In this document: positions 1-64,000 of the stretch, piece after piece
Layout: each line of letters starts with the position of its first letter
How positions within the stretch are numbered: position 1 is the first letter of the stretch
Assembly: GCA_014871385.1 (NCBI GenBank)
Contig: CM026431.1
Span: 13,297,594-13,361,593, forward strand
DNA from: Ceratodon purpureus
Taxonomy: Eukaryota > Streptophyta > Bryopsida > Pseudoditrichales > Ditrichaceae
DNA length: 64,000 bases
Direction of reading: 5' to 3'
The notes under the pieces: generated by a model
The model's database searches: none
What the model saw: only the letters and a program-made list of their open reading frames with translations
What the model was told of the DNA's origin: nothing
Program-made: the position numbers and the translations under genes

Positions 1-1306
1 CTAATTTATTTAGTTGGATTTGTAGCGATGCTAGTTTGTTGGGAATTGCTGCTAAATCGTCTACGTAAGCTGCGGAGGATATGGTTACTTTGGATGTACC
101 AAAGGTGTAGCCATTGTTACCTTGTTGTAGCCATCTAAGAAAAGATTCAAGGAATATGATGAATAAGTAAGGACTAAGAGTATCTCCTTGAATTGTGCCT
201 CTTTGTATCGAGATAGGTTGGGTTTTTCCAAAGTGTTCTCCGGAGAAAATGGTGGTCAATTGTGAGTAAATATTTCCGATAAGATTTATGGCATCCGTAG
301 GATTTCCGAGGTCTTTCATTATGGCTAGTAGTCGAGCGTGGTTGATTGAGCCAAAAGCATTTTTGAAGTTAATGTATAAAATGTATATATCTTGGTTTGT
401 AAATCGGGCGTCTTCGAGTGTAGCTAGGAGGAGTTGTTATTGTCCAGATGTTCCTCTTTTTACTCTAAATCCTTCTTGGCTATTGTATAGTATTTAGTGT
501 TTTTCACTGTAGGCCGAAAAGATGGATGTTAGCGTGCTTGTATAGAGTTTGTATATGGTATTAGCTAATGCAATTGGTCTTTGATTTGTTAGTTGTGATG
601 GGTCGCCTTTTTTATAAAGTAAAATTGTTAAGCTAGTTTTCCACGAAGCAGGGATTTGTTTTTGTTTGTAACAGTGTTTGAAGAATAGAAAGAGTGGTTT
701 GTGGAATCTTGGTGGCATATTTTTGAGAATTGAGTTGGGGATTTTGTCTGGACCTGGGGCTTTGTTGTTTCCTAGGTTTTTAAGGTAGAAATCATATGGT
801 TCTTGGTTAAAGTATGTGTATAAGGAAATTTGTGGTCCTTCACCTTTGTCAATTGTAAATCCGTCTAGGTCGTGCCATGGGTATTGTCTGACGCTGCATG
901 TACAGTGTGGTGGGTGTGTATTTTTATGGTAACATGTAGGTACTGTTGGACAGTTACTGATGGATTGTTGAATGTATATTTCTTGGGCAATATCGTCTAG
1001 ACTAATTAGAATATTATTGTGTCTGTCAATGATGGAGTCTAGAGGTGAGGTCTCGGAGTTCTTGAAGACTTTTCTATTTACTTTCTTGGGGCTTTTTTCA
1101 TATAATTGTCGGTATTTTGAGACTGCTTTATGAATATAGTCTTTAGTGTATTTCGTGGTGAATTTCCTAGCTTCTTTGTTGGAATTTTGTGCAATAGCTG
1201 CTATTGTAACGATCCATTCATTTGGAACGGTGTCTATAATTGGTGGATGGGGGATTTGCACAAAATAATGGTTGCGTATTTTGTTTAGTATAAGGTGTGT
1301 TTGCCA
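1..1306 (-). pseudogene. LINE reverse transcriptase domain (fragment)
   Basis: Minus-strand translation shows the LINE RT blocks in order. NNKAPGPDKIPNSIL lies near 735-780, and a KGDPSQLTNQRPIALA block near 560-610. The segment after the second stop carries FKNAFGSINHARLLAIM, then GTIQGDTLSPYLFIIFLE, then the catalytic box AYVDDL near 55-75. The frame is continuous through two TAA codons (494-496 and 437-439), so these are point lesions rather than frameshifts. The domain copies element RNA into DNA at a nicked target in intact relatives. Here it is inactive. Confidence 0.88.
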
Positions 1307-2450
1307 TTAGGGATCATTCTTTGCAATGTATATGTTTTTTCTGATGAGATGGTATGTGGATAGGTGTTTTTCCCATTCTTTAGCTAGTTTTTGTGGTAGA
1401 AAACCACCTTGTTGTGTTGTCCTATTTGTTAAATTTTGTAGTAGGGGTACTTTGCATGTTCTTTCTATGGTTTCTGATATTTTGTCTACAATTTTGTCAA
1501 GTGCCGTACAAGCAATTTCCCATTGTTTAGACAAAAGATGGTCGTGGTCTTCTAATAATTGTATTAATTCATTTATTATAGTAGAGTTCTCTTCAAAGAA
1601 TTCTATATTGAATTTTTCTAAATTTTTTGCTAGTATTGGATTTAAAATTCTAATTTGTGGAGTTATAATAGGGGGTGTGTTTCTTGCAAGTAGTGTATTG
1701 TGGGGGATGTGGAGAATAACTGGATAGTGGTCCAAATTTAAGTTCATGTATATATTTGTTGTAGATGAGTATCGGTTGTTATCTAGGGAGTTGATGTAAA
1801 AGCCATCAATTAGGCTAGTTGATGTATAGTTGTATCCGCCTTGTCTACAGAATGTGGTGTTCCTTGGAATGTATTCAAGATTTAGAGATATTGTAAAGTT
1901 TTTCCATTGGATGTCTTCGTCTTGTGGTGGCATATTTGTGTAGTTGTTTTGTTTACAGTGCAATGCTATATCTCGGTTAAAGGCTCTACATAGTGTGTGT
2001 GTGATTTGGATGGGCTAAGATTTGATTGGTGATGGTGGATTTTATGTGGGGAATGAGACGGATGTCTTCTACATGTGTGGGCATGTACATATGTATGACA
2101 AGTCATGGTTGTAATGGTTGATTATTTATTCGTGTTATTTGGAGGTATAGTGAAATGTTAGCCGGGGTGGGGATTTTGGTGATATTTCCCGAGAAAGCGT
2201 ATTTGTTGTGTATTAGAGTGAGTAATCCGCCTCTGCCGGGTGTGTAAGGCATTCTTTGTTGGATACATCTTATGAGTGTGTGGATATTGTTAAAAATACA
2301 GCCAGGAAACAAGTTTAGTATGTATTTTGTAGATTTTGTTGCTGTGAGTTTGGTTTCTTGGATGTGAATGATTGCTGTGTTTAGTGATGAGTTAGCTATG
2401 AGGCTTTGTAGGTTTTTGGTAATGTCGTATTTAGAGATGATGCATTCCAT
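1307..2450 (-). pseudogene. LINE APE-type endonuclease and linker (broken)
   Basis: The first part (2450-2103) begins at an ATG and contains IIHIQETKLT and GRGGLLTLIHNKYA, matching the N-terminal half of the endonuclease/exonuclease/phosphatase fold, including the catalytic Glu in QET. The second part (1963-1307) is in another frame. It contains SLIDGFYIN and NLDHYPVILHI, the C-terminal block with the active-site Asp-His pair. At least one indel lies between the two. A linker then runs to TAA at 1307, after which the RT continues in the same frame. Intact relatives nick the insertion target. Confidence 0.8.
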
Positions 2451-2480
2451 GTAATTATGTTTGTTTTGTGGTTATTATTG

Positions 2481-2960
2481 TTATTTACTCTTGGTAGTGG
2501 GGCAGGGTTGTTTGGAAGTTGGGGGTTGTGAGTATTCGTTTAGGCTTTCAAGGCATCTAAAGGATTCGGTAAGAAGTTTATCTGGAAGAAATGGGAATTT
2601 TCTTTGAAGTTTTATTACAATTGGTGGTGTGTCTTGGTTATGGATGTAGTTATAGATTTCATTATGTATTGTGTTTTTGGGGTGTATAATATCTTGGTGG
2701 TTTTCAAGAAATTTAATGTATGGGTGTTTTGTTAAAATGTGTCGCTCGGAAAGGTTGCGAAGGTTGGCTAGTCGTATTAGTAGTCTGTTGGTCCATATGT
2801 TATTAAAGTCGTGGATTTGAGGTTGTGCAAATGTATCGTTACAAATGTTTATTGATGCATTGATTGTAATAACCAAAGCATAAATTATGTGAAAAGGTGG
2901 GGATTGATTTTGTCTTTGTATGTATTGGTATAAATGTGGATGTGTATTAATTGTTTGAAG
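2481..2960 (-). pseudogene. ORF fragment upstream of the LINE endonuclease, unassigned
   Basis: An open minus-strand frame runs from about 2960 to 2481; its first ATG is inside, at 2876. It is rich in Ile, Asn, His and Pro like the LINE proteins next to it. It contains LANLRNLSERHILTKHPYIK and VIKLQRKFPFLPDKL. It may be the ORF1 of this LINE, or the C-terminal tail of a second LINE copy placed upstream. No CCHC finger is visible. The composition says it belongs with the LINE; the exact role is open. Confidence 0.4.
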
Positions 2961-3501
2961 GTGTAGTAGATGGTTTTGATTTAGTATGGGGAAAAATATT
3001 TTTACAATGTGTCAGTATTCAAGTTGGAATTTTATTGTACTGGGGATAAAGTATGTTTTGGCTCTTTTCTTGTGTATGGCGGGGTCTGTACGCAAAATAT
3101 TTGGCATTAGTCTGGGGTTTAATTTTATATCTCCACTTGTAATATAGCTAGTGTCTTAACAAAGAGGTAGCCATAACATTTGAGGCTTTTAGGTTATTTC
3201 TTATTTAGTTTTTCATATTTTGTGAAGGTGTAAATAGTTATTGTAAAAATGTTGGGTAAGGTGGGTATTGTATTTTCTCGTTGTAGTCTTGTAGAGTTGA
3301 AAAGTGTGGATAGGTATTCATATTTATTAGTATATGGTTTGTTATAGTATTGGATATTAAATTATTTATAATTTGATATTTGTATTTTGTATTTTGGCAA
3401 GGCCATAGTATGGTTGGGTTTAGTAAAATGTGATAGTTGGCAATAATGTTTTGTAAGAAGGTTGTATTTATATTGTGTAAGATGTCTTGATTTTAATTTA
3501 A
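2961..3501. other. AT-rich stretch without a recognisable gene
   Basis: T-rich on the plus strand with scattered stops in all frames. Probably degraded LINE or other repeat sequence. No motif recognised. Confidence 0.5.
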
Positions 3502-3789
3502 GTTGGATTTTTGGATAAAGTTGGATTTTTGGATGAAGTCTGAATTTTTAATGAAGTATAAGTTTTGGATGAAGTCTAAGTTTTGGATGAAATTTGAGTT
3601 TTGGATGAAATCTGAAATTTGGATGAAAGCTGAATTTTGGATGAATTTTGGATTTTGGATGATATCAAGATTTTGGTTGAAATTTGAATGTTGGATGAAT
3701 TTTGAAATTTGGATGAAATATAAGTTTTGCATGAGAGTTCATTTTTGGATGAGAGCCAAAGGTTGGATGAAATGTTGATTTTGGATGTA
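3502..3789 (+). repeat. 18-bp minisatellite, 16 units
   Basis: Sixteen consecutive 18-bp units can be laid out without gaps. The conserved core is TTTTGGATGAAA, followed by a variable hexamer. Because 18 is divisible by three and the units lack stops, long ORFs appear in several frames: a hexapeptide repeat of the FWMK type on plus and an FIQNS type on minus. These are by-products of the repeat. The same core in the opposite orientation, with about the same period, recurs at 13214-13420 inside the piggyBac element. Confidence 0.9.
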
Positions 3790-4003
3790 GATGGTATTTG
3801 ATTGTATATTGTATTTGTACAAGTATTTAGTATGGTAATTGTATTTGTATTCCATAATGTATTCAAAACATTATAAAATGCTATTTATAATATAATATTC
3901 CGTATTCACACTAGTATATTCTATATGTATAATACTATATCTAGATAGAAATTTGTAACTAAAGTAGTATTGTAAGAAATATTTTTACCTTGGTAATTTG
4001 TGG

Positions 4004-4962
4004 TCAATCCACATTTGACTTGTCTTGTAGTAAAAGTCTTCTAGTAAATTGTTGCATGCAGGTAAGTATGAAGGTAAGTATAGTTTGGATGTCTAACATC
4101 TGCTTCTTCAACTTCTCGTTAATGCCATCCACATAATGGTGAGCCTCCTTGATGATGTTCTTCTTTAGCTCATTCATTTCCCTTAGCAACTCCACCTTCA
4201 ATTTCTTGTTACCTTCTTCAATAGCTTCCTTCATGATAGCAAAAACCTCACCTTTAGTGGCACTTCCTTAACCTTGGCGTTGATTTTGAATGGCTTCAAT
4301 GGTGTTAATCAAACATACATTAGTGTCATTAAAATCAAATTTCGCTAACAATTCTTTGGAGGGTTTTTTAATCCCCTCAAGGCTACTATGGTGGGAAGTA
4401 ATTTCCACGCGGTAAACTCCAATCTTTACCTCTTTGTTTACAAACTTCCTATACACATATGGATTGAGACATTCTACATTAGCACTACCATTGTGCTTCA
4501 AGCCATCTTGCTTGTGGAACCAAATGCATATCAAATTTTTTGTTCCAAAAACATTACAAATAGCAAGAGATGTAGTTTCAATGCACATTAAAATTGGAAG
4601 GTTGTAGAGAGTAAGGATGAGGGCCTCTTTCCTTTGTTTTTGCTCCAAGGTTAAAGATGGATCTTTCTTCATCTGTCCTTCTACGACCTCTTGGTAAGTG
4701 GTAACTTGATTGTCGTTGATATTCTTGACTTGGATGGAGGTGGGTGCCATTATGTAGGCATGACCAAGAGAAGTGCTCTTTTGCACATCAACCACCTCAA
4801 AATAATGACCTCTCCTAAAGCTACTCTCCAATACATCAAAAAGAGGGCATAGGAGGAAACATCTACTATAGTGTCACTTGTAATGGACAAGTTGTTATTT
4901 CTTGCAATGGCATGATAAAATTTACATACCTTCCCCAAAGTACTCACATTTGAGAGGGTCAA
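4004..4962 (-). pseudogene. Broken gene of unknown family
   Basis: Three minus-strand segments form one interrupted coding region. 4962-4840 reads up to SSYALF. The frame then changes at a T5 run near 4840 and continues as LESSFRRGHYFEVVDVQ to a TAA at 4268-4270. The same frame then continues past the stop to 4004 with a charged, helix-prone tail (MKEAIEEGNKKLKVELLREM). I do not recognise the family. The coiled-coil-like tail and the position between a LINE and a hAT remnant suggest a transposon-carried or captured gene, but that is inference. Confidence 0.5.
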
Positions 4963-5249
4963 GTTGGAGAATAAAGGGGCTTAGCCCTTTCAATAGGGCA
5001 ATTCTATCAATTTCAAGGTAAGAAGGTGTAGTTTAACTATACCGGTCTAAACATCCTTCTCCCCATCACGTTTCACACTCATGCACATAACTGAAATTGA
5101 CTCAATAAAGTTAGTACCAAGAGGAATTTGCATAAATTCTAACATCTTTCTCACAAGCTCTTTGACATAATAGTAAAAAATTAGAGTATTGGGCAATTGA
5201 AAATGAGTCCGTTGACATATCTCTGATAGGACACTTAGTATTTTTTGCC

Positions 5250-6861
5250 ACATTTCTTGAGGATGGTGTGTCTTATGTTGCATTTCTTGGATTGTTGGAT
5301 ATTCCCGAAGAAAAAAAAGATGTTGCTGTGATTTTTGATGTTTTACTAACAAATCTAAAGCAGTGAGGATTGGATTTGGAGAAATTTGTTGGTTTTGGAT
5401 CAAATGGTACAGTAGTCATGCTAGGTCGCCGAAATGGAGTTGCCACCAAATTGAAGATGGAAGTAAAATTGTAAATCTTTTTCAACTTTCTGTCCATTGT
5501 GTTGCACATAGGACTAACCTTGCTTCCCTAGATGCTGCTGGAAGTAGATCTTGCAAAGAAGTTTCTAAAGTCATAGATAAGATGTTGAATGATACTGCAG
5601 CACATTTCAAGAAATCCTCTAAAGCTAAATGTGGACTAGTTGCCATCAAAAAAGAATTGTTTAACACTCAAAAGACATTAAAAAGATTTCAAAAAAATAG
5701 ATGGTTTTCAAGGTGGCAGGCTGTAACTACCTTATGTGATTCACTTGAAAGTGCCATCACTTATTTTCGTGATGTTCTCCATGATGATGAAGATGCTAGT
5801 GCAAGTTTGTTTTGCAATAAATTAAGAAAATTCAAGTATGTATATTGCTTGTACTTTTTGACTAATATCTTGCATAGTTTGTTCATCCTAAATAGGACAT
5901 TTCAGTATAAATCCGTGGATGTTCGTAGTGTGGGTGCACTAATTAAATTTGAAATTCATCAATTAGAATGTCCTTCATCATTGAAAGTACTGACTTGAAT
6001 GTGTCCACTTTCAATGGTGATATTGGTTATCATATTATCCTTCATTTGGTCCTCCAGGAGGTTATCTTCAGAGGTTATCCTCTGAAATCCGTGGTTCTAA
6101 ATTTCATGATGTTGAAATGATTAGAGATAGGAGAAAAGTTGATTTGGTAGAAGCTTTGGCATTTCAAACTTCTTTTGCTGAGGAAGTTTGCAAAAGGTTG
6201 GAAATTAGGTTTCAAGAAAATGATGTAATTTCTTGTTTTAAAGTACTAAACCCATCACTAGTAGAAATATGGTCCTTAGTGACTCGTCCATATTGACTTA
6301 AATAGTCCAAAATGACTGAAATTGAGACATTTTGGACCATTTAAGTCATTACAGACAAGTCATTAAGGACCATATTTCTACTAGTTCATGTGAGTTGCTT
6401 TTTAGACAAGTTGGTTTGAAAAATTGAGGTGTGACAGTGTTAGAGAAGATTTGTGAGCACTTAGGGTAGGAAAAGATCTTTGAAGAAAAGAAGTTTGCTT
6501 CCATGATCAATGCTGATGTTTTAAGGAGAAAGTTCCATGCATACAATATCCAAGCCTCTACAGAATGGCATAAGAAAACTTTCCATGATTTGTGGTCCAT
6601 GGTAAATTGGAATCACACCCTTCAAATAAAATATGCTAATCTGCGAATTCTTGCTGACATAGCAAAGCTACAATGTATAAGTACAGCTCAATATGAAAGA
6701 GCCTATTCCATTCAAAATTGCATTAAAACCAAATTTTGTAATAATTTGCAAACTAAAAACTTAGAATCTGTGATAATGATTGCAATGGAAATTAAGCTTG
6801 TTGATCGTGATTCTATCTTGATTGAAGTCATTGCTTTGAGGAAAAATTCTAGGAAGTTTAA
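5250..6861 (+). pseudogene. hAT-related transposase (ZNF862-like), main part
   Basis: Plus-strand translation in several frames gives blocks of the hAT-derived family that includes vertebrate ZNF862-like proteins: EKFVGFGSNGTVVM, then GRRNGVATKLK, SVHCVAHRTNLASLDAA, NRWFSRWQAVTTLCDSLES, and a C-terminal dimerisation block (LADIAKLQCISTAQYERAYS) near 6650-6710. Lesions include TGA near 5360, frame changes near 5460 and 5970, further stops beyond 6000, and the MITE at 6257-6385. A piggyBac element splits off the last codons, which reappear at 14072-14172. It is a dead transposase or dead domesticated copy. Confidence 0.82.
6257..6385. mobile_element. 129-bp foldback MITE inside the hAT pseudogene
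   Basis: The two halves are near-perfect inverted copies. The left arm begins ACTAGTAGAAATATGGTCCT, and the reverse complement of the right arm begins with the same 20 bases. The arms run about 58 bp with roughly five or six differences and a loop of about 13 nt. The triplet TCA lies at both edges (6255-6257 overlapping the left end, 6386-6388 at the right) and may be the target duplication. The hAT coding match resumes directly after it. The terminus recalls CACTA-type ends, but the superfamily is not settled. Confidence 0.85.
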
Positions 6862-6877
6862 CCCCTAAAGGCCCTTG
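6862..6877 (+). repeat. piggyBac left terminal inverted repeat
   Basis: CCCCTAAAGGCCCTTG directly follows TTAA at 6858-6861. Its exact reverse complement is at 14056-14071. It starts with a C-run, as is usual for piggyBac ends. Confidence 0.95.
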
Positions 6878-6895
6878 CGACCTGATTCAGGTCGC
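6877..6895. repeat. Subterminal palindrome at the piggyBac left end
   Basis: GCGACCTGA-T-TCAGGTCGC is a perfect 9-bp inverted repeat around one base. It overlaps the last base of the left TIR and has no counterpart at the right end. It is a candidate transposase binding or pairing site. Confidence 0.7.
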
Positions 6896-8912
6896 GGCAC
6901 TTTTGGGCAGGCGAATGTAAGGTTTCAGAAATTTACTATTTTTTGATATTTTTACCTCGCATGTAATTTCTCATGATCTTTCAAAAAAATCAATTTGTAC
7001 TGAAATTGAACTTGTTATGGAAAAGATGTGTTTTTTAGAAGATTCTGGCCTGAAAATGGGCAGGCCGCAGCCACTCACAATGTCCCATTTTCTGCCCGGG
7101 GTGCCCAACCTTTTCACGGGCAGAATGGGTCAAACCAATTCTGCAGTGGGTGGGCAGATTCAGAATGACGGCTCCATTTTTTTATCGTCCATGAATAGTG
7201 ATGAAATTTTGTAAATAAAATAAATATTCATTCATGAGGCATCCATTTTTGAAAGATGTCTATCTGTAACATATTCATCCATGTCAATTTTCATACAATG
7301 TGGGCGGCAACAGAACTGCACTACTGAATGAAAGTGTTTGCAAATGCTCATGCTTGATATTTAGAACAATTATGAATGCAGCCGTCAAAAAAGTTACATT
7401 CTTTCCAATAATTACAAGTGGGAGCAAGATTTAGGGTTAGGAGGCTACTGATCAAGTGCAATCTCAAATGACCATCAGCAAATGTTCAAGGGAACAGGGA
7501 GGAAGGTGCATCGATTCTGCTCATTAAAGCTCCATTGTTAGAGTTTAGCAGATTTGTAACACAATCACCTGGATGAGTAGGTGAGTTCCACAGGCTTTGA
7601 AACTGCTATGATGGTCCCGGTGAAGGTCTTGGTGACCATGCCTGCTCCGCCCGTCGCAGACACTAACTGCATATCAGTGGTCCAGTAGAATAAGCTCAGA
7701 CTTGTGGGTGGCAGTTCGTTGAACAGATCAGGTACATTCACCGCTATCTTTGAGCTTGAAATGCTTGTGTTATTTTCTAATACAACTATACTTGATAACT
7801 AGGGTCGGCTAAATCAGTAACCCCACCACACATTTCAGCCACAGTTAGAAATTATTAGTTGAATAAGTGCACAAGCACACAGTGAGCTTGCTTCGGTCAA
7901 AGCACACAAGCTCTGGACAAATTTGCCTAAGTCGACACTGAATGCGAGTAATAGCTGGAGTTGGTACTGTAGCGGAGTTGATCTGGTACTGGTCGATGGT
8001 GGTTCAGATTTGAAGTCATCACAGCTGAACTTGGTCGATGCTCGTCCGGTGGTCTTTACTTGGTCCAGTGTCATGCCGTTCAGCTGGCTCTTTCTTGATT
8101 TAGAAGTACATCGATGGCTCATGCGGCTGTACAACTTGTGAATTGATACCTCAGCAGGCTGCACACGAATTAGCGCAGGAATCAGATAATATAAAGTGAT
8201 ACAGTGATACGGTATAAAATTACATTGTGACCCTCAAAATAGAACCAAGATTGTTATTCAAACCCTTCTTGAATGCAGTGTGTGGCAAGTACTGATCTAA
8301 GTACTGCTGAGTAACAGAAGAGTGACGATCATGTTTTATTTCACCATTCCAATTTCCGGATAAGAGAGCCTTGCATTTGAGCATACTAGGAAGAACAAAA
8401 GGTGAAGTAACATTGCAAAGTTATGTACAAGCGAAGGCCTTGTTCAAGCTGCAACTAGTTTGGCTGAACATTCACTTCAATTCCAAACTATTTAGAAACT
8501 GAGACATGATAGATCTCTAGGATGCATATTCATCAATCAAAGATGCACATCCTAAGCTGTAACAACTCTTGAAGTTACGTTTACAATACCTTCCTTTCAA
8601 TACAGTGTGGACAAGGTTGGGATTTGGGGACATGAGAACAACATTATGGCATGAGAGGAAACCGCCACCCTGCAGCTTCATCTGATTCACTAGGTTTCCG
8701 TTTCACCATCCCTTGGTAACCTCACCTGAACCAAAAGAGCCACATCTCAGCATGACGGACAGCTTCTGTATTTCACTATTGAAACCACTCAGTCATTTTG
8801 CAAAGACATAGCTGCAAGTTGAAAGAACAAAGCACCTTCTTGAATGCTTACCTCTTCTAATGCTGAATGTTGTCTTTGGTTTTACAGATTTCAAAAACCA
8901 AGAGCAAGAATA
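6896..8912 (+). other. piggyBac left arm: non-coding, with GGGCAG motifs
   Basis: No credible coding region. Five copies of GGGCAG or its complement lie at 6905, 7058, 7092 (inverted), 7118 and 7152, within 253 bp of the left end. The rest presumably holds the transposase promoter and 5' leader. No clear TATA box can be assigned. Confidence 0.55.
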
Positions 8913-11900
8913 ATGCCAGAGCGGTATGGCGCCAAAAGAAGGAAGAAAAAGGTAATGATCTTCTAAAACCAAATTGATAGAATAAGCTCTACTCCTTGAA
9001 GGTTAGCATCTAAATACTTACCTATATGGCTTCAGATTCATGGACCACCTACACGGTCAAGTTTCAGGCTGGAAGATCTTGCTAATAATCGTGCAAGTGC
9101 CTCACAAGCTCCACAAGATACATCACCATGTCCAAGTGCAAACAACAACCATACTATCCAAGAGAGCAACACACATCAAGAAGACTCAATCTCATTGCAT
9201 CAATACCTCCAAAGATATGAAGGTAGAATGATGCTAGAGAGAGGAGGTAGGTCATCGTCATGCGAAGGAGTCTCAGATTCAGAGGTTGAAGAGGCATGGA
9301 GTGGTTCCTCTTGTGAAGAGGATAACTGGCCACCAGAATTACTGCATAGGCCGAGGGAGGAGAGTAGAAGGGTAAGGGAGGGACGGAATCAAGCAGGGAG
9401 CGGGGGAGAAGAGGCGGGGCATAACACAGTGGGAGAGGATGCATGCACTGCTGCAGCATGCAGTGAACCGACGGCAACCTCAATCTTGGGGGACGTTGGC
9501 AGGCCGCCAATGATACAACTGGAAATGGATTATTTTGCGGAGGACAGTGCGCTGGAAAGCATGGTAGGTGATCGTGAATTTTTGGAGGTACTTCGAATAC
9601 AGAGGGAGAGAAATGGTGCTGAGGTGGGGGCGGGGGCAAATACAGCTGATTCGGGCTGCGGCGCGGAGGTTGGAACCTGCGCGGAGGTGGGGGGCGGAGA
9701 GGGCGACAGTCGCGAGGGCGGGGAGGGCGATGACCGCGTGGGCGGGGAGAACGCTGACTGCGGGGGAGGGGGGGATGACGACCGCGGGGGAGGGGGGGAT
9801 GATGACCGCGGGGGAGGGGGGGATGACGACCGCGGGGGAGGGGATGACGATGATCGCAGGGGAGGGGATGACGATGATCGCAGTGGAAGGGATGAGGATG
9901 ACCGCGGTGGAAGGCATGTTGAGAGAACAGTGACTGTTGAGAGGGCTGTGAGCGTTGACAGGGCTGTGAGCGTTGAGGGGAATGTGAATGATAGGGTGGC
10001 CTTGGGAGATGAGGCTTTGGGAGGGTATGAAGCTCGTAGACACACTGATGTAGAAGGGCCACAAATTAGAATTAGAAGGGTTCGAGACTTCCAAGACATT
10101 CCGGAACTTAGTGATGGATCAGCGATTGACATATCTGAGAATGAAGGGCTTGAGGAAGATGAGGTTATTGGACCCGCAGGATTTGTGGATGAGAATGGAA
10201 TCAAGTTTCTATTCAGAGAAGAAACTTGGTCTCATCATGATTCATCTTATGATCCACCACGTTTCCAGCATATAGGATTGGGAGGGAATGCTCATTTCTT
10301 TCCAATGCTCCCTACAATGTTACAGTTATTTGAGCTTTTTTGGCCACATACCGTTTTGGTGGATATTGTGATTGAAACCAACCGGTATGCCCGTCATGTG
10401 CTTGATGATTTAGGGAGAACAATGGGAGGGCAAAGGTGGGAGGATTTGACCGTGCCAGGGCTCATGGCATTCATGGCGGTTACTTTGTACATGGGGTTGA
10501 AGAAGCAACCCAATATCAGGACTTATTGGGAGAGGAAACCATCTTTCTTCAATTGCCCAATTATCTCTAACATTATGACACGATCCCGGTTTTTTGAGCT
10601 ACGACGGTGTTTGCACATCACCAATCCAGAAGTATATGAGCATATTCCACGAGGGGACATTTTATACGACAAGTGTCGCCAGACGAGGTGGTTGAGCGAT
10701 AAGATTCGTGAGGCATGTACGAGAGAATGGATTTTGGGGAAATTCATAACAATTGACAAGATGATGGTCAGGTATTTTGACTTCTACTTTTCTTTCTTTT
10801 CATTGTATTGGATTTTTTCATATGTTATTTCATTTTATTTGAATATTTATTTATTGGATTTTCTTATCTCATATATAATTCTGAAAGACATTTGACATTC
10901 ATTTTATTGAGTTTTTGTTCGTTTTTAATTTATTTTTGTGTTGTATAAAAAAGTTTTCGGAATGCTTTTAGTTTCAATTCTATATTTGCAGTGGTTGTAT
11001 TTATTTTCCATATGTGAATTTTTTCCTTCGAATTCTACTTTTGCATTGATTTTGTTGTTTCCGTAGTCTTTTTTTATTTCCTTTCTATTTCATGTAATGT
11101 AGTTTCAAATTATGTTTCTATTTAGAAAGTTTATTCAATTTTCTTGAAAATGGTTATTGTTTTTTCATTTTCCTTTTTCCCCTTCCAATTCTACTTCTGC
11201 ATTTTATGTTGTTTTTTGTAAAGTTTTTTACTTCATGTTATGTAGTTTCAAATTATGTTTCTATTTATGAAGTTTGTTCAAATTTTCTTCAAAATACTTA
11301 TTTTTTAATTTTTGTTATTTACAATTCCTCTATTGCATTTCATTTTTATTTCTTTATTGTTTTCTACTTTACGTTATGTAGTTCCAAATTATGTTTCAAT
11401 TTCGAAAGTTTATTCAATTTTCTTCATAATGTTTATTCTTTTTTTATTTTTTATTTTTTATTATATTCCATTTCTTCATTGTGGTTCACAGATTTTGGTT
11501 TTATTGTTTCTCACTTCATGTTATGTTGTTTCAAATTTTGTTTGTATTTAGAAATTTTGTTCAATTTTCTTTGAAATGCTTATTTTTATATTCTTATCCG
11601 TCTACTTCTTCTTTTGCATTCCATAGTTTGTAGTTATTGTTTTTTTTACTTCATGTTCTTTAATTTTTTTTACTTGTTTCATTTTTCAGATACAAAGGAT
11701 CGTTCTGCCCTATACGACAGTATATGCCAAAGAAGCCAGAAAAGTGGGGTATCAAATTCTGGGTTTTAGCTGATTCTGTATCTAAGTTTATTTACAATTT
11801 CCAGGTTTATTGTGGAAAGAACTTTGATGCACATGGTGTTCCAATTGTACGTGGAGAAGCGACAACAGCGCATGAAGTTGTTATGAAACTTTTGGCTGGA

Positions 11901-12928
11901 CTGGAGGAGAGGGGACATTGTCTGGTAATGGACAATTATTTTTGTTCCATTCCTTTGTTTCTGGATTTGGCAGAAAAATCCATTTATGCTACAGGTAAAG
12001 TTTACTTCTACTTTTATCGATTTTGTAATTGTGTTTGTAACTTATAATTACATTATGACTTATGAGCTGTGTTTTGTAGTATTTGTTTCTTCTACTTCAC
12101 TTCTTTGTTCTTTCTTGTCCTTTTCATTATTCTTTTTCTATAATACATTTATTCCTCGTATTGTATAAATTGTTTATTAGAAAATCTTTTTGAGATGCTA
12201 TAATCTAAAATTCATTTTGTTATTTGACAGGTACCATACGTTCGAATAGGATTGGCCTTCCTCCGCGTTTGGCAGATGTTGCAGCGTGGAAGCAGAGTGA
12301 GCAGGGGCACCTTCAATGGGAGATGCACGACTCCAGGCGCATTTGTTGCGTGATGTGGAAGGACAAGCGTCCAGTGCTGTTGTTGTCCACCCACGCTCTT
12401 CCAATAGCGCTTCCGGATACACCGACGCCCACAGTTCCACGTAGGACGGGAGCAATGCGTCATCAAATACCGACATCTCCGGTATTGTTGGAGTACACTA
12501 CGCACATGCGTGGTGTAGATGTGGCGGATCAGCTTCGATCTTCATACACTTGCCAGACACGGAGCCACAAGTGGTGGCACAAGATTTTCAATACCCTTTT
12601 AGACATTTCTACTGTAAATATGTATTTGATGTATTTGCATATGTGTAGGACCGCACCGGACCTGGCTAGCCCGCTGCTTTCACACTTGCAGTTCCAGACT
12701 GCATTATGTGATGCGTTGTTAGAGAGGTGGCCACGGCGGAATGAAGCCCGCAACGCCGTTCTGGCTCATCAGCCACGGTGTCACATGCCGTCCACACACG
12801 GTGACATGCGGCGGCAGTGTGTAGTGTGTGGCAAACGCACAAACTATTTTTGTTTTCAGTGTGGAGGTCAATTCATGTGCCTTGGAATTGGTTGTTTCCA
12901 ACAAGTGCATGAGGGACTACTTCGGTGA
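8913..12928 (+). CDS. piggyBac transposase, four exons
   Basis: Exons 8913-8951, 9036-10771, 11690-11994 and 12231-12928, with GT-AG introns of 84, 918 and 236 bp, give 925 residues without a stop. Exon 1 encodes a basic start (AKRRKKK), a likely nuclear signal; the ATG at 8913 is chosen because it splices in frame to an open region upstream of 9228. Residues about 190-270 are an acidic Gly/Asp/Arg repeat. The DDE_Tnp_1_7 domain follows, with catalytic Asp at D587 (FITIDKMMV), D673 (LVMDNYFCS) and D790 with D793 (RGVDVADQL). GTIRSNR after the second intron matches the family. The C-terminus (CVVCGK, CFQCGG, MCLGIGC) is the zinc-binding domain that recognises the transposon ends. It cuts and pastes DNA at TTAA. 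The D587 block is cleanly rejoined across intron 2, which supports the gene model. Confidence 0.88.
9750..9916 (+). repeat. GC-rich coding tandem repeat in the transposase
   Basis: Imperfect units of about 24 bp built on GGGGGAGGGGGGATGACGAC encode repeats of GGGGDDDR, decaying to GGDDDD and GRDEDD. It lies in the N-terminal region before the catalytic domain. Its antisense gives long proline-rich shadow ORFs. Confidence 0.85.
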
Positions 12929-13213
12929 TAGGATGGTGTAAGATATTCTTTATACTGTGATTATAAAAATGATTATTTGTACAATTTTTACTTCTTGTTA
13001 TCAAAATCATTCAGATAGTTTCATGGGAGTGAGGGGAGCGAATATTTTGAATATTTTTTTGTCATGAAAATATTATGAGGATGATGGGTATGAAGTTCTC
13101 ATTCCGTGAGAGTTTGTTTCGTACCATTCAGACACTTAGGGAATAAATGACGTCCATTCAAAAATCCATTTCCCAAATTTCAGCAAACCAGCCAATTCGG
13201 ATTTCCCTTATCA
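12929..13213 (+). other. piggyBac transposase 3' flank
   Basis: AT-rich sequence after the stop codon, presumably the 3' UTR. No gene. Confidence 0.5.
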
Positions 13214-13420
13214 GTTTCATCCATCCAAAATTTCATCCGACGGTAAAATCTCATCCTTTTCTGCTGAATGCATCCATCCCTCGCTGTTTCCATCCGAGAA
13301 GCCAAAATTTCATCCAATAGTTGAAATACATCCACAGAACCAAATTCATCCACATATATTTTTCATCCAACGCATTTTTCATCAACTGTATACTTTATCC
13401 ATATTCATTATGTCATCCAA
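13214..13420 (-). repeat. Degenerate ~18-bp array of TTTCATCC in the piggyBac right arm
   Basis: CATCC cores lie at 13218, 13234, 13252, 13271, 13291, 13311, 13329, 13347, 13364, about 13380, 13396 and 13414, spaced 16 to 20 bp, often as TTTCATCCAA. This is the reverse complement of the core of the array at 3502-3789. Confidence 0.75.
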
Positions 13421-14055
13421 AGTGTGTGACATGGCAGGGGGTCCTTCCCCACAACCCTTTATTTTGAAAACTGCCCTTCTAAAATCCAGTGAAATTTATT
13501 TTGTGAACTTCAAAAACTTCCCAAAATTCGAGTTTTACTCCGATTGTTTTGAAATTTGTTTTGATAATACCACTCATTGATCTCAACATATCTACCGCTC
13601 GGATTTTGAATTGAACACAATTAGAGTAACCTTTTGGTAGTTTCTATTTCGGAGAATGGAATGCAATATCAGCACACCCCCTTTCACAAAATCAAGGTTT
13701 TCTTCCACCTCCAAAGCCCGTATGAAACTCAAACTTTGTGAGCTTATACCTTACTTCCATACCTAAAGGAAATGATGATCCTCCACAGATCAAATATGTT
13801 TGCAAATTATACTTTTTGGGCATCAAAACTTAGGTATACCCTCGGGGCAGTGTAAAAAAAAACTTTTACAGTAACTTCAAATGTTATAATCTTGCAATCC
13901 GTACGGTGGATTTAGCTCAAATTTTGTATACACCTTTTTGAATAAGCTAAGTACAAGATCCTATGGTTGCATATCCAATAATAAGTCTAAAGTTAGATAA
14001 AAATATGTTTCTATCAGTAGGGGTATGTATTTGGCAGTTTTGGCTCCAAAAACAC
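13421..14055. other. piggyBac right arm, remainder
   Basis: Non-coding. Ends at the right TIR. No GGGCAG cluster like that of the left arm. Confidence 0.5.
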
Positions 14056-14071
14056 CAAGGGCCTTTAGGGG
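14056..14071 (-). repeat. piggyBac right terminal inverted repeat
   Basis: CAAGGGCCTTTAGGGG is the exact reverse complement of the left end and is followed by TTAA at 14072-14075. Confidence 0.95.
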
Positions 14072-14172
14072 TTAAATTTTTGTTTTCTCACCCGGAAAGA
14101 TACATTTCTGGACATGAGAGCCATGAAGATGATGATGTTGATTTTGACTTGCAAAGTTGCAGCATCACATAA
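14072..14172 (+). pseudogene. C-terminal end of the hAT-related transposase
   Basis: After the second TTAA copy the plus strand reads FLFSHPERYISGHESHEDDD and ends at TAA (14170-14172). This is the expected tail of the ZNF862-like/hAT protein whose body stops at 6861. Reading from RKF before the piggyBac into FLFSHPER after it is in frame if one TTAA is removed. Confidence 0.82.
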
Positions 14173-17100
14173 TTTTGTTTTAATTCTTTTTTTCTTCATG
14201 CATGTTTAGTACAATAGAGGTCACCCTTCTTTGATATCATACCATAGAAGGGTGGCCCTTATAACCTCTCACATGAATTCTCTTGACAAAACATGTGAGA
14301 GCTTATGAGGATCAATGGCCATCAACCGGTGATGGGCATCATATTCAATTCCTGCCATGGATGTTAATTGGTTCAATTGAAAAAAAGGGGTTTTCCTATT
14401 GGTTAAAATTTTATTTACAAAGTTTTAGACCGACCAATGAAAAAAAAATAAAAAAATTTCAAACTTGATAAATTTTACAATCTCCTCAATGTAGGCAGGA
14501 GAAAAAGACTAAGGGCTGGTCATGCTGCCCAAGTAATGGCTATGGACTCCTTGAGCCCAAAATCTTCCTGAACAGTGACCTCAACCACCAAAGCTGATTA
14601 AAAATAAATATAACAAATGCATACATCCTTGGTGAATCATACGCTCCAACTCCAATCCTACACATGCTGTTCATATAGAATGTAACTTATTAAAAGCCAA
14701 ATCATGATTTTATACTCCTGATTGTATTAACATCATATCTTACCAATAGTGCATGGAACCATTTTCACCCTTCAGAAACATTAGATGTCCAGTCTGCACA
14801 CGTCTTGAATGTCGAATAGTGATTCTGTAACCTAAAAACATCACAGCTGGATCTGTAACAAACTGTGTTTGAGATCGCAAAGCACGAGAAAACCACATCA
14901 AGTCAATGCAAGGAGGAAGGCTTTTTCCCCTCGCAAAACGAAAAAAATAAAACTAGCTTCCGTTAGGTAACACTTTTGAAATTTAGGACATCAAGCACCA
15001 CACTAGTCAAAGACAGTACAGAAGCGAAGGCTAAGAGACATCGATACTATCTCAGTTGTGGAAGTAGAATCATGCGGCATGTGTTCTCGATGTAATGTGC
15101 TTACCCCATCTTCATAGGATTGAGCTACCATCAACTTGGTGTCCAACTCTGAATTTCCCCAAATCACACCTTCAAAGACTTAGACTAGCTTCTACTGAAT
15201 ATTCTAATCAATAAGCTAAAGATTGACTCAATATTTCTACAATTAATGACCTACTTGCAGGGTCAAATTGCCAATACTTAATCAATAGTTCCCATGAACA
15301 ATCTTTAACATCCTCAGGTACTGAAGGACCCAAATGCACAATTTGAGAAAACTTTATGCACAACAGAATCCGACAAGCGGATGCATGCAAAACACTCTAC
15401 ATTCAAGGGCAATAGAGAGGAGAGAGAGATGCCGTGACGCTCAGCTCCACGTTCAACGAGATCGTAACAAAAGCAAGATGAAGCGCTGGAGCTTACCTGT
15501 GAACAGATGCCGGGTGATGTCGTGAGCTTGAGAGCATAAACGGCAACTTTGCGATGTTCCGGCTCACTTCACTAGTGCAGACTCTAGATGAGGAATAAGA
15601 TGCAGACCTAGGTTAGGAAGAGCTGGGGTTTAATTGGAGCTTGTCGGAGCGAAGAGCAGTAACAGAATATGCCCTTGCTCAGCAACAGGTGTTTTGATGC
15701 CCGGCTGGAAACCGGGTGACATAATTTGGACTCTGTCAAAGTGATGCAAGTGTTGAGAAGAGCTCGTAGTGTACATTGATTCCGTGAATGAGCACATAGT
15801 AGGAGCAGTTCTGAGCCAATAGCAAGTGAAATATTGCTTGTTACAATATGTGGAAAGATGATTCTGGGAGTCTCTACGACTGGATCACCAGATGATGAAG
15901 TTAGTACACTCTTAGCTGTGTTGTAATTGTGCTAGGCACTCTTGAAATGTGAATGATATGGAGCATGTTGCAAGTTTTGTTCTGTTGGCTGAGTCGGTGT
16001 TCAAGACGCTGCTCCATTTTGTTTTGAATATCGCTTGAAGCATCGCTGGTGTCCTGGGTGTTGCAAAATTATGACCCTAAAAAATTGCGACAGATTTTCA
16101 GATGACAGCATCTATCGCGACGGGACTTAAATATGCTCTCTAGAGTTGAAGAAATGCCTATCAGTGGTTTAACCATTTGGAATGTCAACAATCTGCTGTC
16201 AACTGTAGGAGGGCTCTTGGATTAACAAAACCACCTCATGTGAGTGGCTGTGTACCTTTTTTAATATGTATAGCGTCTTCTGCGGGTACCAAAATCAACA
16301 AGGTATCTATATAAATCAACATGTTCCAAATTCGATATTGTAATTGCCCATAAGGAAGCAAAATAATGAACTCAGATCATAGTCTACCGCTGTTTGCATT
16401 ATGCAAGATGGTACATGCTGGCCTTCACTTGAATGTCGGTAGGCTTCGAAGTGTATGTTGCCAAACTTGCCCTAATCAACGGAAAACCCATTAGATAATG
16501 AACATTCAGGCTTTAATATAGTGCTGGTCTGCTGTGGCTGCAACTTGCGGTTTTGTGAGTGAGACATACTTAACCCGAATGCAAAGACATTAATTCACGG
16601 TGTGATCATTCCAAATTAACATATCGCAGTGTGATGATAACAAACCAGTGAGCTTATAATACAGAGAATGCTTTCTGACTTAAATGATAAGAGTTGAGAA
16701 GTAACATGTTTGCCCTCCTCACAAGCCACTTTTGCTACAATGCCAGTGCAACCTGAGCCGAGATGACACGGGTTCAGAGTCAAGCAGGGTAAAACAGCTA
16801 TCTTGCAAGATTTTTCCTTTTGTCGTAGTGCTTGCCAGAACTTCAGGTGATCACAAAAAATACCCAACATATATCAGATTTTGAACTTGGCTGAATATGA
16901 TCATCCAGTTCAACACTAAAACTGATTCATTTTACAGATGTTGGATATAGACGTGGCGTAGCAGCTCTCAAGAACATTTCATCATCTCAACTAGAGGAGG
17001 TAGCTAAGAGCCAATATGTAGTAAATGTTTAGGAGGACGAGAGAAGGACATGTCCGGCAACATGTGTCGACCATGAATTTTCTTTGATAGTCATGATGGC

Positions 17101-17667
17101 TTGAGTGGTTGATATGTCTTTCCTCCAATTTATCGGGTACACTGCCCAACAATTACCTAACCTGCGTTCAAGTGGACAAATCCAAACTACTATTCATGAA
17201 AAATTAGGCTACATATACTTATCGGGTCAGCAGATCTTAGGAGCTGCAAATGACAGGCTTTTACCCACTGTACCCCTCTCCTACTGACAACCTGAAATCC
17301 CACGGTGGATTTTGTCTCTAACCATTTCCATCGGCTCATGCAACCCCAGCATCAGTACAGACAGATTGAACAAGGATTTACATGCTGAATGGGGTCATCT
17401 GAGATGTTCAAGTGATGAGAACTGATTATGGAACAGAGCTGAAAAGCAAACGTGGATGAAGAAGAATGTGCAACGTTAACTTTATTTACTCACCCTCAAA
17501 CTGTAATCCGTCCCAAATTCCCAATGCTCAAGTGGTTCATTAAACTGCTGACTTCTGCACGGTACATTAATACATAAAGCTCTTGAATCAGCCAAAGGAA
17601 AAAGCACTTGAGCAATACATTTACAAAAGCCTCACTGTTAATATTCTCGCTATGGAACCAATAATCC
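14173..17667. other. Long stretch without a recognisable gene
   Basis: Short ORFs only and no conserved domain seen on either strand. A small hairpin near 14220-14256 pairs TCACCCTTCT with AGAAGGGTGG. The 5' side of a minus-strand transcript could lie near 15340-15660, where composition changes, but no coding exon could be supported. Confidence 0.5.
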
Positions 17668-19090
17668 TCATAAACCTCCATATTCGAGGTGTAGTGGAAT
17701 CAGGTGGAGTGCCGTTGAGGCAATTGAACCAACCTTCACTAACACGTCCACATCTGCCTCATGGTAAATTCCAACTTCTTTTCCCTTGGAATGATCTACT
17801 TCAAAAGCAAGTGAGGCAACAATGACAAGGTTACTAGATAGGCTTACTTGACAGGGCCCCGATCCGGCTTGCTTGAGATGGTCCAACACATACTCGTCTG
17901 AAACTGTGAACACTACCTGGGAACACATAGAGCAGCATCAGAACTCAAGAGTTTCAAACAAAGTTGCTTGAGAAGTCACATGAGCGAGTGAGAAGAATCC
18001 TCCTCACTGCAATAGAGGCATAATTCACTTAAACTTTCCTCTAGACTGCCATCTCAAGACATCAATTCTTCGCATTTGCCCTCTTTGACCCCTTTCTCCA
18101 ACAAAACTCAGTTATCCCTCTTCTGCGTGTTAACATTCCTCTAACAACCACAAATTAGAAGAGCATGAAATCTCAAGGTAATACCTGGCAACCTGTGCTG
18201 TGGCCAATAAATATGAATCCTTTAGAATTCTCCTGGTCGATCAAGTAGTTGAGGAGCTGCTCAATCTACAATACCTGAACGTGTCAGACCTATGATCCAA
18301 TTCCGTTTTCTTCCAGCAACTATGCTTCGAAACGCAACAGTTCCCTCAAGGCCCTAGCATCTTCAGTAAACCACAGAAAATGAGCCCTACATGACATGAT
18401 GACAAGATGACACAATCACAGGATGAGTCGGTGAGAGATAGATACTTCCTCGAAGCTTAAGTTGCCAGAACCCAATTTAAATGACGTCAAAGAGTGGCTG
18501 CACCAATGACGGCCACTTCTCGAAATGACCAGTGCTTTCGAAAGCAGGTCAATGTAACTGTAGTGAAAATGGAACCATTTCAGAATATGGAATTGTGTCT
18601 AGGACTAAATTAGAGCTGAAACCTATGACTTTCTGTACCCGCATAAGCCTTCAAGTCAAAGGGAACAACAAAGAAAAGCATCAAGAGTCAATTGGATCCA
18701 GCAGCTGTTGAAAGATGACATGGTATGTAGCAAGGATAATACCGGTACCTGACATAAAGTTTGTGCACATCGAGTATCTTGGAGATGCCGGTGGTCCTTA
18801 GTGGTGCAACAGAGGTGGGCAAAAGAATGCTATGGCACAGTTTACCCATCAACACTCTGCGAAGACGGATAATATATTATCATGCATTTGACAACAACAA
18901 CGTCTTGAGCATACTGCTCCCCCGAAGGATTCTTTCAACTAGAACAGAGTATGAAATCGCCTGAAATGCACAAATTATGTTCACAACATCAAATGGGTAA
19001 AGAGGAACACACTCTGTCGCAAACAATCCATTGGTAAGGCTTCCTGTGAAAATGACACGCTCCTTGTAGTTTCCTGTTTGAAATGCCACT
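17668..19090 (-). pseudogene. Degenerate DUF1749 (UPF0613) alpha/beta-hydrolase gene
   Basis: Minus-strand islands match this plant and fungal hydrolase family in the right order. 19089-19000 reads AFQTGNYKERVIFTGSLTNG then LFATE. Exon-like 18815-18749 corresponds to the segment before the nucleophile elbow. Exon 18265-18185, with clean AG and GT borders, encodes 27 residues ending in FIFIGHSTGCQ, whose Ser is the catalytic nucleophile. 17933-17860 reads CSQVVFTVSDEYVLDH, the acid-residue region. The stretch normally between the last two (DVVHYM... through the C-terminal cap) is not found in 17940-18180, and the start and end of the protein are also missing. I therefore read it as a partial, decaying copy. 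A diverged functional gene with unrecognised exons is less likely. Confidence 0.55.
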
Positions 19091-21114
19091 TACTCAACCA
19101 AAAGCCAAATCTCAAATATGCAACAGCACATACGATTACACCCTCAATATGTCGAGCATGGCCGAATCAACACACCTCGATGGTCCACAAAGTGAAAACA
19201 AACGACATATCCATGGCGAACCCAGATCAGTGCTCGAAATGAAAAGTTTCCATCATGTCAAAGATGGTCCACACAGACAATAATCAGTTCTGTCGCACAC
19301 GGGTCAATAATCACATCAATCATGGGATGATCACAATTCACTAGAGGATGAGCAAGGCTGTGTATTTACCGCACCTGAATAGCGTAGTCACTTGGATTGG
19401 CTGCCTTGCAACTCCGGCAATCATACTGTTTACTGATCAAGCCCATGTCTGCTATGTCTTCGCTCAGGTTCGATAACCAAATGGGTACTTGAGACGGAAG
19501 CAGTACTTGGCAGGATGGCACACTGTCTGTCTGCCTGTACTGTGGTTTTGGTGGCTAAAAGTATGCTATGTCTTCGACTTTGCTTTTCAGGACTTTGACT
19601 AATTCTACTTCTAGTAGGTCTGGGTTTGGAATTAAAGAGACCGCATTGATCATGTTGAAAGGCTGAAAAACATAAGTTTTGTGTGACACAAGTGTCTTGC
19701 TTTCTTGGTGCATTAGACCCAGGTGAGACATACCACCTACCGTTATCAATTTCATGTTATAGTAATGTTTGTATTTTGTATAGGATGCGTCCAAACTCAC
19801 ACGGTGGGCACAAGCTTGGGGCATAGTGCGGAAATGCGTTTCATTTATCACATCATTCTAAAACAGTGGAGCACCCACCTCATGCTTGCCTCGTGAAGAG
19901 GATGAGATTAAATAAGCTCTGTGTGATTTGTTACTGCACTGATTATCCTCCAGACTGAGACCGTAGATTACCGAAAATTTTACTGTGCATTTTAATACTA
20001 ATTATAGCGGAAGTGTGTCAAATTAGTGTGAGAATAGCTCATTAAAATTATATTATGAGATTCCATTTTTGAGTTAAATTATTTTTTAATAGAAATGCTT
20101 TGTTTGTACTAATCTGAATAAAGAATGTTTGTACAATCCAGATTATACTTGTTTTATCTCAAGGGCTTAGGAAAGTGTTGCATTTCAATCCATCGCAACA
20201 AATCTCCCTCATAAATTGTTAATATCAATTTGATTATTGTATTTAAAAAATTCAATTATAGGTTTTAATCCTTCATGCCCGAAACATAAAAAAAATGCAC
20301 CATCTATTGAAAATACACAAAAATGACTTGGGTTTGCTTTACTTTAAGGTGTCACTCGGCCATTAGTTGTGAGGTGTTGAATAATGAGTGCATTGGTAAA
20401 TTTTGATGTGTAATATTACAGAAGAAGCCTAACAAATTAAGGGTGGGGGATTCTTATTTCTTCCCAACGAGTGTGGCTTGGATATTAGGCTCGGATGGGT
20501 CTATTTTTTTGGCCCTCCCCGTTTTGAAGTCTTAGGACCTTGGAGTCATTTTTTATTTACTTTGCTAAATTTGGAGCTTTAGGCCCTAAATTACTCGCTT
20601 AAGATCCCCTTGAGATCATAAAGCTCACTCAAACATAATAATAGAGGCAAAGATTTGCGCCCACTTGTCCCATCTATCTCAAACATGGGCTCTGAGCTAC
20701 GTCTGATGGAAGGATTTGGACAGTTCGGGCATAGGGTACAAAGATAAAAATTAGGGTCATAATAGTTGGTACTGTGCGGCCAAAGTACAATGAGCCAAAA
20801 TATCTTTCATACTCGTTTGAGTGTCTTGGAAAAAGATAGTTTAACTAAACATTCATTGTCATGTATGCATAGACATGACACACATCAATCTCAGCCATTT
20901 AAAGTCACGACACTTTTCAATTTCAATCATCCAAATGATGACAATGTTGACTCGTTGACTTGCACCAACAACCTATGCAGGAACTTATAAATTTTGAAGA
21001 ATTACTTCAAATGTCATAAGAGAAAAATGTAGTTCCAAAAGGGGCCCTCTAAGATAGCCAGTGGTAGGTGAACTGCTGCCCACACACTCCTCCCCATAAA
21101 GCCCATTGGTCCAT
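19091..21114. other. No recognisable gene
   Basis: Short ORFs only. The last bases form the original target of the LTR element at 21120. Confidence 0.5.
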
Positions 21115-21137
21115 GTCGCTGTCACGGACATACATTA

Positions 21138-21247
21138 GAAACTTCTAGAAGATTCTTCTAGAAGTTTCTTTGAAGATTCTATAGAATATTCTTAAAAGAT
21201 TCCTTCAAGATTCTATTGGAAACTTCTAGAAGATTCTTAGAATATTC
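21138..21247 (+). promoter_or_regulatory. Heat-shock element cluster in the LTR
   Basis: GAAacTTCtaGAAgaTTC at 21138-21155 is four alternating nGAAn units in perfect register. It is followed by TTCtaGAAgtTTC (21156-21168), GAAgaTTC (21172), GAAtaTTC (21184), a second GAAacTTCtaGAAgaTTC (21219-21236) and GAAtaTTC (21240). Three units are normally enough to bind trimeric heat-shock factor. All lie 115-225 bp upstream of the TATA box. The same cluster is in the 3' LTR at +5692. Confidence 0.8.
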
Positions 21248-21362
21248 TTAGTATATTCCAATAGATTCTAGGAAGCTGCTTGAGAAGCTTCTTGGTTAGT
21301 AGAAGTTGTTTGAGAAGCGTCCTAGTTGGCAGAAGTAGCTCGAGAAGCTTCCTATCCAGTAG

Positions 21363-21395
21363 TATATATAAGAGTCGAGGCTAAAGGGTTCTTCA
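21363..21395 (+). promoter_or_regulatory. LTR core promoter: TATA box and predicted start site
   Basis: TATATATAAG at 21363-21372. The A at 21395 is 32 bp from the first T of the box, a usual distance for a plant Pol II start. It is also the first base of the 11-nt stretch complementary to the primer-binding site. Confidence 0.75.
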
Positions 21396-21536
21396 GTCTC
21401 GACAACGCATCTCTTGGAGCTCTAGCTCACCTCTCTTGGTGTTGTTCGTATACTCATCTGATCAATCTAGTTCTTGTCTGTTTTCTCTGAACTTCTTGTT
21501 TAGATCTCTTGTCTGTATTTCCGTGTCCGTAACAGT

Positions 21537-21547
21537 TTGTCGAGACT
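21537..21547 (+). promoter_or_regulatory. Self-primer binding site
   Basis: TTGTCGAGACT begins two bases after the 5' LTR. Its exact reverse complement, AGTCTCGACAA, is at 21395-21405, at the predicted mRNA 5' end; the match ends on both sides there. Tf1 and sushi elements prime reverse transcription with the first 11 nt of their own mRNA folded onto such a site. No initiator-Met tRNA match (TGGTATCAGAG) adjoins the LTR; a weak ATATCAGAG occurs 27 bp into the leader. Confidence 0.75.
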
Positions 21548-21561
21548 AACTTCATCTCAAA

Positions 21562-21781
21562 TATCAGAGTTGGATCCTTCTTGCTTGAGAGTGGATTACC
21601 CCTCTTCTTGAAGGTATTCTAGCGTTTTAGGGGTTGCGGATTACCCTCCTCTAAACTGATATTTTTTTTTAATTACAATATCGGAGCTTAGTTCTTCAAG
21701 GCAGAGAGTGGACTACCCCTTTTTCTTGAAGATACTTAAGCGTTCCAAGGGTTGCGGATTACCCTCCCTTGGCCTGGTATT
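21562..21781 (+). repeat. Imperfect tandem duplication in the leader
   Basis: Two copies of about 100 bp (21562-21662 and 21679-21781) share ATATC(A/G)GAG, GAGAGTGGA(T/C)TACCCCT, CTTGAAG and GGGTTGCGGATTACCCTCC in the same order. They lie between the primer site and gag and may serve RNA packaging or translation. Confidence 0.75.
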
Positions 21782-21896
21782 AATTTCTTCGTTCTTTAGT
21801 ATTTAGTGAGATCATTTAGTATTTTCTATTCTCTTTTCTCCAAGGATTTAGTAGTTTCTTCTTCTCTCAACAATTCTATCCATCCATTTCCTTAAT

Positions 21897-22796
21897 ATGG
21901 AAGTAAATCAGGCCATGGATAGTGCATCGCCACAAATAGAGAATAGAGTGGCAACTCTTGCAGATCTTCAAGCTCTTATGAATAGTGTGCGGGAGGAGAT
22001 TGCATTTCTTCGCAATCCAAGTAAAGATTCTCAAATTAATCCAGTGACTGAAGAAGCTAGACGTGAAATTCACAGCCTACAACAAGAGCTTGTTCGATTA
22101 AGAGAAACAAGACATGTATCACCTACGACCCTGATGGACAATTCAAGGACTAGTACAAAAGAACCAAAAGCAAGTATGCCAGACAAGTTTGATGGAACAA
22201 GAACCAATTTCCGAGGTTTTGTGCAACAAGTACGACTTTATCTACGCCTATATCCTTCTCGTTATCCAGATGGATTTACTCAAGTTGCGTTCATAGGTAC
22301 TCTTTTATCAGGAAATGCTCGCTCTTGGTTTGCTCCGTTATTGAAAAAGGATTCTCCAATACTGTACAACGTAGAGGCTTTTATGGAAAGATTTACCGTT
22401 GCGTTTGGAGATAGCGATCGAGAAGGAGTGGCTGAAAGAAAGATACAAAATCTGCGACAAGGATCACGTTCTGCTGCAATCTATGCGGCAGAATTCCAAC
22501 AACTTACTTGTAATCTTGATTGGAACGATAAGGCGTTCATGACACGATTTCGTTATGGACTGAGAGATGATGTCAAGAACTTGTTGATCACTATGCCTAA
22601 GGTGAATACTTTAGAAGAACTTATATCTCAGGCAATTATTTGTGACAACCGCCTTTTTGAATTACGACAAGAAAAACGATCAGGCTGGAGGAATGATGGA
22701 GCATTTGCTGCATTTTCAAAAGGTCAAGAAAATCGCTCTACAGGTGCTGAACCTATGCAAATTGATGCGGAAAACGAGGACGCCCAGCCACAATAG
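21897..22796 (+). CDS. gag: gag (element 1)
   Basis: 299 residues from the ATG at 21897 to TAG at 22794. An N-terminal helical region (about 25-75, heptad-like EEIAFLRN, EIHSLQQELVRLRE) is followed by the retrotransposon gag core: KFDGTRTNFRGFVQQVRLYL near 100-120, GNARSWFAPLL near 140-150, and FGDSDREGVAERKIQNLRQG near 175-195. It ends in GAEPMQID, which in relatives precedes a CCHC zinc knuckle. No knuckle is present; Cys and His traces appear in other frames around 22765-22815, so it may have been lost. The product assembles virus-like particles. Pol follows in the -1 frame. Confidence 0.92.
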   Translation: MEVNQAMDSASPQIENRVATLADLQALMNSVREEIAFLRNPSKDSQINPVTEEARREIHSLQQELVRLRETRHVSPTTLMDNSRTSTKEPKASMPDKFDGTRTNFRGFVQQVRLYLRLYPSRYPDGFTQVAFIGTLLSGNARSWFAPLLKKDSPILYNVEAFMERFTVAFGDSDREGVAERKIQNLRQGSRSAAIYAAEFQQLTCNLDWNDKAFMTRFRYGLRDDVKNLLITMPKVNTLEELISQAIICDNRLFELRQEKRSGWRNDGAFAAFSKGQENRSTGAEPMQIDAENEDAQPQ

Positions 22797-25700
22797 GGAC
22801 TGTGCGGCTGGACATCTCAACATCCAAAATTAATCCAGGTCCCTTTCTCTCAGCTCAACCTTCAGATTGTTTTATGCTACCTTTACATCTTGGTATTCAA
22901 GAACTACAAGCCGATGCTTTATTAGACTCGGGTGCATCCGCTTGCTTTATAGATGAAGAGTTTACCAAGCTTCACAATATTCCTCTTGTGAAAAAACCAA
23001 AGCCTGTCCATGTAGAAGTCATAGACGGACGACCATTGTCTTCAGGCAATGTTATCCATGAAACCAAACCGTTGAAGGTACGTCTTGAAAACCATGAGAG
23101 CAACATTGTGTTTAATGTTATCAAGACCCCTTCATGTCCTGTCATTTTGGGACTATCTTGGCTTGCTAGATATAATCCATTAATAGATTGGAAGTTGCGG
23201 AAAGTGACATTTCCAACAAACTCCTTGAAGGTAGAATTTGCCAAGACAATGTCTAGAAATAAACCTTTGTTTATAGGTGCAAGAGCTTTTATGAAGGAAG
23301 CCAAACACAATACACCTCTTGTCATCTTTGCAACTCCGACTTATCAAGATGCGACTCCAACTTTTGGTATTCCGAAGCAGTATGAAGGATTCGAAGATGT
23401 CTTTGAAAAGAAGAATGCTGACATGCTGCCAGAACATCGACCCTACGACTGTGCTATAGACCTTCATGAAGAAATGCAACCACCTTTTGGACCAATCTAC
23501 AACTTATCGCAAACAGAGTTGGCAGAATTGCGGAAGTACATTGACGAAAATCTAGCCAAGAATTTTATTCGTCACTCAAAGTCGCCAGCTGGAGCACCGA
23601 TCTTGTTCGTGAAGAAGAAGGATGGCTCTCTGCGGATGTGCGTGGACTATCGAGGACTCAATAAGGTAACTAAGAAAAATCGTTATCCGTTACCTTTGAT
23701 TTCTGGTCTTTTGGAGCAGCTTGGGCGTGCAAAGATCTTTACGAAAATTGATCTGAGGGGAGCTTACAACCTTGTACGAATCAAGGAAGGAGACGAGTGG
23801 AAGACAGCTTTCCGTACAAGGTATGGTCATTTTGAGTACAATGTCATGCCCTTTGGTCTTACCAATGCTCCGGCTGTTTTTCAACATATGATGAATGACA
23901 TCTTTCGGGAGTACCTTGACGACTTTGTTGTCATCTATCTGGATGACATTCTGATATTTTCGAAGAACGAAGAAGAGCACAAGAAGCATGTTCGTTTGGT
24001 CCTTGAGAAACTACGAGAACGAGGACTCTACGCCAAGTTGGAAAAATGTCTATTCCACCAAACCGAGATGGAGTTTCTAGGGTTCATTGCAACTACAGAT
24101 GGTTTGAAGATGGACCCGAAGAAGGTGGAAGCAATTGTATCCTAGGACGTTCCGAAGACGGTTAGAGACGTGCAATGTTTTCTTGGCTTTGCTAACTTCT
24201 ATCGGATCTTCATCAAGAATTATTCTCGAATAGCTGCTCCACTCACTCGGTTGACTTGTATGGACAAGCTTGAATGGGGACCTCAAGCAGAAAAGGCATT
24301 CCAAGATCTTAAGACGACGTTTACTATGGCTCCGATCTTGGTACACCCTGACTTTGCAAAGGCCTTCTATTTGGAGACCGATGCTTCTGATTTTGCTTTG
24401 GGAGCTGTACTTTCACAGATGAACGTAGACGGTAAGCTCCATCCAGTTGCTTTTTATTCTCGGAAGTTCTCTGCCGCTGAAATCAACTGCGAAATCTACG
24501 ATAAGGAACTCCTTGCTATAGTGGATTCTTTCCAAGAGTGGCGACACTTTCTCGAAGGCGCTGCGCATCCGGTGACCGTATATACGGATCACAAGAATTT
24601 GGAGTACTTCATGTCGGCTCGAGTCCTGAATCGACGTCAAGCTCGGTGGAATATGTCGCTGTCACGATTTGACTTTGTTATTTTCTATCGGCCTGGGAAG
24701 CAACAAGGACTATCCGATGCATTATCGAGGAGATCATATCTCGTGCCTAAGGCTAGAGAAGCAGCGTTTGATCAACAATGCGTCACATTGTTGAAACCGG
24801 AGCATTTTAGAATTCGCGCTGCTGTCGTGCCAATTGATGCAGACTTCCTCAACCAGATACGTACTGCGACAATTGAAGATTCTGTAGCTCTTGAGATCAA
24901 GAAGCGTGCTGATAATGACAAGTTCAAGACGGAGGGAGATCTTTTGTACTTTGAAGAGCGACTATATATTCCGAAAGGACCAACACGACTTCGAGTTCTC
25001 CAATCTCGCCACGACTTTCCTGCAGCAGGTCATTTTGGATACAACAAGACATTAGAGCTTATTTCACGAGATTTTTGGTGGCCCCAAATGTGGAAAGATG
25101 TAAAAGAGTTTGTGATCTCTTGTGATATTTGTTCAAGGTCCAAGAATCCTCGGCATCGCCCCTATGGACTTCTGCAGCCATTACCTATTCCGCATCGACC
25201 ATGGTCTTCAGTCTCCATGGACTTCATTACGGACCTGCCGCTTTCAAACTCGTTTGACAGCATCCTTGTTGTAGTGGATCGGCTTACAAAGATGGCGCAC
25301 TTTATTCCCTGCAAGAAGACATCGTCAAGTGAAGACACAGCAAGATTCTTTCTTGATAATATATATCGTTATCATGGTTTGCCAGATGATATTATATCGG
25401 ATCGAGGAACTCAGTTTGTTTCCAAGTTCTGGAAATCTCTTTTTGAGATATTAAAGGTGGATATCAAGCTTTCTTCGGCTTTTCATCCTCAAACCGACGG
25501 TCAGACAGAACGGGTGAATCAAGTCTTAGAGCAGTATCTACGTTGCACCATCAACTATCAGCAAGACGATTGGATCGAGTATCTACCGTTTGCCGAGTTT
25601 GCCTACAACAACACCCTTCATGCGTCGACTCAACAAACACCGTTTTTTGCCAATTATGGATACCATCCAAAACTCGATTTGTTGAATCCAGTGGCCAATA

Positions 25701-26272
25701 ACAACCCGGCAGCAGAAGGCTTTGCGAAGCAGCTATCAGAACTTCAAGCTACGTTGAGATTTCAATTACAATCTGCTCAAGAATCTTACAAAGCGGCCGC
25801 AGATAAATTTCGGAATAAGGCACCTATTTTCAAGATTGGAGCTAAAGTATGGCTTCTTCGACGGAATATTCAGACTAAACGACCGTGTGATAAATTGGAC
25901 TACCGCAGATTAGGACCATTTGTTGTCCAGAAGCAAATCAATCCCGTGGCTTACCGTCTGGAATTACCAGCCGCTATGAAGGTACATCCAGTCTTTCATG
26001 TTTCTTTATTGGAGCCTTATCGAGAATCGTCTTTTCCTGGAAGAGTGCAAAATCCGCCACCTAGCATTGAAATTGAGAACCACGAGGAATACGAGGTCGA
26101 AAAGGTGCTAGATTCACGACGAAGGTGGGGCAAGTTGGAGTATCTTGTTCATTGGTACGGCTATGATATTAATGAGCGAACGTGGGAGCCAGCCGAAAAT
26201 CTTGCTAATGCACCGCAAAAGGTACAGGAATTTCATCAACAATATCCTGATAAACCGAAGCCATCTCGATGA
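22766..26272 (+). pseudogene. pol: pol (PR-RT-RNase H-INT-chromodomain), interrupted by one amber codon
   Basis: Open in the -1 frame from 22766 to TGA at 26270-26272, except TAG at 24143-24145. Before it: protease with ALLDSGAS (Asp near 22925) and RT with [17 protein letters not shown] and catalytic YLDD near 23935-23946. After it, in the same frame: RNase H (LETDASDFALGAVLSQ); integrase with an HHCC finger (RHDFPAAGH to CDIC), VSMDFITDLP, IISDRGTQF and GQTERVNQVLEQ supplying D, D and E; and a C-terminal chromodomain (YEVEKVLDS, LEYLVHWYGYDINERTWEP). The amber falls between RT and RNase H. Either this copy is defective, or the codon is read through; I favour defective. Confidence 0.9.
22769..22811 (+). 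promoter_or_regulatory. Putative -1 ribosomal frameshift signal, gag to pol
   Basis: The gag and pol frames are both open only from 22766 to 22793. The heptamer G-GAA-AAC at 22769-22775 (gag phase) lies there. After an 8-nt spacer comes a stem, CCAGCC (22784-22789) with GGCTGG (22806-22811), extended by ACA/TGT. Shift site, spacer and stem are placed as in known -1 signals. The A-site codon re-pairs perfectly and the P-site codon with one G-U, so the heptamer is near-canonical. Confidence 0.6.
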
Positions 26273-26304
26273 TAGCTTATTTCTCAAGTTTCTCCAGACA
26301 TTAG

Positions 26305-26313
26305 TATAAAAGG
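26305..26313 (+). promoter_or_regulatory. Possible internal TATA box before ORF3
   Basis: TATAAAAGG lies 33 bp after the pol stop and 103 bp before the ORF3 ATG. It is a perfect plant TATA consensus followed by purines, and could drive a separate ORF3 mRNA. Confidence 0.45.
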
Positions 26314-26407
26314 AGGGGAGAACGCTACCAAAACTCATAGTTGATGTTATTATTTTCTGTAAGCTAGAGTAGAGTTTATCCGAGTAGTCATAGTTTGGTC
26401 TACAGTC

Positions 26408-26761
26408 ATGGATAGTCAAGAGTTAGATACTATGCCAGTCATGTCATCTCAACCAACGAATTCACGTAGGCGATCCCGAGATGAAGAACCGCCTGTACCA
26501 CGACGACGACGGAGGATACCAAGCAACCGATCGCTGGTGATTGTATTCGAGGTGGAGCCTGCTTTCAATGGTCTACCAGAAGGAGTGTTTGCTGGACAAT
26601 TTCACAATGAAGACACGGAAGTTCATGCTTGGTCAGAAGTGGAAGGCGTAGGCCACTACCGTTGGCTTCAAGGACCAATGAACCACCTACCTCGTGAACA
26701 ACAATTGGAGTTCATTGTAGACGTGATGCGACAAATCTTCATTTTTCTACGATGGTATTGA
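26408..26761 (+). CDS. ORF3: small basic protein between pol and the 3' LTR
   Basis: 117 residues from an ATG at 26408 to TGA at 26759. Residues 18-38 are strongly basic (SRRRSRDEEPP, PRRRRRIPSNR), a probable bipartite nuclear signal. The rest is a compact, Trp-containing acidic region (EPAFNGLPEG, VHAWSEVEG, RWLQGPMN) ending in a helical tail. There is no signal peptide or membrane segment, so it is not an envelope protein. The family is not recognised. It lies in the position where some gypsy elements carry extra genes. Its intact frame in such a young copy suggests it is used. Confidence 0.65.
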   Translation: MDSQELDTMPVMSSQPTNSRRRSRDEEPPVPRRRRRIPSNRSLVIVFEVEPAFNGLPEGVFAGQFHNEDTEVHAWSEVEGVGHYRWLQGPMNHLPREQQLEFIVDVMRQIFIFLRWY

Positions 26762-26797
26762 CCGGCAGCAAAACTGCTTCTCGGAGACCTCGAAGCT

Positions 26798-26811
26798 AGA
26801 AGGGGAGGTGA
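26798..26811 (+). promoter_or_regulatory. Polypurine tract (element 1)
   Basis: AGAAGGGGAGGTGA directly precedes the 3' LTR, the usual primer site for plus-strand DNA. Confidence 0.8.
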
Positions 26812-27226
26812 TGTCACGGACATACATTAGAAACTTCTAGAAGATTCTTCTAGAAGTTTCTTTGAAGATTCTATAGAATATTCTTAAAAGATTCCTTCAA
26901 GATTCTATTGGAAACTTCTAGAAGATTCTTAGAATATTCTTAGTATATTCCAATAGATTCTAGGAAGCTGCTTGAGAAGCTTCTTGGTTAGTAGAAGTTG
27001 TTTGAGAAGCGTCCTAGTTGGCAGAAGTAGCTCGAGAAGCTTCCTATCCAGTAGTATATATAAGAGTCGAGGCTAAAGGGTTCTTCAGTCTCGACAACGC
27101 ATCTCTTGGAGCTCTAGCTCACCTCTCTTGGTGTTGTTCGTATACTCATCTGATCAATCTAGTTCTTGTCTGTTTTCTCTGAACTTCTTGTTTAGATCTC
27201 TTGTCTGTATTTCCGTGTCCGTAACA
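26812..27226 (+). repeat. 3' LTR
   Basis: Same length as the 5' LTR (415 bp) and no difference found by eye. Preceded by a purine-rich tract and followed by the GTCGC duplication. Confidence 0.97.
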
Positions 27227-27231
27227 GTCGC

Positions 27232-27755
27232 TGCCCGTTGACAGCGATAGTCGCTACAGTGCTGGCACTAATGGCAGTGTTGGCAATGTTGGCAGTGCTG
27301 GTAACCTCGATTGGCTGGATCCCTTGCTATACCCGTAGATCTTTTCAGTGCTCTTAGCGAGATGGCACCATTGATGCCACCATAGAAGTGCACGGTTTGG
27401 GGTCAAAATTTTTTGCACATATCAATGTCAAAAGCCTCTTTGTGAGTCTGTGACCACAATTTTCTCCTAATGTGCCAAATTTTTTCATATAGATTCTTTT
27501 CTTACATATCCACATCCCTTCTAATCTTTAAAGCAAATGATGCACCCATTCTAGACCGCCTTAATTCCTTAGATATATCAAAGTTTGTGATCAAACACGG
27601 TCAATGGAATTCATCTAATGGTACAATTTTGCAATATGAATAGTAGGTTCATGAAACTTTTAAGGTAGACAGTGCACATTGTAGTTGTAGTAAATTTTGC
27701 TATATCAAAATCAGCTATTGCTATGAAGAATTACAATAACCACATTTCTAATAAT

Positions 27756-27793
<38 letters not shown>

Positions 27794-28150
27794 CAATAGG
27801 ATCATGGGCCTTAAAGAATTAAAAGTACAAGAAATTACAAAACAACAACGATACATTCTACTATACATATGTAATTTAAGATTTACAATCTCTTAATTCA
27901 ATTTGAACATTATTCTTACTTTATCTTTGTATCTATGTTTTATAATCTATGTTATTTTAAATATTTGAAAAACAAATTAGAGTATTTAAAAAGAAGATCA
28001 ATTTGGTCAAATTTTAATCACATGAAAATCATTATGTGCAATAGTTCCCCCATTTTTGGTTATTCATGGCTCAATGGATAAACTTTGTCTTCAATTAACC
28101 AAATTTGACAAATCCTACCTTCGGAAGAGGGTGTTCCCAGCGTTGGTGAA
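27232..28150. other. AT-rich flank, no gene; T37 tract
   Basis: Starts with short GGCAGTGTT-type repeats (27275-27300). A run of 37 T lies at 27757-27793. No coding region found. Confidence 0.5.
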
Positions 28151-28153
28151 GAA

Positions 28154-28600
28154 TGGTATGAGAGCATGGCCACAGGCTCGCAGGCCGGTGAGCCAAACGG
28201 TGCGAGCGCCGGGGCCGGAGCCTCCATGTTCTCCACTGCTCCCCGTTCACCGGTCCCTGCCTCTCCGGCCATGGCGCTTAAGTGCTTCAACCTGGCAGCC
28301 TGCCGTGCCTCTCCTCTCCTCACATGGCGCCTCATATTCTGCAAGTAATCATTGTTTTGTGTTTTCTTCTTGTATTGAAGTTCAAATGGGAGAGATGAAG
28401 TACAGAGAAGGACAATTTCGAGGTATGTGCAATGAAGCATAGGCTTAAAATGGTACTAGAAGTTAGTAAGGGCGAGAAGGAGGGCCGGGGCTGGGTGGGG
28501 GAGTGGGCGGGCCAAGTGCCGCAGGGGCTGAAACAGCCCCGCCAGAGAGGTCGCCACCGGTGGCGTTGGGAGCCACGGGTGGCGATGCTCTGATACCTTG
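28154..28600. repeat. Head-to-head LTR-retrotransposon leader fragments
   Basis: Plus-strand TGGTATGAGAGC (28154-28165) is followed by ATGGCCAC. Minus-strand GGTATCAGAGC (28597-28587) is followed by ATCGCCAC. Both resemble initiator-Met tRNA primer sites followed by a gag start, and both reading frames begin like MAT(R)GSQ. They face each other 420 bp apart in an otherwise GC-rich block. Two degraded elements in inverted orientation, or an inverted duplication, would explain this. No LTR pair was found. Confidence 0.4.
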
Positions 28601-31600
28601 CCCCGGAGACCAACATTCTTCCTCGTTGCCTTTTTGTTGGAAAACAATAAGATCAATTTTTTTTTTAAAAAACAGAAAAAATAAAGATAAACCAACAAAA
28701 AAAACAAGAAAAATATATACCAGTCAAACAGTTCATGCTCTAAATATTTTTAGGAAATTGCATGGAGCATACAGACTGTGTGAATCACATTGGCGGTTAT
28801 GAGCCATAGAGAGGCTTCCAGCAGCACACCGGGATATTTATTATAAGGTGACTATGTAGGTGCTTCAAGTTCAGAGTGTGTGGACTATCAACATGTCTGA
28901 TGAATACAGAAATTGAGACGTCTCAACATGTCTGATAATACACTACAGTGCTACAGTGCTCATCTCCACCTCAAGCAAGAGAATGAAGCCCAAAAAGCAC
29001 CTTCCCATTAAGAGGTTGAATCAAAGAGAAGGACACCAAGAGGTACTTGTATCATCACATACAGTACAACTTTCATATCCAATAATGTACCTGGTTCGAC
29101 GAAGCTGAATTATCTGTTCCAACTTCCAGGTTACAACTGATTCACCAAGATGCTTTCAATTTCAATTTCTGTGGAGCCTCATGCGTTGAAGTCCAACTTT
29201 TTTGACAAAGGTATGGTACAGTGCGAGCCTGCGAGGAGGGAAAGGTTTACTTGTGCACATTGATTGGAAAATGCCATAAAGATACAACAAGTACTTCGTT
29301 TTTTGGAGACTTTAAAAGCTGCTTTGAATCGTGGATCGTAAAAGAAAAAGTAGTTTTGCTTGAAATCCGAACTCTTACTGATCTACATTGAAGTTTTTTT
29401 TCCTACTTGAAGAAAATTAACCTGTATTTTGCAGAGAACGACAAACGCCTTTGCAAACATGCACATAACTTCATTGATTTCATTGCAACAGACAACCAAA
29501 TTCTGTGTAATTTTTTTTCAAATTTCACCCAAATGTCTCCCAAGATCATGGAAATATTCTATACCTCCTTGAACAGAAACTTGGATACAAACATTTACAA
29601 AATTTAAACGAATTTTCAATCATTGTGTTTTTGATTTGGAGAGAAACAAATGTTGATTTTTTTTACATTGGCATGACCAGGTTGCAATTCTACCTTACCA
29701 GGTGAGACCTTTCCTTTGAACACGGCAGTAACTTCGAAGAAATGAAAGACCAAGATGGGTCGAACTGGGCCCATTCCGGCAAGTTGCAAGGAAGATACTC
29801 TAGAGTCACGGATCAATGCACAAACAGTACAGCGGCTGTTTCATGTGTACTGCAAGGTACTGAAAGGAACTCGGGTGTAATAATAGAAGTCGCAGCACCT
29901 TGCCACCGACGCGGCGTCGCCAGGAACGGAGTCACGGACTTGCGGAACATGGGGCTAGCCAGGAAGCAGCATCCCACTCCCTTTCTCCAATTCCTTTTAT
30001 GGCAAACACTTCTCCGGAACCACCACTACTGTAGCAAACCTCCGGAGCCCCGTACAGTCACAAAGTTAGGCAGAACTTCATCCCTTCCGGAAGCAACTCG
30101 GTGGTGCAGGCTGCATCCATCTGCAACTGGGTCATGATCCGTGGATGATGCCTCACCATGGAGAAGGATGTGGGATGTAGCCTTGTGTTGGATTTCGGAA
30201 CTGAAATGTAGGTGTATTGTTGATTATTTGGATTCGGATAGTTTTGGGTGGTACCGGGTTGGATGTGCCTGGATGGGCGAGTTGGGCAGGAAGGAGGCCT
30301 GATTGGCACTGGAAGTCTGGAATTGTTCTTCCTTTCGGTTGCTACCTGGTGTGGGTTGCCAAACATAGGGGGAGAAAATTGGGGGATTCCGGAGTTTTCT
30401 GGGCCCCTCCAAGTGCCCTTCGCCTGTACCTTTGATGTACTTTCAGAAGTACCTCCAGGAGTACCTTCTCCGCTTCCTCGCCTCTTTTCACTCCCTCCTC
30501 GACTTTGGCTCCTTTTCGCCACCTGCCACCCTCTGAATGAGGACCCAAGTCAAGTTTTACCCACTGTGGCACTGAGTTTACCTCCACCTAACACCAGCCA
30601 ACCCAACTGGATGAAGTTGTGGAATTTGTCTCACCTTGCGCAACTATTTCTACTGTGGATCTGTACGGTAATATATATCCACTTTGGTTGCCATATGAAA
30701 ATACGGTAGTGATTTTTATTTTGTTCTTTTAGCTTTCTGCTACCGTATATTGATAGATTAGAGGTTGAAAGTTGAAGAGTCTTGTTTTGTGGGTAAATCA
30801 CAGGGAGGACGGCAGTATTATACATGTGGCATCCTTGCATGTGCCCGTTACATTCCCTTGTAGAACACAGGTTTTTGGAAGTATGTCTCTGTGCAAGTCA
30901 CTCGGACATGGCATCTTGACTTCATGGTTCCCAGCTGCAGGCACCAAAACTCACAAGGAACTTGCTGTACCACGCAGAAGTACACCCAGTGCTGTGCCCA
31001 CATTTGACTCAAAGCTGCATTCTGCGTGACCGTCAACAGAGTAGCTGTAACAACTTTACATGTGGCGAACCTTCTGCACACAAAACCCCTGTTTTGTAAC
31101 TCCAAACTAACGTGAAAAAACAGAATTCTCTTCTCACCTAGAACATAACTATACGCAGCCGTGCAAATATCGTGCCCCACAAGTTTCAGTAAAAAGTAAT
31201 CTACGTCATTCCCCACTTTTCCTAATCTTCTCTGAAAAATCTTCGTTCATGGAAACATAGTGGAACCCACAGTAATTGTCTTGCACGGCATTTGAACGGG
31301 ATTTTGAAAATTATCCATGGATGACTACACTGGTCCAGCAACGAAGACTGGCAGATGACCGATGACAAATCCAGGCTCCTTTCACCCCACGGTACTGTTT
31401 TTCTCAAGGAGCGTGGTAAGACTCGAGCGAAACAGTCCAGCAGCAACAGTGCCAGAAGGAGGCGGTTGAATGGAATGCGGGAAGAGGTACAAGGTTGGTG
31501 AAGCAAGAGAACGGAGACGTACGGAAAGCCCCTACGGAAGCTCCTTGTCGTCAGCTGCCACTCCAGTGGAAGGGCCCACCCCCTTCACCACCCAAACACC

Positions 31601-31750
31601 CTCACACAACACTCTCTCCTCACAAGAGAAACACCTCTTCTCCTCCCACATCTCGTACACATTCAAGCTCAACACCATTGCAATGGTCTAGCTCTCACAC
31701 ACTCACAACAACATCTCTTACCCATGTAGGAGTCTGCTCAAACTATCATA
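28601..31750. other. No recognisable gene
   Basis: Only short unsupported ORFs on both strands. The last 250 bp (CT- and CA-rich) are probably the promoter and leader of the gene at 31953. Confidence 0.5.
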
Positions 31751-31761
31751 TTGTGTGGAGT

Positions 31762-31785
31762 GAGAGAGAGAGAGAGAGAGAGAGA
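31762..31785 (+). promoter_or_regulatory. (GA)n tract upstream of the 31953 gene
   Basis: Twelve GA dinucleotides about 170 bp before the ATG. Such tracts near plant start sites can bind GAGA/BPC-type factors. It also makes this part polymorphism-prone. Confidence 0.5.
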
Positions 31786-31952
31786 AAGGGGCAGGTCTGG
31801 TTTGACATCTGACGCCTAAAGGACCCAGTTTGTCGCCTCTCTTGGAAGCTTGTGTGGAGCGACAGTGGTATTATTGCTGGTCGGGTGCATGTGCATGTGA
31901 GTGAGTGAGTGTGGAGGAGTTTGGCGGAGTGGGTCGGTTTGGTTTGGTTGGG

Positions 31953-33580
31953 ATGGAGCAGGAGGTGCCGAGTGTTGGGGTACGGAAGGTGAGGGTGGGG
32001 GAGGCAGCAGCGCAGAGCTCTGGGGAGGGGAGCGTGGTGGTGCAGTGTACTTCGGGGGGCGGGGAGGAGGTGGTGCGGGGGGAGGCGGTGCCGGGTGCTG
32101 GAGGGGAGAGTCAGTATGGGTCGTTGCAGACGTACTCGAAGGTTGCCAGGCGTGTTCTCGGCGGTGAAGCGGAGGAGGTGGTGAGTGAAAGCGAGGATGC
32201 GTCGTTGCATGGTGGCGGGATCGAGCTCGGAGACGAGAGTGGTGAGTTTTGAATCTGCCTTCTTTGAGATGTTTTGGATATGTCCTTCAGTCGCCTTGAT
32301 GTGGGTTGGTTCTTTGGATGTTGTAAGGGTAGCGGATCAGTGGGTGTAAGGTTATGGTTTACTTAAACATGTGGTCTGTATGGATGCTGTTCTTTTGATG
32401 GTTAGTTCATCTTTAATGATAACGATCTCTTCTACAGAGGTAGTTCTCACTACATGCTATGTTGGGGATGTATGTTTTCTTGACATATGTTGACCCAAAT
32501 GTGCAGGTTATTGGAGTAGCCGTGTACGGACGAGACGATCTAGCGGACTCAAAAGCTCTGATGAAACCTTACCGGTAAGTATTTGGTTTTTTGGAATACC
32601 CAGTATTTGTGGCCTTTGAGATGTATGTGCTGTCGATTGTTTACCTCGTTTTCTATAGTTGGTTATCGTTTCGTTGTTAGGTGTCTTGATAGTCTGTGAT
32701 GCTCTCGAGGACGTCTTGTTTGTGACTTTTAGGCTCTATCTGTCCATCAAGATTTTCATACCCATTTTTTATGCAGGTTGACAGTGCTCCTGTTAAAAGG
32801 AAATATGAGGACGTGAACGAGTGTGGTCCTCTCTCTGGGAGTATGCTCTACGAGGACACCGATAGTGACGATTCAGCTTCATCATCGGACTCAGATGCCA
32901 GTGATAGTGAGTACGAGCATTGGAGCAGAAGGGCCACGAGCAGCAAGAGGAGGAGGGGAGGAGAGGATACATATGGAAGCATTTTGATGACCGATGAGTG
33001 CTTGCACCTGGAATCACAACAAGAAATAGTGAACTTCGACAATGAGCTTAAGGAGATGCAACAGTTACTGGAATTGCAGCTACAGGTACCAGCGGATTTT
33101 CCGTCTTTTACCTGTTTCTACTCTACACATATGTCCTCAACATTTTCTAAGGATCCGGGCATTTGCTGAAAGTTCGCTCATATTTTTAATGTTATGCTTT
33201 AAAGAACACGGCAATTCCTGATGGTTTATGAGATTGTTTGATTTTGTCTTAGAACATGGTACTCGTGTTGATGGCAATGGGCCTTATTTATCTACTTTCA
33301 TCTGTGCTAATGATGTTCGATTTTTAACGTATTTCAGGCATCAGAAAGGAGGGAAGCAGGGATGAAGCAGCGCATGGAGACAATGATGGAGATGATGTCT
33401 AAGCATATGGGCCATGTGGAGAAGCGTGTGTGCAACCTCGAGGTTGGAGCAGAGCCACATGATCAGATTCTCGAGCGAATTAATCTTAAACTAGAGAAAG
33501 TTATGGATGGGTTCACAACTCTGAACGAGAACTTATCAATCTTGTCCGCTTGCCTATCCAAGGAATTTGGTTCTCAATGA
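31953..33580 (+). CDS. Four-exon gene, acidic coiled-coil protein of unknown family
   Basis: Exons 31953-32241, 32507-32574, 32777-33085 and 33338-33580, all with GT-AG borders, join in frame to 302 residues. The ATG at 31953 is the first after an in-frame upstream stop. Exon 1 is Gly/Glu/Val-rich and disordered-looking. Exon 3 encodes KRKYED, then a Ser/Asp tract (DSDDSASSSDSDASDSEYE), then SSKRRRGGED, which look like nuclear signals around a CK2-type acidic patch. The C-terminal third (NELKEMQQLLELQLQ, KQRMETMMEMMSKHMGHVEK, RINLKLEKVMDGF) is coiled-coil-like. I do not recognise the family. It is probably nuclear, by composition only. Only the exon structure is firm. Confidence 0.72.
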
Positions 33581-35409
33581 TATAGTTGAGATGATACTTG
33601 TACATATTAAATGTAGGCGAATTTTTCCAGGAGATGTAGACGTAGAAGAGCGAGCCACGAAAGAGGGAGGATAGGTTTCCACTGTGGTTTAGGCACAATG
33701 TGGTTCCTTCTATGGCATTCATATTGCGGAGGTCATGTTGCTGATTGATCAGTAGTTTTCATTGAACTTACTGCATTGAGATCTGAAGCGCTCGAGGACT
33801 GAGACCTTCGAATCTTGAAAGAAGTAAAAACACATACTGCGTTTGGACAGCTATTTTTACCAGTTCTCATTATATCTTGTTCTGCTTGGTGTCGAGTGAT
33901 GCTTGAGTATCCTTGCAGAAATGCAATCTTCTCAGATTAGAAAAGGAATGTTCAATGTATGTTGATGTAGTATATATGACCTTATTTGGTGTTATATTCT
34001 TCCTGTCGATTCTTGATTCTCCACTTCGTCGTCATCATATGTTGGGTCTAGGCTCTGGCAAACAACTCAGGCTTAACACTCTTAGTGGATCCTGTAGTGC
34101 TGATCGCTCCAAACTTACAATCATTCTCTCAGAAGTGTATGCTGAAGTTGATGTTTTTCAATCCTCATCCATAGCACCTTGTGATCACAAGGAAAGTTTT
34201 TTCCTGAGTACAATAGAAGTTTACTATCAAAAGGCTTCTACTGTATGCGGTTTCAAAAAAATTCAGTTACTGTATTAGGGGTATTCGGAGCTTGTTATTG
34301 GGCCGCTGAAAGCCCCACTGGATTATAGGTGTCGAGCATTCCTTGTTTGTAGTCTTTGGTTTTGGGTCTAGTAGTGGAACCTCATTGAGGAGGGTCGAGG
34401 CCTCTTCGATGAGTTTTAAGTGACCCCTTCTTTGGAAATGGCGCCTTTCTTGGCCTCGTCAGCGTAACTCATCTAAAGCAAGAGCGTTCTCTGTCCAAGC
34501 AACCGACGCCAGACGCCTTGGTTGTGGAGATTGGTGATGTCGTCGCCCATGAGGTAGATTGGGCAACCTATCGAGCCTGCGATACTGGGAAAGACAAGTT
34601 ATACAATGATGACAAAAATTAAATTTGAAATTCAATTTATGTTTTGGCTTGAAAACCAATTGATTAATATATATTCCTTTCCATTATTCTTCGATTTGAA
34701 TGAGTTAATCAGAATATTCACCACACTTCGGTGGCCATTATCATCCACCATAACAATTTGAGTTCCTAAAGCATCACTCTTCTCCATACAACCTTCAGTG
34801 GAAGTGATTTGAGATGAGATCAAGGCTTGTGTGATAGTGCTTTCTAATGCAGTAAGGTAGAAGGATCCATCCCCGACCAAGGAACTACAACCGATCAGTA
34901 GATTACACGAAATATGCAAGCGAGGAGACTGACTGCTGTCATTTCTTTTCTAAGCAGCCAAAATAAGAATCTTGAGGGGGCGGCTGATGGTGCTTTTAAT
35001 GAACCAGAGTAGGTAGCGGCTCGATTTGCAATGGATAACCATGAGGTTAACAACTGGTGCTCTTAACTTTTGGTAATGGAAGTAGTTCCGTAGTCGAATT
35101 ACAAATTTGGAAGAATGATTTATGGTGGAATAGCAGCTGCTAGCATAGTTGACATGTAACAACATTACATTCTATTCATATCACTTTCTAGTTGCTTCTT
35201 AGCCGATTTCTAATATATAAATTTCAATTGCTCAAGTATAAGTAATCGTGCTTGGATTCACCATACAACACGTCTCCACACTCACACAAATCCATCTCCA
35301 TCACAACTTTGCATGTGCACAAGGATTCAACTTCACAACAATAGTTTCAGATTGTTCATTGATTTTGACCTAGGTTCAGTTTAGTTAGAGTCCTAAGTTA
35401 GTGCTTGAT
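33581..35409. other. 3' flank and intergenic, no supported gene
   Basis: Two plausible but unassigned minus-strand islands: 34919-34632 (contains TQIVMVDDNGHRSVVNILIN) and 34590-34465. They could be exon remnants. No domain recognised. Confidence 0.4.
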
Positions 35410-37482
35410 GGAGTCTGCAAGAGAGGGCAGAGGCTATGCTAGAATTCTGGCCGCAATAGATGAGCATCTTCAGGGGTGCTACTATGAGAGTGATGAGCAT
35501 AATTTATGCTTATGGCCGGTTGAATGCTCATGAAAATGAACATTCTGAGAGCGAGGGTAGCACTTATGAGAGTCCAATTGGTACTTAGTTCAACTACAAT
35601 CCTGTGGAGGTGATCCACGGACCTCGGGGTGTGCGAATCAGGCGAAGCTCTCAACTAGCAAGTTCGTCCACAGGCCGGGTGGGTGCAGCAAGGAGAGGAA
35701 CATTTGCAGGAGGACGGAGATATAGTGCCGAAGGTGTCAACCTGTTCTCAAATCCAATGCCCATGAGAGCGCAGAATGTGTCCGCACACTTCCCGGCCAG
35801 GAGGCACCGTGGCATTAACCTGTAGGCATCACAATCCTCTCAAGATCAGTCATGTGAGGATGTAACAATCATCGATCTTCCAGTCAGCCCCTCTACTGCC
35901 CGGACAATACTAGGTGACATCGGCAACATGCAAGATATAGGTCGCAGCCCAAGCTAGCAATTGCCAAGAAGAAGTAGACGGCGTGTAGTGCAAAAGCCAG
36001 GCATGTGGAGTGACCATCAATTAAAGGAAGCAATGGATACAATAGACAATGGTTTGAGTATAAGGAAGGTTGCAAATAAATTTCACATACCTTATATTAC
36101 TCTCCGTGAATGGTGCTACGGTGTGTGCACTTCCCGCAAGCGCGGACCACCCGCAATCCTCAACCTTGTAGAAGAACCACAGTTTGTTGAGTATTTGATT
36201 AACATGTGCGAATCAGGTTATGGATTGAGCCCAACAGCTTTAAAGATGAAGGTGTTTGAAATTACCTAAGGGAGATGGAAGCCATTTCCAAATGGCATTC
36301 CCGCCAAGGACTGGATGAGGTGGTGGAAACATAGGCACCCCGAGCTTACCCTGCGCGTGTCACAAGCATTGGAAACACCAAGGGCTAGAGGATTATGTGA
36401 GGAAAACGCAAAGACTTTCTATGACAACTTAGTAGAGTTTATACCTTGCATTGTTATTTGGCAGACATGATATGGAATTGCGATGAGAGCGTTGCGCAAG
36501 CGGGGCAGAATGGCGGAGGGCTAGTCATAGCAAAAACGGGTGCACGTCGAGTTCATTCAATCGTACCTAACCAATGGAAGTGGCTGTCCATTTTACCCTA
36601 TATCAATGCAGCTGGGTTAGCGATTCCTTCCATTACGTGCAAAAACAGGTCTCCAAAAGGCCGTGTAAGCCTGCCCAAATTAGATGAACCCCTTGCCCAA
36701 AGGCCGTTGTGTCGTTGGCAGCGGGTGCCAGAATCGCTGCCCGCAGAGTTAAGAGGGCGTCTTAATGGTATCGAGATGGGGTTGCGGGGCGGGGTCAGTG
36801 TGCCTAGTGGCGCCGAGGTGGCTCCGTTGTTTGGTGAACCACGACTTGTCGCATTTACTGACCTTGAAGCCCAAGTTGAAGGAGAGATGACGGGAGATTG
36901 GTGTCAACCGTTTCAAGATTTGAAGTTTGCTGCCACAACGGGAAGAAGCCATGAAGCTTGGCCGGGACTAGGTTGGTCTCCCCACCTACGAATGGGGTGA
37001 AACAAAGTTGGGTGTGTAGAATTTGGGACATCTTGATTCTTGATAGTTGTGCAAAATTACGCTCTGAACTAGCGATTTTGGCCGTCTAGCCATGCTTCCC
37101 TAAACCCCAAGGTATTGGGAGACACAGTAATGAACTATAACATTTCCCTTTCATACCAACCAAGGCGAGGGAACATGCTGCCAGCACAGGGAAAATCATA
37201 TTTGCACAGTTTGAGCATTTGACGACAGCAAAATCGTGTGTTAGTAACTAAAGATGAAGTTTTCCATAATCCTGCCTAGTCACAACGTTGCCCCCAGGAG
37301 GCAAAAAAGCCTGGATCATGTCAAGTGAGGAAATTGATATGAAAAAAAAGTTACCTAGTTTTATAGCTCGCTGGCGGCGAACGGCTCATTAAGTTGACAG
37401 CGAAGAAAGCCGCACTTCCACCTTGATTCAAGATGTCCTACTCAAGCACAATTTGCTACATATACAACACCCAATACCCCAA

Positions 37483-37690
37483 ATCACCTGGACAACTCGC
37501 AGCAAGTGCCAACTCTTGCTGCCGGCACCAAATCCCCAAAATCATGTGCTTCTCCCTTCGCACTAACCCGCACGCACTCTCCCAAATCAGCTGGAATCCT
37601 CGCAGCCCCAACTCCCGCTGGCTGCATCCAATTTCCCAAATGCCATGCTTCTCTCGTAGCGCTAACACTTGCTGGCTGCACTCACTCTCT
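37483..37690 (+). repeat. Two ~105-bp imperfect tandem units
   Basis: Both units follow the order CCCAAATCA(C/G)CTGGA, CTCGCAGC, GCTG(C/G), TGCTTCTC, GCACTCTC. They lie inside the 38-bp-TIR element. Confidence 0.6.
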
Positions 37691-37841
37691 CTACGCGTTC
37701 AAAAAACTTCGGCGCTCGCTCGTCGTCGGTGGAGGAGGTAGGTGGGCGGACTCATAATTTCCTCGTTCAAAGTGCTGGCAAATTTTTTGCTGACACGAGC
37801 AGGCCGGCTCCGGATCCGGTCCTTACTCCGCCAGATTGCTG

Positions 37842-37911
37842 TTAGCTTGCCACTGTAGCAACGCCCTTCACACGCCCTACGCGAAGGTCATTGGTTCGAC
37901 CCCCCGCGGCG
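37842..37911 (+). other. tRNA-like sequence (possible SINE-type remnant)
   Basis: TTAGCTTGCCACTGTAGCA recalls a D-arm, CCTTCACACG an anticodon arm with CAC, and GGTTCGACCCC at 37892 matches the Pol III B box. The acceptor stem does not close, so it is not a functional tRNA. It may be a tRNA-derived fragment inside the TIR element. Confidence 0.3.
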
Positions 37912-39581
37912 GCGTTGCTGGCACCACGATGGCACATCCAGTGCCCCGTCAAAACTGCGCGGGCAGTGCCCATTTTTTTCTCTCACGTGCCGCTTACACG
38001 GCCTTTTGGAGACCTGTTTTTGCACGTAATGATTTTACATTTTTTGGGGCCTACGCTTTCGCCATAACTACATTCAAAACTATGAGCCAAGTGCCACTAT
38101 AGCCATGCAACCTAGAGCTAGGATGACTTCCTACTTATTCTCGGCATGGTTGTCACATTTCATCAACAGTGTTTTGAGGGTAGGAGAGATCTCACCAGTG
38201 CAACGGCATCTGTTATTGTTGGACGCACATATCAATCATGTTAGCTTGGAAGTGGTTCTTGAGGCAAAGAATGTTGGTCTTGACTTAGTAACACTTCCAT
38301 CACATAGGCCGCATGCTCTCTAGCCATTGGATGTCTTCATATTCAAACCATTTAAACAATACTTTAGAGAATATTGTAATTACTGGACAAGTAGGAATCT
38401 GAATCAAGCTACATCAAAGGACATACTCGCTCACTAGGTGTCACTTGGTCTAAGAAGGGCTTTATCCGGAAACAACACTAGACAAGGCTTTGTGTCGACA
38501 AGGATCTCGCTACTGAATAGACAGGTTGTGTTGAGGACTTAGCGCCCTCTAATGTATATCTGCATTCTACTGAGGCTTTGGAGCGTCAAGGTTCTACCCA
38601 AGAAGAGGGCGTGTCATCATGTCAAAGGGGTGGGTCTTGCGAGCATGGAGAGGGTCGGAGGAGCATGGGGAGGGGTCTGGGGAGCAAAAAGAGGACTCTG
38701 AGGGGCAAAGGGGTGGGAATGAGGCAACATAAGAGAGGTGTGATGATCAAAACCAAACGTCAGACCACGAAGAGGAAAAAATCGGGATGGCAGAGGAGGA
38801 TTCAAGAACCATACCTCATTTGGAATTGGAGGACATGGCCGCTGATTTTGCTGAAGAACCGAACTCCAACGTCCAACATTTCTTAGTTGATCCTAACTTG
38901 AAGAACCCTGATGTTGCTACCGAAGTTGGAGGCTTGGATCTCAAAGTAGAGGCAGCCGACTCCATCACGCAGTTCTTGAAGTTGCCTACAGTCACAACAC
39001 GAGTTACTCAAAGACATATGGACCTGATTATGGACTTTACAAAGTCCAATATGCTAACTTCACATATATACATTAATGCTGCAACACAATTGAAGCAACA
39101 GAAGGCACATGCAGCAAAACCAAAAAGAATTAAATTGTATTGAAAAAGAAGAGAAGAGGAAAAGGAAGGCACTGAGGAGGAGAAGAGACAGAGGGAAGCA
39201 CGGACACTAGACTTAGCGGAAGCCCGTGCAAAGAAGACTGCAGATCGGAAGGAAGCCCAATGAGCAAAAACTGAGAGAGCTGCTGAAATCGCGGAGGCAC
39301 TCTCACAGAAAGAAGCAGAGAAGTCACAAAAAGCAGTGGATAAAGTTGCAACTCAGCGACAGAGGGCACTGAGAACAACTGAGAGGGGCCGAGACGCACT
39401 ACTAACATCAAGGCGGCAGTTGCGATCTTTGGAGCAGACTGACGTTGAAGGAGGGACAAGCGACGAGTTCACCTTCACCCCAACCCCTTTCAAAGGCATG
39501 CCGCGACAAGGTGCACCCTTCAAATCCTCAGCAGACCACGTCCATCCTATAGTCCATTTTGGCAGCCACCCTCCTTTCTAG

Positions 39582-42324
39582 TTTATTGCACCTCTACACT
39601 ATACGTTGTCCTCCCCGCCACCGCAAACTCTTCCCGCGCAACACTTCTATATATCCTACAGCACAATATTTCTCTCCTACCTTGACCCCTCAACCAATTC
39701 ACGTGCAAGCCATCCGCCCATGGTTCACAAATGCGGGGCCTCTCACAACATCACTGGTACAACAGAGGGGTCACGCGCAAGGCGCACGACCTCGTACAAC
39801 ATCGCAAGTGGAGCGTGCAGCTCAGGAGCTCGGGGCGCGGTAGTGAGCGGAGCAACCGATGAGCCGTTGGAGCCGAGGAGCCGAGGAGCAGAGGAGCAGA
39901 GGAGCCCAAGCGGGAGAATCTGGCGTAAGGTGGGAGGAGCGCCATTGGCGCCCAAAGGCATGCTCAAAATTGAACGAGCATCCAACCAGTGGTCCACGTG
40001 CCACTTCGCCAAGCCTAGATCATGTGCAAGCAGGTTCATCCCCTCATAGTCGGGGCACCTACGTCAGAGCTGACCAGGATCCACTTTGATAAATTTCGGT
40101 TTCACTTACTCGCCATAACAACATACTAATCAGTTTTGAGCGGTTTTTAGTTCTCTGTTTGTGGTTTTTGTCTGACCATGTTTACAAAATAGTGATACTA
40201 TCTGTGCACAGCTGTGACTGGAATGATGGTTAGAAATCAATCTTGCCCTGATCGGTTTCAGGGGACTCTACATATTAGTTATGGATGGTTTTCAACTTTT
40301 CACTTAAAAAATTTGTAACTATTTCAATATTAGGAATAAAATTCCAAAAGTTTTTGCATTCAACAATAACATTATGATTGTACAGAGGAAAAAACCTCTT
40401 CAAATTATTCGCCTCAAAAACATATGCTAAAAACCTTAAGTGGTCGGCTATAGGTCCTTCTACCTTTATTGTGACATCAGCCATGAAGTTGAGGGTGCAT
40501 GTGCTTGCAATTTGCTCGCAAATTACACTCACATGGGCAGATGAGATCACTCAAAACATGAAAGTCGGCATTGTGGCATCAAGAAAGGAGCTACCAATCT
40601 AACGTCTAGTGCCAAAATCATTTTTAAAACGAAGATCTTTTAATAAGAATATAAATCAAAGAAGAGAATATAATATAAAAGCTTACAATTTGCAATTAAC
40701 GAAGTTATGATGTGAATTGTCCAAGACTTGGATGTTCATCCAATCAAATCTACCCGTGTGCACTGGGTCGACAAAAATAAAGGTGAATCAAGTGATATTC
40801 ATCTAGTGGAGCCCAAAAGAGTAGCTCCCAACATTAAGTGGCATCTTCAAATTTAATAGGCATCTTCAAATTTAATTGGCTACTAGAGTTGTTTCTGGCC
40901 TAATCTGGGGCTAAGATCCCTATTTCCTGAGAGGATTCTTTCTCCTTCGATCTTTCATCGTGAGAAGTGAGTGGCGGTCGACATAAGCACATTTGTGGTG
41001 CCTTATTCTATAGCAGTCTTGACTGGGCTTAAGGTAGTAATACCATAAACCAAGACCCCCCCATAACCTGTGTAGTAGACTTGTGCTGAAACCGCACCAA
41101 CAGGAATCATGATCCATGATTTTTGATACAATTAGATAAGCGTTGAGATTTTTTGAGAACCATTGATATACCTGACAAGCGTTGAAATCTTATATCGGTT
41201 TTGGATAAAGCTGCTTTCGGAATAGTGCCTATGCCAGTAGCAGACTTTATGAAGTCTACAACACAAGAAATGGGGTGGACAAACTTTTCAACTAAAATAT
41301 TTCTAGGAAATTGTATTTTCATCAGAAAATTATGAAAACAACTTCTATCATTCTGATTTCAATTTGTCTATGTACTTGCAATAATTTCCTGAGAAAATGA
41401 TAGTTCAAATTGCTCAAAACTCCTTATTCTGTCGGTTTATGGTATTACTGCCTTATTCCAATGGAAAAATTGGACGACTTCAACTGTCCTTTTTGTTGAA
41501 CCTCAAAATGGAGGTTTAGATTGTTGAGGAGCACAATTTACATTAAAAAGATATATTCCAAGCATCAAAAGATGGTATTGTCATAAGAACATCACGCACG
41601 ACTGACTTATCAGCCGACTAGGTGCAGTGCATTGATGCAAAGGTGAGCGCTGCATTCAGCGAGGTGCTAACCGTTTCTTCTCTTCAGCTACACACAACTT
41701 ACAACAATTTTTCATGGAACTCTAGAAGCTGTCACTCATATTTTTCTCCAAGACAGAAGCTGTTCATAACAGCTTCTAAAATGGCAGAACCATGAAACTT
41801 ACATTGCAGCTGGACATGAACAAGCCCAGACCAGGACCACATCCTCTGCGTGTTCCTAGAAATAGTTGTCCACGGCATGAAGTTCCATGGTCACACGTTC
41901 TGCGTAATTTGGTCTTTAAACAGCAATTGTTAACGGCAATTCAAGCTACGAGTTAGGCATGTATGATGTAGTCCTGTTCACCCAAATTAATGTTAAGCAG
42001 CCCTAAATTCTCAGGGACCTAGAATCTAAATTCGGTTTGTAGAAGAAATAAAAAGAGCAAAATGGGAAATTAAGGATGTCGCAACAAATTATGAAGGTTA
42101 GCGAACTTCATGCAGTGACACTCACCCTCAAGAAGTCAACCTAGATCCCCTGAGAACACAGATTCATCATCAAGATTGTGGACCTAGATTGTGGATTCTA
42201 CGATGGAATGTCGACAAGTGCAATGTCCAGATACGCGAATAGGTCACAGCAGTTTCGCAGCTGTCAAATACTCGAGGGCGCGCACTCCTGTGTAAAAATC
42301 AAAGCAACGAGATTTCTTAAGGCC
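39582..42324. other. No recognisable gene
   Basis: 39780-40030 is GC-rich with a GAGGAGC(C/A)G-type repeat at 39872-39905. At about 40844 and 40859 the motif GGCATCTTCAAATTTAAT is directly repeated. The rest holds only short ORFs. Confidence 0.5.
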
Positions 42325-43311
42325 CTAGCGACCCGGTGGGCGTAAGTTCCTCCAATCCGTTCTCGAATTTACTTGTTTTGATTCACGATGCAGTTGCTGT
42401 GGTTGCTGTTGTCGTCTGTCGTTCTCGTTTTTACTACCTCTTAAAGCTGTAAATGAGTTCGTCTTCATAACAGTAGCCTTCCCCACCTCAACTTCTCTAT
42501 TCTGTGTCACAGTCAACTTCTCTACTTTCTCCACCTTCTGTCTCTTCCTCATGGACAAATTCTCAACATCTTGCTCTAATTTTCGTTCTTCCACTCCATT
42601 CGCACTAGGCTGTGGTGTGCTAACGACAGGTTTCACCTCCTTCCCATTAGAAGTACTAGCAGCATCCCTGTTTGAGAGCGGCGATGTTTAAAGGTCAGAA
42701 TTACAAGAATATCAAACGAAATACGTCCTGTAAATGCGAGTTCCCTACTAGAGCAGTAATATCTAATTTGTTCCGCAAACTCCTCACAATTCTACAAACA
42801 CTGTAACAAAACGTCCGAGCGCGAAAGAAAAACATGAAACTGTGTGACACAAAAGAGTTAAGAAAACCCTAAATCAAATCCTGCGTAAGATAACATTCCA
42901 GCCTCACTTGTTAACACAAAAACGAAACCCTCACTCCTCAGCATTCAAAAACCAGAGACCAAACCCCGACACCAAGCACGCAAAACTACGAATTACGCAC
43001 CTCATCCGTTCCCGCCTAGACAACACCTCCTCGACAATCCCGTCCACAGTGGGATTACAATTCTGAAACGACATTCTCCCGATCACCGCCCCAGGCTTCG
43101 GATCCCCCTCCACAATCACCTTACACCGGGTACGCGCCGCCGCCGCCGCAGGCGCCACCCAGTGGCTATCATCCGCAACGCCATCCCCAGCCACCTCCAC
43201 CTCCTGCTTCTTAAACTCTTCCTCCCGAATCTTCGCCCTCTGCATGAACTTCAACCCGGAGAGACGCCCCGATACCGACTCCTTCACCGTCTTCACAGTC
43301 ACAGCCGCCAT
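42325..43311 (-). CDS. MPP6: M-phase phosphoprotein 6 (MPP6) homologue, exosome cofactor
   Basis: Two exons on the minus strand (43311-43001 and 42667-42325), separated by a 333-bp GT-AG intron, give 217 residues. The N-terminus has LSGLKFMQRAKIREEE, the conserved MPP6 start motif. KVIVEGDPKPGAVIGRMSFQ with NPTVDGIVEE is the second conserved block. The C-terminal half is basic and low-complexity (SMRKRQKVEKVEK, QQQPQQ) and ends WRNLRPPGR. In other eukaryotes MPP6 is a nuclear RNA-binding protein that docks on the RNA exosome and helps recruit MTR4 for rRNA and spacer processing. The start is the ATG at 43311, after GCAGTC. The frame is unbroken, so it is probably functional. Confidence 0.85.
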
Positions 43312-44145
43312 GACTGCAATCCCCAAACCCTCACCAAATCACCAAATCACATCCCCCTTGAATTCTCCCTTCTCAAATCCGCCGCTGCCGCTGCAAAGAA
43401 AGTGTTCCAGAAAAGGCTCAGCAAACTGGCCGTGAGATGGAATGAAAGCTAGCGTTGGGTGAGGAGTACCAAAAGTTGGGTGAAACCCTAACAATTCAAG
43501 ACAAGAGATGGAAGCCTGCGCAGGCCTCGGTCTTGTCATGGGCGTTCTCGGTTGTGTGTCTTCGGTGGTAGCTGTCTTCAGAGAGCGGAATTGGGGTTCA
43601 GGGCTGCTGCTGGTAAGGTGAACACCCCTATTTCCGACTTGATTGTGAAACCAACAGAAGAGTACTTAATTTTAGGGTTACGTGATTTCTTACTTAATTT
43701 CAAGGTTACGTGATTTTTACTTAACTTCAAGGGTACGTGATTTTTACTTAACTCCAACTACAAACAATGAACTTCAAGTGACCACTACAAGTTCACTTTG
43801 TGAGCAATTCTACCTATTTTTAGAACTATGAGTAAGGTTATGAAAAGTAAATTGTATGTAGCTAATTATCAAAAAAACCCATGCAAAGTGATAGTTCTCC
43901 ATTGCCCCATCCAAAATGTGTCTACACCTTTTTCATGCATTAACTATTATTAGGTCTCATTATGGTAACAATGTTTTGGACCACTATTTTTTAAGAAGTG
44001 ATTGCATTATAAGTTGTAGGGCTAACTTTTGATATAATTGTTTGTGATATCGTGACTTTGTTTAGCGTGAGGCACATATTATTCTTGTTGAAATAAGTTT
44101 GTTTGGTATTTTTGGTAGGTTGAGTGGCATAATTTTTTGAGAAGA
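43312..44145. other. MPP6 upstream region; no gene
   Basis: GC-rich to about 43620, then AT-rich. Contains the tandem repeat at 43663-43756. Confidence 0.5.
43663..43756 (+). repeat. ~28-bp tandem repeat, three full units
   Basis: Units follow ACTTAA(T/C)TT(T/C)(A)AGGGTTACGTGATTT(C/T)TT, three times plus a partial fourth. Each contains ACGTGA, close to an ABRE/G-box core, about 350 bp upstream of MPP6. Confidence 0.75.
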
Positions 44146-44535
44146 ATGAAGACTAAAGCATTGACAGATGCTGAAAAAGGACAAGTGGTTGGAATGCACA
44201 GAGCTAGAAGCGAAGGTGTGGAGATAGCAAGAGAATTAGGCATGTCCTCTTCCACTGTTTATGGTGTTGTAAAAAGTTTAAAAAACAACTTTAAAAACTT
44301 TTAAAAACTTTACCAAAGCCATCGGGTAGGCCTCAAATATTGATAGTACGTGACATGAGACTGTTAGAATGCCTCGTTAAAAAAGATTGCCATAGACCAC
44401 TCACAGAAATTACAAATGAAATGACATGTACTATAAAGATTAGTCTTTGTACTCTAAGGAACTCTTTGCAAACTCTTGGTTACAGAAGGCATGATGCGGC
44501 AAAAAAACCTTTTATCAGTGAGAAGCATAAGAAAT
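44146..44535 (+). pseudogene. Tc1/mariner transposase, N-terminal part
   Basis: ATG at 44146. The first HTH region reads MKTKALTDAEKGQVVGMHRA then GVEIARELGMSSSTVYGVVK. A linker with GRPQI and a second HTH region (CHRPLTEITNEM, RRHDAAKKPF) follow, ending SEKHKK. The frame changes near 44300 in an A/T-rich repeat. The gene is then split by an LTR element and continues at 50565. Confidence 0.85.
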
Positions 44536-45279
44536 TCTAACAAACCTCCCAACAGGTTTGCTACCAACTCTCAAACAAAAAGACAAATAAGACAAGGGAA
44601 AGATAAAAACTCAATAGAACTACAAAGATCAAAATATATTGACTGAAGGCTCACCACCCAACCATAGAGAAGTGATCACCAGAGAAGTGTCTCACCATCT
44701 CACCCCCAAGCCTTTATATATGAGTTTCTTCCCAAAAGGAACTACAGTCTATCTTAGGCTATGCCCCAGAGTCTAGCCTATTCATAGATCATTCTATCTC
44801 CTTTACTCCTATATCTGGAGTAAAGGTAATCCACAAATCCTTCTAGGTTCTTCTATGTCTTCAACTCAGAGACTCTTCTAGATCTTTCCATCTTCTTTAC
44901 TCCTATATTTGGAGTAAAGATAATCCATAGATCATTCTAGATCCTTCTATCTCTTTAACTCAGAGACTCTTCTAGATCTTTACTCCTATATCTAGAGTAA
45001 AGCTAATTCACTACTCTCAGTAGTCTAATTCTAGTGTACCTCATCTTGAGTTGTCTAACTCTTGTACACATGTTCTCAATCTTGGAGTGGTCTGATTCCA
45101 ATGCACTAAATATAGAGTTGTCTAACTCCAGTGCACATGTTCTCAATCTGGAGTTGTCTGACTCCGGTCCATCCATCCTCAACTGGGAGTTGTCTGACTC
45201 CTTTCATCCTCTGCTTACACACTGTCCAATGTGATTAGAAGATTTCATTCATCCATCTATTAATGTAAGTTACCTTACA
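44536..45279 (-). repeat. 3' LTR of element 2
   Basis: 744 bp, nearly identical to 49816-50559. Carries iterated short palindromes: CTTTACTCC-N7-GGAGTAAAG at 44801, 44895 and (one change) 44978, and GGAGT-N6-ACTCC-like units at 45047-45200. Confidence 0.95.
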
Positions 45280-45295
45280 ATCCTCCCCTTCCATT
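45280..45295 (-). promoter_or_regulatory. Polypurine tract of element 2
   Basis: Minus strand AATGGAAGGGGAGGAT abuts the TGTAAGG start of the 3' LTR and overlaps the pol stop codon. Confidence 0.75.
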
Positions 45296-48200
45296 AAAAG
45301 TCATTGTCCTCAATGACAAAGTCAGGATAATCCCTTCTGAAATCCACTTCTCTCTCCCAAGAAGCTTCTTCTTCCGGATAATCCTTCCACTTCACATAGA
45401 ATCTACGGAATGTCTTATTCCTCAGATGCTGATTCTCCACCTTCAAAATCTTCTCAGGTTGAGCAAGTAGTTCTCCCTCAGGAGCAGTTTTTGGAAGATC
45501 AGGCAAAACATAACTAGGATCAGATACATACTTCCTCAACAAACTCACATGAAATACATCATGTATCTGCCAATCCTCAGGCAACCTCAGTTTATAAGCA
45601 ACTTGTCCTATTCTCTCAATAATTTCAAAAGGACCACAAAACCGAGGTGATAACTTCCTTGACTTACCAAGCTTGAGTCCAGATCTTTTTGGAGCTACCT
45701 TCAAAAATACTTTATCACCCACTTCAAATTCACGAAAGATTCTTTTTCTATCAGCATAGTGTTTAGCTCTATCTTGAGCACTCTTCATAGCCAACTCTGC
45801 CAACTCTCTAATTTCATTCATTTCTTTAATCATTTCATTAATGCTTTCAAATCTAGTAGTAGGAGTAGAGAGTGTTATAGGAGTTCTACATTCTTGACCA
45901 TATAAAACATAGAATGGACTTACCCCAATACTACTATGAATATGATCATTGTAAGCAAATTCAATCAAATGCAACCACTTATCCCATGAGTGTTGTTTCT
46001 TACCAACATACATTCTCAACATATCTTCAAGAGTCCTGTTAGTTCTTTCAGTCTGTCCATCACTCTCATGATGATACGCAGTAGTCAACTTAATTTTGGT
46101 CCCACACAATTTGAAAAGTGTGGTCCAAAATTCACTCACAAACTTACGATCTCTATCACTTATAATCTCACGCGGAATTCCATGGTGTTTGAAGATCTCT
46201 CTCATAAATAACTCAGCTACCCCATAAGTAGTTACAGTAGTAACTGTAGGAATAAAATGAGCTATCTTAGTGAGTCTATCTACAACCACCATGATGCTAT
46301 CAAAGTTACTTCGAGTCTTAGGCAATCCAACAATAAAATCCATACTGACCGATTCAAATTTCAAGTTAGGAACACTAAGAGGTTGCAACAATCCAGGGCT
46401 CTTCACTTGTTCAGACTTAAAGACTTGACATTTCAAACATCTTTCAACATATTCTTTGACATCCTTTTTCATTCCTGGCCAGTAATAATGACGCTTGACT
46501 GCCATATAGGTCTTTTGAAAACCTGGATGGCCTGCTATTGGAATATCATGAAGGTTATTCATAATATTGAGTCTATATTCCCCAGCCTTGGGAATACAGA
46601 CTCTGCCATTATAATATAAAACTTCATCTTTCAATTCAAAAGATTTAAACCTATCGATTTCATTCACAGTTCTAGCTTCCTTAGATAGACTTTCAAATGG
46701 AATTTTAAAGAAATCATCATTAGGATAAAGAAATTTGATTTCATCCATCAAAGAATTTCTGATGCATGAAATAGCATTTGCTAGCGGTCTTCTAGAAAGA
46801 GCATCAGCCACCACATTTTCCTTACCTTTAACATATTCAATTTCAAAATCAAACTCTTGTAACAATTCCATCCACCTACACTGCCTTCTACTCAAATTCG
46901 ATTGGGTTAATAAATATTTCAAAGACAGGTGATCGGTTTCTATCTTAAACCTGACTCCTAGTAAATAATGCCTCCAAACCTTCAAAGAATGAATGACTGC
47001 TAGTAGTTCCTTCTCGTGTACTGGATAATTTAACTCAGCGGAATTCAATTTACGAGATTCATATGCAACTATCTTTCTATCTTGCATCAAAACTGCACCA
47101 ATAGCTAAATCGCTAGCGTCGGTACACAATATTATGTTTCCTTTCAAGGGATCCATAATAGTCAAAACAGGAGTTTGGGTTAATACTGACTTCAAAGTCT
47201 GAAAACTCAAGTCACACTCAGCAGTCCAATCTATTTGATTACCCTTTCCTTTCAACAAATTGGTCATAGGAGCAGCTATTTTAGAAAATCCTTTGACAAA
47301 TCTTCTATAATAGCTTGCAAGACCTAGGAAACTTCTCACTTCACTCTTGTCTTTTGGTATTGGCCACTCAGCAACTACTTTGACCTTCCTAGGATCTACC
47401 GAGATTCCCTCATCAGAAACGAAGTGACCAAGAAATTCAATACGAGATGTAAAGAAATCACACTTACTTAGCTTAGCATATAACTTATTCGCTCTCAGAA
47501 TTTCAAAAACTTGTTTAAGATGTTTCTTATGTTCTTCTACATTTTTAGAATATATAAGAATATCATCCATGAATACTAACACAAATTTACCCAAAAGATC
47601 ACGAAATAAGGAATTCATCAAAGTCATAAACGTAGCAGGAGCATTTGTCAGTCCAAAAGGCATTACAACATACTCGTAATGACCTAAACGCGATCTGAGC
47701 CTGTTTACGGAATGTCAGACTCTTTAATTCGAATTTGATGATAACCACTCTTCAAATCTATCTTAGAAAATATTTTTGATCCATGTAAGTGATCAAAAAT
47801 ATCATCAACACGGGGCAACGGAAACCTATTCTTGACAGTGAGTTTATTAAGACCACGATAATCTACACATAATCTTAATGATCCATCTTTCTTCTTAACA
47901 AAGAGGACCGGGGCACCCCAAGGTGATTTGCTAGGTCTAATGTAACCTTTGTTCAACAAATCTTTCAATTGATTCTCCAACTCAACATTTTGAGTTAGAG
48001 AATGACGATAGGGTGCCCTAGCAATAGGAGCGGCATCAACAATTAAATCTATAGCGTGATCAACATCTCTCCTAGGTGGCAATTCCGTCAACTCTTCAGG
48101 AAATATATCTTTAAATTCATCCAAGAATTCATTCATTCTTTTATTATCCTTACTTTCATCCTCAACTTCACTCACATGTATTAGAAATACTTCGTGGTTT

Positions 48201-49798
48201 TTCCTAATACATCGTTTCATTTGTAAATGAAAAAGCATAGGGACCCTTGGTGAAGATCTCTTACCTCTTATGGTGAAAGATTCCCCGTTGTGAAGCTTTC
48301 CATGGTCTGCTCCCTCCTTGCATGCAATCCATGCGTCCACTTGCTTCAGCCACGCCATCCCCAATATCACCTCATATCGTGCTCCATTCCAAACTTCAAA
48401 GTCCACCTCAGTATCTACACCTTGAATGTTCACAGGAACCTTCAACATGCGGTGAGTGATAGAACTAGTTTGGTTGTTTGGTAACAAAACTGAGCAAGGT
48501 TTGATAGGAACTAGGGAAAGTCCTATCTTGTGAGCAAATGAAGTTGATATCATATTATGAGTGCTACCAGAATCAATAAGAATCATAGAAGAGAAGGAAG
48601 AGTTCAGAAAGCCTTTGATTTGGAGCACCGTTGGATCTTGCTCCACTTCCATGTTCATAATAGCAGCTGAGACAGTTGGGACAACATCCTTGCTTGGCTC
48701 TCCATCAGATGTATCTTCATCTCCTTGCTCCACCTCCAAAGCTGTTGTCTTCCTTTTAGATGATAGACACTCAAAGCTTCGATGTCCAGGCTTATGACAC
48801 CTAAAGCAAAGACCTTTCTTCACATGCTCCTCCTGCTCTTCTTTGCTCAACATGGCACCCCTCTGTCCTGGATTGAACTTGGAACCTTGAGAGGGATTAG
48901 AACCTTGAGAGAACTTTGAAGACTTAAAGTTATTAGACCGATTGAACTCAGAGGACCTCTTTCCCAACAGACTCTTGTTCTTCTCTAACTTGCTATTAAC
49001 ATCTCTCTCCAAGTTCAAAGCCAAACCATAAGCATCATCTAGAGTCCTTGGATGATATGCATTGACTTTAAATCTGATTGAATCCTTTAAGTTACGAAGA
49101 AAGAGCTCAACCCTATCACTTTCACTCCAATTGGGAAAATAGACAATATGTAAATCAAACTTTGACTTGTATTGGGTTACAGACAAACTTCCCTGTTTCA
49201 AATCATAGAGCCCTTGGCGCATGTCTTCTCCGTAATTCCCAGGAAGGAATTCTTGAAGAAACAAGTGCTTGAAGGTGCTCCAATTTGACAGAGGTTGAAG
49301 TCCACGATCCTCCGGGTCGTTCTTGAAATTATCGTACCACACACGAGCTTTGTCTTGAAGACAAATCACCATAGCCTTGATCTTGTCATCATCTTGGTAA
49401 TCTGAAGTGAAGAAGTCCTCCAGCATGGAAATAAAAGACTTGACCTCCTCCGCTTTGCAGTTCCTTCCCCCAAAAGAAGGCTTGAAAGGATACTTCCTCA
49501 AGTCCTTCAAAACATCAACTCTTCTAGGACGAGGACCCCTCAACGTAGATGTTGCAACAGACTCTATCTCTCTTGACCTAACAGGTAAAGATGAAAGAGG
49601 GTGAGGAGTGTCTGAACGAACACCTTTGGGAAGAGGTGGAGCTCCAGATTGTACACAATCCCCTCTAGAAAGAAGATGAGCTCCAGATTGAACACAATCC
49701 AAAATTTCCCTCATGGCTCCCATCACTCCTCTCATAATCCTCTCTTCTACACCCTGAAAAGGATCAACTCTTCCTTCCAAACCCTGCAGAGGATCCAT
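45294..49798 (-). pseudogene. gag-pol: gag-pol of element 2, broken within RT
   Basis: 49798-47705 encodes gag (core about 95-265), a CCHC knuckle at residues 331-344 ([14 protein letters not shown]), protease with [10 protein letters not shown] (Asp 409) and the start of RT ([19 protein letters not shown]). It hits TAA after IKESDIP near 47705. A one-base deletion follows, and RT resumes in another frame at about 47663 ([21 protein letters not shown]). RNase H ([16 protein letters not shown]), integrase ([52 protein letters not shown]) and a divergent chromodomain ([20 protein letters not shown]) follow to 45294. All domains are present, so one small lesion separates this copy from its family. 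Confidence 0.92.
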
Positions 49799-49801
49799 AC
49801 T

Positions 49802-49814
49802 GCTCTAATACCAA
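49802..49814 (-). promoter_or_regulatory. Primer-binding site of element 2
   Basis: On the minus strand the LTR is followed by AT, then TGGTATTAGAGCA, which differs at one base from the initiator-Met tRNA 3' complement (TGGTATCAGAGC). Confidence 0.75.
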
Positions 49815-49815
49815 T

Positions 49816-50559
49816 TGTAACAAACCTCCCAATAGGTTTGCCACCAACTCTCAAACAAAAAGACAAATAAGACAAGGGAAAGATAAAAACTCAATAGAAC
49901 TACAAAGATCAAAATATATTGACTGAAGGCTCACCACCCAACCATAGAGAAGTGATCACCAGAGAAGTGTCTCACCATCTCACCCCCAAGCCTTTATATA
50001 TGAGTTTCTTCCCAAAAGGAACTACAGTCTATCTTAGGCTATGCCCCAGAGTCTAGCCTATTCATAGATCATTCTATCTCCTTTACTCCTATATCTGGAG
50101 TAAAGGTAATCCACAAATCCTTCTAGGTTCTTCTATGTCTTCAACTCAGAGACTCTTCTAGATCTTTCCATCTTCTTTACTCCTATATTTGGAGTAAAGA
50201 TAATCCATAGATCATTCTAGATCCTTCTATCTCTTTAACTCAGAGACTCTTCTAGATCTTTACTCCTATATCTAGAGTAAAGCTAATTCACTACTCTCAG
50301 TAGTCTAATTCTAGTGTACCTCATCTTGAGTTGTCTAACTCTTGTACACATGTTCTCAATCTTGGAGTGGTCTGATTCCAATGCACTAAATATAGAGTTG
50401 TCTAACTCCAGTGCACATGTTCTCAATCTGGAGTTGTCTGACTCCGGTCCATCCATCCTCAACTGGGAGTTGTCTGACTCCTTTCATCCTCTGCTTACAC
50501 ACTGTCCAATGTGATTAGAAGATTTCATTCATCCATCTATCAATGTAAGTTACCTTATA
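49816..50559 (-). repeat. 5' LTR of element 2
   Basis: Same 744-bp length as the other LTR; differences are scattered transitions near the ends. Inner end TGTAACAAACC. Contains TTTATATATGAG (plus strand, near 49993) in the promoter region and the same palindromes as the 3' LTR. Confidence 0.95.
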
Positions 50560-51381
50560 GTAATATACCCTAGCATTTGCTAGAGAGTATAAAGAGTGGA
50601 GTGAGGAGGATTGGAAGAAGTTTATTTATAGTGATGAATCATCTTTTGAAATAGGAAGGGGTCCTAGACATATTAGAGTATGGCGAAAAGCTTAGAAGAG
50701 ATATTCATATAAATGTCTAGCACCAACTTTCAAGTTTGGGCGTACTTCGGTGATGGTTTGGGGTGCTTTTAGTGGCTTTAATAAGGCTTGTTTGATAATC
50801 GTTCCTCCATAGAAGCGAAGTGTACATGATTTTGTTGAAATTATTTACGAAGGTACTTTGAGTGGGTTTTAATCTCTCCATGATCATCCGAACGACATGT
50901 ATAAAAAATGGCGCTCCATGTCATTGCAGCAGGTTGCCAAACCAGTGGAGAGAAGCTCATGATATATGATCTTTTTTAATCACAAATTGATATACAAATC
51001 AGGTATATTTGGTATGGCAATTCATATTTTCAGCTACGTTTTTAGGTAAGATTGAAGTAAATGGGAAGGCATTAGTGTGACCGTAATTACTTTCCAAACT
51101 TATCTGCCAAAATTGAAGTGGCCAACCAACTCTCCATATCTGAATCTAATAGACAACCCATAGAAGATAATTACAAATGAAGTTCAGAGTATATCATGGC
51201 CACACAATCAAGAAGAGTTGGTGAAATTCTTTCATAGAGTATAGAGAGAGATGCCTTCAAACCTCTTGCAAACCCTTATTGCTACCATGCGTATACGTAT
51301 AAAGTAACAAATTAGTGCAAAAGATTTTCAACATTATTTAGGAGAAAGCAAATTGTGTTTTGCTTTTGAATTTTTTTCTAA
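50560..51381 (+). pseudogene. Tc1/mariner transposase, catalytic part (inactive)
   Basis: Continues the gene split at 44535: LAFAREYKEWSEEDWKKFIY, then SDESSFEIG (first catalytic Asp, near 50625), RGPRHIRVWRK, SVMVWGAFSG. Near 50907 the block reads NGAPCH, so the second Asp position is Asn. Near 51130 it reads NSPYLNLIDNP, so the third acidic position is also altered. Several stops (50693, 50812, 50870) and frame changes are present. Protein-level remnants end near 51381. Terminal inverted repeats were not found. Confidence 0.85.
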
Positions 51382-52734
51382 GTAAGAAAATTCTATTCTT
51401 GAAATAGAGTCTAAAAGCATTCAATTTCAAATTTTTGTATGAAATTCCATGAATTTTTGAGTTTATATGAGCGTATCAAAGTAGTTGTTCAATACATGTT
51501 TCTAGAAAATTTCAGAAAATCAAGCATATTTTTTTCCGAGTACTATACAATATCCATTACTAAATTATACGCGTCTAATTCATAAGAAGTGGCTTTGCAA
51601 CATTACAACATTAGCAGCACAGTTGGAAGCTTTGCAAGCCCTAGGAGCCGTAGCCTTGCCCTTCACCTTCTTTGGGGCTCGGGATATGCAAATATTGTCT
51701 TTTTCTCCCCATGTTGCTTCAAGTCAAGAAGTATTCTGTGAACAACGCCATGAAATTTGTGACTTGTGTAGGTTATTTCTTGAAGTATCTTGTGAGTCAA
51801 ACTTCGTCCGTCTCAAGGTGTATAGCCCAAATCTTATCTTGGTTTCATCACCTAGTTCCAGATCCATGCCCTGCTAGCTAGAATTCCACCACTACCGCTC
51901 AACAGTCTCAGCTTAACATATGTGCGCGGCGTGGATGAAGCTGTAGACATATTTGTTGGCTTCTATTCATTTCAAATGAGAGCAGATACTATAGATTCTT
52001 TCACTGTTATGTTTTGCAAGACATTTAGAGTCACAATTTATTTGAACTTAGGTCACATAAGAGCATGTTTCGATCATAGCCCACCTCCAGCAACATAGAA
52101 GGGTGCATGCCATCCCTAGAACAAGCTTTGTCAATGACAAAGTGGGCAAATGGCCTGAATTTTCTGAGTTCATGCGGCTAATACTAGTAACAACCTCAAC
52201 GCTTTTTATTCCTATTTCGAGCCACTTCAGAATCTCAGGTGTCACGCGCAATACAATAGACAAAATAAAGCGGTCATTTCCACACTTTCAGTGCATCAAA
52301 AGCGACGACTTCGGAGTCAAAAGAGCTGAGGTTGCTACCAGTGTAATCAGATCAATGGAGTCGATTTGTATGAAGGTTACCTTTGTACCTAGTGAGATTA
52401 CTGGAAACTATCTACACATTCCCATTTCCATCTCTTTGATAGAGTCAAAATCAAGTCATCGAATTTCTGGCAACACACTTGAGTGTTTTGCACGCATCCG
52501 CTTTTCGGATTCTATCATACACATAGTTTTCTCAAATTGTGCATGATAAGTGCTGCTGTGTTGACATTATTTATAGTAATTTTCAAGAGCAAAACCCCTT
52601 GCTTCTCCTATCACCTCTTCTGTGCTTGGAAGAATAATTGCCCACACGATTATGCTGAAGCACAAGAGTACTGAGCAAGGTCAAGTGGTGATATCCAAAG
52701 GCTAATAAATTGAATGTGGAAAATGGAAATGTGT
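51382..52734. other. No recognisable gene
   Basis: A plus-strand ORF at 52103-52546 (147 aa) has no recognised domain. Its composition and the lack of flanking exon signals do not support a gene. Confidence 0.45.
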
Positions 52735-53383
52735 ATGTGTAAAAGGTCTTTAAGAAGGGGACTTGAGACATTTGAAATCCTTGTTGCCTCAAGGATTGTA
52801 GCAAGGTACATGTTGAGTCGCAACAAAAATGGAATTCTTCTATATTTATAGTATTTCCAAGATATTGTTGTACGGATAATTAAAGGATGGTAGATTTGTA
52901 TTTTTGATGCTCAAGGGACATATGAATTTGCATAATTTGATTGAGTGCAAGATGGAGTTGAAAAGCGATCAAGATTATGAGCCATTTTCAAAGGATGGAG
53001 TTGAACGCATTATATATCAAGTTGCGTCAAGGTTGAATTGGTTGCATAACATGGGCATTGTTCATGGAGACTTGAAGGCATCAACTGTTCTTATTATGGA
53101 GAGTCACCTTCTAAATGACTATGATCATGTCATAAATGGCAAACATCTTTTAATAGTGAGGATGTTAAAGATTGATAATAGAAACTATAGAATAAGTGTA
53201 GGCAATTTGACTATGCAACTAAGCAATCAAAAAAATATTGAATTCAAGGTTAGCATATTAAAAGGAATCATAAGAAGTGAAGAGGCTGTGAAATGCAATT
53301 TGGCATTAAATTATAATTTTGGTGCAACAGTGAAATGTCAAGCTCAAGACAATGTTAGTTTAGAAAATGTAGAATATATGTAG
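52735..53383 (+). pseudogene. Protein kinase fragment
   Basis: The longest frame starts at 52904. It contains VERIIYQVASRLNWLHNMG followed by IVHGDLKASTVLI, the helix E region and catalytic loop of a Ser/Thr or dual-specificity kinase (Asp at HGD retained, the usual Asn changed to Thr). Before it, with stops, LKDGRFVFLML recalls the hinge region. No DFG, APE or glycine-rich loop is found, and the sequence after 53130 is unrelated. It is a partial, decayed copy. Confidence 0.65.
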
Positions 53384-54297
53384 AAAACATGTACAATGAA
53401 TCCTTTCCCAATATGATAGTATGGAAAAATTCTCTGCTTTGTCAAATGAGTTTTATAATACCTTCATTTTTTCTAAATGAATTCAATGCAAACATGATCG
53501 TTTACTTAACACATCTCTTATCTTCACAAATTGTGGTAGCTTTAACTTGAATAGAAATGATGTAATTTTTTCAATTCCAAATGTGATTCTATTTCAAAAT
53601 TATTTTGCTTAGATAGTATCAACATTGTTAATTTTGTACAACATCGTAGTTGTATCTATTAATGTTGAGCGGTTACTTAAATATGAATGTGCCACATATT
53701 CTACATAATTATAGATCTTCAAGTATTCATTTTTATATAGCAAGGTTGAATCATCATACAATTTGATTGGTTATAAAATGACAAGACATAAGTCAACTAA
53801 AATATGTTGTAACTAATATCGTTGTAATAAGTGACAACAAAAACTTATATTGATAATGTATTTGCTTGCAAAATTACATCATCCATTGGAAAAACTCAAA
53901 CGCATAAAATTTAATTTATGTTTAATCATAAAAGTGCCTATCCACATATTTTCCTCCATGCAATCATTCAAGTCAACGTTTCACTAAAAATAAAATAAAA
54001 ATTCAAAAAATAAGATAAAATTAAAAATGTAGGTACATTTAATCCTGACATTTATGAATTTTTACTTCCGCATTACCTAAAAAACATGCCTTATAAATGT
54101 TACAAACCAAAAAACCTCGTCACAGATTTTGAGCAATTCACTGACCGGATATAAATGGTCAACAACTTAAGTAAAGCAACCTCCAATAAAACAAAGTTAC
54201 AACACTCCGAAATTCCTAAACATGAGCATACCTGAGTTACTCAAAACCTGTACAACTTGAGACACCATCTTCCCACCGCAACACGAACCAATCTCCT
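53384..54297. other. AT-rich intergenic region
   Basis: No coding region. The end presumably contains the 3' UTR of the monooxygenase gene. Confidence 0.5.
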
Positions 54298-55876
54298 TCA
54301 ATTCGTTGCTGGTGGATTGAAGCTATGCATATTCCTCTCCAGCAGTTGCTCCTTGTGTTGCTGATCTGCTTGCAACCAGTCGGTTCCGCTTGAGAGAAGG
54401 CCCTGCTTCAGTTGGCCCAGGTGCCGGGAGAAGAGAACTTCCCTGGTGGTGATCGGAACGCGCTCACCTTGATACTCATCCAATGCGGCCTCAATGTCAT
54501 TGCATCCCCACTTTGAGATGGAATTGCCAAGCACAAACGCATCGACGATGGACATGTTGGTGCTTCGTAACCCATGTGGAGTTGTAGGATGAGCAGCTTC
54601 GCCAACTAGCACCACACGGCCCCACACGAACTGGGGCAGCGGCTCCCGGTCGAAGATTGCGTTGATGAAAGGGTTGGTGGTTGATTCCATCAGCTTAGCT
54701 AACGCCGGTGGCCATGTGCGTTGCGCTTGCTCGTGAAGGTCCTTGAGAGCTTTCTCATCGGCTTTCACTGTCACTGACTTGCCCTGGACATGAAAAAAAC
54801 AGAGTTCATGTCATGCGTGTATGGTGTGGAGAACATAAGGAAAGACTTGTTTATGGTGAGGGAGTTTGTGTAGTTAGACAGAGGCTGGGAGGATCCATAC
54901 CTGCAATTGGGGTTCAGGTTGATTGATGTACCACAACCAGTTCAGCCTTTCTTTCTGAAGCTCGTACAACACAGCATGTGTGTTGCGGGCAATTTCGAAA
55001 TAGAGGCAGTGGCCGACATCTGGGAACACGCTCTTGATCGTGCTTGCCACTTCCTGAACGGATTCGTTAGACGCCTCCAAGACGCCTCTCCATGCGCAGT
55101 ACCCGGAGTACCTGCGATGCAACTCAAGAATGATTGATTGGCAACGATCTCCTGGTCGGGATAAGCAAACGATGTGGCATGGAAGTCTCTCAGAGTTTAG
55201 GGTTAGAGTTGTTTCATGTACCTTCTCTTCTCGTTCGGAACAAATTTCTCTCGCGTTTGCGACATTGATCCATCGGCAGCGACCATGAAATCCGCCTCAA
55301 TCTCTTCGATGGCGTCGTCTCCCTTGGATACTCTCACTCGCACACGGGGCTCGCCATCGGCTCCTTGAAGCTCCTCAAACGAGTGAACCTCGTGGCCGAA
55401 CCTCACAATGCCCGAAGGAAGCGCATCGTGTATGAGATGGTGCAGGTCGCTCCAATGTGCGGCTCGATGGTTGAACGTATCATCTTTGACCACAGCATGG
55501 TCTTCTCTGTTGCTGTCGACCACTCTGTTCTACACCCACACAATACTACCCAGAGTGAGCCCCATCGCAATTGTAACAAGAGATTGGTATGAAGAGTGAT
55601 GGAAACTAGCTACCACAGGCTCACCTCCTCCATGAACAGCGGCAGAGACGAGGCTTCAAGCGCATCCCCTAATCCCCAATCTCGAAGCGCATCGCAAGCG
55701 CGGCTGTCCAACCCAAGCCCAGCTCCGGCGGACGAGACAGAACGCGCCCTCTCGAAGACCACCACCTCCAGCCATTCCGATGATCGCAGCAATCCGTGCG
55801 CACAACATAACCCTGCGATGCTGCCTCCCACTACCACCACTCTTCTCTTCTTCGCCTGCTCGTTCTTTCCTCCCAT
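54298..55876 (-). CDS. FAD-dependent monooxygenase (DhpH-like aromatic hydroxylase family)
   Basis: Four exons on the minus strand (55876-55625, 55529-55222, 55111-54901, 54783-54298), all with GT-AG borders, give 418 residues, the usual length for this family. The N-terminus has the Rossmann FAD motif RRVVVVGGSIAGLCCAHGLL (about 11-30). DFMVAADGSMSQTRE (about 175) is the DG motif. GRVVLVGEAAHPTTPHGLRS with NMSIVDAFVLG (about 310-340) is the GD-type FAD-ribityl motif, with Glu for the usual Asp. Relatives hydroxylate aromatic or heterocyclic rings using FAD, NAD(P)H and O2; the plant substrate is unknown. No transit peptide is obvious, so it may be cytosolic. The start is the first ATG of the open exon. 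Confidence 0.83.
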
Positions 55877-57308
55877 CTCGATTACTCTCCAAATGCTCCC
55901 TCCACTTCGATATCAGTGAGTCTGTGAGGCCTCACCACTAAACCAAGCTACAAACTACCTTCAGCTAAGTTGGTATGTATCTTCGCATCGCCCTTCCAAT
56001 CCAACATCTTTACATTTTGCCAACTCAGGCGAAATTCTCGTCGTGGCCGAACACTTGGATAAGTGACAAGTGAGCACATTCTGCAGATGACATGTATGAA
56101 TTCTAGTGAGTAGAGTACAGCCGAATGAATCTCCGAATATTCTGTCACTTTATGCTTTGTCTGATTAAAACTGGCTTGCTTCCTCGGCAACTTCTTAAAT
56201 TCTTCCATCTCTTTCATCTCGGCAGGCATGCAGCATGGTGCTGCGTTTCTGTGGGCAGCTCGTCGTCACTCCGAGATCGTGACGATTGAGTACAGTACGA
56301 TGGGTGGTCCTTATTGAGATGTGGTCCATGCGCAGGTGGTCCAAGCTCTTCCAGAAACATCGTGACCATCTTGTCTACAATAATGCCACATGATAGCGAT
56401 TTTCTTCACGACTTCGTTAACTTTTTTGATTTTCTTTCTCATACGTGCAGATGCATTGTATCATCTTCAGTCACTGTTTTTTGGGTGCAAGCATCTGTAT
56501 GAGGACGGACTTCGCCTGCTGATGTTGCCTTCGCAGCAAGTCTCGGTTGGTGCAGACAATAATCGATTTGAGAGTAGAACTTTAAGCAGACTGTCGATTG
56601 GGGCCAAGGGTTTTTAATTTGAAGAATATATGGTCAGACATGGTAATATGTGGCAGTCCACCACAAGTATTCGTTGATTCTGAGATGGTCAATTCCGTAA
56701 GAACGCTCTTTGGTAACTGAATTGCTTCCAACTTTGATCGATGCGGTTCTTCCCCACGCGAATCGCCGGTAGAGGACGGAGTACTGTTTGAAGGAGTGAA
56801 CTTTGATCCAGCTACATATACAACATATGAAACAGGTCGATCTATTAAAACAGGGCCTAATGTATGCCATTGAAATGGACAGACCACTAACTCCACCAGA
56901 TGCATTGATTGCACACTTCCTGCTTCAAACCAAGACAAAGCATGTATGTATGCAACTTACACCAGCTCCGTGGCATTTCAGATGCAAAAAGGAGGTGTAT
57001 TACTGTGGCTTTTTCAAACAAGACTGGTGACAGTATTGCTGTTTCGATGCAGGAGCAAGAGCACTGAGCATCTATACAAACACTCCACAAGCTAATGATT
57101 AATTGTCGTCCGGCAACAGTAAGGCTCTGAACTGTCTAAAATCCTGAAGACAACTTGAAACACCGCCGGAAATAAATAACACTTTTAAAGTAAAAATATC
57201 GTTTTGAGACACCAACAACATCTGCATGTCACCTCACCATCTGACCAGTCCTCTTCGGACATGGAATCTGCACAAGCAGCACTTGAACATCATGTGATGC
57301 GAACCGCA
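55877..57308. other. Intergenic, no supported gene
   Basis: Promoter side of the monooxygenase and downstream flank of the F-box gene. Short ORFs only. Confidence 0.5.
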
Positions 57309-58559
57309 TCAAGTAATGGTGTCCCAACTAAGTTCACACATATCATCGAACACATCACAAACTAGTTCGTCCTCATTCAATGCCGGAAGGTCACGCCACT
57401 TCCTCGTAGACATATCATAAATCCATGCGAAATCGTATTGATATGGAGATCGAGATGGCTCATCGTTCTTTAAACATACCATCAGAGAGCCCCCGTTTGC
57501 ATATAGCTTCATCGTGTGTTCTCCTTTAGGAAGTCGCTCGAAAGGCCCACATCTGTGGGCATTTACTTGCACCCACATCCAGCCGGTTCCATGTCTTTGA
57601 GCTTGATACTCTGTGATACAGTAAACGGGATAGAAGAGACACGGAATCTTCCCATGAGGAACCCTTGGGTATTCGTGTGGGATTTTCTCGGCACGGCGAT
57701 GAACCACGTGCAGTACAAAAAGACGGTCCTTTGTCAGTGCGTGACACTTCCGAAATAAGACCGGCAACTCATAAAGTTGTTTCTTTGCGAAATCATACGC
57801 CCATGGGCCGGAGCATTCCGTCTGCTCATCACAATACTCATCGTCCTGATGCCATTCATATGACAAACCCAGAACAGTATCCAAAGATCGTTCTGCTTCA
57901 CTCCATTTTCTCGTCACAGAATCGTACACGTATGCCTTGCCACCTTTGAAACAATCTGTCCTTGCCCTGCTATCCACAACAATCACCTTGTACTGTTTCG
58001 AGTCGCGGTCCACAGAAAGCTGCACCATCGTGGGCTGAGTACCGCTAATATGCTCTGAAATAGGGAGTTCGTTCCGGTCTTGTGTCAACGGATTCAACAC
58101 AGTTATGCACAAGCCTCGTACTCCCTCTCTCCTACGTGCTTTGGAGACAAAACACACTAACCCTCCATCCGCTGCAATAATCTGGACCCAAGGCTCATCA
58201 TTGATCCGAAAGACATGCCATCTATTTGAATCTTTATCAAAAACCCTTGCCCAGAGCCTGTCGTCATCATCCGGATCCATGTACACGAGTGCAAATGTCT
58301 TCGTAGAAGCCTCCTCACATGCCTTCCTGAACTCAGAACCTGGGGTATCAATGTTCACTTTCCATTCCTTGGAAACACATCGTAGGCGCTTGATTGCAAC
58401 CACCGGAAGCCGAGCGAAGACCAGCTGCAATACCTCTTTTGGCAGGCTTCCCCAAAGGCCAGAGTTCATCAACACCCCTTTCTCCAAGCACGAATGTGCA
58501 CATACAATCTGTCTCTTCACTTTCGTTGGCTGCATGATTACCCTCTGAGAACCACACAT
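57309..58559 (-). CDS. F-box protein with kelch-like C-terminus
   Basis: 416 residues from ATG 58559 to the stop at 57309-57311. The F-box is at about 34-70 (LWGSLPKEVLQLVFARLPVV, IKRLRCVSKEWK) and would bind SKP1 in an SCF ubiquitin ligase. The rest has kelch/F-box-associated strands such as AYVYDSVTRKWSEAER and FAWIYDMSTRKWRDLP, the presumed substrate-binding beta structure. The frame is open to 58601, where TTTTTTTGCAG looks like a splice acceptor (exon start 58595), so a 5' non-coding or short coding exon may lie upstream. ATG 58469, just before the F-box, is an alternative start. Single coding exon, no lesions. The target is unknown. Confidence 0.82.
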   Translation of the reverse strand: MCGSQRVIMQPTKVKRQIVCAHSCLEKGVLMNSGLWGSLPKEVLQLVFARLPVVAIKRLRCVSKEWKVNIDTPGSEFRKACEEASTKTFALVYMDPDDDDRLWARVFDKDSNRWHVFRINDEPWVQIIAADGGLVCFVSKARRREGVRGLCITVLNPLTQDRNELPISEHISGTQPTMVQLSVDRDSKQYKVIVVDSRARTDCFKGGKAYVYDSVTRKWSEAERSLDTVLGLSYEWHQDDEYCDEQTECSGPWAYDFAKKQLYELPVLFRKCHALTKDRLFVLHVVHRRAEKIPHEYPRVPHGKIPCLFYPVYCITEYQAQRHGTGWMWVQVNAHRCGPFERLPKGEHTMKLYANGGSLMVCLKNDEPSRSPYQYDFAWIYDMSTRKWRDLPALNEDELVCDVFDDMCELSWDTIT

Positions 58560-59040
58560 TCGAGCACGTCTCTCAGCCTGGATCTTCTGCAGCACCTGCA
58601 AAAAAATCGCCCAGGGCTACTTCAAAAAGGCTTGGCGCCCCTCCTTCCCTTCCAAAAGCTTCGCAGTGAACACTCGCATCCTTGTCCGTCATCGCTCCGA
58701 CATAATCACTGTTTCGGTAATAACCCCACAACGACGAATAACCTAACCCACACGATTCCACCTAATCTCCATCTCCAAGGTATCAACCCCGATTCCGTAA
58801 CATCGTCGCAACTCCAGCAGACGAGAGATTCCCACAACCAATGGCATCTCAACCGACAGAGACCGATGCAACTCCAGTCGCTCTACCTCCATAGCGACTC
58901 CATTCTCCTCCTGCATCGGAACCCTAAACCCTAACCCGACAATCCAGCATCAATCACCTGCGCAGAAACAAACGCAACAAAACACCAACACACAACATCA
59001 GGCAACTCATCAACACCCTTCTCCAGATTCTCAAACAACT

Positions 59041-59100
59041 AGCACAAACTAGCCCAAACCAGCCCAAACCAACCCAAACCAGTCCATACCAGTCCAAATT
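59041..59100 (+). repeat. 10-bp tandem repeat, six units
   Basis: Units built on AGCCCAAACC, in exact 10-bp register. Confidence 0.9.
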
Positions 59101-59156
59101 CCCAACTAGTCTAAAAAACTCCAAACAAACATCTGCCCAAAATTACAAAAATTCAC

Positions 59157-59207
59157 AACAAAATTCAGACAAAATTCAGACAAAATTCAGACAAAATTCA
59201 GACAAAA
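59157..59207 (+). repeat. 11-bp tandem repeat
   Basis: ACAAAATTCAG repeated four times in perfect register, then decaying into an A-run. Confidence 0.9.
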
Positions 59208-60559
59208 AAATTAACATACAAACCACGGCCTGGAAGCTCCAACGACATCCAACCCGCTTGAAAATGACCGAAGCCACATGCACACATGCACATGCATATG
59301 GGCAGAAACGTCGGCACACTACCACCATGAACCATCTGACATCATAAAGGACGAGACGGATGCCCCATCAATTGGCAGGCCAAATATCAACGCCGGGTCT
59401 AGAAAGTGATCATCATAGTTGCTGATGAATTGCTCACCCGCGAGTGGAGCAGACCCCGTCAACGATCCACAATTGCCGGGACCACACGAGACTAGAGTGC
59501 TGGGGACGCTTCGCCCGCGACATGCACGCAATGCATATGCATGCGACCCGACCCCTTCACAAAAAACATCCTCTCCTCTGGATCAGAAGACGCCCCCTTC
59601 TCCCCCAAACCCCCCACCCGACCCCTCATCTACGGCACCCCTAGACTTCACCCTCGAAATCTCCAAACGACGGCGATTCTCGTACCAGCGACGGTTTTGA
59701 GCTTACCGTGTCTTCGACGGCATGAGATCCATATCCATAACTGTTTTCGTGGATTTGAGGTGATGGAGTCTAGGGAGGGCGTAGAGGAGGGGACGGGTGG
59801 CGGGTTTGGGGGAATGAGTTGCGGCGCAGGCGACGCAGTGACGCCGTGACAAGGACGGGAATTGGGAATCTGGGAGTAGCGTGTGTGCAGGATTAGGGTT
59901 GGAGATCATGTGCGCGTCCGGGGGTAAGGAGCAGGAGCCTTGAAGTCCGTTACTGGAACATTCTGTACAGTGCGCGTACTTTTCAGCTCGTGATATCTAG
60001 GGAAAGGGAGGATTGATTTACGGATACAGTGACGCCTTTCTGGGGGTGTGGTTATTCTGGTTGGAGTGTGGGAGGGAGGGGGAGCCCACGATTGGGGCAC
60101 CATCTGGGGCGAGGGGATGGTGAGGAGGTTTTTGGGTGCAGGCCGCAACTGGAAAAAGCCGTGTTGCAGTTGGAGGTGGCATCTGGAGAATGGAAGGGGC
60201 GGGTGCAATGGTGTAATGGTGAGGTCATATGATATTATAATTGGGATTCTGGGTGGGGTCCACTTCTGGAATATGTTCATTCGCTCATTCCCATCCCTTT
60301 ACTTTTCTGGCCGCAAAGCCATACTGGGTATACGGGTACTTGGCGGTAAGTTTTCTCTGCTTTTTGAGTTCTTTAATTGGGTTTTTTGTTTAGTTTATTT
60401 TTTCTTTTTTTGCAAAGGTAGAGTGTTGGATTTTAGACATTCTGCAACAGGGGGGGCTATATGTGTGAGTATTTACTGTAGGAATGTATATTTGGCTTGT
60501 GTGAATTTTGGGTGGTATGGAGCTTTTTCCAAGAAATGTGGGTGGGAATCTCACCAGTA

Positions 60560-63500
60560 GTATGTGTAAAATGGTAAATGGTATCAGCACAATGAAATTT
60601 CAAACTCTCAAAATCGATTATATGAGTGCCATCATTTATGTATGTCAATGATGTATTGGTTGGTCCAAGAAGGCAGTTTATGACGATGTACTAAGAGTGA
60701 TGCTTCTCTTAATGTTGTACATTATATGATATTAATTATTATTCTAATTGCTAAAGTTTCTTGACCATTTTTCACCAAAAGTAATCCAAAATTGTTATTT
60801 CTAAAGCAAATAGTAAAAGAACTAGATAAACAAATAATTTGATTTTTTTTAAATGCAACTCCAAGCGTAAAATTCTTTTATATATATTTGTTTTGTTTCA
60901 TTAAACTTCTTTTGGTGTCTTAATTTTATGTAAGTATAGTCCATATAATATTAGATTCTTATACATTAAATTTAGAGGTTGCAAGGGATGTATCAATCCA
61001 AAAACTTGTTAAAATGACTTAAGTTCATATTTTTGTTAAAATTCATTTTTATTATTTAACTTGTTTTCTCATAGGATTTGATTCCAATACAAACCATGGC
61101 TAAATGGAAACAAACTTCAATAATAGAATATAGGTGTACCATCCATAGAATTTTTTCTATCTTGAAAAACTTTTTAGTAGGCTATGATTTTAAATCTCGA
61201 AATATAATTTTGATAGTATGTGAATATTAAATATTAAATCGCTATCTACTATAAAACATCTAAAAACACATTTTGATCAAATGAAAATGTTGAAAGTGCA
61301 TTCAAGTCTAGGCTTATATTGTCTTGAGTTTTTTAGAATTTCAATATCATGAAGAATTGACAATGTTTACTATAGTATTTCAATATATTGTACAATGAAG
61401 ATATCTAACCGACCAGAATTGATGAATTTTAATTATTTTTTTAGATGAAGAAAAAAATATATTCCATCGCCCAAGTTTATCTTTTGGAAACAAAATTACA
61501 TGTATTATAATTAAATTCAACAAATCAGTGTATTAAATTCAAAAGATAAATGTTAAAATTTGAATATGATTATCTACACTGCAATAAATCATTTTATTTC
61601 TTCAATACTTTGGTTGAATCTTCTTGAACTATTATTTTTGCACTAAACTTTGAAGATAACATTTATGATGCCCGAAGCGATTTTTATTTTTTTTCGATTT
61701 TTGATACTCTTTAGATGTCAAATGTTTTTGCTTCACCGATAAACTACTTTTGGGATTTTTAATTCAAGTATTTAACACGATTTCCTTTGACAATATCAAA
61801 GAACTAAAAAATAATATTTAAATTAAGACAAAAAATTAAAATTATCTTCTATAGTGCAAACATTTTGTGCATCATAGAAGATTGTGCAAAAATTTTGTTC
61901 CAAGAGAAGTCAATGTTTTTTTCATCTTTTGAGGTCAAGGTGCAAAAGAATTTTTTTTAATCACTTAAAAGATAGAGACATGTCTTTTTTATGTACTTTA
62001 AGAGTGACATGAGCCTCTGTTTTGAATACATAGATTCATATTGTTTTAAAAATTAATTACCAAAAAAAATAAAATGAGTACTAGCAATAATATGAACTCG
62101 AGTTCCTTTCACAATTTTTTTCCATTGCTACAACTTTTTTTTACCTCTAAATTTTGTGCATAAGAAAATAACCTCATTTGTATCATATTAGTGTAAAACC
62201 CTGAAGTTATGCAATGCAAAAAATTGACAAAAATAGAAGTTAAAGTCCACTAATCATAATAAAACAATATAATGTTTTAATTGAAACTCCATAATCTTTT
62301 AATTCATGCATCAACTTTGTTAAAAAAACATTATATGATTTTTTATAATTCTTAGACAAGATTTTATGGTTGGAGATGGAAAAGCCGTAATTTTGGTTCT
62401 CCCACTCTTACTTTAGACATAACATTTTTTGAAGGACCTTTGATCCTCTTATCGTAAGCTATAAAACATTAGCAACTCAAAAATATTATGAGTGATAATA
62501 CATAGTCTTTTACTTATAAATAAATCAATCGATTCATTGAAAATTCATCATACAACAAAAATTATCATTTCAAAACTAGAAATAGTTTTATTTTTGTGAT
62601 TTTTATTTCAAGATATTAAATATCTATCTAATAAATTTGAATATTACTCAATATTTTCTCATTTTTGAAATTGATATGTTACTTTAAATTTCTTCATATT
62701 TTTCTTTAATTTTTAAAAAAAATAATGAACTCATAGTCACATGCTTATAACCTATACATGTATTCCTCTCAGCGACATCCTAAGAGTTATGAATCTCACG
62801 GCAGAAATCTGAAAAAAATCAGAAAATCAAAAATTAGAAAAAAATGACGCAATATGTAGAAGATGCGGAGATGTACAAGTCAACAGTGACGCCAGTAACT
62901 TGTCAAGTCCCCACAACAACGCAACGTGGGTATACAGAGCAGCTCCGTTTCCTGCTTCGTCTCCGTCATCCTCATTCTTGCATTCCTGTAACCTCAACAG
63001 AATCCCTCACCACTGCGCAACGCTTTCATCTCGTCATTCTCCACATTCTTGACTGAAAAACGACAATAATCCATGGAGTTCCGTTCTTTGCTTGGATACA
63101 GTGAGAGCTCAGTAAGTATAGTAGAGTGGGCTCGAATTTTTTGTCATTATCGAAAAAAAAAAATAATGCAAAATTAAAAAATCAAAACATACATTTAATT
63201 TTAAACTTTTGCATGAGTTAAATCAAAACGTGTTTTTTCTATACCAAGTGCAGTTTTATTAAATACCATATCATTCTTTGAATAAATTCAAGCTTGAAAC
63301 TTATCGATTTTATACAAATCACAAATAGTAGATCTTACTTGAATATACTAACATTTAAAAAACGCATATAGTTTTTGTTTCATCATAATTTTCATCGTTC
63401 ACAAAAACAATTAATGGACAAAATGATTTTCACAAATAGGGATTAATTAACATAATACATATAATTTATACATTAACAAATTAATTAATATATATTTAAA

Positions 63501-63621
63501 AAAATTAGTCTTATGAAATGATAAGTTTAAATCTTATGGTTTATTACATAAAATATATTAAAGCTTAAGTTTTTTTTTTACCAAAATAGAATGTTTGGAA
63601 GCCGGATTTTTCCCAAATTAT
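60560..63621. other. AT-rich gene-poor region
   Basis: About 3 kb of very AT-rich sequence with no supported coding region. A small GC-richer island at 62840-63060 has a 70-aa ORF of no recognised family. Confidence 0.6.
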
Positions 63622-63634
63622 CACTACAAGAAAA
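63622..63634 (+). mobile_element. CACTA (En/Spm-type) terminal sequence
   Basis: CACTACAAGAAAA is the standard terminal motif of plant CACTA elements. Directly after it, TTGTGTCA-CAT-TGACACAA (63636-63654) forms a hairpin. The other end is beyond the window or lost. Confidence 0.6.
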
Positions 63635-63881
63635 TTTGTGTCACATTGACACAATTGTAGCAGCAAAATGTCGAATATGATAATTTGAACATTGTACTAT
63701 GTAAATTTGTCGAATCGGTCTTATTTTTTAATCCATGTCATTTTTTCGTCAACTATGTAGTCAACTTACAGCGTGGACTCTATGTATGATTTGGACTTTA
63801 TTAGCATGACGAGAGGAGTTTAGGATAGCAAAAACAGCTGCAGCGGCTTCCGCCCCCAACTGGATTGACATAGCAGCAGTG

Positions 63882-63955
63882 TGTGATTGAAAACCAAGTT
63901 CTTAGAGGATTCGTTGAGCCGCACCTTCAGCAGTTTGTGATTGAAAACCAAGTTC
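63882..63955 (+). repeat. Direct repeat, 20 bp, 54 bp apart
   Basis: TGTGATTGAAAACCAAGTTC at 63882-63901 and 63936-63955, each preceded by CAGCAGT. Confidence 0.85.
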
Positions 63956-64000
63956 CTGGAAGGTCTCCGGTTCAAATCTTAAGGCCAATGTTCGTATAGC

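Follow-up and report, generated by a model that had tools for sequence, protein, structure and literature searches.

The LTR retrotransposon at 21120-27226 on the + strand of the window (the whole 64-kb stretch of Ceratodon purpureus DNA analysed here) very probably primes its own reverse transcription, with an RNA that starts at 21395 and whose first 11 nucleotides act as the primer. Self-priming as such is a kind of priming already known, and what is added here is a set of compensated changes at primer and priming site among related elements, together with a hairpin across the presumed start site. By analogy with Tf1, transcription would start at 21395, the first 11 nucleotides of the RNA would pair back with the site immediately beyond the 5' LTR, and RNase H would cut between nucleotides 11 and 12 to give an 11-nt RNA primer for minus-strand DNA. 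In the resulting minus-strand strong-stop product, the RNA 5' end AGUCUCGACAA would be followed by cDNA that begins immediately before the site. Since the primer itself can be the source from which the primer-binding site is rewritten in a new DNA copy, an exact match between the two would be needed for this cycle and would at the same time be its footprint.

The element is a complete insertion, with a pair of identical LTRs and a target-site duplication, and its features are collected in Table 1. The 3' LTR carries a second copy of the primer at 27087-27097. The window copy is defective in both gag and pol: its pol is broken by one in-frame TAG at 24143-24145, and its gag (21897-22796) has no CCHC zinc knuckle. 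Of 28 host-genome copies, 24 have a CCHC motif in a forward frame downstream of the priming site, and the public protein P0001 (1156 aa), whose integrase and chromodomain part is identical to that of the window element, has no stop in pol, so that copies with an uninterrupted pol exist. In view of the missing knuckle, the pol stop and the identical LTRs, the window copy may have been moved by the proteins of another copy. Between pol and the 3' LTR lies an ORF of 117 aa (26408-26761) with a TATAAAAGGAGGGG stretch upstream of it at 26305; it has no Pfam match and no tblastn match in the 27 related loci described below. The leader between the priming site and gag contains a 70-nt direct repeat (21599-21668 and 21717-21786) whose two units are 76% alike.

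Table 1. Features of the retrotransposon, with positions in the window.
Feature	Position	Strand	Basis and remarks
Target-site duplication GTCGC	21115..21119 (left); 27227-27231 (right)	+	sequence; 5 bp
5' LTR	21120..21534	+	415 bp, TG...CA; self-comparison
TATA box TATATATAA	21363..21371	+	sequence and scan; 32 nt above presumed start
Start-site hairpin	21374..21403; again in 3' LTR, 27066-27095	+	fold; 5' arm in U3, 3' arm is primer nt 1-9
Presumed RNA nt 1-11, putative self-primer AGTCTCGACAA	21395..21405	+	exact complement of 21537-21547
Spacer GT between LTR and site	21535..21536	+	sequence; two bases
Putative self primer-binding site TTGTCGAGACT	21537..21547	+	complementarity, fold, shuffles, scan of relatives
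gag	21897..22796	+	Pfam Retrotrans_gag and DUF4939; PEG10 match
Presumed -1 frameshift heptamer GGAAAAC	22769..22775	+	shortly before gag stop
pol: protease, RT, RNase H, integrase, chromodomain	22802..26272	+	-1 frame to gag
Chromodomain, C-terminal on integrase	26090..26239	+	Pfam Chromo PF00385, 1.4e-15; aromatic-cage Y, W, Y
Polypurine tract GAAGGGGAGGTGA	26799..26811	+	by eye; adjoins 3' LTR
3' LTR	26812..27226	+	415 bp, TG...CA; 100% identical to 5' LTR

The preliminary description of this DNA had proposed an exact 11-nt complementarity between the LTR and the sequence just past it, a partner placed where the RNA should begin, and no tRNA site next to the LTR, and all three are borne out. 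TTGTCGAGACT occurs only once on the + strand of the 64-kb window, two bases past the 5' LTR, and AGTCTCGACAA is its exact complement over 11 nt. The TATA box TATATATAA starts at 21363, which puts it 32 nt above position 21395, an A preceded by C, and it is from the position of this box that the 5' end of the RNA is placed at 21395. Priming by a full-length tRNA, whose end is CCA, calls for a site that starts with TGG, and no TGG is found within 30 nt after the LTR end at 21534. When the LTR was shuffled with its dinucleotides kept, an exact complement of at least 11 nt starting 0-5 nt past the LTR arose in 6 of 5000 shuffles, and such a match is given by 29 of 9078 overlapping 415-nt stretches of the window's real DNA; both counts leave aside the further demand that the partner lie 32 nt below a TATA box. 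Folding of the RNA leader, suggested at the outset as a check, gave the same pair: for 21395-21560 the structure of lowest energy (-36.1 kcal/mol, z -2.5, with 5 of 200 shuffles equally good) pairs exactly the 11 nt of primer and site, and the primer/site duplex is the closing helix of this predicted fold.

Genome contigs were scanned for relatives with an alignment of related sequences, which gave 27 loci (L001-L027). All of these belong to public metagenome-assembled genomes that bear the names of bacteria or archaea, where the chromovirus contigs are presumably eukaryotic contamination; searches of viral contigs and a phage search returned no relatives. The 28 sequences formed by the window element and the 27 loci were scanned for a joint arrangement in which two exact arms of at least 10 nt lie 60-600 nt apart, a TATA box precedes the first of them by 29-35 nt, and CA stands 1-3 nt before the site. 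The arrangement is present in 8 of 28 sequences (the window element, L002, L003, L005, L006, L007, L018 and L025), compared with 0 of 28 on the reverse strand and a mean of 0.25 per set over 40 shuffled sets. In all eight the site begins two bases past CA, the LTR end being known from paired LTRs in the window element and the CA before the site standing in for it in the other seven. A single metagenome bin is the source of six of the eight, which are related to each other, and four primer sequences occur among the eight, each with its own matching site. AGTCTCGACAA is shared by the window element and L007, which are 94% alike over the matched part of pol, and AAGGCGAACAA is found in L003, L005, L006 and L025. 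The primer of L018, AAGGTGAACAA, has one base changed, with the change compensated in the site, and that of L002, ACTCTTGATCAA, is 12 nt long.

Divergence of the two stretches without compensation, named earlier as a finding that would speak against self-priming, was looked for in these related copies; the eight have exact pairs with four primers. In L001 the primer/site pair is mismatched at two positions; the LTRs at the ends of this locus are of two different versions, and the copy is mixed or decayed. L008 has an exact 11-nt pair with the site after GACAGT, its arms only 61 nt apart and no TATA box above. L023, a distant relative, has an exact 14-nt pair (L023 7267-7410, across overlapping contig ends) with the site after GACAATT, arms 130 nt apart and no TATA box, and it is a further candidate for self-priming. 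By the strict joint criterion 20 of the 28 sequences have no pair, a figure that covers contigs for which the presence of the leader is established only in the case of L001, L008 and L023; the 17 loci other than these three and the eight have no such pair at a recognisable LTR end, and some of them have pairs elsewhere. A looser scan of the window and its left flank, with arms of at least 9 nt and a wider TATA range, gave five matches besides the element itself, none at a recognised LTR, and this criterion was dropped. An RT tree of 73 rows was also built from 45 of 81 proteins (those with an RT long enough), the window element, the half RT of a second element in the window and 26 of the 27 loci (L003 being too short); it is of no use for counting origins of self-priming, as most of its rows are proteins without DNA. 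No named chromovirus is among the rows.

The 362-Mb host assembly was searched at the DNA level, which gave at least 41 matches, and the best 40 of 151 candidates were scored. At least 28 host loci, the window's own included, extend past the priming site, and these leader copies are 98-100% alike over 248-261 nt; from this similarity the family looks young. The primer at 21395-21405 is identical in 30 of 30 host LTRs examined, the window LTR included, and the priming site is exact in 27 of 28 host copies, again with the window included, the one remaining copy having a C-to-T change that leaves a G-U pair. The host copies are too alike for covariation to be tested among them. When the host was searched with the leader of L007, the 40 matches listed brought up this family once more, and a pattern for the other primer family gave 11 matches in the host genome against 18 for a control, which is background, with the joint arrangement in 0 of the 11.

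The 11-nt match could in principle be due to chance or be a leftover, with a tRNA fragment or half-molecule tRNA priming at the same place. A match of this length somewhere in 415 nt is not vanishingly rare, as the 29 of 9078 overlapping window stretches indicate, and the use of half-tRNAs is known in some plant elements (PMC6317226). In the accessible text of that source, however, half-tRNA priming in plants is reported only for Ty1/copia lineages, and no TGG lies within 30 nt past the LTR; moreover, an exact pair at a fixed place in eight sequences, with four primers, is to be set against 0.25 expected, and we regard this explanation as scarcely credible. A role of the duplex in packaging, dimerisation or translation, for which it would be real and selected while priming proceeds otherwise, is only slightly less improbable. 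Such a role would suit the predicted fold, in which this duplex encloses the entire leader, but the pair lies at the place of priming, 2 nt past CA in 8 of 8 sequences, the pair in the window element has the 11-nt length of that in Tf1, and no alternative priming site is seen adjoining the LTR. Self-priming of the Tf1/sushi type, the reading proposed in the preliminary description, is supported by the exactness of the pair, its rarity in shuffles, the predicted fold, the four covarying primers and the exact site in 27 of 28 host copies.

Next to the priming helix, a duplex with the LTR end is predicted at -11.5 to -15.0 kcal/mol at +16/+17 in L002, L003, L005, L006 and L018; it is weaker in L025 (-8.3) and doubtful in the window element (-7.6 at +47) and in L007 (-4.4). 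The third duplex of the Tf1 'pretzel' has no consistent counterpart among the eight self-priming sequences, and the full three-duplex structure is thus not confirmed for the window element, for which the central duplex is predicted. The heptamer GGAAAAC or GGGAAAC, out of 11 heptamers looked for, stands at an equal distance before the gag stop in 8 of 8 self-priming sequences, with the stop 24 nt from its second base and pol open in the -1 frame, and is the presumed site of a -1 gag/pol frameshift; in L012, L014 and L021 heptamers are found at other distances from the gag stop. A -1 frameshift is described as usual in the Tf1/sushi group outside the fission yeasts in the accessible part of PMC10085805.

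Apart from L002, each of the eight self-priming sequences (7 of 8) has a hairpin in which nucleotides 1-9 of the primer are the 3' arm, the 5' arm being a stretch of U3 immediately above the start. The hairpin of the window element has a predicted energy of -16.1 kcal/mol (z -5.1, none of 200 shuffles folding as well), compared with -22.5 in L007 and -14.5 to -21.2 in L003, L005, L006, L018 and L025; z ranges from -4.0 to -7.2. The 3' LTR end of L001 also has the hairpin (-19.2), that of L023 is shorter and differs in geometry (-10.1, z -2.5; matched by 5 of 200 shuffles), and folding of L002 (z +1.0) and L008 (z +0.9) gave none. The U3 arm reads GUCGAGGCU in the window element and GUUCGCCUU in the AAGGCGAACAA loci, and the changed base of L018 is matched in the U3 arm as well as in the site, so that this arm covaries with primer and site. 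Among 30 host LTRs, 27 agree in all 24 nt above the start; of the three variants, one falls in the loop, one is a G-U that keeps the pairing and one weakens the hairpin to -12.7 kcal/mol.

The RNA 5' end would start past the U3 arm, and the copy of the primer in the 3' LTR has that arm. For this reason we tentatively propose, as a possibility with the odds against it, that the covarying U3 arm is a third partner of the primer in self-priming elements of two or more lineages, and that the hairpin would lock the 3' LTR copy and leave the 5'-terminal copy free, as a way of choosing the right one. There is about an even chance that the hairpin is instead a core-promoter palindrome acting at the DNA level, or that it joins the RNA ends; in sequence, either would be indistinguishable from masking. 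It sits over the presumed start, and in the window element the U3 arm resembles the primer-binding site in 8 of 9 letters by eye, so that the arm at the RNA 3' end could also base-pair with the 5' primer; on the other hand, the compensation of the L018 change in the U3 arm and the site alike fits pairing of RNA or of DNA. A limited literature search that did not extend to the original Tf1 and sushi papers returned no description of a start-site hairpin, which is possibly new.

By its traits the window element may be filed as a young Ty3/gypsy chromovirus, a Tcn1-type member of the Tf1/sushi group, on account of an aromatic-cage chromodomain, a PEG10-like Gag, gag and pol in -1 frame with a heptamer, and a site complementary to the inferred RNA 5' end. 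Of two PDB matches to gag at E up to 1, only that to PEG10 (E 3.5e-11) is convincing; we take PEG10 to be a sushi-class protein. The chromodomain is of group I, its cage residues Y, W and Y aligning with the CDYL and HP1-type chromodomains; cage residues of this kind are named in the available text of PMC3350952, and the methyl-lysine cage is kept in 95% of Tcn1 elements according to that of Neumann et al. 2019 (PMC6317226). A tRNA-Met or other tRNA site adjoining the LTR, the trait of the tRNA-primed plant chromoviruses Galadriel, Tekay, Reina and CRM, is absent after 21534. A second chromovirus in the window (44533-50557, minus strand), with LTRs of about 745 bp that are 99.5% alike, has the priming site TGGTATTAGAGC, which by eye matches at 11 of 12 positions what we take to be the end of tRNA-iMet, and its longest self-complement there is 6 nt; with this ordinary tRNA-iMet-like site it provides a contrast to the element at 21120-27226.

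The preliminary description had treated self-priming as unusual for a plant, a view that is outdated: the accessible text of Neumann et al. 2019 (PMC6317226) already predicts it for most Tcn1-clade chromoviruses of moss and club-moss, which have no tRNA site, and likewise for the TAR lineage of Ty1/copia, and a 2023 paper (PMC10085805) restates, in the part available, the occurrence of the group in non-seed plants. For SM-Tcn1 of Selaginella, signs of neither tRNA priming nor self-priming are given in the available part of Novikova et al. 2010 (PMC2864245). The window element shares with the Tcn1 clade of plant chromoviruses the aromatic-cage chromodomain, the predicted self-priming, the lack of a tRNA site and hosts among the mosses and club-mosses, whereas the start-site hairpin and the compensated changes of the present set were not found described for that clade in the literature accessible to us. 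Tcn1 of Cryptococcus has been proposed to self-prime like Tf1, in which the first 11 bases are the primer and the cut falls between bases 11 and 12 (both from the accessible text of PMC7175516). Tf1 of Schizosaccharomyces pombe and the window element have in common the complementarity of the first 11 nt of the RNA to a site past the LTR, but Tf1, as far as the sources available describe it, has one ORF and no CCHC in Gag, whereas the family in the window has gag and pol in -1 frame and CCHC in 24 of 28 host copies; the biochemistry of self-priming has been shown for Tf1. With the sushi-ichi or PEG10-type elements of vertebrates it shares a PEG10-related Gag (the sequence compared being PEG10), a chromodomain and the -1 frame, and differs in host. 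Self-priming has also been proposed, in the sources accessible, for Houba, Osr-1 and the TAR lineage of plant Ty1/copia elements, but these belong to another superfamily.

Self-priming of plant Tcn1 elements has so far been a prediction in the literature accessible to us, and the compensated changes in several relatives make it more solid. If the start-site hairpin masks the second copy of the primer, it would answer the question of how a self-priming RNA with two primer copies uses only one. The metagenome bin named 'Trichormus' may hold DNA of the fern Azolla, as one Trichormus species is named azollae; a literature search yielded no link between the sequencing run and Azolla. If the bin does contain fern DNA, the range of self-priming elements of this kind, given in 2019 as mosses and club-mosses, would widen to include ferns. 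An apparently young family in Ceratodon purpureus could allow a direct test of the mechanism in a plant.
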